Below are positions 1 through 46,337 of a stretch of DNA of 46,337 nucleotides, piece after piece. Position 1 is the stretch's first letter. Each line of letters begins with the position of its first letter. The position numbers and the translations under genes are program-made. Location of the stretch: positions 1 to 46,337 of the forward strand of contig VGEB01000011.1 in the NCBI GenBank assembly GCA_016869435.1, written 5' to 3'. Under the pieces are notes generated by a model. It worked only from the letters and a program-made list of their open reading frames with translations, ran no database searches and was not told the DNA's origin. This DNA is from Alphaproteobacteria bacterium. Lineage in GTDB: Bacteria > Pseudomonadota > Alphaproteobacteria > Rhizobiales > Beijerinckiaceae.

Positions 1-46
1 TCAAATCCGTCGGATAACGTTTGGTCTTCTTCTCGATGTCGGCCAT
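1..46 (-). CDS. IS5-like transposase, N-terminal 15 codons only (runs off the left edge)
   Basis: Reading leftwards from an ATG at 46-44, the 15 visible codons give MADIEKKTKRYPTDL. This resembles the opening of many IS5-family (DDE) transposases, which start with a short polar leader and a KRYPTDLTDEEW-like segment. The rest of the gene lies outside the window. The sequence upstream (47-126) would be the IS end. The call rests on a short match and could change once the rest of the gene is seen. Confidence 0.5.
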   Translation of the reverse strand, partial: MADIEKKTKRYPTDL

Positions 47-126
47 CCGGCCACGATTCGCTCGGGTCCACATCCCCAGCTTGAATCACGCCGAAGCCCA
101 GCCTTCAACCATTCTCAAACAGTCTC
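1..126 (-). mobile_element. Terminal part of an IS5-like insertion sequence
   Basis: The segment holds the first codons of a transposase (46-1, minus) and about 80 non-coding bases before it. Read on the minus strand, the likely outer end begins GAGACTGTTTGAGAATGG (126 down to 109), which looks like an IS5-type terminal repeat. The other end is outside the window, so neither the repeat pair nor a target duplication can be verified. The boundary at about 126 is inferred. Confidence 0.4.
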
Positions 127-777
127 TAAGCCTGAGCAGTAGCTTTGATTCTTAATAGTTCCATTACATTGTGCCGCCTCAGGTTGACTAGGTTTCAATT
201 GACTGCACCAAATATTACCACCCATGCTCACGACATTGACGGTCTTGTCGGCATTATTGTATGAGCACCCACCCCATTGCGGGTCGTTGCAAAAAACTCC
301 TGCATTATTACCAGATGGAATAACGCTGATATCTAGATTAGTGCCGGGACTTGCTTCTGATACTTCTATTCTAGTGTGTTTACCGTCCCAGCAATTCAAA
401 CTAGAACCGCTTGCATTTATTTGAGGCGCCCCCTGGAATAATGCCTGAATGGAATCTGCACACATGCGCCAACCAGCATGAATGTTATTAACGGTTGTAA
501 GGTTGCAAATGCCTCCTGGTAAGACATACCAACTTCCATCCGCCCGCTGCGAACACAGTCGTGTACTATTGGTTAGCGTCATTTTCTGTATTTGTCCTTC
601 CCCGCCAACATTAGATTCCAAAGCTACAATGATGGCTTGGTACAGAAATGCGTTCTTAACCACAAAATTTTGCTGGTAGGCATATGCGCCACCCGTAGTG
701 AGAACACTCAAACACACCGCGATTAAATTTATTGATAGGGCTTTGATTTGGCGCGCAACGAAGGTGCGTATTTTCAT
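115..777 (-). CDS. Secreted Cys-rich hypothetical protein, probably truncated by the IS
   Basis: This is a 220-residue product of unknown function. Residues 1-33 form a clear Sec signal peptide (basic start, hydrophobic core, cleavage after AYA). The mature part has about nine cysteines in short Gly/Asn-rich stretches, suggesting a disulfide-bonded exported protein. A good ribosome site (AAGGGCGGAGAA) precedes the ATG at 777. The gene is visibly richer in A/T than its surroundings and lies between two transposon remnants, which suggests horizontal origin. Its last codons (ETV, then TGA at 117-115) fall inside the presumed IS5-like terminus, so the natural C-terminus is probably missing. I do not recognise the family. 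Confidence 0.6.
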   Translation of the reverse strand: MKIRTFVARQIKALSINLIAVCLSVLTTGGAYAYQQNFVVKNAFLYQAIIVALESNVGGEGQIQKMTLTNSTRLCSQRADGSWYVLPGGICNLTTVNNIHAGWRMCADSIQALFQGAPQINASGSSLNCWDGKHTRIEVSEASPGTNLDISVIPSGNNAGVFCNDPQWGGCSYNNADKTVNVVSMGGNIWCSQLKPSQPEAAQCNGTIKNQSYCSGLETV

Positions 778-967
778 TTCTCCGCCCTTATCATTTCCTT
801 ACGGACACTCGCGGTATGGCGGCGCCAAGGGCAAATCTGCCCTTCCTTCCGAATTTTGACAAGTAGACGCCGACGCCTCGTACTTTCTGGCGTTGTCTGG
901 GCGTTGGCGCGCTTTGGCGAGACACACCGCTCCCGTCGTTTCATTGGAACCGCGGCAATCGAACGCG

Positions 968-1238
968 CTACGCCGTTGACGCGACCGGCGGCGGTCGCCG
1001 TTCCGCGATCATCCGCAGGATGTCGGCGAACACGTTCTTGGAATTCGCAACCTCGGCCATCTGGAACACGACATAGCGGGCGTGAGTGACGACCTTCGCG
1101 CCGATCTTGATAAGCTTTTACTTCAGCGTTGTCAGAGACCAATCTCTGATAGGCCCCCGCGTCGCCAAGGCGCGCAGGAAGTCGCCGAGTTGTAGGCGAT
1201 CGCGTGAAGCTGACGACGTCCGGCGCAACAATGGTCAA
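968..1238 (-). pseudogene. Degenerate C-terminal fragment of an IS1380-family transposase
   Basis: On the minus strand three pieces of an IS1380-type transposase C-terminus can be read: RQLHAIAYN (near 1200), then after a lost base a second piece, then KLIKIGAKVVTHARYV followed by FQMAEVANSKNVFADILRMI, ending at a TAG (970-968). One base appears missing just after the AYN codons. A TAA interrupts the frame immediately before KLIKIGAK, near 1119. The N-terminal two thirds of the gene is absent. It cannot encode an active transposase. The stretch between it and the ORF ending at 777 (positions 778-967) shows no gene and is probably flank of the dead element. Confidence 0.75.
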
Positions 1239-1260
1239 TTTGAAAGCTTATTGATTTTAC

Positions 1261-1338
1261 TGGTCGGAGTGGCGGGATTCGAACCCACGACCCCTTGTCC
1301 CCCAGACAAGTGCGCTAACCGGGCTGCGCTACACTCCG
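1261..1338 (-). tRNA. tRNA-Pro (anticodon GGG)
   Basis: A complete cloverleaf can be folded on the minus strand. The acceptor stem is CGGAGTG paired with CACTCCG. There is a D arm with GCGC stems, and an anticodon stem CTTGT/ACAAG with loop CTGGGGG, giving anticodon GGG. The T arm is GTGGG-TTCGAAT-CCCGC. Discriminator A and an encoded CCA follow at 1264-1261. GGG reads the CCC and CCU proline codons. Mobile-element remnants begin directly past its 3' end. Confidence 0.93.
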
Positions 1339-1385
1339 ACTGGCGCCGTTATAGAGAGGCGGGGCGGCGCTGGCAACGCCGCGGG

Positions 1386-1964
1386 CTAGCGTTTCGTCAG
1401 CTTGAGAAGGCGCTTGCATTCCTCGATCTCGGCGAGAACTTCGCGCAGAACGCGCGCCTGTGAATCAGCGAGGGCGCGGGCGCCGCCCTTGGCCGAAGCA
1501 TCCGCGAAGGGCCTATCGATCTCGACGAGCGGCGCCGGCTCCTCGATCCCCATGTCCAGCTCAGGATATTGCAGAGCGTCATCCTCCTCCGCATACGCCT
1601 CGTCGATCTCATCGTCTTCCGGGTCGAACGGCTCGCCTGTCCCGCCGGATCGGCGGGGCAGCGGCGGCTCGCCCAACTGCAGCGCCCCCTGGCGGCGTCC
1701 GGCGCCGGCCAGTACCGCTTCCACCCCGTCCTCCTTGAGGATGCGCTGCACGCCCCTGATCGTATATCCCTCCTCGTAGAGCAGGCAGCGGATCGCGATC
1801 ACGAGATCGATGTCACGCTGACGGTAGAAGCGGCGTCCGCCGGCGCGCTTTAAGGGGTTGATCTGCCTGAAGCGGGTCTCCCAGAAGCGCAGCACATGCG
1901 CGGGAAGGTCGAGGCTTTCCGCGACCTCGCCGATCGTGCGCATCGCTTGTTCAGTCCTGGCCAC
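1386..1964 (-). CDS. MerR-family transcriptional regulator
   Basis: The 192-residue protein starts with a MerR-type winged helix-turn-helix (residues about 8-75), including RTIGEVAESLDLPAHVLRFW and the RRFYRQRDIDLV wing. The middle (about 90-150) is acidic and low in complexity. A short predicted helix rich in Arg, Leu and Glu ends the protein. There is no cysteine set typical of metal-sensing MerR proteins, so a metal sensor is unlikely. In many Hyphomicrobiales a protein of this kind lies between ihfA and a tRNA-Pro. Here tRNA-Pro is conserved downstream (48 bp away) but ihfA is not next to it, and ctaA diverges from it instead. The target genes are unknown. Confidence 0.85.
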   Translation of the reverse strand: MARTEQAMRTIGEVAESLDLPAHVLRFWETRFRQINPLKRAGGRRFYRQRDIDLVIAIRCLLYEEGYTIRGVQRILKEDGVEAVLAGAGRRQGALQLGEPPLPRRSGGTGEPFDPEDDEIDEAYAEEDDALQYPELDMGIEEPAPLVEIDRPFADASAKGGARALADSQARVLREVLAEIEECKRLLKLTKR

Positions 1965-2125
1965 CTGATTCCTCGACTCAAGGCAAGCTATTCATACATC
2001 CGTCCGAGCGCTCTTTTCAGCCCAAAATCGGGCCGCCTTGCGGGAGCCGGCGGCAAGGTGTGGACAAGCGGGCGCCTCATCCCTTAACTGGCCGCCGTCT
2101 TTCGGCTCGAAACCTTCGGCGTCTC

Positions 2126-3238
2126 ATGGAAGAATGGCTGCACTTCCCTCATCCCGTCCCGGCGATCAGACACCATGTCACCGAGGCGAGCGCCATTGCG
2201 GTGCGCAACTGGCTTTGGGTGGTCGCGGCCCTGGTTTTTCTGATGGTGGTCGTCGGCGGCGCGACTCGGCTGACCGAATCCGGCCTCTCCATCGTGCAGT
2301 GGAAGCCCGTCACCGGCGCGCTGCCGCCGCTCTCGCAGCAGGAGTGGCAGGAGGCCTTCGAAGAATACAAGCAGATTCCGCAATATAAGGAACTGTTCCC
2401 GGACATGGACCTCGCCGGGTTCAAATACATCTACGCCTGGGAATGGGTGCACCGACTTCTCGGACGCCTGATCGGCGTCGCTTTCGCCGTGCCGCTCATC
2501 TGGTTCTGGGCGCGAGGCCAGTTGCCGCGCTCGGTGAAGCCGAAGCTCCTGGGCATTCTCGCGCTCGGCGCGCTCCAGGGCGGGGTCGGCTGGTGGATGG
2601 TGGCGTCCGGCCTCGTCAATCGCATCGAGGTTGCGCAGGAGCGCCTCGCGATTCATCTGCTGATCGCGGCGCTGATCTTCTCCGCATGTCTATGGGTGGC
2701 CGGCGGCTTGGGCCCGCGCGCCGTCTCGCTCGTGCATGAGGGCGCCGGCAGATTGAAGGCGGTCGCGCTGACGATTCTCGCCGTGGTTTTTCTGCAGATT
2801 TTCGTCGGCGGTCTGGTCGCCGGGCTGCGGGCGGGGCTCATCGACAACACCTGGCCGCTGATGGACGGCGTCTTCATCCCGCCGGCGGACGTCTTGTGGC
2901 GGTTGGAGCCGGTCTGGACGAATCTCGTCGACAATCCGGTCACCGTCCAATTCTTCCATCGCATGATCGCCTATGCGATTTTCGCCCTGGCGCTCGGGCA
3001 TCTCATCGACGCATGGATGAATGCGGAAGGACGCGCGCGCCGCGGCGCCGCGATTCTGTTCGGCCATGTGCTGATGCAGATCGCGCTCGGAATCGCGACT
3101 TTGGTGTTGGTCGAGCCGCCTTTCGCCGGCGCGCCGCATATCGCCCTGGCGCTCGCGCATCAGGCGATCGGCATGGCGGTGCTGGCGGTGGCGACGCTGC
3201 AGGCGCGCCGCCTTGCGCAAGACGTAGTTACGCACTGA
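2126..3238 (+). CDS. ctaA: Heme A synthase (COX15/CtaA)
   Basis: This integral membrane protein oxidises the C8 methyl of heme O to a formyl group, giving heme A for aa3-type cytochrome oxidase. Eight hydrophobic segments are visible. The four heme-ligand histidines sit in EWVHRLLGRLIG, the AIHLLIA segment, FFHRMIAY and LAHQAIGM. The GGATRLTESGLSIVQWKPV segment near the N-terminus is diagnostic of the alphaproteobacterial (COX15) type. I chose the ATG at 2126 (370 aa). An in-frame ATG at 2060 would add 22 poorly conserved residues. The next gene starts only 9 bp after the stop, so ctaA and the MNIO cassette are probably co-transcribed. Confidence 0.92.
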   Translation: MEEWLHFPHPVPAIRHHVTEASAIAVRNWLWVVAALVFLMVVVGGATRLTESGLSIVQWKPVTGALPPLSQQEWQEAFEEYKQIPQYKELFPDMDLAGFKYIYAWEWVHRLLGRLIGVAFAVPLIWFWARGQLPRSVKPKLLGILALGALQGGVGWWMVASGLVNRIEVAQERLAIHLLIAALIFSACLWVAGGLGPRAVSLVHEGAGRLKAVALTILAVVFLQIFVGGLVAGLRAGLIDNTWPLMDGVFIPPADVLWRLEPVWTNLVDNPVTVQFFHRMIAYAIFALALGHLIDAWMNAEGRARRGAAILFGHVLMQIALGIATLVLVEPPFAGAPHIALALAHQAIGMAVLAVATLQARRLAQDVVTH

Positions 3239-3247
3239 GGCAGCGGC

Positions 3248-4165
3248 GTGAAAAATTTTGCGATCCTCGATCTTCCCGGCCCGGAATTTCTCAATTTCTT
3301 CGGCCTCGTCGTGATCCTTGTGCTGGCGGGAGCCTATCTCTGCATCCGCTTCGCGGATCGCACCGATCGCCGCCCGCCGCCGCCCGTGCCGCAAAATCCC
3401 GACGCGATGGAAGTCGCCTTCCTGCAGGGCGGGGTCAATCAGGTCATTCGGACGCTGATTTACGATCTTGCGCAGCGTGGTTTCGTCGCGCTCGCCGCCG
3501 AGGATCACGTTGTTCCCACCGAGAAGCAGCCTCAGACTGGCGAACTCAACGCCACGGAGACGCTTCTGCTCGAAGCCGTGCAGGCGAAGCCGAAGGCGCA
3601 TGCGCTGTTCGAAGATCGCGCATTGCGGGGACGCCTGCTCGAGCAGCTTGCGCCGCTGCGCGCCAAACTCGCGGCGGAGGGGCTTATCAAACCCAAGTCA
3701 GTGAAGATCTGGCGTCGTCGCGTGCAGATCGGCGGCACGCTTGTCATCGTCGGTCTGGCGCTTGCGAAAATCTTTGTCGAATGGGCGAAGGGTCCGACGA
3801 ATCTCGCCTATCTCATCTTTCTCGCCGGCGCTTCCGTCGCCGTGCTTTTCGCGCTTGCCTATGCGTTGACCAGAACCCACGCGAGCCGTCGCGGCCACGC
3901 CTATCTCGAAGCGATGCGACTCGCTTACGGGGGCCGGTTGAAAGAGGCGGTCGCGCACATCGGATCGCCGGGACCCGAGGCGCGCGCGTTCCAGGGCGCG
4001 GCGCTGTTTCTGATCGGTCTTTTTGGATTCTCGCCGCTCAAAGGCACGACGGAAGCGATATTCGCCGAAGCCTTCAGCCGCGGCTCTCAAAGCGGCGGCG
4101 CCGATTGCGGGACGAGCTGCGGCGGCAGTTGCGGCGACGGCGGAGCGAGCGGTGGCGGCGATTGA
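3248..4165 (+). CDS. TIGR04222-like membrane protein with Cys-X3-Cys-X3-Cys tail
   Basis: The 305-residue protein has an N-terminal membrane segment (about 14-34), a cytosolic middle, two further membrane segments (about 158-175 and 184-206) and a Gly/Ala-rich hydrophobic stretch near 248-262. The last 25 residues are low in complexity (Gly, Ser, Cys). Cysteines 287, 291 and 295 are spaced exactly four apart (CGTSCGGSCGDG). Layout and tail resemble TIGR04222-domain proteins, which commonly end in Gly/Cys-rich tails and lie next to DUF692 genes. The following MNIO gene overlaps it by 14 bp. I infer that this tail may be the substrate of that enzyme. The family's molecular function is not established. 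Confidence 0.7.
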   Translation: MKNFAILDLPGPEFLNFFGLVVILVLAGAYLCIRFADRTDRRPPPPVPQNPDAMEVAFLQGGVNQVIRTLIYDLAQRGFVALAAEDHVVPTEKQPQTGELNATETLLLEAVQAKPKAHALFEDRALRGRLLEQLAPLRAKLAAEGLIKPKSVKIWRRRVQIGGTLVIVGLALAKIFVEWAKGPTNLAYLIFLAGASVAVLFALAYALTRTHASRRGHAYLEAMRLAYGGRLKEAVAHIGSPGPEARAFQGAALFLIGLFGFSPLKGTTEAIFAEAFSRGSQSGGADCGTSCGGSCGDGGASGGGD

Positions 4166-4988
4166 AACGCCAACGCTCGGCTCCGGCCTCGGTTATCGCC
4201 CGCAGTTTCGCGCCGATCTCTTCGCTCATCGAGAAGAGGTCGATTTCCTCGAGATCGTCGCCGATCACTATCTCGACGCGCCCAGAGAGAAGCTCGACGA
4301 ACTCGATCTTCTAAAATCGCACTTTCCGCTCGTCGCGCATGGTCTCGATCTTTCGATTGGCGGCGCGGAGGGTCTCGATACGCGCTATCTCGATAAGACC
4401 GCCGCGGTCATCGAGCGGATCGATCCGCCCTGGTGGAGCGAACATCTGTGCTTCACGCGCGCCGGCGGCGTCAGCATTGGCCATCTTGCGTCGCTACCCT
4501 ATACGCAGGAGACGATCGACGTCGTCGCGCGCAACGTCGAACGTGTGCGAAGCCGCATAAGGACGCCACTGATACTGGAAAACGTCACCTGCGTCGTGCG
4601 CGTTCCGGGCGGCGAAATGGAAGAGGCCGAATTTTTGTCGCGCACGCTTGAAGCGACAGGATGCGGCTGGCTGTGCGATGTCGCGAACCTGCATGTCAAT
4701 GCGACGAATTTCGGATATGATCTCGAAGCTGAGTTCGAGCGCTGGCCATGGGACAGGCTCGTGCAAATTCACTATGCCGGCGGCCGTGAACGCAACGGGT
4801 GGCTGATCGACAGCCATGACGCTGCGACGAGCGAGGCGGTCTGGACGCTTTACGATCGCATCGTGGCGCGCGCGCCGGTCAAGGGCGCCGTTCTCGAGCG
4901 CGACGAACAAATTCCACCGTTCCGCGCGCTTGCCGAAGAAGTGGCGCGGGCGCGCGCAACGCTCGTGGAACATGGCCGATGGCGTTAG
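4152..4988 (+). CDS. MNIO (DUF692) multinuclear non-heme iron enzyme
   Basis: This is a 278-residue TIM-barrel-type protein of the DUF692/MNIO family, to which the methanobactin enzyme MbnB belongs. Known members use a di- or tri-iron centre to rearrange or oxidise cysteines in peptide substrates. Putative iron ligands are in place: H63 (HGLDLSIGG), E97-H98 (SEHLCF), E143-N144 (LENVT), D176, N179, H181 and N183 (CDVANLHVNATN), H207 (QIHYAG), D220-H222-D223 and E249. The start is a GTG at 4152, because homology begins there (ETPTLGSGLGYR); the open frame extends further upstream without similarity. It overlaps both neighbours (14 bp and 10 bp), which implies translational coupling. Methanobactin genes themselves are not present. 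Confidence 0.88.
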   Translation: MAAIETPTLGSGLGYRPQFRADLFAHREEVDFLEIVADHYLDAPREKLDELDLLKSHFPLVAHGLDLSIGGAEGLDTRYLDKTAAVIERIDPPWWSEHLCFTRAGGVSIGHLASLPYTQETIDVVARNVERVRSRIRTPLILENVTCVVRVPGGEMEEAEFLSRTLEATGCGWLCDVANLHVNATNFGYDLEAEFERWPWDRLVQIHYAGGRERNGWLIDSHDAATSEAVWTLYDRIVARAPVKGAVLERDEQIPPFRALAEEVARARATLVEHGRWR

Positions 4989-5557
4989 CCGAGACTCAGG
5001 CGCTGCTGGCGCGCCTCTACACAGACGATAGCCTGCGCCGCGAATTTTTTGAGTCGCCGGTCGCCGTGGCGACTAGGCTCGGTCTCAGCATGCATGACAC
5101 ACAGCGCCTCGCTGCAATCGACCGTCGCGAAATGGAAGCCTTTGCGCAAAGTCTCATCGGCAAGCGAGCGCTTTACGCGCGCAAGGCGCTGCCGCTTACC
5201 TCGCGCGCATTGGGCGATCGATTCGATGCACTTCTACGAGAGGCGATCCGCGGCCGCGCACAAGATGGAAAAAGCTGTGCAGACGCTGCGGCGCTTGTCG
5301 CGCTTCTCCAGGAACGTTTTGCGGGGCGCCAAATTGAGCCGCTTTGGATCGTCGATCTGGCGCGTTTCGAACTCGCCTTTATCGATTCGGGACGGCCCAG
5401 GGCGGCGTTTGTTCTACGAAGTTTCCATTTCGACGTCGCATCAATCGCTGCGTCTCTCGCCAGAGGCGAAGACGTCAGCGCCATTCGCAAGCGAACCTTT
5501 GGCGTTTGGGCGCGCCCGCCTCGAGGAAGGCTTCGCTGGCGGTTGTTCGGCCGCTAG
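4979..5557 (+). CDS. MNIO partner protein (SCO6045-like), 192 aa
   Basis: The start codon lies inside the end of the MNIO gene (10 bp overlap), so the two are almost certainly made together. The protein is soluble, mostly helical and has no catalytic motif I can name. Its N-terminal third (ARLYTDDSLRREFFESPVAV...) looks like the small helical domain found in proteins encoded beside DUF692 genes; the resemblance to SCO6045-type proteins is from memory. In other MNIO systems such a partner (MbnC, or a DUF2063 protein) binds the substrate and presents it to the enzyme, and the same role is inferred here. The 3' end overlaps the convergent fliJ gene by 4 bp. Confidence 0.6.
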   Translation: MALAETQALLARLYTDDSLRREFFESPVAVATRLGLSMHDTQRLAAIDRREMEAFAQSLIGKRALYARKALPLTSRALGDRFDALLREAIRGRAQDGKSCADAAALVALLQERFAGRQIEPLWIVDLARFELAFIDSGRPRAAFVLRSFHFDVASIAASLARGEDVSAIRKRTFGVWARPPRGRLRWRLFGR

Positions 5558-5958
5558 GCGCGACGAAACGCTTCCGGCATTTCGGCATGGCGCCGTTCGG
5601 CGACGACGTCGATCATCCGCTCGGCGCCGCGATCCCGCGCCTCCTGGTTCTGCGCCTTGCTGAGGTCTTCGCTCGCCTCCTTGAACTGCGCTTCGGCTTC
5701 GTCGATTTGCACACGCAGCTCAGAGATCGAAGCGAGGATGTTTTCACGCCGGGTGCGCGCGGCGCGCGCATAAGTGGGATAGGCGAAATGGTTGAGGTCG
5801 CTAATGTTGGCGCGCCGCTCTTCCTGGCCGATTTCCCGTTCTAGCTCATTGGCCATGCGCGTGAATTCGGCAATCATCGCATTGAGCTGGACGACGCGCC
5901 GGCGTTTTTCCTCGGCCTGAAACCGTTTCAGACGGATAAGCGCATCCCGCGATTTCAT
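5554..5958 (-). CDS. fliJ: FliJ-like flagellar export chaperone
   Basis: The 134-residue protein is nearly all amphipathic helix with heptad-like Leu/Ala spacing and many charged residues, as in FliJ. FliJ is the coiled-coil stalk protein that couples the FliI ATPase to the flagellar type III export gate. The opening MKSRDALIRLKRFQAEEKRR is typical of alphaproteobacterial FliJ. In many genomes the gene sits next to fliI or ctrA, but no other flagellar gene is in this window. Its last 4 bp overlap the MNIO partner gene on the other strand. Confidence 0.75.
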   Translation of the reverse strand: MKSRDALIRLKRFQAEEKRRRVVQLNAMIAEFTRMANELEREIGQEERRANISDLNHFAYPTYARAARTRRENILASISELRVQIDEAEAQFKEASEDLSKAQNQEARDRGAERMIDVVAERRHAEMPEAFRRA

Positions 5959-6138
5959 GCGACAAGCTCCGTTACGCGACTTATGCGAAACAAATTCTTA
6001 ACTCCGCGAGACGGGCCTTAATATGCCCCGCAGAAGTTGCTCCTTAGTTACCGGATTTGATTTTTTTGCAGGCTGTGGCCGCCATGTCGCAAGGACGCAA
6101 TATCTCAGGCGAGGGGCGCGTACTGGAAAAGCAAGCTA

Positions 6139-6158
6139 TTGCGGCGGCTTCGCCGCAA
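6139..6158 (-). terminator. Hairpin after pqqDE, possible terminator
   Basis: A perfect 8-bp inverted repeat (TTGCGGCG / CGCCGCAA) with a 4-base loop lies 15 bases past the pqqDE stop. On the minus strand it is followed by TAGCTTGCTTTTCC, only moderately rich in T. It is a plausible but weak factor-independent terminator. The remaining bases up to fliJ show no gene. Confidence 0.45.
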
Positions 6159-6172
6159 CGCCCGCTTTGACG

Positions 6173-7645
6173 TTACGCCGGCTCCTTGGCGCGCGCCGTT
6201 GACGCCGCGGCGCCGCCATAGCGGCGGTACACGAAGTCCGGCGCCGGCGCCTGCGATTCGACTTCGGCGTAAGCGGCGAAGCGCGCATGTTCCGGCGACA
6301 GGTGGCAGGCGGGATCCGTCGCCGCCGCGTCGCCGACGATGGCGAACGCCTGACAGCGGCAACCGCCGAAATCAATCTCGCGGCGGTCGCACGACCGGCA
6401 GGGCTCCTTCATCCAGTTAACGCCGCGGAAGGCGTTGAAGGCAGATCCGTTTCGCCAAATGTCGGCGAGCGGGATATCGCGCACATTGTCGAAGGTTAAT
6501 CCGGGAAGTGTCTGCGCCGCATGGCAGGGCAGGGCCTTGCCCGACGGCGTCACCGCGATGATTGAGCGGCCCCAACCGCCGGTGCAGGCCTTGGGCCGTT
6601 TGGCGTAGTGATCGTGGATGACGAAATCGAAATTGAGCACGCCGACAAGACGCTTCTTCGCCTCATCAACGATGCCGACCGTTTCCATAAAGGCTTCGCG
6701 CGTTGGAATGAGCGCAGCGCGGTTCATCTGCGCCCAGGCGTAATATTGAATATGCGCAATCTCGATGCGCTGCGCGTCGACTTCGACGGCGAAATCGATG
6801 ATCTGCGGCAGATGGGCGATGTTCTGCCGGTGCATCGGCGCGTTGATCGTCAATCCCATGCCCAATTCGCGCGTCCATCGCGCAACGTCGCGCTTTTTGG
6901 CGACGCCGCCCTGGTAGCCGGAGATGCGGTCCGCGCTTTCGGGAACGACGTCCTGGATCGAAACCTGCACATGATCGAGGCCGATCTCGGCGAGCCGCTG
7001 CAATCGCTCGTACGTCAGCAGAACGGCGGAGGTGACGAGGTTGGTGTAGAGTCCGGCGTCGACGGCATGCGCCAGTATCTCTTCCAAATCGCGTCGCGCG
7101 GTGGGTTCGCCGCCGGATAGATGCAGCTGCATCGCGCCGATCGACGCCGCCTGATGAAAGGTCTCGCCCCATTCGTCGGCGGTAAGCTCCGCATTCGATC
7201 GTTCGAGCTCCAGCGGATTGGAGCAATAGGGACATTGCAGCGGACAGCGATGGGTAAGTTCGGCGAGCAGTCCCGCCGGCCCTTCGGCAAATGGCGCGAT
7301 CGAGGGGGCGAAGTCGGAAGGCGCCGGCGCCGCAAATTGATCGGCTCCGTCGCGCAGCAGCCGCTTGTCGGCGAGCCCTTGCAGCAGCGCCGTGACGTCT
7401 CGCGTGATGACGTCGAGCGGCGCCGCATATTGCTCGGCGAGACGCGCGCACAGATCGGCGAGGCGCGTCGCGCCGTCGATTGCGCGCAGGACAATGAGCC
7501 CGATCGGATCGAGTTCATAGGCGCGCTCGGGCGCGAGAATGACTGTGCGCGAACGGGCGCGGTCTTCGTGCAGCCGCGCATAGCGCGTGAAGGCCGGACG
7601 CGAGTCGGGGCCGATCACGAACCGCGCGGCGTGCGCCTCAGACAT
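6173..7645 (-). CDS. pqqE: PqqD-PqqE fusion: peptide chaperone plus radical SAM enzyme of PQQ synthesis
   Basis: The 490-residue protein joins two PQQ proteins. Residues 1-98 match PqqD, the small domain that binds the PqqA precursor. Residues about 125-470 match PqqE, the radical SAM enzyme that makes the Glu-Tyr carbon-carbon bond in PqqA. The SAM-cluster cysteines are C134, C138 and C141 (CPLQCPYC). The C-terminal domain carries further cysteines for auxiliary iron-sulfur clusters (KACTGGWG, CRSCDRREIDFGGCRCQ). The ATG at 7645 fits the PqqD start; longer in-frame starts run into pqqC. It overlaps the end of pqqC by 8 bp. PQQ is the cofactor of methanol dehydrogenase and other quinoprotein dehydrogenases. 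Confidence 0.93.
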   Translation of the reverse strand: MSEAHAARFVIGPDSRPAFTRYARLHEDRARSRTVILAPERAYELDPIGLIVLRAIDGATRLADLCARLAEQYAAPLDVITRDVTALLQGLADKRLLRDGADQFAAPAPSDFAPSIAPFAEGPAGLLAELTHRCPLQCPYCSNPLELERSNAELTADEWGETFHQAASIGAMQLHLSGGEPTARRDLEEILAHAVDAGLYTNLVTSAVLLTYERLQRLAEIGLDHVQVSIQDVVPESADRISGYQGGVAKKRDVARWTRELGMGLTINAPMHRQNIAHLPQIIDFAVEVDAQRIEIAHIQYYAWAQMNRAALIPTREAFMETVGIVDEAKKRLVGVLNFDFVIHDHYAKRPKACTGGWGRSIIAVTPSGKALPCHAAQTLPGLTFDNVRDIPLADIWRNGSAFNAFRGVNWMKEPCRSCDRREIDFGGCRCQAFAIVGDAAATDPACHLSPEHARFAAYAEVESQAPAPDFVYRRYGGAAASTARAKEPA

Positions 7646-8408
7646 TCGCTTCCCCCGGCCGCCATGTGCCAGGCGGGACCATCCCTGGCGTGACATAAGC
7701 GTGATGTAAGGCGTCGAGCTGCGCCCACAAGACGTCGCATTTGAACCGAACGGCGCCGACGCAAGCTTCCTGCTCGGCGCGAGTCTTGGCGTTGTTGAGG
7801 ACGAAGTCCAGCGCAAATTCGGAGTCGCGCGGCGCCTGGCTCAGCCGGCGTTTGAAATAGGCCATCACATGGTCGTCCATGAAGTCGTAGTTTTCGAGCA
7901 TGCCGGCGATGCGTTCGCGATGGATAGACGGCGCAAAGAGCTCGGTCAGCGATGACGCGACCGCGACCGTGAGCGGCTGCTCGACGACGAAGCGCACATA
8001 GGCCTCGACGGCGAATTTCGTCGCGGGCAGGGCGCCGCGACGAGAGGTGACGTAATCGCGCGAAAAGCCGAGCGCGTCGGTAAGCACAAGCCAGCGCTCG
8101 ATGCCGCCGCCTTCGTCGCCGAGACCGTCGTGATCATGGATGCGGTGGATCCACTCGCGGCGCAGTTCGCGATCATGGACACGGCTCATGAAGGCGGCGT
8201 CCTTGCGGGGCACGGCCTCCTGGTAGCAGTAACGGTTGAGCGCCCAGGCGGCGACCTGCTCTTTCTTGAGCTTGCCCCCGTGCAGCAGCTTATGAAATTC
8301 GTGCTTGTCGTGGTAGCGCTCGGCGCCAACCGCGCGGATGGCGGCTTCGAATTCCTCGCGGGAGAGCGGCGCGGCTTCGCGCCAATCGATGGCTACGATC
8401 TCGTTCAC
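7638..8408 (-). CDS. pqqC: Pyrroloquinoline-quinone synthase PqqC
   Basis: PqqC is a cofactor-less oxidase that performs the final ring closure and eight-electron oxidation giving PQQ. The 256-residue helical protein has the family's characteristic segments: HDKHEFHKLLHGGKL, ALNRYCYQEAVPRKDAAFMS, RIHDHDGLGDEGGGIERWL, and FVVEQPLTVAVASSLTELFA. Histidines and Tyr/Arg residues of the active site lie in these blocks. Length is normal for PqqC alone. No PqqD domain follows, unlike the PqqCD fusion of Methylorubrum; here PqqD is fused to PqqE instead. The start overlaps the pqqB stop by 4 bp (ATGA). Confidence 0.95.
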   Translation of the reverse strand: MNEIVAIDWREAAPLSREEFEAAIRAVGAERYHDKHEFHKLLHGGKLKKEQVAAWALNRYCYQEAVPRKDAAFMSRVHDRELRREWIHRIHDHDGLGDEGGGIERWLVLTDALGFSRDYVTSRRGALPATKFAVEAYVRFVVEQPLTVAVASSLTELFAPSIHRERIAGMLENYDFMDDHVMAYFKRRLSQAPRDSEFALDFVLNNAKTRAEQEACVGAVRFKCDVLWAQLDALHHAYVTPGMVPPGTWRPGEANV

Positions 8409-9334
8409 AGGCTCACCTCCATGCCGTCTTCGCCGATGTCCCAGCCTGCCGCTTGGGCGATCGCATATTCGTTGGAGAACGCGTTAAGCAGCGGATTGGA
8501 ATTGTTGATGTGCACGTAAATTTTGCGCTCAACGCCGAGCGGCGCGAAGGCGGCGATGGAGCCGTCGGCGCCGCTGACGTTAATATGGCCCATGCGTGAA
8601 CCAGTCTTGCCGAGCAGCCCTTGCTCGATCATCTCGTTTTCTTGAAAGAGCGTGCCGTCGAAGAACACGAGCTTGGCGCCGCGTAGCCGATCGGCGAGCG
8701 GCGCGTCAATCTTCGCGCAGCCCGGAATGTAAAAGAACGAGTCGCCGGTCGCGGTTTCAGTGATCTCCAGTCCGAGCGTGTCGCCTGCGCTTGTTCCGAA
8801 GTTCGGCGCATTGGCGTTTTCGAGGTAAAGCGCGATCTTGCCCGGAACCGGAAAGGCGCGGATGGCGAGCCCCAGATCGAGGCCGGCGCCTCTGATCGCG
8901 ACCGCCTCGTCCATGCGCAACTCGATGCGCGGCACGAGCGGCGTCTGCAGTATCGTGAAAATCGGATTGGCGCCGAGCGCGTCGAGAACGCGTCCCGCGG
9001 CGTAAAGGCTGAACGGCTGCGCTTCGCGCATGTTGAGAAGGCCGGCGACGTGATCGACATCGCCGTTTGTCAGCGCCACCGCCTTGATCGGGCTCGCGCG
9101 CAAACCGTCTTCGGCGCCGGGCGCAAGCTCGGGAGCGGCGGAGATTTGCTGTCGCAAATCGGGGGAGGCGTTGAGTAGAAGCCAGTCGGCGCCATTGGCG
9201 CTGACCGCCAGCGACGACTGGGTGCGCGGCTTGAATCCCGCAGCCCCCGCGCGGACGGCGCGGCAGTTGGCGCAGTTGCAATTCCATTGCGGGAAACCGC
9301 CGCCGGCGCCCGACCCTAAGACTTTGATTCTCAT
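8405..9334 (-). CDS. pqqB: PqqB, PQQ biosynthesis metallo-hydrolase
   Basis: The 309-residue protein has the metallo-beta-lactamase fold of PqqB, thought to hydroxylate the Glu-Tyr intermediate. Diagnostic segments are VLGSGAGGGFPQWNCNCANC at the N-terminus, LLLNASPDLRQQI, the metal motif TNGDVDHVAGLL, GKTGSRMGHINVSG and YVHINNSNPLL. The ATG at 9334 gives the standard family start and has GGAAAAGG just upstream; an ATG at 9349 would add five residues. It is the first gene of the pqqB-pqqC-pqqDE operon. The 275 bp between it and the divergent lipoprotein gene hold no recognisable pqqA. Confidence 0.94.
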   Translation of the reverse strand: MRIKVLGSGAGGGFPQWNCNCANCRAVRAGAAGFKPRTQSSLAVSANGADWLLLNASPDLRQQISAAPELAPGAEDGLRASPIKAVALTNGDVDHVAGLLNMREAQPFSLYAAGRVLDALGANPIFTILQTPLVPRIELRMDEAVAIRGAGLDLGLAIRAFPVPGKIALYLENANAPNFGTSAGDTLGLEITETATGDSFFYIPGCAKIDAPLADRLRGAKLVFFDGTLFQENEMIEQGLLGKTGSRMGHINVSGADGSIAAFAPLGVERKIYVHINNSNPLLNAFSNEYAIAQAAGWDIGEDGMEVSL

Positions 9335-9609
9335 TGCCTTTTCCGACATGGCGGGCGCGCCGCGCCGTCGGGTCTCCCTGACGTTATTTTGTTGGCACTA
9401 TGCGCAGGCGGCTTGCAATCGCGCAAGTGCGACCGATTTGCGCGGACCATGAAATGTCGAGACTTTTTCCCTTTCGAGACGGGTGTCTCGCCCCGCTTTG
9501 GTCGCTTTCTCAGGGCAGTAAAGCGCAGGATGAGGCTGAGGCCTTAGTCGAACGCGCCGCTGTCTCGTGACACGCGCCGGATCGAGCCAATCATTTGCAC
9601 AGACTTGGG

Positions 9610-10758
9610 ATGAATTCGCTCACGCGCGTATGTGCGCTCTTGCTCGCCGCCTCGCTTGCCGGCTGCGTGTCGGACGGCATGCGCATGGTCGACGGCCACG
9701 TCAACAACGCGGTTTCTCTCGTCTCGGGGCCGCAAGGCGAGCCCGCGAACGTCGCCATATTCGTCGCCTCGACCCGGCGCTCGGAAGGCGCGGCGGATGA
9801 CGGCCGCGCGCATTTTTCGTTGACGTCGATCGGCGTGCCGCTCAACCACCACGCCGGAAATATTGAACGTCCGAGCTTCGGCGGCGCTGATCGACGGCGC
9901 CATTTCACGGCGCTGTCGAAGCGCAACATGGACGAGCAGGAGTTCTACGGCGAAGTCGCTTCACATGTCTCGGGGCGCATCGGCAATTCGCGCGACGTTT
10001 TGCTTTTCGTGCACGGCTTCAACACCAGCGCCGAGGACGCGCGTTATCGACTGGCGCAGATCGTCGCCGACGGCCGCTTTTCGGGCGTTCCCGCGCTGTT
10101 TACCTGGAATTCCCGAGGGGGGCTGTTCAACTACGAGTCCGACAAGGAAGCGGCGACGGTCTCGCGCGATGCTCTTGAAAAGCTCATCGTCGATCTGGCG
10201 CATGCGCCCGGGGTTGGACGCATCCATGTGCTCGCGCATTCGATGGGCGCATGGCTGACGATGGAGACGCTGCGTGGCGTCGCGCAGTCCGGCCATCCCG
10301 ATCTCGACGGCAAGCTCGGCGAAGTCATGCTTGCGGCGCCCGACATCGACCTCAATGTCTTCCGGCAACAGGTCGCGCGTCTTGATCCTCGGCATGTATC
10401 GGTCTTCGTGGCCAACAATGATCGCGCATTGTCGCTCTCGTCGCGCATCGCCGGCGACCGGCCGCGGCTGGGGGCGATGAATCCGAACAATCCTGAAGAC
10501 AGGGCGGAACTCGATCGGCTCGGCGTCGGCGTGCATGATATTTCGTCGTTCTCGACCGATTTCGTCGGCCATGGCGCCTTCGCCGAAGCGCCCGACGTGG
10601 TGCGAACGATCGGCGCGCAGCTGACCGCGCCGCGGCCGGCCGAAGCCGATACCCAGGCCGTGATCGACGCGAGCGGTGGAAACGCCGCCGCCGCCGCGCC
10701 GGCGCCGCTCAATCAGAAGGTCGAGACCCAGCCGCTCGCGCCGATCGCGGCGCGGTGA
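9610..10758 (+). CDS. Lipoprotein with DUF900-type alpha/beta hydrolase domain
   Basis: The 382-residue protein has a lipoprotein signal (lipobox LAGC, Cys near residue 18), so it is likely anchored to a membrane on the periplasmic side. The rest is an alpha/beta hydrolase of the DUF900 group. Visible are the strand and oxyanion segment LLFVHGFNTSAEDA, the nucleophile elbow LAHSMGAW (catalytic Ser) and a DPRHVSVFVANNDRALSLS segment. A late His in FVGHGAF could complete the triad. The tail is Ala/Pro-rich. The substrate is unknown. I chose the ATG at 9610, giving a normal lipoprotein leader, over the in-frame ATG at 9595. It diverges from the pqq operon. Confidence 0.75.
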   Translation: MNSLTRVCALLLAASLAGCVSDGMRMVDGHVNNAVSLVSGPQGEPANVAIFVASTRRSEGAADDGRAHFSLTSIGVPLNHHAGNIERPSFGGADRRRHFTALSKRNMDEQEFYGEVASHVSGRIGNSRDVLLFVHGFNTSAEDARYRLAQIVADGRFSGVPALFTWNSRGGLFNYESDKEAATVSRDALEKLIVDLAHAPGVGRIHVLAHSMGAWLTMETLRGVAQSGHPDLDGKLGEVMLAAPDIDLNVFRQQVARLDPRHVSVFVANNDRALSLSSRIAGDRPRLGAMNPNNPEDRAELDRLGVGVHDISSFSTDFVGHGAFAEAPDVVRTIGAQLTAPRPAEADTQAVIDASGGNAAAAAPAPLNQKVETQPLAPIAAR

Positions 10759-10870
10759 GCTTGCTTTGAGGCACGTCGCAGCGTGATCAATTGGCGGGGA
10801 TCGCAAAGGGCTCAAAACGGAAAAAAGACCGCGACCGCAAAGATTGCTTTTGAGATCACCGTTACTGCGC

Positions 10871-11713
10871 CTATGACGCCTCTGTCGGCGCCGCCTTCTC
10901 CGTCTCGGCTTTCGCCAGCCTGTTGTAACGTCGCACGCTGAGCGGAATGGCGGCGAGAAAAGCCACGCTCAGCACGGCGAGCAGCTCCATCGGATAGATC
11001 GCCAGCAGCAGCGCCGTCACGCCGACGCCGAACAGCACGGGAATGACCAGATCGCGCGGAATGCGACCGATGCGCTTGCCGGAAAAATGCGGAATGCGGC
11101 TCGCCATCAGAAAGGCGATTCCGAGCACATAGACGATATAGAAGGGCGTCATCGCCTTTGACGCGGGCAGCTCCAAAACCGAGAAATGCAAATAAAGCGG
11201 CAACAACACCGTCACCGCGCCGGCGGGCGCCGGCATGCCGACAAAAAATTCAGCGTGCCAGGCGGGCTTCGCCGGATCGTCGATCATCACGTTGAAGCGC
11301 GCGAGGCGCAGCGCGCAGGCGATGGCGAAGACGAGCACGGCGAACCAGCCGAGCCCTTTGATCTCGTGCAGCGTCCACAGATACAGCAGCAGGCCGGGCG
11401 CCACGCCGAAATCGACGAAATCCGAAAGCGAGTCGAGCTCGGCGCCAAAACGCGAGGTGCCTTTGATGGCCCGCGCAAGGCGCCCATCCAATCCGTCGAG
11501 CACCGCCGCCGCCATAACCGCGGTGACGGCCGTCTCGAACCGCCCTTCGATTCCATAGCGGATCGCGGTTAGCCCCATCGACAGCGCGAGCAGCGTGACG
11601 AGATTGGGCAAAACGACGCGCAGCGGAATATTGCGGAAACGCAGCCGACGCCGTTCCGAGGGCGTCAGCGATCCCTCTTGAGTATCGTCGCCGGAGAAGA
11701 ACGGATCGGCCAT
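10871..11713 (-). CDS. pssA: CDP-diacylglycerol-serine O-phosphatidyltransferase
   Basis: PssA joins serine to CDP-diacylglycerol to give phosphatidylserine in the inner membrane. The CDP-alcohol phosphotransferase signature is complete at residues 73-98 (DGLDGRLARA, then ELDSLSDFVD, with D73, D76, D94 and D98). About eight hydrophobic segments span the 280-residue protein. Psd, the next enzyme, is encoded 8 bp upstream in the same operon, so the pair converts serine into phosphatidylethanolamine. The first 30 residues are polar. Confidence 0.94.
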   Translation of the reverse strand: MADPFFSGDDTQEGSLTPSERRRLRFRNIPLRVVLPNLVTLLALSMGLTAIRYGIEGRFETAVTAVMAAAVLDGLDGRLARAIKGTSRFGAELDSLSDFVDFGVAPGLLLYLWTLHEIKGLGWFAVLVFAIACALRLARFNVMIDDPAKPAWHAEFFVGMPAPAGAVTVLLPLYLHFSVLELPASKAMTPFYIVYVLGIAFLMASRIPHFSGKRIGRIPRDLVIPVLFGVGVTALLLAIYPMELLAVLSVAFLAAIPLSVRRYNRLAKAETEKAAPTEAS

Positions 11714-11721
11714 GTCTTTCC

Positions 11722-12420
11722 TCAGCCCGCCTTGAAAGTGAGCGCGGCCGCGCTGGCGGTCATGTCGGCGAGAATGGTCTCCCCAGCGATGGCGCGCGAG
11801 CCAACCGCCACCATGGGCCGCGCCGATGACGGCATGTAGACGTCGACGCGCGAGCCGAAACGGATCAGGCCGAAACGGTCGCCGACGCCGATCTGTTCGC
11901 CTTCCTTGACGAAGCCGACAATGCGGCGCGCGACGAGGCCCGCGATCTGCACCACGCCGAAACGCCCGAAGGAGGCGTCGATGACCATGCCGCTGCGCTC
12001 ATTGTCCTCGCTCGCCTTGTCTAGGTCTGCGTTTAAGAACAGCCCCGGCTTATAGGCGATCCTCGAAATGCGGCCGGTGATCGGGGCGCGGTTCACATGC
12101 ACGTCGAAAACGCTCATGAATACGGAGATGCGCTGCATCGGCTCGGCTCCGAGTCCGAGTTCGGCCGGCGGCAGAAAGAAGCCGACCGCGCTGACGACGC
12201 CATCAGCGGGTGAGACGACGAGCCCCTCGCGCAGCGGCGTGATGCGCCGCGGATCGCGGAAGAAATAGGCGCACCATGCCGTTGCGATGAAGCCGATCCA
12301 GCCTAGCGTCGGCGACAGCCAATCGAGCAGGATAGCGGCGAATGCGAATCCGGCGATGAAGACATAGCCTTCCGGATGGATCGGAACGAGCGACTTGCGG
12401 ACGGAATCGATGATCGACAT
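11722..12420 (-). CDS. psd: Phosphatidylserine decarboxylase proenzyme (short type)
   Basis: Psd removes CO2 from phosphatidylserine to form phosphatidylethanolamine. The precursor cleaves itself to generate a pyruvoyl group from Ser. The cleavage site is G189-S190 in [11 protein letters not shown]. The PADGVV segment (D72) and [13 protein letters not shown] are also conserved. At 232 aa it is the short, archaeal-like type common in alphaproteobacteria. One or two membrane helices lie near residues 18-50. The ATG at 12420 gives the conserved start ([19 protein letters not shown]). It forms an operon with pssA. Confidence 0.94.
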
Positions 12421-12508
12421 GCGGGCCTGCTTTCGTGGCGCACAGATGAGCGCACGCGCTTCCTTTGCCATTTTGCGGCGCCAAAGTCACGGAACCCGCG
12501 GGCGCGGA

Positions 12509-13717
12509 TCAGGGCAGCCGAAGGATGCGGCAGGGGTCGCCCTTTGCCGACGCCGGCGCCCCGGGCTCCCGGATGAGCAGCGCTTGGGATTGAGTGAGCT
12601 CAGTGAGGAGCGACGAATCCTGTAGCGGCTGCGGCGTGGCGACAAGCCGCCCATTTTCATCCGTGGAGAGCCGCGCCCGCATGTAGTCGCGCCGCCCCTT
12701 GTTGGCCGGGAGGTCACTGCCTGCGATCGCCGGTTCGGTCCGGTCGGCGCCGGCGTTGGGGTCGCCTTGTAGCGCGCGCAGCAGCGGCGCCAGGAATGTC
12801 AGCGCGCAGACGAAAGACGCGACCGGATTGCCTGGAAGGCCGAGGATGCGCGCGTCGCTGAGCGTCCCGTGGATAAGCGGCTTCCCGGGCCGCATCGCGA
12901 TCTTCCAGAAGTCGAGCGCCATGCCCTGGCGCGACAGCGCCGGACGCAGCAGATCATGATCGCCGACCGACGCGCCGCCGAGGGTGACGAGAACGTCGGC
13001 GCGCGCCTTGCGGGCAAGGCCGACGCCGCGTTCGAGTTCCGCGAGATCGTCGCGGAAAATGCCGAGATCGACGACTTCGGCGCCGGCGTATTCGGCGATG
13101 GCTGCGACAGCCAGATTGTTGCAGGAGATGATTTGCGCGGGACCAGGCTCGGCGCCCGGCGGCACGAGTTCGTCGCCGGAAGCGATCATCGCCACGCGCG
13201 GGCGGCGGGCGACCGGAACCACTGCATGGTTCATTGCCGCGGCAAGCGCCATTTCAGCCGTACCGAGGCGGGTCCCGGCGTAGAGGCCCACCGCGCCCTC
13301 GCGAAAGTCGAGGCCGGCCGCCCGGATATGCGGGCCAGGCGGAGCGCTCGCCGTCAGCGCGCCATCGGCGACGCGGGAGTCTTCCTGCAGCAATATCGCA
13401 TCGGCGCCGCTCGGAACCGGCGCGCCCGTGAAAATGCGCACGGCCTCTCCGGGCCTGAGCGCCGCGCCATAACCTCGACCTGCGGCGCTTTCGCCAACGA
13501 TGCGCAGCGGGCCGGCGGCGAGATCAGCGGCGCGCAGCGCAAAACCATCCATGGCCGAGACGGCGACGGGCGGCTGACTGCGGCGTGCGACGAGATCGGC
13601 GGCAAGCGTGCGGCCCCGCGCCTGCGCGAGCGGCGCCGATTCTTCGCCAAGGCGCGCAACTCCTGTGAGCACGCGCGCGAGCGCTTCGTCAACGGAAAGA
13701 AGCTTGGAGTCGGACAT
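12509..13717 (-). CDS. moeA: Molybdopterin molybdenumtransferase MoeA
   Basis: MoeA inserts molybdate into adenylylated molybdopterin, finishing the molybdenum cofactor. Key blocks in the 402-residue protein are PPVAVSAMDGFALRA near the N-terminus, IFTGAPVPSGADAILLQED, and the catalytic domain with LVTLGGASVGDHDLLRPALS and MRPGKPLIHG followed by LGLPGNPVASFV. A C-terminal domain with RRDYMRARL follows. The ATG at 13717 is the likely start; a TTG two codons upstream is possible. moaC lies 144 bp upstream on the same strand. Confidence 0.95.
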   Translation of the reverse strand: MSDSKLLSVDEALARVLTGVARLGEESAPLAQARGRTLAADLVARRSQPPVAVSAMDGFALRAADLAAGPLRIVGESAAGRGYGAALRPGEAVRIFTGAPVPSGADAILLQEDSRVADGALTASAPPGPHIRAAGLDFREGAVGLYAGTRLGTAEMALAAAMNHAVVPVARRPRVAMIASGDELVPPGAEPGPAQIISCNNLAVAAIAEYAGAEVVDLGIFRDDLAELERGVGLARKARADVLVTLGGASVGDHDLLRPALSRQGMALDFWKIAMRPGKPLIHGTLSDARILGLPGNPVASFVCALTFLAPLLRALQGDPNAGADRTEPAIAGSDLPANKGRRDYMRARLSTDENGRLVATPQPLQDSSLLTELTQSQALLIREPGAPASAKGDPCRILRLP

Positions 13718-13861
13718 CCTCAATTCGCTTGGTTTAGAGCGTCTTGCCAGCGCTTGTCGCGAGCGTCCACGCCTCTGGCTCCCGATCTATGCATTCGTGA
13801 CGCAACGTCGCGGCGTCGGTGACCGAAACAGGCCCGGCCATGACGGTGGAAAGATTTCGCG

Positions 13862-14338
13862 TCAGTCTCTTTTCCAGTCGCCGGATTTGCCGCCGCGCTT
13901 CTCGACGAGCTCGACGCCCTCGATGCGCATGCCGCGATCGACCGCCTTCAACATGTCATAGATCGTCAGACAGGCGACCGAGACGGCCGTGAGCGCCTCC
14001 ATCTCGACGCCGGTCTTGCTGGCGACGGAGGCTTCGGCGAGGACTCGCAGGCCGGGCAGCGTTTCGTCGGGCGTGATCTCGACCGATATGCTCGATAGGG
14101 GAAGAGGATGGCAGAGCGGTATGAGGTCGCTCGTCTTCTTCGCCGCGATGATGCCCGCAACGCGGGCGACGCTGAAGACGTCTCCCTTCTTGGCCTGACC
14201 TTCGACGGCGAGACGCAACGTTTCGCGCGTCATCGTCACCCGGCCGCGCGCCCGCGCCACGCGAGCGGTGTCGGCCTTTGCGGACACATCGACCATATGC
14301 GCTTCGCCAGTCGCGCCGAGGTGAGTCAGCGCGCTCAT
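13862..14338 (-). CDS. moaC: Cyclic pyranopterin monophosphate synthase MoaC
   Basis: MoaC converts the MoaA product into cyclic pyranopterin monophosphate, the first stable molybdopterin precursor. Family motifs are MVDVSAK near the start, [37 protein letters not shown] and [10 protein letters not shown]. The ATG at 14338 gives a normal 158 aa and lies one base from the trpC stop. An earlier in-frame ATG at 14395 would overlap trpC by 56 bp and add a non-conserved leader. Coupling to trpC is usual in Hyphomicrobiales, where trpC-moaC-moeA form one transcription unit. Confidence 0.95.
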
Positions 14339-14339
14339 G

Positions 14340-15179
14340 TCATGCGCCGGCTGCGGATTTGTGGGCGCCTGGATTGAGATTGGCTGTTGAGCCATGGAGA
14401 AGTTCGCGCGTGGCGGCTTCGACGTCGTGTTTGCGCATCAGGCTTTCGCCGACGAGGAAGGTGAAGATATGCGACTTTTCGAGACGCAGACAGTCGTCGT
14501 GCGTCGCGATGCCGCTTTCCGCGACAATGATCTTGTCGCGTGGAATCTTCTCGGCGAGCTTCTCGCTCACGTCGAGCGAGACATTGAAGTCATGGAGATT
14601 GCGATTGTTGATTCCGATCAGACGCGTCTCGAGCTTCAACGCGCGATCAAGCTCCCTCTCGTCATGCACTTCGACGAGCACGTCGATGCGCAGATCATGG
14701 GCGGCGGTGTTCAGCGCTCTCGCTTCGTCGTCATCGACCGCCGCCATGACGATAAGAATGCAGTCCGCGCCAAAAGCGCGCGCCTCATAGACCTGATAGG
14801 GGTCGAACATGAAATCCTTGCGCAGCGCCGGCAGATGCGTGGCCTTTCGCGCGGCTTCGAGATCTTCGAGTCTGCCTTTGAACGACGGCGCGTCGGTCAA
14901 CACCGAAAGACAGGCGGCGCCGGCGGCTTGGTAGGCGCGCGCCAGTTTCGGCGGATCGAAATCCGGCCGAATGATTCCTTTCGACGGACTCGCTTTTTTG
15001 ATTTCGGCGATCAGCGCAATACGGCGCTCGTTCAGCTTTTGCTCGATCGCGTGAACGAAGCCGCGCGGCGGATCATGTTCGCGCACCTTGCGCTCGAGCG
15101 TCGCCAACGGCATGCGAACCTTGGCCTCGGAAATCTCGGTGCGTTTGTAAGCTTCAATCTTTCGTAAGATGTCGGTCAT
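14340..15179 (-). CDS. trpC: Indole-3-glycerol phosphate synthase
   Basis: TrpC closes the indole ring in tryptophan synthesis. The 279-residue TIM barrel shows the standard blocks: [15 protein letters not shown] (catalytic Lys), [58 protein letters not shown] and [11 protein letters not shown]. The C-terminal 15 residues beyond the barrel are not conserved. It is followed after one base by moaC. trpD lies 117 bp upstream. No fusion to trpF is present. Confidence 0.96.
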
Positions 15180-15296
15180 CTGCTTGCCTGCGGGCGAAGT
15201 CGGGCCGCGACCGCTTCGCTCGAATTCGTTCCGCCGATTGCCGGCTTGCTATGAATAGCCGATAAACGCGCGCAATCCTATCCCGATCGGACGGGA

Positions 15297-16319
15297 TCAG
15301 GCGTCTCGCTTGGAGCAGCGGATCAGCGCGTCGAGCTTGTCGCGCGCGGCGCCGGAATCGAGCGCCGCCTCGGCGAGCGCTACGCCCTCGCGCAAATTTG
15401 TGGCGCGTTCGGCAACGACAAGCGCCACCCCCGCATTGAGCGCGGCGATGTCTCGATAGGCGTTCTTCTCGCCGTCGAGCACGGCGCGCAGCGCTCTGGC
15501 GTTATGCGCCGCATCGCCGCCGACAAGCGCCTGCATCGTGGCGCGCGGCAATCCCGCCTCTTCCGGCGAAAAGTCGAAGGCGCGGATTTTGCCGTCTTCG
15601 AGCGCGACCACATGAGTTAAGCCCGTCGTCGTCGCTTCGTCTAGTCCGTCGCCGCCATGCAGCAGCCAGGCGCGCCTGGCGCCGAGTTCTTGAAGCGCGC
15701 GCGCCAGGGGTTCGAGCCACTCGCGGGAGAAGACTCCGATCGTCTGACGCTCCACCCGCGCCGGATTGCACAGCGGGCCGAGCAGATTGAAGATCGTGCG
15801 CACGCCAAGCTCGCTTCTAACTGCGGCTGCGTGACGCATCGCCGGATGGTGCGTGGTCGCGGCCATGAAGCAAATGCCGGCCTCGCGTAGCGAGGCGGCT
15901 GCGGCGCTTGGGGACATTCCAACCTTGACGCCGAGTTCCCCGAGCACGTCGGACGCCCCCGACAGCGACGAGGCCGCCTTGCCGCCATGCTTGGCGACGA
16001 TCGCGCCGGCGGCTGCGGCGATGATCGCGGCCAGGGTGGAAATATTATAGGTGCCGGCCCCGTCGCCGCCGGTGCCGACGATGTCGATCGCGCCCGGCGG
16101 CGCTTCGACCGGCGCCATGACCGCGCGCATCGCCTCCGCCGCCCCGATGATTTCGTCGATCGTCTCGCCGCGCAATCTCAATCCCATGAGAAAGGCGCCG
16201 AGCTGCGCCGGCGTGGCCTCGCCCCTGAATATCAGGGTGAACGCCGCCTTCGCCTCGTCGCGCGCGAGCGGCGCGCCAGAGGCAAGAGCGGCGATATACG
16301 ATTTGAATGCCTCGCTCAT
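15297..16319 (-). CDS. trpD: Anthranilate phosphoribosyltransferase
   Basis: TrpD transfers the phosphoribosyl group of PRPP to anthranilate. In the 340-residue protein the PRPP-binding loop GTGGDGAGTYNIST (near residue 82), KHGGKAASSLSGASDVLGELG, the anthranilate-site segment TTHHPAMRHAAAVRSELGVR, TIFNLLGPLCNPA and HGGDGLDEATTTG are all present. It lies between trpG and trpC in the usual order. Length is normal. Confidence 0.96.
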   Translation of the reverse strand: MSEAFKSYIAALASGAPLARDEAKAAFTLIFRGEATPAQLGAFLMGLRLRGETIDEIIGAAEAMRAVMAPVEAPPGAIDIVGTGGDGAGTYNISTLAAIIAAAAGAIVAKHGGKAASSLSGASDVLGELGVKVGMSPSAAAASLREAGICFMAATTHHPAMRHAAAVRSELGVRTIFNLLGPLCNPARVERQTIGVFSREWLEPLARALQELGARRAWLLHGGDGLDEATTTGLTHVVALEDGKIRAFDFSPEEAGLPRATMQALVGGDAAHNARALRAVLDGEKNAYRDIAALNAGVALVVAERATNLREGVALAEAALDSGAARDKLDALIRCSKRDA

Positions 16320-16393
16320 CGGGGATCAGCGAGGCGACAGACAAAGGGTGAGGGCGCCGGGCGATTGCAGGCGGGCGACCGATGCGGCGATCG

Positions 16394-17008
16394 TCACGCC
16401 GCCTTCTCGCGGCGCCGCGGCCCTTCGTTCCATTCCCGCGCAAGGTCGAGGAAATTTTGCAAAATCTTATGGCCGTGCTGAGAGGTGATGCTTTCGGGAT
16501 GGAACTGAACGCCATGCGTCGGCAACGTCTTATGCGACAGCGCCATGATGAGGCCGTCCGGCGTCTCGGCGGTGATCCGCAGGCAGTCGGGAAGCGTGTC
16601 GCGACTGACGATCAGCGAGTGATAGCGCGTCGCCTGAAAAGGCCCTTCGACGCCTCGAAACACGGCGTCGCCGTGGTGGAGGATCGTCGCCATCTTGCCG
16701 TGGATCGGCAAGGGCGCCCGGATGACGTCGCCGCCGAACGCCTCGCCGATTGACTGATGGCCGAGGCAGACCCCGAAAATCGGCACGGTCTCGGCGGCGG
16801 CTGAGATCAGCTCCATGCAAATGCCGGCTTCACGCGGCGTGCAGGGGCCGGGCGACAGCACGATCGCATCGGGCCCTCCGGCGAGCACTTCGGCGACGGA
16901 CACCGCATCATTTCGGTGAACGGCGACGTTCGCGCCCAACTGGCCGAAATAATGGACAAGGTTGAAGGTGAAGCTGTCGTAATTGTCGATCAGGATGACG
17001 TTGGACAT
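16394..17008 (-). CDS. trpG: Anthranilate synthase component II (glutamine amidotransferase)
   Basis: TrpG releases ammonia from glutamine for anthranilate synthase component I. The class I amidotransferase triad is C81 (GVCLGHQ), H170 and E172 (GVQFHPES). The LIDNYDSFTFNLVHYF start and LSPGPCTPREAGI block are typical. In many bacteria the same subunit also serves aminodeoxychorismate synthase. Its partner trpE is not adjacent but lies 2.6 kb away on the same strand. It is the first gene of trpG-trpD-trpC-moaC-moeA. Confidence 0.95.
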   Translation of the reverse strand: MSNVILIDNYDSFTFNLVHYFGQLGANVAVHRNDAVSVAEVLAGGPDAIVLSPGPCTPREAGICMELISAAAETVPIFGVCLGHQSIGEAFGGDVIRAPLPIHGKMATILHHGDAVFRGVEGPFQATRYHSLIVSRDTLPDCLRITAETPDGLIMALSHKTLPTHGVQFHPESITSQHGHKILQNFLDLAREWNEGPRRREKAA

Positions 17009-17080
17009 TGGGCTGCAGTCGGCGCTCGAGCGCCGGTTTTGGCGCGGGTTTAAGGAAGTGCAATATGCTGCGGGCGGAGC

Positions 17081-18193
17081 TTAGGCAACCGTCCGAGGGC
17101 TGTCGTCACGCGGCGCGAAGCGCCAGTCCGGCCGCACGTCTTTGATCATCATGATCTCGGCGAGCGATTGACGGGTCAGGAGCCCCAGCAGTCGCCCGTC
17201 CGCATCGATTACGCCGACCGCTTCTCCCCCGGTGAGCTTGGGCAGGGCGGCGTCGATGGTCTCGCCAACGCCGAGCGTCGCCGGCTGTCGGCGCACGAAG
17301 GGCGCAATCGGCGCGCCGGGTTCGGCGTCCCGCAGGGCTTCGATGATGTTCGACCGAGACAGGAGCCCGCTTAGGCGGCGCGAGGCGTCGACGACCGGGA
17401 ATTCGTCCTGGGACGTGGCCAAAAGAATGTCGATCGCTTCCCGCACAGTCGATCCGCGGTCGATCATGGCGATGCGGGTCTCCATGGCGTCGGCGGCCTT
17501 CAGACCGCGCGCCGCTTCCGACATTGTGGTCATCTGCGCTTCGCCGGCGGCCGCGATATAAACGAAAATCGCGATGAACAGCAGCAGCGGATTTCCGAAC
17601 AATCCGAGAAAACCGAGGAGGAAAGCGAAACCTTGACCGATCTGGGCGGCGATGCGGGTCGCGCGTTCCTTGCCCATCCATATCGACAGAGCGGCGCGGA
17701 GCACGCGGCCGCCGTCCATCGGGAAGGCCGGGATCAGGTTGAAAGCCGCGAGAAAGACATTCACCGCCGCCAGCCGTTTCAAGAGATTGACGGAAGGATC
17801 GCCGATCTCGATCGCATCGGAGAGATCGACGGCGCCCATGAACGCCATCAGCGCGACAGCGATCACGAGGTTGACGGCCGGACCGGCGAGCGCGATCAGC
17901 AGTTCCTGTCCGGGCTTGTCTGGCATCCGCTCCATATCGGCGACGCCGCCGATCGGCAGAAGCGTGATCTCCGGCGAGACGATTCCATAGCGGCGCGCGG
18001 TCAATATGTGGCCGAACTCATGCAGCACCACGCAGATGAAGACCGCAAGGATGAACAAAATGCTGTCGCGCGCAGCGACGGCGCCGCCGCGCTGATAGGC
18101 GGCAAAGCCGATCCAGCCCAACAGCAAAAGGAATGTGACGTGAATGCGCACGGCGGTCCCCTTGAAGGAGCCGATCGTGACGGACCATCGCAT
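17081..18193 (-). CDS. Site-2-type zinc metalloprotease (M50) with paired CBS domains
   Basis: The 370-residue integral membrane protease has the zinc motif HEFGH (residues 58-62) in a membrane helix and the third ligand in NLIPAFPMDGGR (D160). After five or six membrane segments, residues about 240-350 form two CBS repeats (for example GSTVREAIDILLATSQDEFPV), which usually sense adenine nucleotides. This matches the SpoIVFB-like subgroup with C-terminal CBS domains. Such proteases cut substrates within the membrane; the substrate here is unknown. It lies downstream of the ldtR terminator, so it is transcribed separately from ldtR. Confidence 0.88.
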   Translation of the reverse strand: MRWSVTIGSFKGTAVRIHVTFLLLLGWIGFAAYQRGGAVAARDSILFILAVFICVVLHEFGHILTARRYGIVSPEITLLPIGGVADMERMPDKPGQELLIALAGPAVNLVIAVALMAFMGAVDLSDAIEIGDPSVNLLKRLAAVNVFLAAFNLIPAFPMDGGRVLRAALSIWMGKERATRIAAQIGQGFAFLLGFLGLFGNPLLLFIAIFVYIAAAGEAQMTTMSEAARGLKAADAMETRIAMIDRGSTVREAIDILLATSQDEFPVVDASRRLSGLLSRSNIIEALRDAEPGAPIAPFVRRQPATLGVGETIDAALPKLTGGEAVGVIDADGRLLGLLTRQSLAEIMMIKDVRPDWRFAPRDDSPRTVA

Positions 18194-18270
18194 AGGGGCG
18201 TCCTGCGGTCGTGGTTAACAGCCGGTAAGATAGGCCTGACAGGCGGTTCGCGCTAGGGCGGCGCGATATG

Positions 18271-18309
18271 AAAAAGGGCCGGCGAAGCGACCCTGAGGCG
18301 CTTGCCGGC
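18271..18309 (-). terminator. Rho-independent terminator of ldtR
   Basis: On the minus strand a GC-rich stem (GCCGGC-AAGCG paired with CGCTT-C-GCCGGC, one bulged base, 8-base loop) is followed by CCCTTTTTC. It lies about 45 bases past the ldtR stop and reads in the correct direction for that gene. Confidence 0.75.
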
Positions 18310-18355
18310 GATAGGTGAGAGATGGGTGAGAGACGAGAAGACGCGCGAAACAGCG

Positions 18356-18925
18356 TCAGAGCCGATAACGGACCTGATCGGTCCAGAAACGCTCCAGCCG
18401 CGTCAGCGAAGTGTTGAGACTGCGGAATTCGTCGCAGGACACGCCGCCGATCTGCTCGACGGTCTGTGCGTGCTTTTCATAAAGCTGCGCGACGATGTCG
18501 TGAATTTGCTTACCCTTCGGGGTCAGGCTGATGCGCACCGAGCGGCGGTCGAGGCGCGAGCGAGCGTAATGCATATAGCCCGTCTCGACAAGCTTCTTGA
18601 CGTTATAGGAGACGTTGGAGCCGAGATAATAGCCGCGCGTGCGCAACTCGCTCGCGGTCAGCTCCTTGTCGCCGATATTGTAAAGGAGCAGCGCCTGCAC
18701 GGAGTTGACGTCGCCGAGATCGCGGCGATCAAATTCGTCTTTGACGACGTCGAGCAAACGGCGATGGAGGCGTTCGACGAGCGTCAGCGCTTCGAGATAA
18801 ACTGGCCGGATCTCGCTGGCGCGATCCTCGCGGGCCATGGGGGCGGTCTTGGTCACGGCGCTCATCGTCTTCTCCATCGGGGCGGATGCGTCAGGCATCT
18901 CGTGATCGGCGTTTGATGAGGTCAA
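18356..18925 (-). CDS. ldtR: MarR-family regulator of the LdtR type
   Basis: The 189-residue protein has a MarR winged helix-turn-helix (about residues 70-150) with the highly typical stretch ASELRTRGYYLGSNVSYNVK and the wing RSRLDRRSVRISLTPKGK. This is the signature of LdtR, which in Liberibacter and Sinorhizobium controls L,D-transpeptidase and stress genes. The first 35 residues are variable; Met codons at residues 17, 21 and 30 are alternative starts, so the true protein may be about 160-170 aa. It has its own terminator. No L,D-transpeptidase gene is in the window. Confidence 0.85.
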   Translation of the reverse strand: MTSSNADHEMPDASAPMEKTMSAVTKTAPMAREDRASEIRPVYLEALTLVERLHRRLLDVVKDEFDRRDLGDVNSVQALLLYNIGDKELTASELRTRGYYLGSNVSYNVKKLVETGYMHYARSRLDRRSVRISLTPKGKQIHDIVAQLYEKHAQTVEQIGGVSCDEFRSLNTSLTRLERFWTDQVRYRL

Positions 18926-19063
18926 ATTAGGTCGAGCGGGTGAAAGCCGGTTTAAGCAACAGCCTGAATCGCGCGTTTACCGCGACGCCGCCTGTTTGCG
19001 GTGAATGAGAAGTGAACTTAAAGGTTCGATTTACGCTAATGCGCCTCTAACCGGCCTGATTCC

Positions 19064-19570
19064 TCAAGAAGGGTTTGGCGGCTTTCTGTCAAATCTGCGG
19101 CGACGGCGACGTTCGCGCATACGCTGCGCCTCGACGTCGCGTCCAGCCTCGAAGGTCAGGCCGAAATACATGGCGATCAGCACGGCGTCGACGCCGATCA
19201 GCCAATAGCCGCCCATGAAGAAGCTCGGCATGCTGAGCGTGAGAAAAATTTGCGCGCTCGCCACCAGCAGCCACAGCACGCCGCCCCAAGGCGTCGCTAG
19301 CCACAAGCCGACGCCGGCGATCAAATCGAGCACCGCGAAGAAAATCACCGCGAAGGCTGCGCTTTGGGGCATGGTTTCGAATATCGAGCGATCGGTGGCG
19401 AGAATGATCCGCCACTGCATCAAGCCCTGCACAAGCCAGAACAAGGCGACGATGCGCATGAAGCGCGACAGCAGAACGCCCCATTTCGCGGCGTCGGCGC
19501 CATTAGGTTCGCCGACGCGGATTGCGCGGTAAGGATCGTCGCCGTCGTCGTAGATCGTTGGGCCGTCCAT
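19064..19570 (-). CDS. Small four-helix membrane protein (DUF6163-like)
   Basis: The 168-residue product has four hydrophobic segments (about residues 34-54, 72-94, 96-114 and 120-142) between an acidic N-terminus and a strongly basic Arg-rich tail. It resembles small membrane proteins labelled DUF6163 that lie beside ldtR in many Hyphomicrobiales; the family name is from memory. Function is unknown. It reads in the same direction as ldtR, 138 bp upstream, and may be part of a related unit. Confidence 0.65.
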   Translation of the reverse strand: MDGPTIYDDGDDPYRAIRVGEPNGADAAKWGVLLSRFMRIVALFWLVQGLMQWRIILATDRSIFETMPQSAAFAVIFFAVLDLIAGVGLWLATPWGGVLWLLVASAQIFLTLSMPSFFMGGYWLIGVDAVLIAMYFGLTFEAGRDVEAQRMRERRRRRRFDRKPPNPS

Positions 19571-19617
19571 GAAATGCGCCGCCGCCCTTTCGCTGTTCGC
19601 GCGCTATCGCCGAATTG

Positions 19618-21147
19618 CTATTGTCCGCGCCGCGCCCGCGTTGCAAAGCGAACCGCTTCCTCGGCGGCGCGAAACAACGCCTTCGCCTTGTTGACGCATT
19701 CGCGGTGCTCATATTCCGGTTTGCTGTCGTAGACGACGCCAGCGCCGGCCTGCACATGCATCTTGCCGTCTTTCACAATCGCGGTGCGCAGCACGATGCA
19801 GGTGTCCATCTGCCCGCCTGCGCCGAAATAGCCGATGCAACCGCCGTAGATTCCGCGCTTGTGGGTCTCGAGTTCGTCGATGATTTCCATCGCGCGCACT
19901 TTCGGCGCGCCGGAGACGGTGCCGGCGGGAAAGCCAGCGGCGAGCGCGTCAATGCAATCATAGCGCGCATCGAGTTCACCTTCGACGTTGGAGACGATGT
20001 GCATGACATGACTGTAGCGTTCGATCGTGAAGCTGTCGGTGACCCGCACCGTTCCTGTCTTTGCGACGCGGCCGACATCGTTGCGGCCGAGATCGAGCAG
20101 CATCAGATGTTCGGCGCATTCCTTTTCGTCGGCGAGGAGATCGGCCGCAAGCCGTTCATCCTCGGCCTTGACCTCGCTGCGCCAGCGCGTGCCGGCGATC
20201 GGACGAATCGTCACCTTGCCGTCTGCGACCCGCACGAGGATTTCGGGACTCGAACAAACGATCTGGAATTCTCCGAAATCGAGGAAGCATAGAAAAGGCG
20301 CAGGGTTGACGCGCCTCAGCGCGCGATAGAGCGCAAAAGCGGGCAAAGCGAAAGGCGCGGTGAAGCGCTGCGACAGCACGACCTGAAAAATGTCGCCGGC
20401 GCGAATGTATTCCTTGGCGCGCTCGACCATTTCAAGAAAGCGCGACTGCGGCGTATTGGAAACCGGCTCCCGAGCGAGAAGCTGCGCATCGGCTCCGCTG
20501 TCGCGATGCTCCAATGGCGCCTCCAGCGTTGCGACCACTCTGTCGAGACGCGCCAGCGCGGCTTCGTAGGCGGGCTTCGCGGCAACGCCGGATTTGGGTC
20601 GGACAGGCGTCACGATCGAAATTTCGTCGCGGACGGTGTCGAACACGATCATCACCGTCGGACGCACGAGCAGCGCGTCAGGGACGCCGATCTTGTCGTC
20701 CTTCGCCGGCGCGAGGCGCTCCATCTGACGCACCATGTCGTAACCGAGATAGCCGAACACGCCTGCGGCCATCGGCGGCAAGCCGGCGGCCTGCGGCACG
20801 GCGGACTCGGCGATGAGCTGGCGCAGGGCGACAAGGGGAGGGGCTTCACAAGGCGTGAAGCCGCTCACGCCGTCAAGCGCGGCGCGATCGATTTCCGCCC
20901 TGTCGTCGGCGGCGCGAAAGATGAGGTCGGGGTCAAGGCCAATCATCGAATAGCGGCCGCGCGCAGCGCCGCCTTCGACGGACTCAAGAAGAAAGGCGGG
21001 GCCGCGCCGGTCGCGCGCGACCTTGAGATAGGCGGAGACCGGCGTTTCGAGATCGGCGACGAGGCGCGTCACGACCAGTTGCGGCCGACCGGCGTCATAT
21101 TCGGGGCCGAACGCGTCGAAGTCAGGCTCAAACAGCGCGCCGCTCAC
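19618..21147 (-). CDS. trpE: Anthranilate synthase component I
   Basis: TrpE makes anthranilate from chorismate with ammonia from TrpG. The 509-residue protein has the N-terminal regulatory domain, with the LLES tryptophan feedback motif (AFLLESVEGG), and the chorismate-binding domain: GDIFQVVLSQRFTAPF, IRPIAGTRWRSEVKAEDE, DLGRNDVGRVAKTGTV, GTVSGAPKVRAMEIIDELE and YGGCIGYFGAGG. Its start overlaps the ppiD stop by 4 bp (ATGA). The separation from trpGDC is usual for this lineage. I saw no leader-peptide attenuator. Confidence 0.95.
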   Translation of the reverse strand: MSGALFEPDFDAFGPEYDAGRPQLVVTRLVADLETPVSAYLKVARDRRGPAFLLESVEGGAARGRYSMIGLDPDLIFRAADDRAEIDRAALDGVSGFTPCEAPPLVALRQLIAESAVPQAAGLPPMAAGVFGYLGYDMVRQMERLAPAKDDKIGVPDALLVRPTVMIVFDTVRDEISIVTPVRPKSGVAAKPAYEAALARLDRVVATLEAPLEHRDSGADAQLLAREPVSNTPQSRFLEMVERAKEYIRAGDIFQVVLSQRFTAPFALPAFALYRALRRVNPAPFLCFLDFGEFQIVCSSPEILVRVADGKVTIRPIAGTRWRSEVKAEDERLAADLLADEKECAEHLMLLDLGRNDVGRVAKTGTVRVTDSFTIERYSHVMHIVSNVEGELDARYDCIDALAAGFPAGTVSGAPKVRAMEIIDELETHKRGIYGGCIGYFGAGGQMDTCIVLRTAIVKDGKMHVQAGAGVVYDSKPEYEHRECVNKAKALFRAAEEAVRFATRARRGQ

Positions 21148-23051
21148 CTGTCGCGTTCCGCTCCGGTCGCGGCTGCGAGCGCCCGCTGGTTGATGTCGAC
21201 GCCGAGCGCCTTTTCCAGGCCGCCGACATATTGCTCCAGCAAGTCATTATCCAGCGCCGGCTTCAGCTGCTGAGCGATCGTCTTCGATTCGATCGAGTTT
21301 GGATCGAAAACAGGCGTCGTCGAGTCGCGCACGAAAAACACCATTCGTCCATTGTCGACGACGACCGAGCCGGCGTTCCGCGGCGCTACCTCGAAGAATT
21401 GAACGATTACATTGGAGTTGAAGCCCGGACGCGCTTCGCGCTTCACGTCATTCGCGCGCTGCGGCTGAACGCCGAGCTCCTTGGCGATGTCTTCGAGCTG
21501 CTTGCCAGCATTCAGCTTGGCGACAATCTCGTCGGCTTTGGCGGTGAGCGCTTTTTGCGCCGCTTCGTTGCGCATCGCCTCGGCGACCGCTTCCTTCACC
21601 TCATCGAAGGCCTTCTGATGCGCAGGCTCAACGGCGTTGACCTCATACCAGACATAGCCGCCGTCGCGGGTTGCGACGGTGTCGTTGTCGACTCCGACGT
21701 CCGACGCAAAGGCCGCCTTGACGAGGTCAGGACCCGCGGGAAGGTCTGCGATCGGCTTACCGGCGCGATCATTGCCGGCGTCGTCGACGGCGTCGTAACC
21801 CTTCGTCTCGAGTCCCGCCGCCTTTGCGGCTTCGGCCAGCGTCTTGCCGGAGGCGCGCTGATCTTCGATGGTCTCTTGGAGCTTGCGCACCTCGGGCGTC
21901 GCGCGCTGCGCGGCGATTTCCTTGCGAATTTCGGGCGCGGCCTGTTCGAAGGTTTTGTTATAGACGGCCGGGGTGATGCTTCTCACTTGCGACACGACGG
22001 CGCCGAAGGCGGTATGGACCGGATCGGTCAGTCCCGGCTGGGGAAGCGCAAAAACAGCCGCCCCGACTTTGGCGTCGCCGAAATCGCGCTGTTCCACGAA
22101 TCCGAGATTTACGTCCTTGGGATTGAGTTTCAGCTCAGCCGCCAGCGCGTCAAAGTCGGCGCCGGCCTTCAGCCGCGCGAGCGCGGCTTCAGCTTCCGTG
22201 TCGGTCTTGAATACGACCTGCCGCACGTCGCGTTTTTCCGGGGTTCCATAACGCTTCGACTTCACCTCGTCATAAAATTTGCGTGCGTCTTCTTCGGAGA
22301 CGCTTTCCGGCTTGCCGACCGCGGAAGGGCTGACGACGAGCGTCGTCAATTTGCGAAATTCCTTGGCGCGGAAGGTCTGCTCGTGCTCGCCGAAATATTT
22401 TTTCAGCTCCTCGTCGGACGGCGCGGACGCCGCGGCGACCAGGGACGGCGGCAGAACGACATAGTCGATCGTTCGCGATTCATTGCGGAAGCGGTATATC
22501 GCTTCGATCATCAGCTTAGGCGGCTCGACTCCGGCGATGACGATGTCGGTGATCATCTTGCGCAGATAGGCGTTCTTCTGATCGGCGAGGAAGCCGCGCT
22601 CGGTGAAGCCGGCGTCATTGGCGATCTGCCTGAATCGTGCGGCGTCGAATTTGCCGTCCGGGCCTTGGAAGACTTTTTCAGACGCGAGCAAGCGCTGGGC
22701 GGTCTCGTCGCTGACCGCCAGCTGTAGCTGACGCGCCTTTTGATCCAGCGCGACCTCGGTGACCAGGCGCTCCAAAATCTGCAGGTCCAGTCCCGACTGA
22801 TGCGCCTCCTCATTGGTGATCGCGCGCCGCATCCGCTGCTGGATGCGGCGTAGCTCGTTTTGGTAGGCGCTGCGGTAGGCCTCGACGGAGACTTCGCCGC
22901 CCCCAACGCGGGCGAGGCGTTGCGTCGTCATGCCGCGAAAAACGTCCCCGACGCCCCAAATCGCGAAACTGACCACAATAACGCCCATGACCAGCGCCAT
23001 GATGGCGCGGCCGATCCAGTTCTGCGAAGCGACGCGCAGGCCTTCTAACAT
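21144..23051 (-). CDS. ppiD: Periplasmic peptidyl-prolyl isomerase, SurA_N/PpiD type
   Basis: The 635-residue protein is anchored by one N-terminal membrane helix (IMALVMGVIVVSFAIWGVGD). It has a SurA-like chaperone domain (about 35-220), a parvulin domain (about 265-355, with KRDVRQVVFKTDTEAEAALA and FDALAAEL) and a long C-terminal chaperone half. PpiD assists folding of outer-membrane and exported proteins at the Sec translocon. The parvulin domain looks divergent, as in E. coli PpiD, so isomerase activity may be weak. It is followed directly by trpE. In many relatives the upstream neighbour is tpiA, which here lies 4 kb away. Confidence 0.9.
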   Translation of the reverse strand: MLEGLRVASQNWIGRAIMALVMGVIVVSFAIWGVGDVFRGMTTQRLARVGGGEVSVEAYRSAYQNELRRIQQRMRRAITNEEAHQSGLDLQILERLVTEVALDQKARQLQLAVSDETAQRLLASEKVFQGPDGKFDAARFRQIANDAGFTERGFLADQKNAYLRKMITDIVIAGVEPPKLMIEAIYRFRNESRTIDYVVLPPSLVAAASAPSDEELKKYFGEHEQTFRAKEFRKLTTLVVSPSAVGKPESVSEEDARKFYDEVKSKRYGTPEKRDVRQVVFKTDTEAEAALARLKAGADFDALAAELKLNPKDVNLGFVEQRDFGDAKVGAAVFALPQPGLTDPVHTAFGAVVSQVRSITPAVYNKTFEQAAPEIRKEIAAQRATPEVRKLQETIEDQRASGKTLAEAAKAAGLETKGYDAVDDAGNDRAGKPIADLPAGPDLVKAAFASDVGVDNDTVATRDGGYVWYEVNAVEPAHQKAFDEVKEAVAEAMRNEAAQKALTAKADEIVAKLNAGKQLEDIAKELGVQPQRANDVKREARPGFNSNVIVQFFEVAPRNAGSVVVDNGRMVFFVRDSTTPVFDPNSIESKTIAQQLKPALDNDLLEQYVGGLEKALGVDINQRALAAATGAERDR

Positions 23052-23295
23052 GAGGGGTGCTTCCTTGGCAGCGTTCGGGCCGGCTCCCCGGCTTTTGGCG
23101 GCGGACTATAGGGAGCGCGCGGGCGCGTTGCAACGCGCCGAATTGGGACCAGCTTGGACCGCGGGCGCGTCGATCTGCGAGGTTGATTTTTTGTTTTAAA
23201 AGCCTGCAGTCTCCCCCCCGAGCTGAAGCCGCGCCTAGCGCTCCCGAAATCCGGGGCGAGCCGGGCCGCGCCTGCGCCGAACATGGGAGTCGACA

Positions 23296-24297
23296 ATGGA
23301 CGAAACCGCGGACGCCCTCGCCGAAGCCGGCTCAGCCGCTCCGGCGCCGAAAATCGAGGACGGGGCGGCGGTCATTCGCGGGGTCGAACATGGCGCGCGC
23401 GCACATGCGCCGCAACAGAATGTTCGCCGGTTGCGCGCCGATTCCGAGGCGATCCGCAAGGCGTTTGAATCGGGGGAATTTCCCTATAAGACGCGGCTCA
23501 GCGAAAAAGTCTATCTGCGGCACATGGCGCTGCTGCAGGTGGAGCTCCTGAAAGCGCAAAACTGGGTGAAGGAGACCGGCCAACGCATCGTCATGCTGTT
23601 TGAGGGGCGCGACGCGGCCGGGAAGGGCGGCACGATCAAGCGTTTCATGGAGCATCTCAATCCGCGCGGGGCGCGCGTGGTGGCGTTGGAAAAGCCATCC
23701 GAGCGCGAGCGCACCCAGTGGTATTTCCAGCGTTACATCCAGTATCTGCCCGCGGACAGCGAGATCGTTTTCTTTGACCGCTCCTGGTACAATCGCGCCG
23801 GCGTCGAGCGCGTGATGAATTTCTGCACCCCGAATGAATATCTCGACTTCATGCGCCAATGTCCCGAACTGGAGCGCATGTTCGTCAGCTCCGGCGTCCG
23901 CCTTTACAAATATTGGTTTTCGGTGACGCGCGAAGAGCAGCAGCGGCGGTTCCGGTCGCGCATGAACGATCCCCTGAAGCAGTGGAAACTGTCGCCGATC
24001 GATCGCGCTTCGATGAATAAATGGGACGATTACACCGAGGCGAAGGAGGCGATGTTCTTCTTCACCGACACGGCCGACGCGCCCTGGATCGTCATTAAGT
24101 CGGACGACAAGAAACGCGCGCGCCTTAATTGCATGCAGCACTTCTTGTCGAGCCTCGACTATCCGAATAAGGACGCCGGCGTCGTCCACGGACCCGATCC
24201 GCTCATCGTCGGCTCAAGCGCCCATGTCATCGGGCGCGACGAGCATATTTTGGGTAAGTCGCTGGCGATGGACGTCGAGAAAAAACGCAAGCGCTGA
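23296..24297 (+). CDS. ppk2: Polyphosphate kinase 2 (class I PPK2)
   Basis: PPK2 transfers phosphate between polyphosphate and nucleoside diphosphates, chiefly making GTP or ATP. The 333-residue protein has a Walker A loop at 104-112 (GRDAAGKGG), a Walker B/lid segment at 158-169 (VFFDRSWYNRAGVE), FLRQCPE-like and YKYWFSVTREEQ blocks, and NKWDDYTEAKEAMF. The single-domain length fits class I. The first 40 residues are Ala/Glu-rich and variable. GGGAGTCGACA before the ATG is a usable ribosome site. It diverges from ppiD across 244 bp that contain no other gene. Confidence 0.93.
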   Translation: MDETADALAEAGSAAPAPKIEDGAAVIRGVEHGARAHAPQQNVRRLRADSEAIRKAFESGEFPYKTRLSEKVYLRHMALLQVELLKAQNWVKETGQRIVMLFEGRDAAGKGGTIKRFMEHLNPRGARVVALEKPSERERTQWYFQRYIQYLPADSEIVFFDRSWYNRAGVERVMNFCTPNEYLDFMRQCPELERMFVSSGVRLYKYWFSVTREEQQRRFRSRMNDPLKQWKLSPIDRASMNKWDDYTEAKEAMFFFTDTADAPWIVIKSDDKKRARLNCMQHFLSSLDYPNKDAGVVHGPDPLIVGSSAHVIGRDEHILGKSLAMDVEKKRKR

Positions 24298-24368
24298 CGT
24301 CTAAGGCGCCATAAATCCGACAGGCTTCTTAAATATGCATGCGCTCGCTGCGGGCGACGCGGGATGTC

Positions 24369-24470
24369 GAGCTATAGCTCATTAGGGCGCGGCTCAGCGC
24401 CGACAAGCGTCATCTTCAAAAAAATTTAACTATAAAGTTAAGGCCCCGCTTGCACTAGAGATGACGCTTG
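24369..24470. other. Hairpin-rich, AT-rich intergenic segment
   Basis: The 320 bases between ppk2 and the next gene contain no ORF but several inverted repeats. They are a 12-bp palindrome GAGCTATAGCTC (24369-24380), a GGCGC/GCGCC hairpin (24386-24401) and a long-range perfect 12-bp pair CAAGCGTCATCT / AGATGACGCTTG (24404-24415 and 24459-24470). Inside that pair lies a TTAACT-ATAA-AGTTAA hairpin (24426-24441). The nested pair could form one extended stem. The run AAAAAATTT near 24420 stands out in a GC-rich genome. It may be the ppk2 transcript end, a small RNA or a regulator site. The 24471-24618 part shows nothing else. Confidence 0.45.
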
Positions 24471-24618
24471 ATTTATCAATGGGACGCTGAAGCTGGAAGA
24501 GGCGCGAGTGGAGCCCTTCCCCTTCCCCAAGGGCCCGAGACATGCGCTCGGTCGACTGAGCCCTGACAGCCATTCGGCGGCAAGACCGCCCTAACGAGCG
24601 CCCCAAAAAGGAAGTCCT

Positions 24619-25056
24619 ATGCTGCGATCACTCGGTCTTGCAGGAATGATGACGGCTGTACTTTTTACGGCTCCAGCGCACGCCTTCGACGTCATGGCCC
24701 CGGACTACGGCGGACGCGTGGAGCAATATCAAGCCAGGCTAGCTCGGGCGGAGTCCCGAGGCGAGCCCATCCGCATCGGCCCCACGGAATGCGATTCCTC
24801 ATGCACCCTCTATCTGGCGTCGCACAAATCCTGTGTTTCCGAAGGCGCAGTTTTCGGCTTCCATGCGCCTTGGTTCGGCGGGCCTGAGGGGGGCGTCATC
24901 GATCCGCGCATGACCGCGGTCTTCGCCGCGCATTACAAGCCTGCATTGCGCCGGGTCTTCATGGCCCACGTTTACAGCCACGGCAATCGCGCTCCCGGTC
25001 CGATGCTGCGCATCACCGGCCGTCAGCTGGCGGCCTACGGCTATCGCCTCTGCTAA
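24619..25056 (+). CDS. Secreted ClpP-like hypothetical protein
   Basis: The 145-residue protein has a Sec signal peptide (residues 1-22, cleavage after AHA). The mature part includes IGPTECDSSCTLYLAS and GAVFGFHAPWFGG. These match a recurring alphaproteobacterial family with a CxSxC motif, in which the strand-turn-helix around the Ser looks like the nucleophile elbow of ClpP/crotonase-fold serine proteases. A catalytic His may be the one in GFHAPW. Function is unproven. AAGGAAGTCC precedes the ATG. The stop is 2 bp from the end of the convergent acr3 gene. Confidence 0.6.
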   Translation: MLRSLGLAGMMTAVLFTAPAHAFDVMAPDYGGRVEQYQARLARAESRGEPIRIGPTECDSSCTLYLASHKSCVSEGAVFGFHAPWFGGPEGGVIDPRMTAVFAAHYKPALRRVFMAHVYSHGNRAPGPMLRITGRQLAAYGYRLC

Positions 25057-25058
25057 GG

Positions 25059-26126
25059 TCAGGGTAGATCGACGGGCGCGGGGGCTCGATCGGACGATCG
25101 AAGCGCTCCGCGCTCATACCAACCCTTGCTCCGATTGACGATCCAGACGACGCTCAGCATCACTGGAACTTCGATCAGCACCCCGACGACAGTCGCGAGC
25201 GCGGCGCCGGACTCAAAGCCGAACAGGCTGATCGCCGCCGCGACCGCAAGTTCAAAGAAATTGCTTGCCCCGATCAGCGCCGACGGACCGGCGACGCAAT
25301 GCGCCTCTCCCGCCGCGCGATTGAGGAGATAGGCCAGTCCCGCGTTGAAATAGACCTGGATCAATATCGGCGCCGCGAGCATGGCGATGATCGCCGGCTG
25401 GCGGATGATCTGTTCTCCCTGAAAACCGAAAAGCAGAACGAGCGTCGCGAGCAGCGCGATGAGCGATGCCGGGCCGACATGCGCGAGCGCCTGTGCGAGA
25501 CGCTTTTCGCCGCCTGCCGCGAGCAGCCGCCTGCGCATGATCTGAGCGGCGATCACCGGAACGACGATATAGAGGACGACCGACAGGAACAGCGTGTTCC
25601 ACGGCACGCTGATCGACGAAAGTCCAAGCAGCAAGCCCACGATCGGCGCGAAGGCGACGATCATGATCGAGTCGTTGAGCGCAACCTGGCTCAACGTGAA
25701 ATGCGGTTCGCCTTTGGTGAGATTCGACCAGACGAAGACCATGGCGGTGCAGGGCGCGGCGGCGAGCAGAATGAGGCCGGCGATATAAGAATCGATCTGA
25801 TCGGCCGGCAGATAGGGTCGAAACAGATAGCCGATAAAAGCCCATCCGAGCAGGGCCATCGAAAAAGGCTTCACGGCCCAGTTGACGACAAGCGTCACGC
25901 CGATGCCGCGCCAGTGACGCCCGACTTCAGCAAGCGCCGCGAAGTCGATTTTCATCAGCATCGGCGTGATCATCAGCCAGATCAGCGCGGCGACCGGCAG
26001 ATTGACCTTTGCGATTTCGATCGCCCCGATCGCGTGAAACAGGCCGGGAAGGAAATGACCGAGAGCGACGCCGGCGACGATGCAGAGCGCGACCCAGAGT
26101 GAAAGATAGCGTTCGAAGATTGTCAT
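25059..26126 (-). CDS. acr3: Arsenite efflux transporter ACR3
   Basis: This 355-residue carrier of the ACR3 family exports arsenite across the inner membrane. Ten hydrophobic segments are visible. The conserved pore Cys is C126 in AAAPCTAMVFVWS, and the second signature is LNDSIMIVAFAPIVGLLLG. KPFSMALLGW and NFFELAVAAAI are also typical. The ATG at 26126 is chosen because the homology (ERYLSLWVALCIVAGV) starts right after it; the longer frame runs into arsC. It is the last gene of arsR-arsC-acr3, 4 bp after arsC, and is presumably released from repression by arsenite through ArsR. Confidence 0.94.
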   Translation of the reverse strand: MTIFERYLSLWVALCIVAGVALGHFLPGLFHAIGAIEIAKVNLPVAALIWLMITPMLMKIDFAALAEVGRHWRGIGVTLVVNWAVKPFSMALLGWAFIGYLFRPYLPADQIDSYIAGLILLAAAPCTAMVFVWSNLTKGEPHFTLSQVALNDSIMIVAFAPIVGLLLGLSSISVPWNTLFLSVVLYIVVPVIAAQIMRRRLLAAGGEKRLAQALAHVGPASLIALLATLVLLFGFQGEQIIRQPAIIAMLAAPILIQVYFNAGLAYLLNRAAGEAHCVAGPSALIGASNFFELAVAAAISLFGFESGAALATVVGVLIEVPVMLSVVWIVNRSKGWYERGALRSSDRAPAPVDLP

Positions 26127-26130
26127 GAGT

Positions 26131-26658
26131 TTACTCTGCCACGGCTTTCGGCGACGTTGCGCCTTCCATATCCCCGATCTGATGCAGGCGCTGGCTAAGC
26201 GCGAGCCTGTCGAGGCGATGCAGCGGAATCGCGCAGAACTGATCAATGCGATTGCGCAGATAGCGGAAGGCGGCGGCGAAAGCGCGCTGCTTGTCGATAT
26301 CGCTTCCTTCAGCCGCCGCCGGATCTTCGATTCCCCAGTGGGCCGTCATTGGTTGACCGGGCCAAGCGGGGCAGATTTCACCCGCCGCGTCGTCGCAGAC
26401 GGTGAAGACGAAATCCATGCGCGGTGCCTCCGGTCCAGCGAACTCGTCCCAACTCTTGGAGCGATAGCCCTCTGTCGGCAGGCCCATCGTCTCCAGCGTC
26501 TTGAGCGCGTAAGGATTGACCGCGCCCTTGGGGTGGCTGCCCGCCGAGAAGGCGTTGAAGCGGCCGGCGCCGCGGGCGCGCAGCAGCGCCTCGGCCATGA
26601 TCGAACGCGCGCTGTTGCCGGTGCAGAGGAACAGCACGTTGTAGATCCTGTCAGTCAT
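26131..26658 (-). CDS. arsC: Arsenate reductase, low-molecular-weight phosphatase type
   Basis: The enzyme reduces arsenate to arsenite for export by ACR3. The 175-residue protein begins with the anion-binding P-loop CTGNSARS (C12 nucleophile). The redox cysteines C88 and C96 sit in FVFTVCDDAAGEICP, indicating the thioredoxin-linked (LMW-PTP) type. The last 40 residues (RLDRLALSQRLHQIG...) extend beyond the usual core of about 135-140 aa. It overlaps arsR by 4 bp. Confidence 0.94.
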   Translation of the reverse strand: MTDRIYNVLFLCTGNSARSIMAEALLRARGAGRFNAFSAGSHPKGAVNPYALKTLETMGLPTEGYRSKSWDEFAGPEAPRMDFVFTVCDDAAGEICPAWPGQPMTAHWGIEDPAAAEGSDIDKQRAFAAAFRYLRNRIDQFCAIPLHRLDRLALSQRLHQIGDMEGATSPKAVAE

Positions 26659-26993
26659 TGGCGAGGCTCACATTTGATGTGGGTGAGAGCGTCGGCTGTC
26701 GCGCATGCCGCGCCGCCGCAACAGTCTTCGGCGAGAAATCGCGCCAGCGCATCGAGCCGCGAAAGGTCCGCCCGATAGACGATGCTGCGGCCGTTGCGGG
26801 CGCTGACGACAAGCTTGGCCTGCGACAGGACGTTGAGATGGGCGGAGAGCGTGTTCTGCGGCACGCAGAGCGCGCGGGCGACATCGCCGGCCGGCAGACC
26901 TTTGGGCTCATGCCGCACGAGCAGCCGAAACGCTTCGAGCCGCGTGGGCTGAGCCAGCGCGGCGAGACAGGCGAGCGCCGTTTCTGTTTCCAT
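26655..26993 (-). CDS. arsR: ArsR-family arsenite-responsive repressor
   Basis: The 112-residue winged-helix repressor has an ArsR/SmtB recognition region (PAGDVARALCVPQNTLSAHL) and the wing SARNGRSIVYRAD. The classic ELCVCDL metal site is absent. Instead C91, C92 and C97 (EDCCGGAAC) lie near the C-terminus, as in several ArsR proteins that bind arsenite through C-terminal cysteines. The ATG at 26993 gives the conserved start (METETALACLAALAQPTRLE). It leads the arsR-arsC-acr3 operon and diverges from tpiA. An AT-rich operator-like repeat lies 9 bp upstream. Confidence 0.92.
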   Translation of the reverse strand: METETALACLAALAQPTRLEAFRLLVRHEPKGLPAGDVARALCVPQNTLSAHLNVLSQAKLVVSARNGRSIVYRADLSRLDALARFLAEDCCGGAACATADALTHIKCEPRQ

Positions 26994-27001
26994 AATTCCA
27001 G

Positions 27002-27017
27002 ATATATCGAAATATAT
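27002..27017. promoter_or_regulatory. Probable ArsR operator
   Basis: ATATAT-CGAA-ATATAT lies directly upstream of the arsR start, an AT-only repeat in GC-rich DNA. ArsR/SmtB repressors bind such imperfect ATA...TAT palindromes overlapping their own promoter. Its position implies autoregulation of arsR-arsC-acr3. Whether it also affects the divergent tpiA is unclear. Confidence 0.55.
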
Positions 27018-27112
27018 GACGGCGCAATGACGTCGCTCGCGGCTGCGCTCCAGGCGCATTGTTGGCTGATCTTTGCTCTGCTACCCAATTTGCAACGTCA
27101 GGAGCGCTTTGC

Positions 27113-27865
27113 ATGACCCGCCGCCCGCTCGTCGCCGGAAATTGGAAAATGAACGGGCTGCGCGCCTCTCTCGCCGAAATCGAGGCGATGGGCGCCGCCT
27201 ATGATGACGCGCTCCGCGCGCGCGCCGATTTGATTGTCTGCCCGCCGGCGACGTTGATGGCGCTCGCCGGGGATGTGGCGGCGCGCGCAGGCTTGGGACT
27301 TGGCGGCCAGGATTGCCACGCCGCGCCTGGCGGCGCCCACACCGGCGACATTTCCGCCGAGATGCTCAAAGACGCCGGCGCGTCTTATGTCATCGTCGGC
27401 CATAGCGAACGCCGTTCGGATCACGGCGAAACCGACGGCGACGTGCGGGCGAAGGCGGCGGCGGCCCTGCGCGCCGGGCTCACGCCGATCATTTGCGTCG
27501 GCGAGACGCGGCCCGAGCGTGATGCGGGCGACGCGCTGACCGTAGTGGGCGCCCAGATCGATGGCTCGCTTCCCGCCGATGCGCCAAGCCATATCGTCAT
27601 CGCCTATGAGCCGGTCTGGGCGATCGGCACCGGCTTGACGCCGACGGTCGATGACGTCGCCGCGATGCACGCCTTCGCTCGCGAGCGGATCGAAGCCAGG
27701 CTTGGCCGTGGCAAGAGCGCGGAGGTTCGCATTCTCTATGGCGGCTCGGTAAAGCCGTCGAACGCGCGCGAACTGCTGCGCGTCGCGAATGTCGACGGCG
27801 CGCTCGTCGGCGGCGCCAGTCTGACGGCCAAGGATTTTATCGGCGTCGCCAGCGCTTATCGCTGA
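27113..27865 (+). CDS. tpiA: Triosephosphate isomerase
   Basis: TpiA interconverts dihydroxyacetone phosphate and glyceraldehyde 3-phosphate. The 250-residue TIM barrel has the active-site Lys in AGNWKMNG (K12), the catalytic His in VIVGHSERR, the catalytic Glu in [12 protein letters not shown] and the phosphate loop in [11 protein letters not shown]. The ATG at 27113 gives the canonical start; GTCAGGAGCG lies upstream. secG and pyrG, which often follow tpiA in relatives, are absent here. Confidence 0.95.
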
Positions 27866-27957
27866 GCGAAGCTGGACAATCGGACCGATGCCGATAAAGT
27901 CCTCCGGTTGGAGGAGCTCAGGCTTTCTCGAAATTAATTGGATGAAGGGGACATGCC

Positions 27958-29043
27958 ATGGACCCGAATGATTTTGGCGTCATCGAGTTCATCGACGCAG
28001 ACCGCGTCTATCCCGGCTCGCGATTCAGCGAGGTTCGCGACGCGGTTTTCGCCAATCCCTATCAAAAGGTCTGGGGCGCGCCAGGAGAGTCGCCGCTCCC
28101 CTTCGTCATGCCGACCTTTGTCGACATGTTGCGCGTGCTCTGGAAGGGCAGGCACTATTTGACCGATGCCGCGAAACGATCGGTCGACGCGCGCAGCGAT
28201 CTGAGGTGGGGACCGGACAAAAAGGGCTTCAGACGCATCGTCCATCCCTGGGGGGTCGTTCTGACCGGACTTTGGGAAATCACCGAAGACAGCGGCTACA
28301 CCGGCTTTTTCCAGAAGGGCAGCAAGGCGCTCATCGTCGCCCGCTATTCCAACGGCGGCGCGGTGCAGCGCGGCAAACCGCGTGGGCAGGGCATCGCCGG
28401 CAAGCTTTTCCCGACAACCGACCCAAACCACCAGGAACCGTTGCAGACGGCGAATTTCTTCACGATCGACGACATCGTCGGCGCGTCGACGCGCTACGTC
28501 AACGATGTCGAATTCGTCAATGCGCCGAACGTCACTCTTTCGAATGATTGGGGAACGTCGCCGATCGTCATGACCGCCGGCGTCGTATTCACCATCATCG
28601 ATAAGGACGCCACCCAGCGGCAGCTCCATGAAATCGCCGAGCTCGGCAAGCCTCGCGACCTTCCGACGCACGCGCCGCGTTTCATGCGCCTGACGCTCGC
28701 GCCGAACCATCCGCGAATTGAAGGAGAGGGATTGGATTCACGCGACGAATTGCTGGCGATGATGTTCGACAGGGGCGATCCCACGCCGAAGCGCAAAATC
28801 GTCTTCAACATCGACGTCACGGACGACGGCGAAGTGACGGGTCGCACTGGATTTAAGAAGGGAACGTTCCGCAATTGGCGGCGGATCGGCACGATAAGTT
28901 TCGACGACGCCGTCGCCTCATATAACGGCGACCGCGTCCTGCATTTCCATCATCCGAATTGGCGCATAGACCGCGACGATCCGGCGACTCGGTTCAGGCC
29001 GGCGCCGCAGGGCGGCGAAGCGGAGAAAGCCGAGGCGATGTAG
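27958..29043 (+). CDS. Catalase-related protein
   Basis: The 361-residue protein resembles a divergent branch of the catalase fold. VHPWGVVLTGLWEITEDSGY, TGFFQKGSKALIVARYSNGG and GIAGKLFPTTDPNHQEP with TANFFTIDDI recall the beta-barrel part of catalases. The usual catalase active-site blocks are not seen: there is no RVVHARG-type His near the N-terminus and no heme-ligand R-x3-Y motif near the C-terminus. Catalase activity is therefore doubtful, and a related heme or lipid role is possible. A good ribosome site (AAGGGGA) precedes the ATG. No signal peptide is visible. Confidence 0.5.
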   Translation: MDPNDFGVIEFIDADRVYPGSRFSEVRDAVFANPYQKVWGAPGESPLPFVMPTFVDMLRVLWKGRHYLTDAAKRSVDARSDLRWGPDKKGFRRIVHPWGVVLTGLWEITEDSGYTGFFQKGSKALIVARYSNGGAVQRGKPRGQGIAGKLFPTTDPNHQEPLQTANFFTIDDIVGASTRYVNDVEFVNAPNVTLSNDWGTSPIVMTAGVVFTIIDKDATQRQLHEIAELGKPRDLPTHAPRFMRLTLAPNHPRIEGEGLDSRDELLAMMFDRGDPTPKRKIVFNIDVTDDGEVTGRTGFKKGTFRNWRRIGTISFDDAVASYNGDRVLHFHHPNWRIDRDDPATRFRPAPQGGEAEKAEAM

Positions 29044-29115
29044 GCTTGCCGCCTCGCCGACCGCCCGATATAAGCGCGGCGCCTGATTACTCCAACGACG
29101 AGGCGATGCGCTGCT

Positions 29116-29538
29116 ATGGCGATCGAACGCACTTTTTCAATTCTCAAGCCCGACGCGACGAAGCGCAATCTCACCGGCAAGATCAACGCGCTGATCGAAG
29201 GCGCGGGCCTGCGCATCGTCGCCCAAAAGCGCATCCGCATGACGCGAGAGCAGGCGGAGACCTTTTACGCCGTGCATAAGGAGCGTCCCTTTTTCGGCGA
29301 GCTCGTCGACTTCATGATTTCCGAACCGGTTGTCGTGCAGGTGCTTGAGGGCGAAAACGCCATCGCGCGCTATCGCGAAGTCATGGGCGCGACCAATCCG
29401 GCGAACGCCGCTCCGGGGACGATTCGCAAGGAACATGCGCTGAGCGTCGGCGAGAATTCGGTGCATGGCTCCGACGCGCCGGAAACCGCGGCGGTGGAAA
29501 TCGCCCAGTTCTTTTGCGGCAACGAGATCGTCGGCTGA
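29116..29538 (+). CDS. ndk: Nucleoside diphosphate kinase
   Basis: Ndk equalises nucleoside triphosphate pools by moving the terminal phosphate through a phospho-His. The 140-residue protein has the opening [20 protein letters not shown], the catalytic His in [11 protein letters not shown] and the [13 protein letters not shown] segment. Length is normal. It follows the catalase-related gene by 72 bp on the same strand and converges with the GST gene. Confidence 0.96.
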
Positions 29539-29592
29539 GCGGGAACGCATGCCCGCGCCTGTCGTGGCGACGGCGCCGTATGGATCGGCCGG

Positions 29593-30300
29593 TCAAGCGG
29601 TCTCGGGGAAATACGCCTGCATGATCCGGTCTCGATAGGCGACGAGATTGGGTTTCGCCAGCGCAGCGTCCCGAACGGGGCCGTCGGCCATGGGCGCTAA
29701 GACCGAAGCCAAAAAGCCGAAGACGGTTGCGTCGGCGCCGCAGGGCGCGTCGCCGAACAGATAGGGTTTGTCGCCGATCAGCGTCGCCAGCGCGTCGATG
29801 TCGCGCACGCCGAGCGCATCGACTTCAGGCGTGCTGTGACGACCGATGCCTTGCGCCCATAAAGACTTGGCGATCCTGCGGCGGATGAACCATTTCGCCA
29901 GCGGGCGAATAATAGCGGGCGCGCTATCGAAAAACCGCGCCGGGCCGCGGTTAAAATTGGCGTCATCCATCCACCGCATGCGGACGACGATCCAATAGAA
30001 ATGTTCCTCGCACATCTTCTCGACGCACCAGCCGACCGCCTTCTGTTCGTCGGAGAGATGCGCGTCGAAGTCCGTGCCGTATTTCTTTTCGATATGAAAA
30101 CGGATGAAAGTCGAGTCGGCGACGATTTCGCCGTCGTCGTCGATGTAGGGCTGCTTGCCTTTCGGCGCCTTCGAGAATCCGCGACGGTCTTCGACATAGT
30201 CGAGGTCGGCCATCTTCAAAAGAACCATGGCCTTCATCACGAAAGGCGATGCGTCGGGCAGTCCGGCGACAGGCTGGAAGCAGTAAAGCGTGATCGTCAT
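29593..30300 (-). CDS. Glutathione S-transferase-like protein (FAXC/metaxin type)
   Basis: The 235-residue protein has a thioredoxin-fold N-terminus (residues 1-75: ITLYCFQPVAG... with KQPYIDDDGEIVADSTFI) and an all-helical C-terminal domain ending in DKPYLFGDAPCGADATVFGF. This layout matches the FAXC (failed axon connections) branch of GSTs. The active-site Ser/Tyr of classical GSTs is not obvious. Its ATG overlaps the purN stop (ATGA), so it is translated with purN, although no link to purine synthesis is known. Confidence 0.75.
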   Translation of the reverse strand: MTITLYCFQPVAGLPDASPFVMKAMVLLKMADLDYVEDRRGFSKAPKGKQPYIDDDGEIVADSTFIRFHIEKKYGTDFDAHLSDEQKAVGWCVEKMCEEHFYWIVVRMRWMDDANFNRGPARFFDSAPAIIRPLAKWFIRRRIAKSLWAQGIGRHSTPEVDALGVRDIDALATLIGDKPYLFGDAPCGADATVFGFLASVLAPMADGPVRDAALAKPNLVAYRDRIMQAYFPETA

Positions 30301-30968
30301 GCAATTCTCCGGGGCGCCGCTGTCAGGTCGGGAACGACAAGCGTTGCGTCATCCGACGCCGGCGCGCCGAGCACGCGATTGCCATCGATCCGCACGGCGT
30401 CCGACGCCACCAGCTGCAGCGCCATCGGATAGATAACGTGCTCCTGCGCGAGCACGCGCGCGGCGAGCGTTTGCGGCGTGTCGTCGTCGAGCACCGGCAC
30501 GGCGGCTTGCGCCACGATGGGCCCTTCATCCATTTCTGGCGCGACAAAATGCACTGTGGCGCCGTGAATCTTTACGCCGTCGGCAAGCGCCCGCTGATGC
30601 GTGTCGAGCCCGCGATAGGAGGGAAGCAGGGCAGGGTGGATGTTGAGCATGCGTCCGCGCCAGAGCCCCACGAAACCAGGCGTGAACATGCGCATGAAGC
30701 CGGCGAGGCAGATAAATTCGATGCGATAGGTTTCGAGCACAAGTTGCAGCGACCGCTCGAATTCCTCGCGTCCTGCATAAATCTTGTGATCGACCGCGGC
30801 GGTCGCGACGCCCGCCGCCTTCGCTTTGGCGAGGCCGGGCGCGTCGGGGCGGTTCGAGAGGACAAGCGCGATGTCGGCCGGGAAGTTCCGGTCTTTGGCC
30901 GCGGCGATCAGCGCGTCCATGTTCGAGCCGCGCCCGGAAATCAGAATGGCGGTGCGCAATCGGCTCAC
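30297..30968 (-). CDS. purN: Phosphoribosylglycinamide formyltransferase
   Basis: PurN transfers a formyl group from 10-formyl-tetrahydrofolate to GAR in purine synthesis. The 223-residue protein has [16 protein letters not shown] near the start, the catalytic block [20 protein letters not shown] (Asn and His) and [16 protein letters not shown] (Asp). The start is a GTG at 30968, where homology begins and which overlaps the purM stop (GTGA); the longer frame lies inside purM. The order purM-purN-GST forms one coupled unit. Confidence 0.95.
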
Positions 30969-32029
30969 AACGCCAGAGTTCCGCGTGCAACGACTCGCTC
31001 CGCGCCGTCCGTCTCGATGATTTCGCCGATGCGCAGGGGCTTCTCGCCAACGGCGCGCAACGCAGACTCCACCTCGCCGGCGGCCGGCTCGGACGCGACG
31101 ACGGCCATGCCGATTCCGCAATTGAACGTGCGCAGCATCTCGCTCTGCGAGACGTCTCCCGTCTCCGCCAGCCAACGGAAAACCGGCGGAACGTCGAAAG
31201 CCGAGAGATCGAGCGAGACGCCAAGTCCGCTCGGCAGAACGCGCGGCAGATTGTCTGGAAACCCGCCGCCGGTGACATGGGCGAGGGCGACGATATGCGG
31301 AGTCGCCTTCAAGGCGGCGAGTAGGGGCTTTACGTAGATGCGCGTCGGCGTCAATAGCGCCTTCGCCAAATTGCGATCATGCGCGAAAGGCGCCGTGGCG
31401 TTCCACGCGAGTCCGGCGCGCTTCACGATGCCGCGCACCAGCGAGAAACCGTTGGAGTGGACGCCGGAGGAGGGAAGGCCGAAGACGATGTCGCCCGCAC
31501 AGACATTTCGGGGCAGGAGGCGATTGCGCTCGACGGCGCCAACGGCGAATCCGGCGAGGTCATAGTCGCCGCGCGCATAGAGGCCCGGCATTTCAGCCGT
31601 CTCGCCGCCAAGCAGGGCGCAGCCGGCTTCGATGCAACCTGCGGCGATTCCCTTCACCACCGCGGCGGCGGCGCTTGGGTCGAGCTTTCCGGTTGCGTAG
31701 TAATCGAGGAAGAACAGCGGTTCGGCGCCCTGAACGATCAGGTCATTGACGCACATCGCGACGAGATCGATTCCGATCGTGTCGTTGAGACCGGATTCGA
31801 TCGCGATCTTCACCTTGGTGCCGACGCCGTCGTTAGCCGCGACGAGCACGGGGTCGGAAAATCCCGCGGCCTTGAGGTCGAACACGCCGCCAAAGCCGCC
31901 GATCTCGCCGTCGGCGCCAGAGCGCCGCGTCGAACGCACGGCGGAACGGATCATGTCGACGAGCCTGTTGCCCGCGTCGATGTCGACGCCGGTTTCGGCA
32001 TAAGTGAGACCCGTAACTTTATGCTGCAT
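30965..32029 (-). CDS. purM: Phosphoribosylformylglycinamidine cyclo-ligase (AIR synthase)
   Basis: PurM uses ATP to close the imidazole ring of AIR. The 354-residue protein begins with [18 protein letters not shown]. It carries [61 protein letters not shown] and [16 protein letters not shown], all conserved in the family. It leads the purM-purN-GST unit. The gene upstream (32188) diverges across 158 bp. Confidence 0.96.
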
Positions 32030-32187
32030 TTGATCCTTCGCCCGGCGCCCGGTGGGCGCCGGCGGTTAGATGGGCGCAAGCGGCGGGCGCTGTCAAATTC
32101 GGCGGGAAAGGCTACGCTGTTGTGCGTTTGCACAAATTCTTTCCCTGGCGCGCGTCATATTGAACGTCGCCGCGAAGGAGCGCCGAC

Positions 32188-33267
32188 ATGAAGTTTCGTT
32201 TCACCACTGACGATATCGCCGCCGCCCGCGACGCGGGCGCGATTGACGCCGCGGCATTCGAGCGGCTGTCGCAATTTCTGGCGTCGCGACAAGCGGCCCC
32301 CTCGGAAGCCGCGCCCCAGACGCCGCGCTATGACGTGGTCAATATGCTTTGGTATGCGGGCGCGCTCATCGTGCTCAGCGCCATGGGCCTGTTCTCGACG
32401 ACGGCATTTGGCCTTTGGGGCGAAAAGGCGCTGCTCGTCACCGCGATCGTCTACGCCGTACTATTCACGTCGGCCGGCGCCTATCTTTGGCGCAAGCGCG
32501 GCCTGCGCACGCCGGGCGGCCTGCTCATCGCCTGCGCGGTCGGAATGACGCCTCTCGCGATCTTTGCACTTCAATCGATGTTTGGCGTCAACCCAGCTGG
32601 CGAGGCGCGCCCCTATGGCGACTTTTACGTTTGGGTCAAATCGAGCTGGCTTCCCATGGAGATTGGAACGATCGCCGCGGCAGGCGTCGCCCTGCTCGCC
32701 TTTCCCTTCCCCTTCCTCGTGATGATCATCGCTTTCTCGCTCTGGTTCATGTCGATGGATCTGACGCCTTGGTTGATGGGCGTCCAGGAGTTTTCGTGGG
32801 ATCAGCGCGCGACGGTCAGCATGTATTTCGGCCTCGCCGTGCTTGCCGTCGCTTGGCTGGTCGATCTCAAGCGCTGGCGCGACGGCGATTTCGCCTTCTG
32901 GCTGCATCTATTCGGCCTGATGGCCTTTTGGGGCGGGCTGACGGCGCAGCACAGCGGCAGCGAACTTGGCAAGGCGCTCTATTGCGCCATCAATGTCGCG
33001 TTGATTTTCCTGTCGCTCTTCCTGATGCGCCGCGTCTATGCGGTGTTCGGCGCGATCGGGGTCACGACCTATCTCGGCTATCTCGCCAGCAGCGTTTTCC
33101 AGGATTCGATCCTTTTCCCCTTTGCGCTTTCTGGAATCGGCGTTCTGCTGATCGTCTTCGGACTCTTGTTCCATCGCTATGGGGCCGCGATCGGCGCGAC
33201 GATCGGCGATTTGTTGCCGGCGCATTTGCGCGGACTGCGTCCTGCCCATGCGCGCGAACAGACGTAA
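32188..33267 (+). CDS. DUF2157-like polytopic membrane protein
   Basis: The 359-residue protein has a soluble N-terminal part (about 1-50), whose DDIAAARDAGAIDAAAFERL resembles the start of DUF2157 proteins, followed by about nine or ten membrane helices. It has no catalytic or transport motif that I can identify. The role is unknown. AAGGAGCG before the ATG supports the start. Confidence 0.6.
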   Translation: MKFRFTTDDIAAARDAGAIDAAAFERLSQFLASRQAAPSEAAPQTPRYDVVNMLWYAGALIVLSAMGLFSTTAFGLWGEKALLVTAIVYAVLFTSAGAYLWRKRGLRTPGGLLIACAVGMTPLAIFALQSMFGVNPAGEARPYGDFYVWVKSSWLPMEIGTIAAAGVALLAFPFPFLVMIIAFSLWFMSMDLTPWLMGVQEFSWDQRATVSMYFGLAVLAVAWLVDLKRWRDGDFAFWLHLFGLMAFWGGLTAQHSGSELGKALYCAINVALIFLSLFLMRRVYAVFGAIGVTTYLGYLASSVFQDSILFPFALSGIGVLLIVFGLLFHRYGAAIGATIGDLLPAHLRGLRPAHAREQT

Positions 33268-33315
33268 GCCTGGACCAGGCGCTGACGCCCCTGGCGCGGC
33301 AGGCCAACGGATTGA

Positions 33316-33344
33316 TTGCGTTTTAGGCGGGTGCGGACTATATA
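33316..33344 (+). promoter_or_regulatory. Putative sigma-70 promoter of trcR
   Basis: TTGCGT (33316-33321), a 17-base spacer and TATATA (33339-33344) match a housekeeping promoter. They lie 98 bases upstream of the trcR ATG. The TATATA stands out in GC-rich surroundings. Confidence 0.5.
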
Positions 33345-33442
33345 GGCGGCATCCCAACATGGACGGCGGTTCTGTGGGTCGCTAGCGCCAGGCGGCGCGG
33401 CGCCGGACGCCGCCGCTGTGTCTCGATCGAGGAGTTTCCAAG

Positions 33443-34156
33443 ATGGGCAACGCCCCGCTGATGCCGAAGGCCACGGCCGTGTGGCTCGTCGAAAATACGT
33501 CGCTGACCTTCGATCAGATCGCCGATTTCTGCAAATTACATCCCCTCGAGGTGAAAGGCATCGCCGACGGCGAAGTCGCCGCCGGCATTCGCGGCCACGA
33601 TCCGATCACCTCTGGTCAGCTTACGCGCGAAGAAATCGAAAAGGCGGAGAGAAACCCCGACCATCGTCTACATCTCTCGGTTTCGAAAGTGGTCGTGCCG
33701 GAGGTCAAGAAGGCGCGCGGTCCACGCTATACGCCGCTGTCGCGCCGTCAGGATCGTCCGAACGCCATTTTGTGGCTCGTGCGCAATCACCCCGAGTTGA
33801 AGGACGCCCAGATCATGCGTCTTGTCGGCACCACAAAGACGACCCTGAAGGCGATCCGCGACCGCACGCATTGGAATTCCGGGGCGCTGACGCCGATGGA
33901 CCCGGTGACCCTCGGACTTTGCTCGCAAATCGAACTCGACTTCGAGGTCAACCGTGCGGCGAAGGACAAGCCGCCGGTCGAGGATCATGGACAGACCCTG
34001 GTTCCCGCGAGCGTCACCACGAGTCCGCGGGCCGAACCGGCGACGACCGAGGATGTCTTCGGCAAGGCCAAACCAGCGGCGCCCGCGGATGAGGAAGACA
34101 ATTTCGACGCCGATCGCGTGTTCAGCCGGCTGAAAGACGTCGATTTCGGCGAGTGA
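33443..34156 (+). CDS. trcR: Cell-cycle transcriptional regulator TrcR (DUF1013)
   Basis: The 237-residue protein belongs to DUF1013, a family confined to alphaproteobacteria and named TrcR. The N-terminus (PKATAVWLVENTSLTFDQIA, FCKLHPLEVKGIADGE) and the middle (DRPNAILWLVRNHPELKDAQ, RLVGTTKTTLKAIRDRTHWN) each look like a helix-turn-helix-type unit. The last 50 residues are acidic and disordered. It is highly conserved and often essential. The upstream promoter and GAGGAG ribosome site fit strong expression. Confidence 0.88.
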   Translation: MGNAPLMPKATAVWLVENTSLTFDQIADFCKLHPLEVKGIADGEVAAGIRGHDPITSGQLTREEIEKAERNPDHRLHLSVSKVVVPEVKKARGPRYTPLSRRQDRPNAILWLVRNHPELKDAQIMRLVGTTKTTLKAIRDRTHWNSGALTPMDPVTLGLCSQIELDFEVNRAAKDKPPVEDHGQTLVPASVTTSPRAEPATTEDVFGKAKPAAPADEEDNFDADRVFSRLKDVDFGE

Positions 34157-34303
34157 CGAACCGCTGACGACCAAGATTGATCAAGCGCAGGCGGGCGCGT
34201 AATTCTTGCATCGAGAGCGTAACATTCACTGCGTGTGTCGCGTCGGCGAGCATCGGTTTTGCTGCGACCGCTTTCGCGCCCGGCGAACATTTGGATCCCT
34301 CGG

Positions 34304-35962
34304 ATGACCGACTCGCCTTATGATCGCGACCTCGAACGAAATCCCGCGAATTTTCAGCCGCTGACGCCGATCACCTTCCTGGAGCGAGCGGCGGCCGTTT
34401 TTCCCGAACGCATCGCCATCATTCACGGTCCGCTGCGGCGAAATTATCGGGAGTTTTACGCGCGCAGCCGGCGGCTCGCGAGCGCTCTCGAAAAGGCTGG
34501 CCTTGGTCGTGGCGACACGATTTCCGTCATGCTCGCCAACACGCCGGCGATGCTCGAATGCCATTACGGCGTTCCGATGATGGGCGGCGTGCTGAACACG
34601 CTGAATACGCGGCTCGACGCTGCGATCCTCGCCTTCACCCTCGATCACGCCGAGACCAAGGCGCTGATCGTCGATCGGGAATTCTCTAGCGTCATTCGCG
34701 AGGCGCTTTCGCTCGCCAAAACGAAGCCCCTGATGATCGACTATGTCGATCCGGAATATGACGGGCCCGGCGAGCGGTTGGGCTCCGTCGACTACGAAGA
34801 CTTCCTGCTCTCCGGCGCCGCCGACCGCCAATGGTCGCCGCCACGCGACGAATGGGACGCGATCTCGCTCAATTACACTTCAGGCACGACGGGCGATCCC
34901 AAGGGTGTCGTCTACCATCATCGCGGCGCCTATCTGACCGCGCTCGGCAATGTGCTCACCGGCGACATGGGCCGCCATCCGGTCTATCTGTGGACACTGC
35001 CGATGTTCCATTGCAACGGCTGGTGCTTCCCCTGGTCGATTTCGGTCAACGCCGGCACGCATGTCTGTCTGCGGCTGGTGCGGGCGGGTCAAATCTATGA
35101 GCTGATGGCCGAACATGGGGTCACGCATCTCTGCGGCGCGCCGATTGTCATGTCGACGCTGCTCAACGCCAGCGAATCGGAAAGACGCCCGTTGAAGCGA
35201 ACCGCGCGCTTCTTCACCGCCGCCGCGCCGCCGCCGCAGTCGGTGCTCGCGGGCATGAAGGCCGCCGGCTTCGACGTCACGCATCTCTACGGATTGACCG
35301 AAACTTACGGTCCCGCCGCGGTCAATGAATGGCAGGAGCACTGGGATTCGCTCGACGGCGGCGCGCAAGCGCAGCTTAAGGCGCGTCAGGGCGTGCGCTA
35401 TCTCGTTCTCGAAGATCTCGACGTGATCGACCCCGACACGATGCAGCCTGCGCCGCGCGACGGCGCGACGATGGGCGAGGTCATGTTTCGCGGCAATGTG
35501 GTCATGAAAGGCTATCTGAAAAACAAGGGCGCTACGGACAAAGCCTTCCACGGCGGCTGGTTCCATTCAGGCGATTTGGGCGTGCGCCACCCCGACGGCT
35601 ATATCCAGCTCAAGGATCGCTCGAAGGACATCATCATTTCAGGCGGCGAGAACATTTCCTCGATCGAGGTCGAGGACGCACTGTTTCGCCATCCAAAGGT
35701 GCGCGCCGCGGCGGTCGTCGCCGCCCCCGACGACAAATGGGGCGAAACCCCTTGCGCCTTCGTCGAGCTTAAGGACGGCGAAGAGGCGACCGCGGAGGAA
35801 CTGATCGACTGGTCGCGTCAGCATTTGGCGCATTTCAAATGCCCGCGCCACGTGGTCTTTTGCGAACTGCCGAAGACCTCGACGGGGAAAATACGCAAAT
35901 ATGTTCTGCGCGAGCGCGCACGAGAAATCTGGCCGGCGAGCGCGACCACGGCGTCCCTGTAG
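34304..35962 (+). CDS. Acyl-CoA synthetase (AMP-forming, ACSM/long-chain type)
   Basis: The 552-residue enzyme activates a carboxylic acid to its CoA ester through an acyl-adenylate. The ATP-binding loop is at about 190 (YTSGTTGDPKGVVYHHRG). LYGLTETYGPA, the GWFHSGDLGVRHPDGYIQLK hinge block and a final PKTSTGKIRKYVLRE with the catalytic Lys are all present. TLPMFHCNGWCFPWS is typical of the medium- or long-chain fatty acid or methylmercaptopropionate (DmdB-like) branch. The exact substrate cannot be decided. The ATG at 34304 is preferred; an in-frame start at 34235 adds a non-conserved leader. Confidence 0.85.
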   Translation: MTDSPYDRDLERNPANFQPLTPITFLERAAAVFPERIAIIHGPLRRNYREFYARSRRLASALEKAGLGRGDTISVMLANTPAMLECHYGVPMMGGVLNTLNTRLDAAILAFTLDHAETKALIVDREFSSVIREALSLAKTKPLMIDYVDPEYDGPGERLGSVDYEDFLLSGAADRQWSPPRDEWDAISLNYTSGTTGDPKGVVYHHRGAYLTALGNVLTGDMGRHPVYLWTLPMFHCNGWCFPWSISVNAGTHVCLRLVRAGQIYELMAEHGVTHLCGAPIVMSTLLNASESERRPLKRTARFFTAAAPPPQSVLAGMKAAGFDVTHLYGLTETYGPAAVNEWQEHWDSLDGGAQAQLKARQGVRYLVLEDLDVIDPDTMQPAPRDGATMGEVMFRGNVVMKGYLKNKGATDKAFHGGWFHSGDLGVRHPDGYIQLKDRSKDIIISGGENISSIEVEDALFRHPKVRAAAVVAAPDDKWGETPCAFVELKDGEEATAEELIDWSRQHLAHFKCPRHVVFCELPKTSTGKIRKYVLRERAREIWPASATTASL

Positions 35963-36005
35963 ATCGCGCTGAAAACTTGGCGCGCCGAATAGAAAAAGCA
36001 GCATC

Positions 36006-36045
36006 AAAAACAGAGAAGCCAGCAGTCGCTGAGACTGCCGGCTTC
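36006..36045 (-). terminator. Rho-independent terminator of the 55-codon gene
   Basis: A 13-bp stem with one mismatch (GAAGCC-GCAGTC paired with GACTGC-GGCTTC, 5-base loop; 36015-36045) is followed on the minus strand by TCTGTTTTTG and, further on, a second T-run. It lies 53 bases past the stop of the small gene and could also stop transcripts of the acyl-CoA synthetase reading the other way. Confidence 0.75.
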
Positions 36046-36098
36046 GCGTCGGGGAGGGCGGAAGGCCGAAACTTTCCGCGCCCCGCTATTCGTTTATA

Positions 36099-36266
36099 TT
36101 AGAAGAACAGGCCGAGGCAGCCGCCCGCAAGACCGCCGACGACAGCAGCCGCGACCGTGTTGGCGATGCCGCCAAGCGCGATGGACGCGAGGCCGCCGAG
36201 AATGACCGCGCCGATGCCAGCGAAAACGTAGGTGTTCGTGGTGATTTCGAGTTCTTTCTGAGCCAT
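36099..36266 (-). CDS. Small Gly-rich membrane peptide, 55 aa
   Basis: A short gene starts at ATG 36266, after the strong ribosome site AAGAGGAGTGAAC, and stops at TAA 36101. The product opens with a polar stretch (MAQKELEITTNTY), followed by two hydrophobic segments (about 14-34 and 36-55) with GxxxG-like repeats (GIGAVILGG, ALGGIA, VVGGLAGG) and one Cys (C50). The predicted glycine zippers suggest a membrane-inserting or oligomerising peptide. Candidates are a membrane stress protein, a holin-like or bacteriocin-like peptide, or a small toxin. I do not recognise the family. It has its own promoter and terminator, so it is monocistronic and probably well expressed. Confidence 0.75.
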   Translation of the reverse strand: MAQKELEITTNTYVFAGIGAVILGGLASIALGGIANTVAAAVVGGLAGGCLGLFF

Positions 36267-36358
36267 TGTTCACTCCTCTTAATTTTCGTTCCCTGAGTCA
36301 CGCCTTGTTCGGCGGCGCGTTCCCATCCAATGGGGGCGCGTCATTTCGACGCAGGGGG

Positions 36359-36386
36359 AGATTAGCATAAGTTGGCGCTGAGTCAA
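36359..36386 (-). promoter_or_regulatory. Sigma-70 promoter of the 55-codon gene
   Basis: On the minus strand TTGACT (36386-36381), a 16-base spacer and TAATCT (36364-36359) form a near-consensus promoter. The start site would be near 36352, giving a leader of about 85 bases. Upstream, 36400-36450 is very AT-rich (a possible UP element or the promoter region of the divergent ABC gene). The remaining bases to 36575 contain no gene. Confidence 0.7.
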
Positions 36387-36575
36387 TCGCGCATGAGCTA
36401 TGATTCATTATTTGTAATTATTTGATATATAATGATATTCTACAGCGACATGGGTTTCTCGGCCCATTGCGGACAGAAACTTTTCCGCATGTAGCGCCTT
36501 CCTCGACGGCTCCTCGATCACGGAACGCCCAACCAAATTCGTCTTCATCGAAAACGGACGCTATACCCGCTGCCG

Positions 36576-38402
36576 ATGACCAAAAAGAACGCTGACGTCG
36601 CCTCCGCCGATCCCGTGGTTCGCAAACCGGATCGCGGTCTTAGGGCCACTCTCGCTCCTCTTCGACCCCTGCTGCCCTATGCGCTACGCTACAAGCGAAC
36701 GATAGTTTTCGCCTTTATCGCGCTGCTCGTGGCCGCGGGCGCGACGCTCACTCTGCCGTTCGCCGTGCGCGGCATGATTGATCATGGCTTTTCCGCCGAC
36801 AGCGCCGGCGCGGTGAACGCCTACTTCGGCGCGATGATCGCGGTCGCCGCAACGCTCGCGGCGGCTTCCGCCACCCGCTACTATTTCGTCATGACGCTTG
36901 GCGAGCGCGTCGTCGCCGATCTGCGCGCCGATCTCTTCAAACATCTAACGACGCTCGACGCCGCCTTTTACGACACCGCGAAGACGGGCGAGCTTCTCTC
37001 GCGGCTGACGGCGGATACGACGCAGCTGAAATCTGCGTTCGGCTCGTCGGCGTCTGTTGCGCTGCGCAATCTCTTCATGTTCTTCGGCGCGGTCGTGATG
37101 ATGGTCGCAACGAGCCCCAAGCTCGCGGGTTTGGCGCTTGCGGCGATCCCGATCATCGTATTGCCGCTTATCGGTTCCGGGCGGGCGGTGCGCCGACGCT
37201 CGCGTCACGCGCAGGACACGCTGGCCCACGCCTCGGCCTATGCCGGCGAAAATCTCTCGGCCGTGCGCGCGATGCAGGCCAATGGCGCGCAGGCCTATAC
37301 GACGGGGCGTTTCACGCGCGCGGTGGAAGACGCCTATGACGCCGCGCAGGCTGCGACGCTGCTTCGCGCCTTCGTGACCGCCGGCGCCATTCTCGTCGTG
37401 TTCACCAGCGTCGTCGGCGTGCTGTGGCTCGGCGCGCAGGACGTGCTCGCCGGGCGCATGACGTCCGGCGTGCTTTCGCAGTTCGTCCTCTATGCCGTGC
37501 TCGGCGCCAGTTCATTGGGCGAACTCTCGCAGACCTGGAGCGAACTTTCCGCCGCCGCCGGCGCTGCAGGGCGCATCGCCGACATCCTCGCCGTCGAGCC
37601 GCGCATCGTCGCGCCGCCACGGCCGGTTCCGCCGCCGGCGCGCTGGCAAGGACGCATCGCCTTCGATCATGTGCGCTTCGCCTATCCGACCGCGCCGGAA
37701 AGGCCCGCCTTGCAGAATTTCTCGCTCATCGTCGAGCCTGGCGAGCGGGTCGCGCTCGTCGGACCTTCGGGCGCGGGCAAATCGACGACCTTTGCGCTGC
37801 TCCTTCGCTTTTACGATGTCGATTCGGGCGCCATCACGCTCGACGGCGTCGACCTGCGCGACCTCGATCCGGCGGCGCTGCGCAGGGCGATCGCGCTTGC
37901 GCCACAAGATCCAGTGATTTTCGGGCTCTCAGTGGCCGAGAATATCGCCTACGGCCGCGAGGAGGCGTCGAGCGAAAAGATCGTCGCCGCGGCGAAGCGC
38001 GCCCAGGCGCATGAATTCATCATGGCGCTGCCGATGGGCTACGACACGCTGCTGGGCGAGCGCGGCATCACGCTCTCGGGCGGCCAGCGCCAGCGTCTCG
38101 CCATCGCGCGCGCAATATTGGCCGACGCGCCGGTGCTGCTCCTCGACGAGGCGACCTCGGCGCTCGATGCGGAGAACGAGGCCTTGGTGCAGGCGGCGCT
38201 GCACGACGTCATGCAGGGCCGCACGAGTCTTGTGATCGCCCATCGTCTGGCGACTGTGCTCGAAGCCAACCGGATCGTCGTCATCGACGAAGGGCGCATC
38301 GTGGAGCAGGGGACGCATGCGAGCCTGATCGCTGCGGGCGGCCTTTACGCGCGGCTGGCGAAATTGCAGTTCGACACCAACCGCGCCGGCGCCGCTGCCT
38401 GA
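36576..38402 (+). CDS. ABC exporter, fused permease/ATPase (MsbA-related)
   Basis: The 608-residue half-transporter has six membrane helices (about residues 40-340) and an ATPase domain. Walker A is at about 396-404 (GPSGAGKST), the Q-loop is in ALAPQDPVIF, the signature LSGGQRQR is near 499, Walker B is in VLLLDEATSALD and the switch His is in IAHRLATV. It works as a dimer in the inner membrane. The family (MsbA-related, lipid or drug export) is common in alphaproteobacteria; the cargo is not known. It is divergent from the 55-codon gene. Confidence 0.9.
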   Translation: MTKKNADVASADPVVRKPDRGLRATLAPLRPLLPYALRYKRTIVFAFIALLVAAGATLTLPFAVRGMIDHGFSADSAGAVNAYFGAMIAVAATLAAASATRYYFVMTLGERVVADLRADLFKHLTTLDAAFYDTAKTGELLSRLTADTTQLKSAFGSSASVALRNLFMFFGAVVMMVATSPKLAGLALAAIPIIVLPLIGSGRAVRRRSRHAQDTLAHASAYAGENLSAVRAMQANGAQAYTTGRFTRAVEDAYDAAQAATLLRAFVTAGAILVVFTSVVGVLWLGAQDVLAGRMTSGVLSQFVLYAVLGASSLGELSQTWSELSAAAGAAGRIADILAVEPRIVAPPRPVPPPARWQGRIAFDHVRFAYPTAPERPALQNFSLIVEPGERVALVGPSGAGKSTTFALLLRFYDVDSGAITLDGVDLRDLDPAALRRAIALAPQDPVIFGLSVAENIAYGREEASSEKIVAAAKRAQAHEFIMALPMGYDTLLGERGITLSGGQRQRLAIARAILADAPVLLLDEATSALDAENEALVQAALHDVMQGRTSLVIAHRLATVLEANRIVVIDEGRIVEQGTHASLIAAGGLYARLAKLQFDTNRAGAAA

Positions 38403-38408
38403 GGACGC

Positions 38409-39146
38409 TTAACGGCCGGGCTGAGTTTCCGAATCACGCGTCGCCGAGGCGATGCTATGGCGTAGCTGCGGCGAAGGCGCCGAGTCGTCGAAGTCCTTCA
38501 TGACTTTGAGACGCAAGATCGACCCGAGATATTTTACATATTCCTTGCCGATGAAGCGTGCGACGCGCAGATCGCTGGCCCAGTCGGCCACATCAATATG
38601 TTCGCTGACGACCGGAAATGGAAAAAGCTCGACATTTGGCAAAGCTGCCGAGATTTCGACGATGGCGCGCGGCATATGATAATTCGAGGTGACGACGATG
38701 AGCGTGCGGGTGATGTTGTGCTCGCGCGCCCAATCGCGCGTTTCTTTAGCGTTTCCCGCAGTGTCGAGCGCCTGATAGCCTAGATCGACGCAGCATTCGA
38801 AAAGTTCGCGCGACATCGGCAATATTTTCGCGATGACGGCGCTGCGCGTGGCGCGATTGACGCCGGTGATGAGCATCCGGTGCGCCTGCCCGCTCGCCAG
38901 CAGGGTCGCGGCGTCGAGCACGCGGTCCGAGCCGCCGGTCAGCGCCACAACCCCCTCCGCCGGCGCCGGAATGGGAAACTCCTCGCGCGGCAGCGACAGT
39001 GCGAAGACGGCAAAACCGATCAGGAACGCCGCGCCGAGAAAAGCGCCGCCGACGCCGATCCCGTACACGACCTTGCGGACGGCGCTCAACCCGTTCTTTG
39101 CGCCCTCGCGCAGGGGGGTCGTCAATTCTGAGGATCCTTCGCCCAT
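38409..39146 (-). CDS. YdcF/ElyC-family protein (DUF218)
   Basis: The 245-residue protein has one N-terminal membrane helix (about 25-48) and a periplasmic DUF218 domain: VVALTGGSDRVLDAATLLAS, RMLITGVNRAT, GNAKETRDWA and IVVTSNYHMPRAIVEIS. Relatives (SanA, ElyC) affect envelope and peptidoglycan-precursor integrity. In Hyphomicrobiales this gene commonly follows ftsE-ftsX, as here (73 bp downstream of ftsX), suggesting a role linked to division or the cell wall. The ATG at 39146 avoids overlap with ftsX. Confidence 0.85.
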   Translation of the reverse strand: MGEGSSELTTPLREGAKNGLSAVRKVVYGIGVGGAFLGAAFLIGFAVFALSLPREEFPIPAPAEGVVALTGGSDRVLDAATLLASGQAHRMLITGVNRATRSAVIAKILPMSRELFECCVDLGYQALDTAGNAKETRDWAREHNITRTLIVVTSNYHMPRAIVEISAALPNVELFPFPVVSEHIDVADWASDLRVARFIGKEYVKYLGSILRLKVMKDFDDSAPSPQLRHSIASATRDSETQPGR

Positions 39147-39219
39147 GCTATTGAACGCGCGACGCGCGATTCTGATGCGACTATAAGCCGATTTTGGCGC
39201 CAATGTTATTGGCGCCGGC

Positions 39220-40188
39220 TTAGCCGAGACGCCGCAGGTGGCGCAGCACAATATATCGCGACAGATATCCGGTCAGCGCCGCGACGCCGCCCGAAAGCAG
39301 CAGGATTGCAAGGAAACCGCTGACGCCAAGCGAGAAATCGCCGAACATCGCTTCCATCTGTTCGCCGCCGCCGGTCGTACGCCATCGCCGGGCGAGAAAC
39401 TGCGCCAAGACGAAAAAGGCCACCGCTCCGCCTCCGCCCATCAGCGCGCCGCGCAAGCCAAGCGCCATGAAGCGGCGCTGAAATTCCCGGGCAATGAAGG
39501 CGTCGGCGGCGCCTACCATATGCAGCACCTCGACGATCTCGCGATTGGTCGCGACCGCTGCGCGGGTCGCCGACGTCACGGCGACGGCCATGGCCGCCAG
39601 AATCAAAACGAAGACCAGGGCGGCGGTGGCGACGGCGGCACGGGCCATGTCGCCGAGACGCTCGATAAACACATGGTGATCGTCGAGCACGGCGTTGGGA
39701 ACGACGCGCTCGAGCTCCACGCGCAACCTATCGATATCCACGCGATTTTCGGCGTCGAGCTTTAAGACGATCATGCGGGGCGTCGGAAGCTCGGAAAGGT
39801 CCAAGCCCTCGCCGAGCCAAGGCTTCAGCAACGCCTCCGATTCGGACTGGGCGTAGATTCGCGCCTCCAGGACGCCTGGCGTTCGCCGCATCGCCTCCGC
39901 AGCCGTCAGGACGTCAGCCTCAATGTCGCGGCCGGCCGTCGGCCGCACCTGCACGGTCGCCTCGCGCGCGATATCGCTGCGCCATTCGACGCTGGCGTCG
40001 GCGACCAGAATGGCGACGTTGGCGGCGAGCGCGGCGAGAAAGGTCATGATCGCAATGACGATCACGACCGAGCGGCCGGCGACGGAATCCGCTGGCACCA
40101 GCGCGCTTTTCGCCGGAATTTCTTCGGCGCCTTCGTCGATGTCGGACGCATCCTGGCGGGTCGGGGACCAAAATCGCATCACGGTCAT
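39220..40188 (-). CDS. ftsX: Cell-division permease FtsX
   Basis: FtsX is the membrane partner of the FtsE ATPase and controls septal peptidoglycan hydrolases. The 322-residue protein has a polar cytoplasmic start, one membrane helix (about 43-65), a periplasmic domain (about 66-180) and three further helices. Features typical of alphaproteobacterial FtsX are VQVRPTAGRDIEADVLTAAE, the AALVFVLILAAMAVAVTSAT helix, NREIVEVLHMVGAADAFIAR and EFQRRFMALGLRGA. The ATG at 40188 lies 7 bp after the ftsE stop. Confidence 0.92.
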   Translation of the reverse strand: MTVMRFWSPTRQDASDIDEGAEEIPAKSALVPADSVAGRSVVIVIAIMTFLAALAANVAILVADASVEWRSDIAREATVQVRPTAGRDIEADVLTAAEAMRRTPGVLEARIYAQSESEALLKPWLGEGLDLSELPTPRMIVLKLDAENRVDIDRLRVELERVVPNAVLDDHHVFIERLGDMARAAVATAALVFVLILAAMAVAVTSATRAAVATNREIVEVLHMVGAADAFIAREFQRRFMALGLRGALMGGGGAVAFFVLAQFLARRWRTTGGGEQMEAMFGDFSLGVSGFLAILLLSGGVAALTGYLSRYIVLRHLRRLG

Positions 40189-40195
40189 CTTCCGC

Positions 40196-40858
40196 CTATT
40201 CGAAAATGTGAAGCCGGCCGTCGGCGAGCACCAGACGCCGCGCTTCCTCATACTGATCCATCAAGGTCAAGTCATGGGTCGCGATGATGACGGCGGTTCC
40301 GGATTTGTGAAGCTCGATAAACAGGCGCAAAATCCGCCGCGCCAGCGTCGGGTCGACATTGCCTGTCGGTTCGTCGGCAAGCAGCAGTTTGGGTTGCGAT
40401 ATCAGCGCGCGGGCGATCGCGGCGCGCTGTTTTTCGCCGCCCGAAAGGATCGTCGGGACCGCATGCGCGCGTTCCCCAAGGCCGACCCAGCGCAGGAGTT
40501 CGATCACCTCGCCGCGATAGCTCCACTCTTCGCGGCCGAGCACGCGCAAGGGCAGAGCGACGTTCTCGTAAACCGTCAGATGGTCCAGAAGGCGGAAATC
40601 CTGGAAGACGACGCCGATCCCCCGGCGCGTTTCGGCGACGTCCTCGTTGCTGAGCGCCGCCGTGTCCTTGCCGAAAATGTTGATCAGTCCGCGCGTCGGC
40701 CGCAGCGTCATGATGATGAGGCGCATCAGGCTGGTCTTGCCGGCCCCGGATGGGCCGGTCAGGAACTGGAAAGAGCGCGGGGCAACATGGAAATTGATGT
40801 CGCGGAGGGTTTCTGCGCCGACGCCATACCGCAAGCCGACGTTCTCAAAGGTCAACAC
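40196..40858 (-). CDS. ftsE: Cell-division ATP-binding protein FtsE
   Basis: FtsE is the ATPase that drives FtsX. The 220-residue protein contains Walker A (GPSGAGKTS), Q-loop VVFQDFRLLDHLTVYENVAL, signature LSGGEKQRAAIARAL, Walker B LLLADEPTGNVD and switch His ATHDLTLMDQY. The start is a GTG at 40858 (VLTFENVGLRYG), preceded by GGGAGCGAGGG; the frame stays open upstream but without homology. It leads ftsE-ftsX-ydcF. The 202 bp between it and the kinase pseudogene show no gene. Confidence 0.94.
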   Translation of the reverse strand: MLTFENVGLRYGVGAETLRDINFHVAPRSFQFLTGPSGAGKTSLMRLIIMTLRPTRGLINIFGKDTAALSNEDVAETRRGIGVVFQDFRLLDHLTVYENVALPLRVLGREEWSYRGEVIELLRWVGLGERAHAVPTILSGGEKQRAAIARALISQPKLLLADEPTGNVDPTLARRILRLFIELHKSGTAVIIATHDLTLMDQYEEARRLVLADGRLHIFE

Positions 40859-41060
40859 GAAGCCCTCGCTCCCAAAGATTCGAATGACGCTCGAGACGCT
40901 GGCGCGGAAAGAAACAATAGCAGTTCTTCCCTGCCTATAGCCACAATCGCCTTGCCGATTGCTTACGCCGGAACGGCTTTGCGCGGCGCACAATCGGCGC
41001 CGCCCGAACGGTCGCGCTTGGCGACAGCATTGGCTCGCTGAGTTCGACCGGCCTGCCGCT

Positions 41061-42213
41061 TCACGATTCCGCCAACGGCAGGACGAAGCTGAAGACGGCG
41101 CCGCCGCCCGGGTTGGGCTCCGCCCAGATCTTCCCCTTGTGCGCTTCGATAATCGAACGCGATATCGAGAGCCCGACGCCAAGGCCATGCGGCTTCGTCG
41201 TTGCGAACTGCTCGAAGAGTCTGGCTTTGACCTCGTCGGACAGGCCTGGACCGGTATCGGCGACGTCGGCCCGAATGAGATTGCCTTCGACCAGCCGGGT
41301 TGCGACCCTCATTTCTCGACGCTCGCAGCTCTGCATCGCTTCGATGGCATTACGCTTCAGATTGACGACCACCTGTTGGATCTGAACCTTGTTGATCACG
41401 ACCATGTCCGGCGAGGCGGCGAGGTCGATCGTCGTTTTGACGTTATGCTGCCTGGCGAGCGCGTCGGTGAACTCACAGGCGGTTTGAATGACGGCGTTCA
41501 AATTTTGCCTGGATTTCGCTGTCTCTCCGCGGGCGATAAACTGTCGAAGATTGTCCATGATTTCCGAAGCGCGGAAGATTTTGCGCGTCGGCGCTGTCCA
41601 GCATCTCGGCAATTTTCTCGACGGAAGGGTTTTGTTCCTTGAGATGGCGGCGGGCAAAGTTGAGATATGCGCTGATCGCTGCCAGGGGCTGCTTGAGCTC
41701 ATGCGCCAGTCCGGCCGTCATATTTTCAATCAGGTCAAGCCGGTTCGCCTGGAGCTCATGAACCCCCTGCTCAAAGCGGAGTCGCCGGCTGAGATCGCGG
41801 ATCAACCCAACAAAAAGCCGCTCGCCGTCGCAGACGACTTCGCTGACCCCAAGCTCCATCGGAAAGATGGACCCGTTCTTGCGCAAGCCGTCGATGCGCC
41901 GGCGAACGCTGGGCGCTCCGGGGACGAGACAATCACGAAAGCTGCGATCGCATTCGGGCGTCAGCATCCCGAAGTCCCGGCCGATGACCTCGTCCGGCGC
42001 ATAACCGAATAACGCCGCCGCTTCCGCGTTCATCGAGCGGACCGTCCCGCGCTCGTCGAGCGCGACGATTCCGTCGAAAGCGGCCTCCATCATTGCGCTG
42101 AGACCAGGGCGTCGTTCGCCTTCCGCCGCGCTCGGCGCCAAAGGCGATTCAGGAAGCCCGAGGGAACGCATACACTGCCCCAGGGGCGCGCGGCACGCGC
42201 CACGCGCTCCCAT
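41061..42213 (-). pseudogene. PAS-domain histidine kinase (FixL-like) with a one-base frameshift
   Basis: Two overlapping frames together make one kinase. The first part (42213 to about 41580) has a PAS domain (MMEAAFDGIVALDERGTVRS, NAEAAALFGYAPDEVIGRDF) and the phospho-acceptor helix LAHELKQPLAAISAYLNFAR. The second frame continues FRASEIMDNLRQFIARGET, then NLKRNAIEAMQ, ADTGPGLSDE and GLGVGLSISRSII, the ATPase domain, to 41061. Removing one A from the AAAA run (TTTT at 41579-41582) restores a continuous frame through the junction. The whole would be about 380 aa. No response regulator is adjacent. It may be a real mutation or a sequencing error. Confidence 0.85.
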
Positions 42214-42303
42214 CTCGCCTTAGCTAGGCGCTTGGGAGACAAGATCAAGCCTTGAGCGGCGGCCGGCATTTGCAACCCCCGACAAATAGCCTAAGCAAAC
42301 GCC

Positions 42304-43605
42304 ATGTCGTCTCCCCAAGCTCCAGCGCCGCTGCTCTTTTACAACGCCCGGCTGATCGACCCCGCCTCCGGACGGGAAGCGCGGGGCGGCCTCGTGATGC
42401 AAAACGGCGCCATCGCGGAACTCGGCGACTCCGTGAGACCGGACGATGCTCCGGAAGGCGCGCGCGTCATCGACTGCGCGGGCGACATCGTCTCGCCAGG
42501 TCTCATCGACATGCAGGCTTTCGTCGGCGAGCCGGGGGCCGAGCATCGCGAAACCATCGCGAGCGCGACTCATGCCGCCGCGGCGGGCGGGGTGACGACT
42601 CTTGTCTCGACTGCGGCGACGCTGCCGCCGGTCGACGATCCCGCCGTCGTCGATTTCGTTCTACGCCGCGCGCGCGACACCGGCCGCGTCCGCGTTGCGC
42701 CAATGGCGGCGCTCACCAGGGGCCGCGAGGGCAAGGAAATCGCCGAATTCGGCCTGCTTCAGCAGGCGGGCGCCGTGGCGTTCTGCGATGGCGCGCGCTC
42801 GGTCAGAAATGCGCTCGTCATGCGCCGGGCGCTCACTTACGCACGCGATTTTGACGCGCTGGTCGTCCATTTCGCCGAGGACCCGGATCTCGGCGCCGGC
42901 GTCATGAACGAGGGTGAATTCGCGCACCGCCTCGGCCTCTCCGGCGCGCCGCGCGAGGCCGAGGCGATCATGCTCGACCGCGACCTGAGGCTCGTGGCCT
43001 TGACGGGCGCGCGCTACCACTCCGCGATCGTGACGACGACATTGTCGCTCGACGCCCTGCGAAGAGCCAAGGACGCGGGCTTGGCCGTGACCTGCGGCGC
43101 CTCGATCAACCATCTGACGCTCAACGAGAACGACATCGGCGACTATCGCACCTTTCTCAAACTGAGGCCGCCGCTGCGCCATGAGGACGAGCGCAAGGCG
43201 CTCGTCGGCGCGCTCAGCGAAGGCCTCATCGACGTGATCGTCTCCGACCATGATCCTCAGGACGTGGAAACGAAACGCCTGCCATTCGCCGAAGCCGAAT
43301 ATGGCGCGATCGGCGTCGAGACGATGCTCGCGGCCGGACTTCGACTCGTGCATTCGGGCGACGTGACGCTCACGCGCCTGCTCGACGCGATGGTTACGCG
43401 CCCGGCGGCAATTTTAGGCTTGCCGCAAGGCAGGCTGCAAAAGGGCGCGCCAGCCGACATTGTGCGCTTCGACCCCGACGCGCCTTTCGTGGTCGAGCCC
43501 GCGGCCTTGCATTCGCGCTGTAAGAACACGCCGTTCGACGGCGCGCTGCTGCAGGGCCTGGTCAAAGCGACCGTCGTCGCGGGCGACATCGTTTACGAAG
43601 GATAA
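42304..43605 (+). CDS. pyrC: Dihydroorotase homologue lacking metal ligands (PyrC'-type)
   Basis: The 433-residue amidohydrolase-fold protein aligns along its length with type I dihydroorotases: VIDCAGDIVSPGLIDM, GGVTTLVSTAATLPPVDDP, GVMNEGEFAHRLGLSGAP, THL-like NHLTLNENDIGDYRTFLKLR, PPLRHEDERKAL and IGVETMLAAGLRLVHSG. Active enzymes have HxH in PGLIDLHVHLREPG; here it is Q71-A-F73 (DMQAFVGEPG). The SDHAPH motif reads SDHDPQ. It is therefore probably a non-catalytic PyrC' partner of aspartate transcarbamoylase, as known in Pseudomonas. pyrB, the usual neighbour, is not upstream in this window. Confidence 0.85.
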   Translation: MSSPQAPAPLLFYNARLIDPASGREARGGLVMQNGAIAELGDSVRPDDAPEGARVIDCAGDIVSPGLIDMQAFVGEPGAEHRETIASATHAAAAGGVTTLVSTAATLPPVDDPAVVDFVLRRARDTGRVRVAPMAALTRGREGKEIAEFGLLQQAGAVAFCDGARSVRNALVMRRALTYARDFDALVVHFAEDPDLGAGVMNEGEFAHRLGLSGAPREAEAIMLDRDLRLVALTGARYHSAIVTTTLSLDALRRAKDAGLAVTCGASINHLTLNENDIGDYRTFLKLRPPLRHEDERKALVGALSEGLIDVIVSDHDPQDVETKRLPFAEAEYGAIGVETMLAAGLRLVHSGDVTLTRLLDAMVTRPAAILGLPQGRLQKGAPADIVRFDPDAPFVVEPAALHSRCKNTPFDGALLQGLVKATVVAGDIVYEG

Positions 43606-43648
43606 CTCTGAGCGTTGCGCCGCCTGACCTCAACAGGCCGCGGCGTTT

Positions 43649-44788
43649 CTATGAAGGCGTCCTCAGCTCAGAGCCGATCACGAGCCGGTGTCGCGCGTTC
43701 AGCGCCTCCATGCTGAGCCAGACGGCGGCTCCAGCCCCAATGAAATGAGCAAGTAACAAGTTAAAGTTCGCCATTAAGATGAAGACGTCGAGGGCGCGCA
43801 CGATTCTGTCCGGATCGGTGATTGCAATCCCCGGAGGCTGCGAAACGGTCTTGGCGACAAGCAGGGCGATGCTCAAACCGACGCCGATGAACGATACGAC
43901 GGCGCCGAAAACGTTAATGAGCGAACCCACTCCGAGAAACCATAATGCTGTGGGCTGATCGGCGGTAAGCACCCTCACCGGATCGCTGATCAGGCGCTCG
44001 GACGCGATGGTCGAAAAAAAGTCGAGGAAGAGCGACGCGAACAACAGGCCAAGCCCGAAATATCCCCAGTGGAGCGGATCGCTGACCCAAATTGTCGAAC
44101 TGATCGACTGGCCGACGGAGCCAAAGGCGAGGAGCGGCGCGGTCAGGAACGCCAGAACGAAATCGAGCCAGAACCCGATCCAACCCGCGAGGCGGATACG
44201 ACGCGCTAGATCCTGCCCGATCAGGGCTGATTGCGGCGACAAGGCGCGAGCGTCGCTCGCCGGCGCGGTTGAGACCAGCGCGGTGGAAGTTGTCCGCCGC
44301 GCCGGTCCGACCCGAACGACGAGGCCGAGATAGGCGATCAACGCCGCCGGGAGCATGACGGCGGCGATCTGGTTCGCTGCGCGGGCGACGCCGGCCAAGG
44401 TCTGATCCGCCAGAGCCGGCGATCCACCCGAAATACCTATGACCTCCAGTGAGGCGCCGTTGAAAATCGCCTCGAATCCGCTGCTGACGATAAGAAGGCC
44501 AGCCGCCGCATAGAGGAACTGACGCATCGGATAGGCGAGAAGGCGCCGCCACGCGGGTCCGGCGCTGAAGGGGTAATTTGGAAAGGCCGCGCGCAACAGA
44601 TATTGCGCGCCAAGCAAAATGACGAGGAGGGCGGCGAAGTTCAGCGAGAGATTTGTGAGCGGACCGGCAAACGACGGCTCCCACAGCCGCAGTCCCCATG
44701 CGCCGAGCGTAAGCATGGCGAAGAGCGCAGCGAACGCCCAGTCGACCGGATCATCGAAAAAATCATACGCCAATTGATGAAGCCGCAT
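43649..44788 (-). CDS. Polytopic membrane protein (DUF3611-like)
   Basis: The 379-residue product has about eight hydrophobic segments. A central block (RRIRLAGWIGFWLDFVLAFL) and the SLINVFGAVVSFIGVGLSIA helix resemble DUF3611 proteins, best known from cyanobacteria; that match is from memory. The ATG at 44788 (MRLHQLAYDFFDDP) is chosen over an upstream in-frame start, which adds an Arg-rich leader. No catalytic motif is visible. Function is unknown. It diverges from the small secreted protein gene. Confidence 0.55.
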   Translation of the reverse strand: MRLHQLAYDFFDDPVDWAFAALFAMLTLGAWGLRLWEPSFAGPLTNLSLNFAALLVILLGAQYLLRAAFPNYPFSAGPAWRRLLAYPMRQFLYAAAGLLIVSSGFEAIFNGASLEVIGISGGSPALADQTLAGVARAANQIAAVMLPAALIAYLGLVVRVGPARRTTSTALVSTAPASDARALSPQSALIGQDLARRIRLAGWIGFWLDFVLAFLTAPLLAFGSVGQSISSTIWVSDPLHWGYFGLGLLFASLFLDFFSTIASERLISDPVRVLTADQPTALWFLGVGSLINVFGAVVSFIGVGLSIALLVAKTVSQPPGIAITDPDRIVRALDVFILMANFNLLLAHFIGAGAAVWLSMEALNARHRLVIGSELRTPS

Positions 44789-44935
44789 CTGGCGCCCCGC
44801 AATGGAGCCAATTGGCGCATTGGGCGGGGTTTTCAACGTGCGGCGCTTCAGCCATGATCGCGCTGTCGCCTCTTGCCGACTGCGCGAGCGACGCTTTATC
44901 AATTTGCGATTATTTCCTTAAGAGGAGCGACTTTG

Positions 44936-45280
44936 ATGAAAACGTTTTTCGCCACAACCGCCTTTCTCGTTGCGTTATCGCTGTGTTCGAGCGCTTTCGC
45001 GCAAGTCCCGAGCTTCCCCAAAGACGAACCCTACGCCAAGGCGCGCAAGCACCTCTTGAAAAAAGGCTGGAAGCCTGTCCATGAGCCCGAGCCAGGGTTC
45101 GTTTGTCAGAAGGACGATCCGCGCTGCAAAGGACGGCCAGAAACGGTCAGTTGCGCGGGAACGGGATTGGCCAACTGCATTTTCCGCTGGAAACGGAAGG
45201 GCGTCGTGATCAACGTCCTCACGGTGGGCGAAACGAAGCCCGTGATTACGGAAGTGACCTGTCATTCCGGCTGCAATTAA
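44936..45280 (+). CDS. Small secreted Cys-containing hypothetical protein
   Basis: The 114-residue precursor has a Sec signal peptide (residues 1-22, cleavage after AFA). The mature 92 residues start with PSFPKDEPYAKARKHLLKKG, which resembles the beginning of a PASTA- or DUF-type periplasmic module. They contain six cysteines, likely forming disulfides (VCQKDDPRCKG, SCAGTGLANC, TCHSGC). Lys-rich surfaces are visible. AAGAGGAGCG gives a strong ribosome site. Function is unknown. Confidence 0.7.
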   Translation: MKTFFATTAFLVALSLCSSAFAQVPSFPKDEPYAKARKHLLKKGWKPVHEPEPGFVCQKDDPRCKGRPETVSCAGTGLANCIFRWKRKGVVINVLTVGETKPVITEVTCHSGCN

Positions 45281-45364
45281 CCGCTACGAAAATTCTTGCG
45301 GGGCCGAAGCTCCTGTCGACGGCGCGACCCCGCCACTTGAAGAATTCCGCCAATAGCCTTAAAG

Positions 45365-45386
45365 CCTCGCCCCGCGCCGGGCGAGG
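45365..45386. other. GC-rich hairpin upstream of tuf
   Basis: CCTCGCCC and GGGCGAGG form a perfect 8-bp stem with a 6-base loop, 26 bases before the tuf start. There is no T-run, so it is not a clear terminator. It may end the preceding transcript or lie in the tuf leader. The rest of 45281-45412 shows no gene. Confidence 0.4.
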
Positions 45387-45412
45387 GCTCGCAATCATGC
45401 GGAACAGGGATC

Positions 45413-46337
<925 letters not shown>

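Follow-up and report, generated by a model that had tools for sequence, protein, structure and literature searches.

In the parts of the literature surveyed, the MNIO products that are named are made on small peptides. The locus described here raises the question of whether an enzyme of this superfamily may also act on the tail of a full membrane protein. It lies in the window, i.e., the whole stretch of 46,337 nucleotides that was analyzed (contig VGEB01000011.1 of the alphaproteobacterial assembly GCA_016869435.1), and encodes a TIGR04222 membrane protein (T), an MNIO enzyme (M), and a partner protein (C) one after the other (Table 1). In our main reading, to which we give a probability of about 0.6, the three proteins form one unit in which C presents the tail of T and M oxidizes the tail cysteines, the likeliest product being a 5-thiooxazole, by which the tail would bind a metal (copper).

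Table 1. Features of the locus, in window positions.
Feature	Position	Strand	Remarks
MerR-family regulator	1386-1964	-	PF13411, 66.7 bits; left border of the conserved site, by synteny
ctaA/COX15 heme A synthase	2060-3238	+	PF02628, 338.9 bits
T, TIGR04222 membrane protein, 305 aa	3248-4165	+	GTG start; probable substrate
T tail, residues 280-305, disordered, Gly/Cys	4085-4162	+	probable modification site, from pLDDT and Cys conservation
M, MNIO (PF05114) enzyme, 278 aa	4152-4988	+	GTG start
C, partner protein, 192 aa	4979-5557	+	ATG start
NHLP/Os17-like stretch of C, residues 7-59	4997-5155	+	NF038399, below cut-off
FliJ-like protein	5554-5958	-	TIGR02473, 28.7 bits (below the cut-off of 50.45); right border of the conserved site, by synteny

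The three genes and their products

The ORF coordinates bear out the overlaps that had been described for these genes in an earlier note, 14 bp between T and M (4152-4165) and 10 bp between M and C (4979-4988). The stop codon of ctaA is located 9 bp upstream of T, a neighbor that the earlier note had missed. A T start could be read, by eye, at most 23 bases from the ctaA stop in all 25 same-genus loci with M. Because of this closeness in the relatives, the transcription unit may be ctaA-T-M-C, possibly as one transcript.

M belongs to the MNIO superfamily, with 279.3 bits against PF05114 (cut-off 25). Its highest-scoring NCBIfam model is that of the bufferin maturase BufB (NF050167), at 238 bits, yet below the equivalog cut-off of 310, and it reaches only 49.6 bits against MbnB (TIGR04159), the enzyme of the same superfamily in the methanobactin system, for which the equivalog cut-off is 325. 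The nine iron ligands of TglH, the MNIO of 3-thiaglutamate synthesis, are named in the available part of PMC10880893. All nine are found in M in an alignment read by eye (H63, H98, E143, D176, N179, H207, D220, H222, and E249), so that the full ligand set claimed earlier holds. For another enzyme of this kind, FonB, a Cys-Gly preference is reported and an Asp base proposed in the accessible text of PMC13097082. The base would correspond to D251 of M, placed by eye from its position after a conserved Glu-Arg rather than by an alignment with FonB. Each ligand position, as well as Asp251, is kept in 22 or 23 of the 23 aligned enzymes (five of the Methylocystis type and 18 others), and all departures come from a single locus, L114, discussed below.

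T scores 85.7 bits against TIGR04222 (cut-off 43), which places it in this family. Its AlphaFold2 model has a mean pLDDT of 81.5, with predicted transmembrane helices at residues 11-36, 150-178, and 186-208, and drops below 50 at residues 280-305. This last stretch includes Cys287, Cys291, and Cys295, each followed by Gly; these dyads resemble the preference of FonB as far as the available text describes it. No fold match to the PDB was obtained for T at E up to 0.001. The bufferins, or captophorins (BufABC, fontiphorin), are matured from a small precursor with a Sec signal peptide, with a partner that carries DUF2063, whereas T is predicted to be a multi-pass membrane protein and C lacks DUF2063.

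The earlier note had also seen no separate short precursor, and our ORF scan of window positions 1-9500 agrees, as no free-standing Cys-rich precursor gene was seen beside M on its strand. Among ORFs of 20-130 aa with at least three Cys, 26 were judged by position; most run antisense to called genes or overlap them in another frame, and none is a convincing precursor. A role in anti-phage defense was discarded, as PADLOC models gave no match for T, M, or C (E up to 0.1).

No Pfam model matches C at E up to 0.1. The NCBIfam model NF038399 (NH_RiPP_Os17) does so with 32.3 bits (E 7.7e-8), below its domain cut-off of 40, and also matches 21 of the 26 aligned partners at E up to 0.1 (best E 6.8e-10). 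This is suggestive of a resemblance between the N-terminal helices of C and NHLP leader domains, the score lying below the value for membership. A search of PDB sequences with C gave weak matches to nitrile hydratase alpha subunits (best E 0.014), a lead toward the NHLP idea rather than a proof. No DUF2063 match by Pfam was found in C or in the 26 aligned partners, of which two matched the NCBIfam HvfC model weakly (best E 0.00084), and the MbnC models of Pfam and NCBIfam did not match C. In following an MNIO gene and having no DUF2063 signature, C agrees with the PME-type 2 partners delimited in the accessible part of PMC12452194.

The AlphaFold2 model of C, built from 26 sequences, has a mean pLDDT of 91.9. 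Its N-terminal part is made up of helices, and the C-terminal part, which combines helix and strand, is perhaps a cut-down RRE judging from the model. The best PDB match of C by Foldseek is TglI (8hi7_A; E 8.8e-5, probability 1.00, TMq 0.65), and two chains of TglI (8.8e-5 and 2.7e-4) are the only listed matches with E values up to 0.001. NGO1945 (3dee), to whose fold that of PME-type 2 partners is related, is absent among the best 50 of 80 fold matches. This TglI-like predicted fold is in line with the placement of C as partner in the earlier note. The two systems differ in the length of the partner, with 269 residues in the PDB chain of TglI and 192 in C, and in the substrate, since TglA, unlike T, is a small peptide scaffold to which a Cys is added at the C terminus.

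Conservation and joint absence of the cassette

A natural comparison is provided by 37 genomes of the same genus, most likely the methanotroph Methylocystis. TIGR04222 is found above its cut-off in 31 of them, and 25 have T, M, and C, six T only, and six none of the three. Close orthologs of M (470 bits or more) and C occur in an identical set of 25 genomes, and neither was found without T in any of the 37. C is split into two pieces in G021 and G010 (in the latter across two contigs); three C matches contain one internal stop, which may come from a match that extends beyond a shorter end. Within the reach of the contigs, the site keeps the order merR-ctaA-T-(M-C)-fliJ-like.

Beside M, the same-genus tails carry three to five Cys in all 24 readable cases, Gly directly follows 81 of these 85 Cys, and one motif fits 23 of the 24 tails; in the remaining T-M-C genome of the 25 (G016), T is frame-shifted before the tail. 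In the six T-only genomes, the fliJ-like gene directly follows T. One of these T genes (G027) is masked; the proteins of the five that could be read end before the tail and have zero or one Cys among their last 60 residues. Among the six genomes without T, M, and C, of which two are only 59% and 77% complete, ctaA adjoins the fliJ-like gene in G006 and G034, ctaA is present and the fliJ-like gene absent from the stretch examined in G024, and no ctaA match was found in the other three.

In a tree of 30 same-genus and six distant T sequences, the tail-less proteins form one clade (support 100/99), nested among the T-M-C proteins with a support of only 87/72. That tail, M, and C are missing together in Methylocystis thus goes back to one event, and a joint loss is its simplest reading because distant relatives have T-M-C. 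This shared absence suggests that M alters the tail.

The cassette extends far beyond the genus. Genomes were scanned with the M alignment, using two conserved peptide patterns as the starting point, so that near relatives of M are favored. Of the 36 loci obtained, 17 belong to the Methylocystis type (identity 74-86%), and the other 19 come from cyanobacteria, Verrucomicrobia, Planctomycetota, Myxococcales, Bacteroidetes, Chthonomonas, Eremiobacterota, and further groups. T, M, and C stand in this order on one strand in 17 of the 19, and all 17 have at least one T with four or more Cys in the last 80 residues. The co-occurrence across genomes that the earlier note had put forward as a check is therefore found both within the genus and at this distance. 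Two of the 17 loci, L108 and L113, have two T genes each, one T of L108 being without a Cys tail, and L110 has T in two ORFs. In L115, M is remote (24%), and T and C were not found. In the 8.2 kb of L114, M and C were present and no T was found, and its M has lost five ligands (H98, N179, H207, D220, and H222) together with Asp251.

In the class sample, a match to TIGR04222 at E up to 0.001 was obtained in eight of 385 genomes, with at most seven candidates scored per genome, and the only one above the cut-off is that of the window. In the phylum sample, 14 of 398 genomes exceed the cut-off, other alphaproteobacteria among them.

Orientation of the tail and other explanations

Hydropathy and charge favor a tail located in the cytoplasm with M and C, contrary to the published prediction. 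The mean best hydropathy over 19 residues (KD19) is 2.29, 1.86, and 2.43 for the three clear transmembrane helices, against 1.16 for helix 244-259 and 0.89 for an amphipathic helix. In each of 26 sequences, more Lys and Arg are located in the loops presumed to be inner than in those presumed to be outer, although these regions were chosen by hand and the inner ones are longer.

The tail could also be modified and yet periplasmic, as with the exported bufferins, if the weakly hydrophobic helix 244-259 spans the membrane. AlphaFold2 models in PMC12452194, in the part available, predict periplasmic tails, and the helix is moderately hydrophobic (KD19 1.33 in T), with five of the 26 sequences reaching 1.6. 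Fourteen long relatives of T were considered as a guide to orientation and set aside. Their first hydrophobic segment starts at residue 143 or later and some have an extra segment above 1.6 in the region of this helix, but their segment counts vary from three to six, which makes them no guide to the orientation. Against a periplasmic tail stand the low mean of the helix, the excess of charge in the inner loops, the loop at 207-243, which is rich in Lys and Arg and precedes the helix, and the lack of an export signal in M and C by eye. We regard a periplasmic tail as rather unlikely.

M and C might also work on another substrate, the T tail only recruiting them to the membrane or supplying metal. 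The genome has four MNIO matches, M and three others, of which two exceed the BufB cut-off (377.1 and 367 bits) and one, an MbnB encoded elsewhere in the genome, the MbnB cut-off (438.2 bits), so that other MNIO substrates should exist. This explanation also draws on Cys tails in genomes without an MNIO match. Among 12 genomes of Pseudomonadota with T alone, seven have no PF05114 match (two of them only 77% and 80% complete), and five of these seven have two or more tail Cys; of 17 genomes with T alone from two other phylum samples, of unstated completeness, 15 are without such a match. The general rule that a Cys tail means an MNIO is refuted by such tails, which must therefore have some use without the enzyme, the MNIO having been added to it in only one part of the TIGR04222 family.

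The same picture emerges from 73 T sequences, taken from loci of unequal length and including one repeat among the 39 linked to M. At least two Cys are present in the last 60 residues in 38 of the 39 with M in the locus versus 27 of the 34 without (Fisher p 0.02, kinship ignored); L140, one of the seven tail-less sequences without M, is cut by a contig end. In a quick tree of 72 of them, 35 of 38 M-linked sequences fall among the 44 of one half and three among the other 28, the split having a support of 84. Within the M-rich half, a post hoc count gives two or more tail Cys in 34 of 35 M-linked sequences versus three of nine others. One of these three, L176, has six tail Cys and comes from a genome (G1024) with no MNIO match, whereas L178 is truncated at the end of its contig. 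A tree-aware test of M against the tail on 71 sequences yielded two independent pairs on supported branches and six on all branches, too few for a verdict; the tail changed in line with M in 1.1 on average, and in no case did it change in the opposite direction.

Against action on another substrate stand the lack of any close M or C ortholog without T in the 37 genomes, the absence of tail, M, and C together, and the lack of a free-standing Cys-rich ORF seen beside M, so that we regard it as improbable. That the three genes are mere neighbors with no shared function, so that Methylocystis would have lost the tail by coincidence, would be compatible with a single loss in the genus but is very hard to believe, as the order T-M-C is kept across distant phyla at M identities of 39-61% and, within the reach of the loci, T, M, and C are the only clusters of flanking ORFs common to all 17 distant loci. 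No fourth gene is shared by all of these; the clusters found in seven and six distant loci are ORFs antisense over M and C, and another spans three loci.

Relation to published systems and proposed mechanism

Antoine et al. (2025; PMC12452194) proposed that TIGR04222 proteins with a Cys tail are substrates of MNIOs, together with partners of PME-type 2. According to the accessible part of this work, their clusters contain the same three kinds of genes, with a partner lacking the DUF2063 signature, and occur mostly in Actinomycetota; "methylocyst" is absent from its main text. In the literature searched, TIGR04222 is mentioned in one other paper, PMC5183585. In the literature searched, and as far as its texts were available, no chemical test of a TIGR04222 tail modification was found. 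The ideas of tail modification and of a PME2 partner are those of Antoine et al. and were already in print. The roles of enzyme, partner, and substrate tail assigned in the earlier note are strengthened by the co-occurrence, the joint absence, and the TglI-like predicted fold of C, whereas its claim of novelty falls, in view of what the available text proposed in 2025. New here are the joint absence in Methylocystis, the decayed enzyme of L114, the TglI-like partner fronted by NHLP-like helices, and a favored topology at odds with the published one.

In the scheme that we infer for the main reading, from binding and tail position to chemistry and metal role, T would be integral to the membrane, and its disordered Gly/Cys tail at the C terminus would probably extend into the cytoplasm. 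C would bind both M and T (or the T tail), in the way that TglI serves TglH, and T would therefore need no leader peptide of its own, a leader-type (NHLP) domain being placed on the partner, in the N-terminal helices of C. M would then oxidize the tail cysteines, most likely at the Cys-Gly dyads, to give a membrane-anchored tail that may bind a metal, putatively copper. Since M is near the bufferin maturases, 5-thiooxazole is the likeliest product, and since M fails the BufB cut-off, it is a guess. Such a ring would lower the mass by about 4 Da per modified Cys. An absorbance near 305 nm is given for thiooxazole products in PMC13097082. The complete picture of a permanently anchored membrane protein, instead of a released peptide, with MNIO-made heterocycles (likely copper-binding thiooxazoles) on a cytoplasm-facing tail, and with the leader function provided in trans by an NHLP-like partner, is tentative and, with all its parts together, doubtful.

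At one and the same site, Methylocystis genomes have either all of tail, enzyme, and partner or none of them, and the genus includes cultured strains, so that the idea is directly testable. Should the tail of a full membrane protein turn out to be modified by an MNIO, this family of enzymes would reach into ordinary membrane biology. If the complete picture is true, the cassette would sense or buffer metal on the inner side of the membrane, and methanotrophs would have such a device next to methanobactin and bufferins.

Variation in the composition of the cassette

A single pair of MNIO and partner genes is accompanied by two genes for the TIGR04222 membrane protein at the fetched loci L108 and L113, and at L108 only one of both copies carries the Cys tail. 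Long TIGR04222 proteins of 458-515 aa, as counted from the first ATG or GTG, are encoded at L160-L162, L164-L168, L170-L172, L175, L188 and L189, where they combine an additional N-terminal part with Gly/Cys tails; no MNIO was found beside their genes within these loci of 3.6-3.7 kb. Three further MNIOs of the window's own genome (L001, L002 and L004) comprise two exceeding the NCBIfam cut-off for the bufferin maturase BufB and one exceeding that for the methanobactin maturase MbnB.

Altered and interrupted genes

The verrucomicrobial MNIO of L114 is changed at five of the nine iron-ligand positions as well as at the presumed catalytic Asp, and is a possible pseudo-enzyme. The partner gene is retained beside it, and no gene for the membrane protein was found within the locus. 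Within the genus, a frame shift just ahead of the tail makes the membrane protein of genome G016 (L047) run into the MNIO frame, which may be either a real lesion or an assembly error. The partner gene is split into two pieces in G021 (L060), by a frame shift or an assembly break, and in G010, at a contig edge.

Genes surrounding the cassette

PQQ genes lie near the MNIO cassette.

Features in the window and at fetched loci
Feature	Position	Strand	Remarks
220-aa protein, several Cys	window 115-777	-	start signal-like by eye; no NCBIfam or Pfam match at thresholds applied
ctaA (heme A synthase)	window 2060-3238		9 bp upstream of membrane protein gene
PQQ genes	window 6173-9349	-	PqqD and PqqE matches in one protein, then PqqC, PqqB
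Altered MNIO, partner retained	L114:3655-5192
MNIO-partner pair, two membrane protein genes	L108:3744-5917
MNIO-partner pair, two membrane protein genes	L113:3220-5968

Across the genus, ctaA holds the same place relative to the membrane protein gene. This adjacency may simply mark the insertion site of the cassette, or it possibly reflects a tie of the cassette to cytochrome oxidase or copper.
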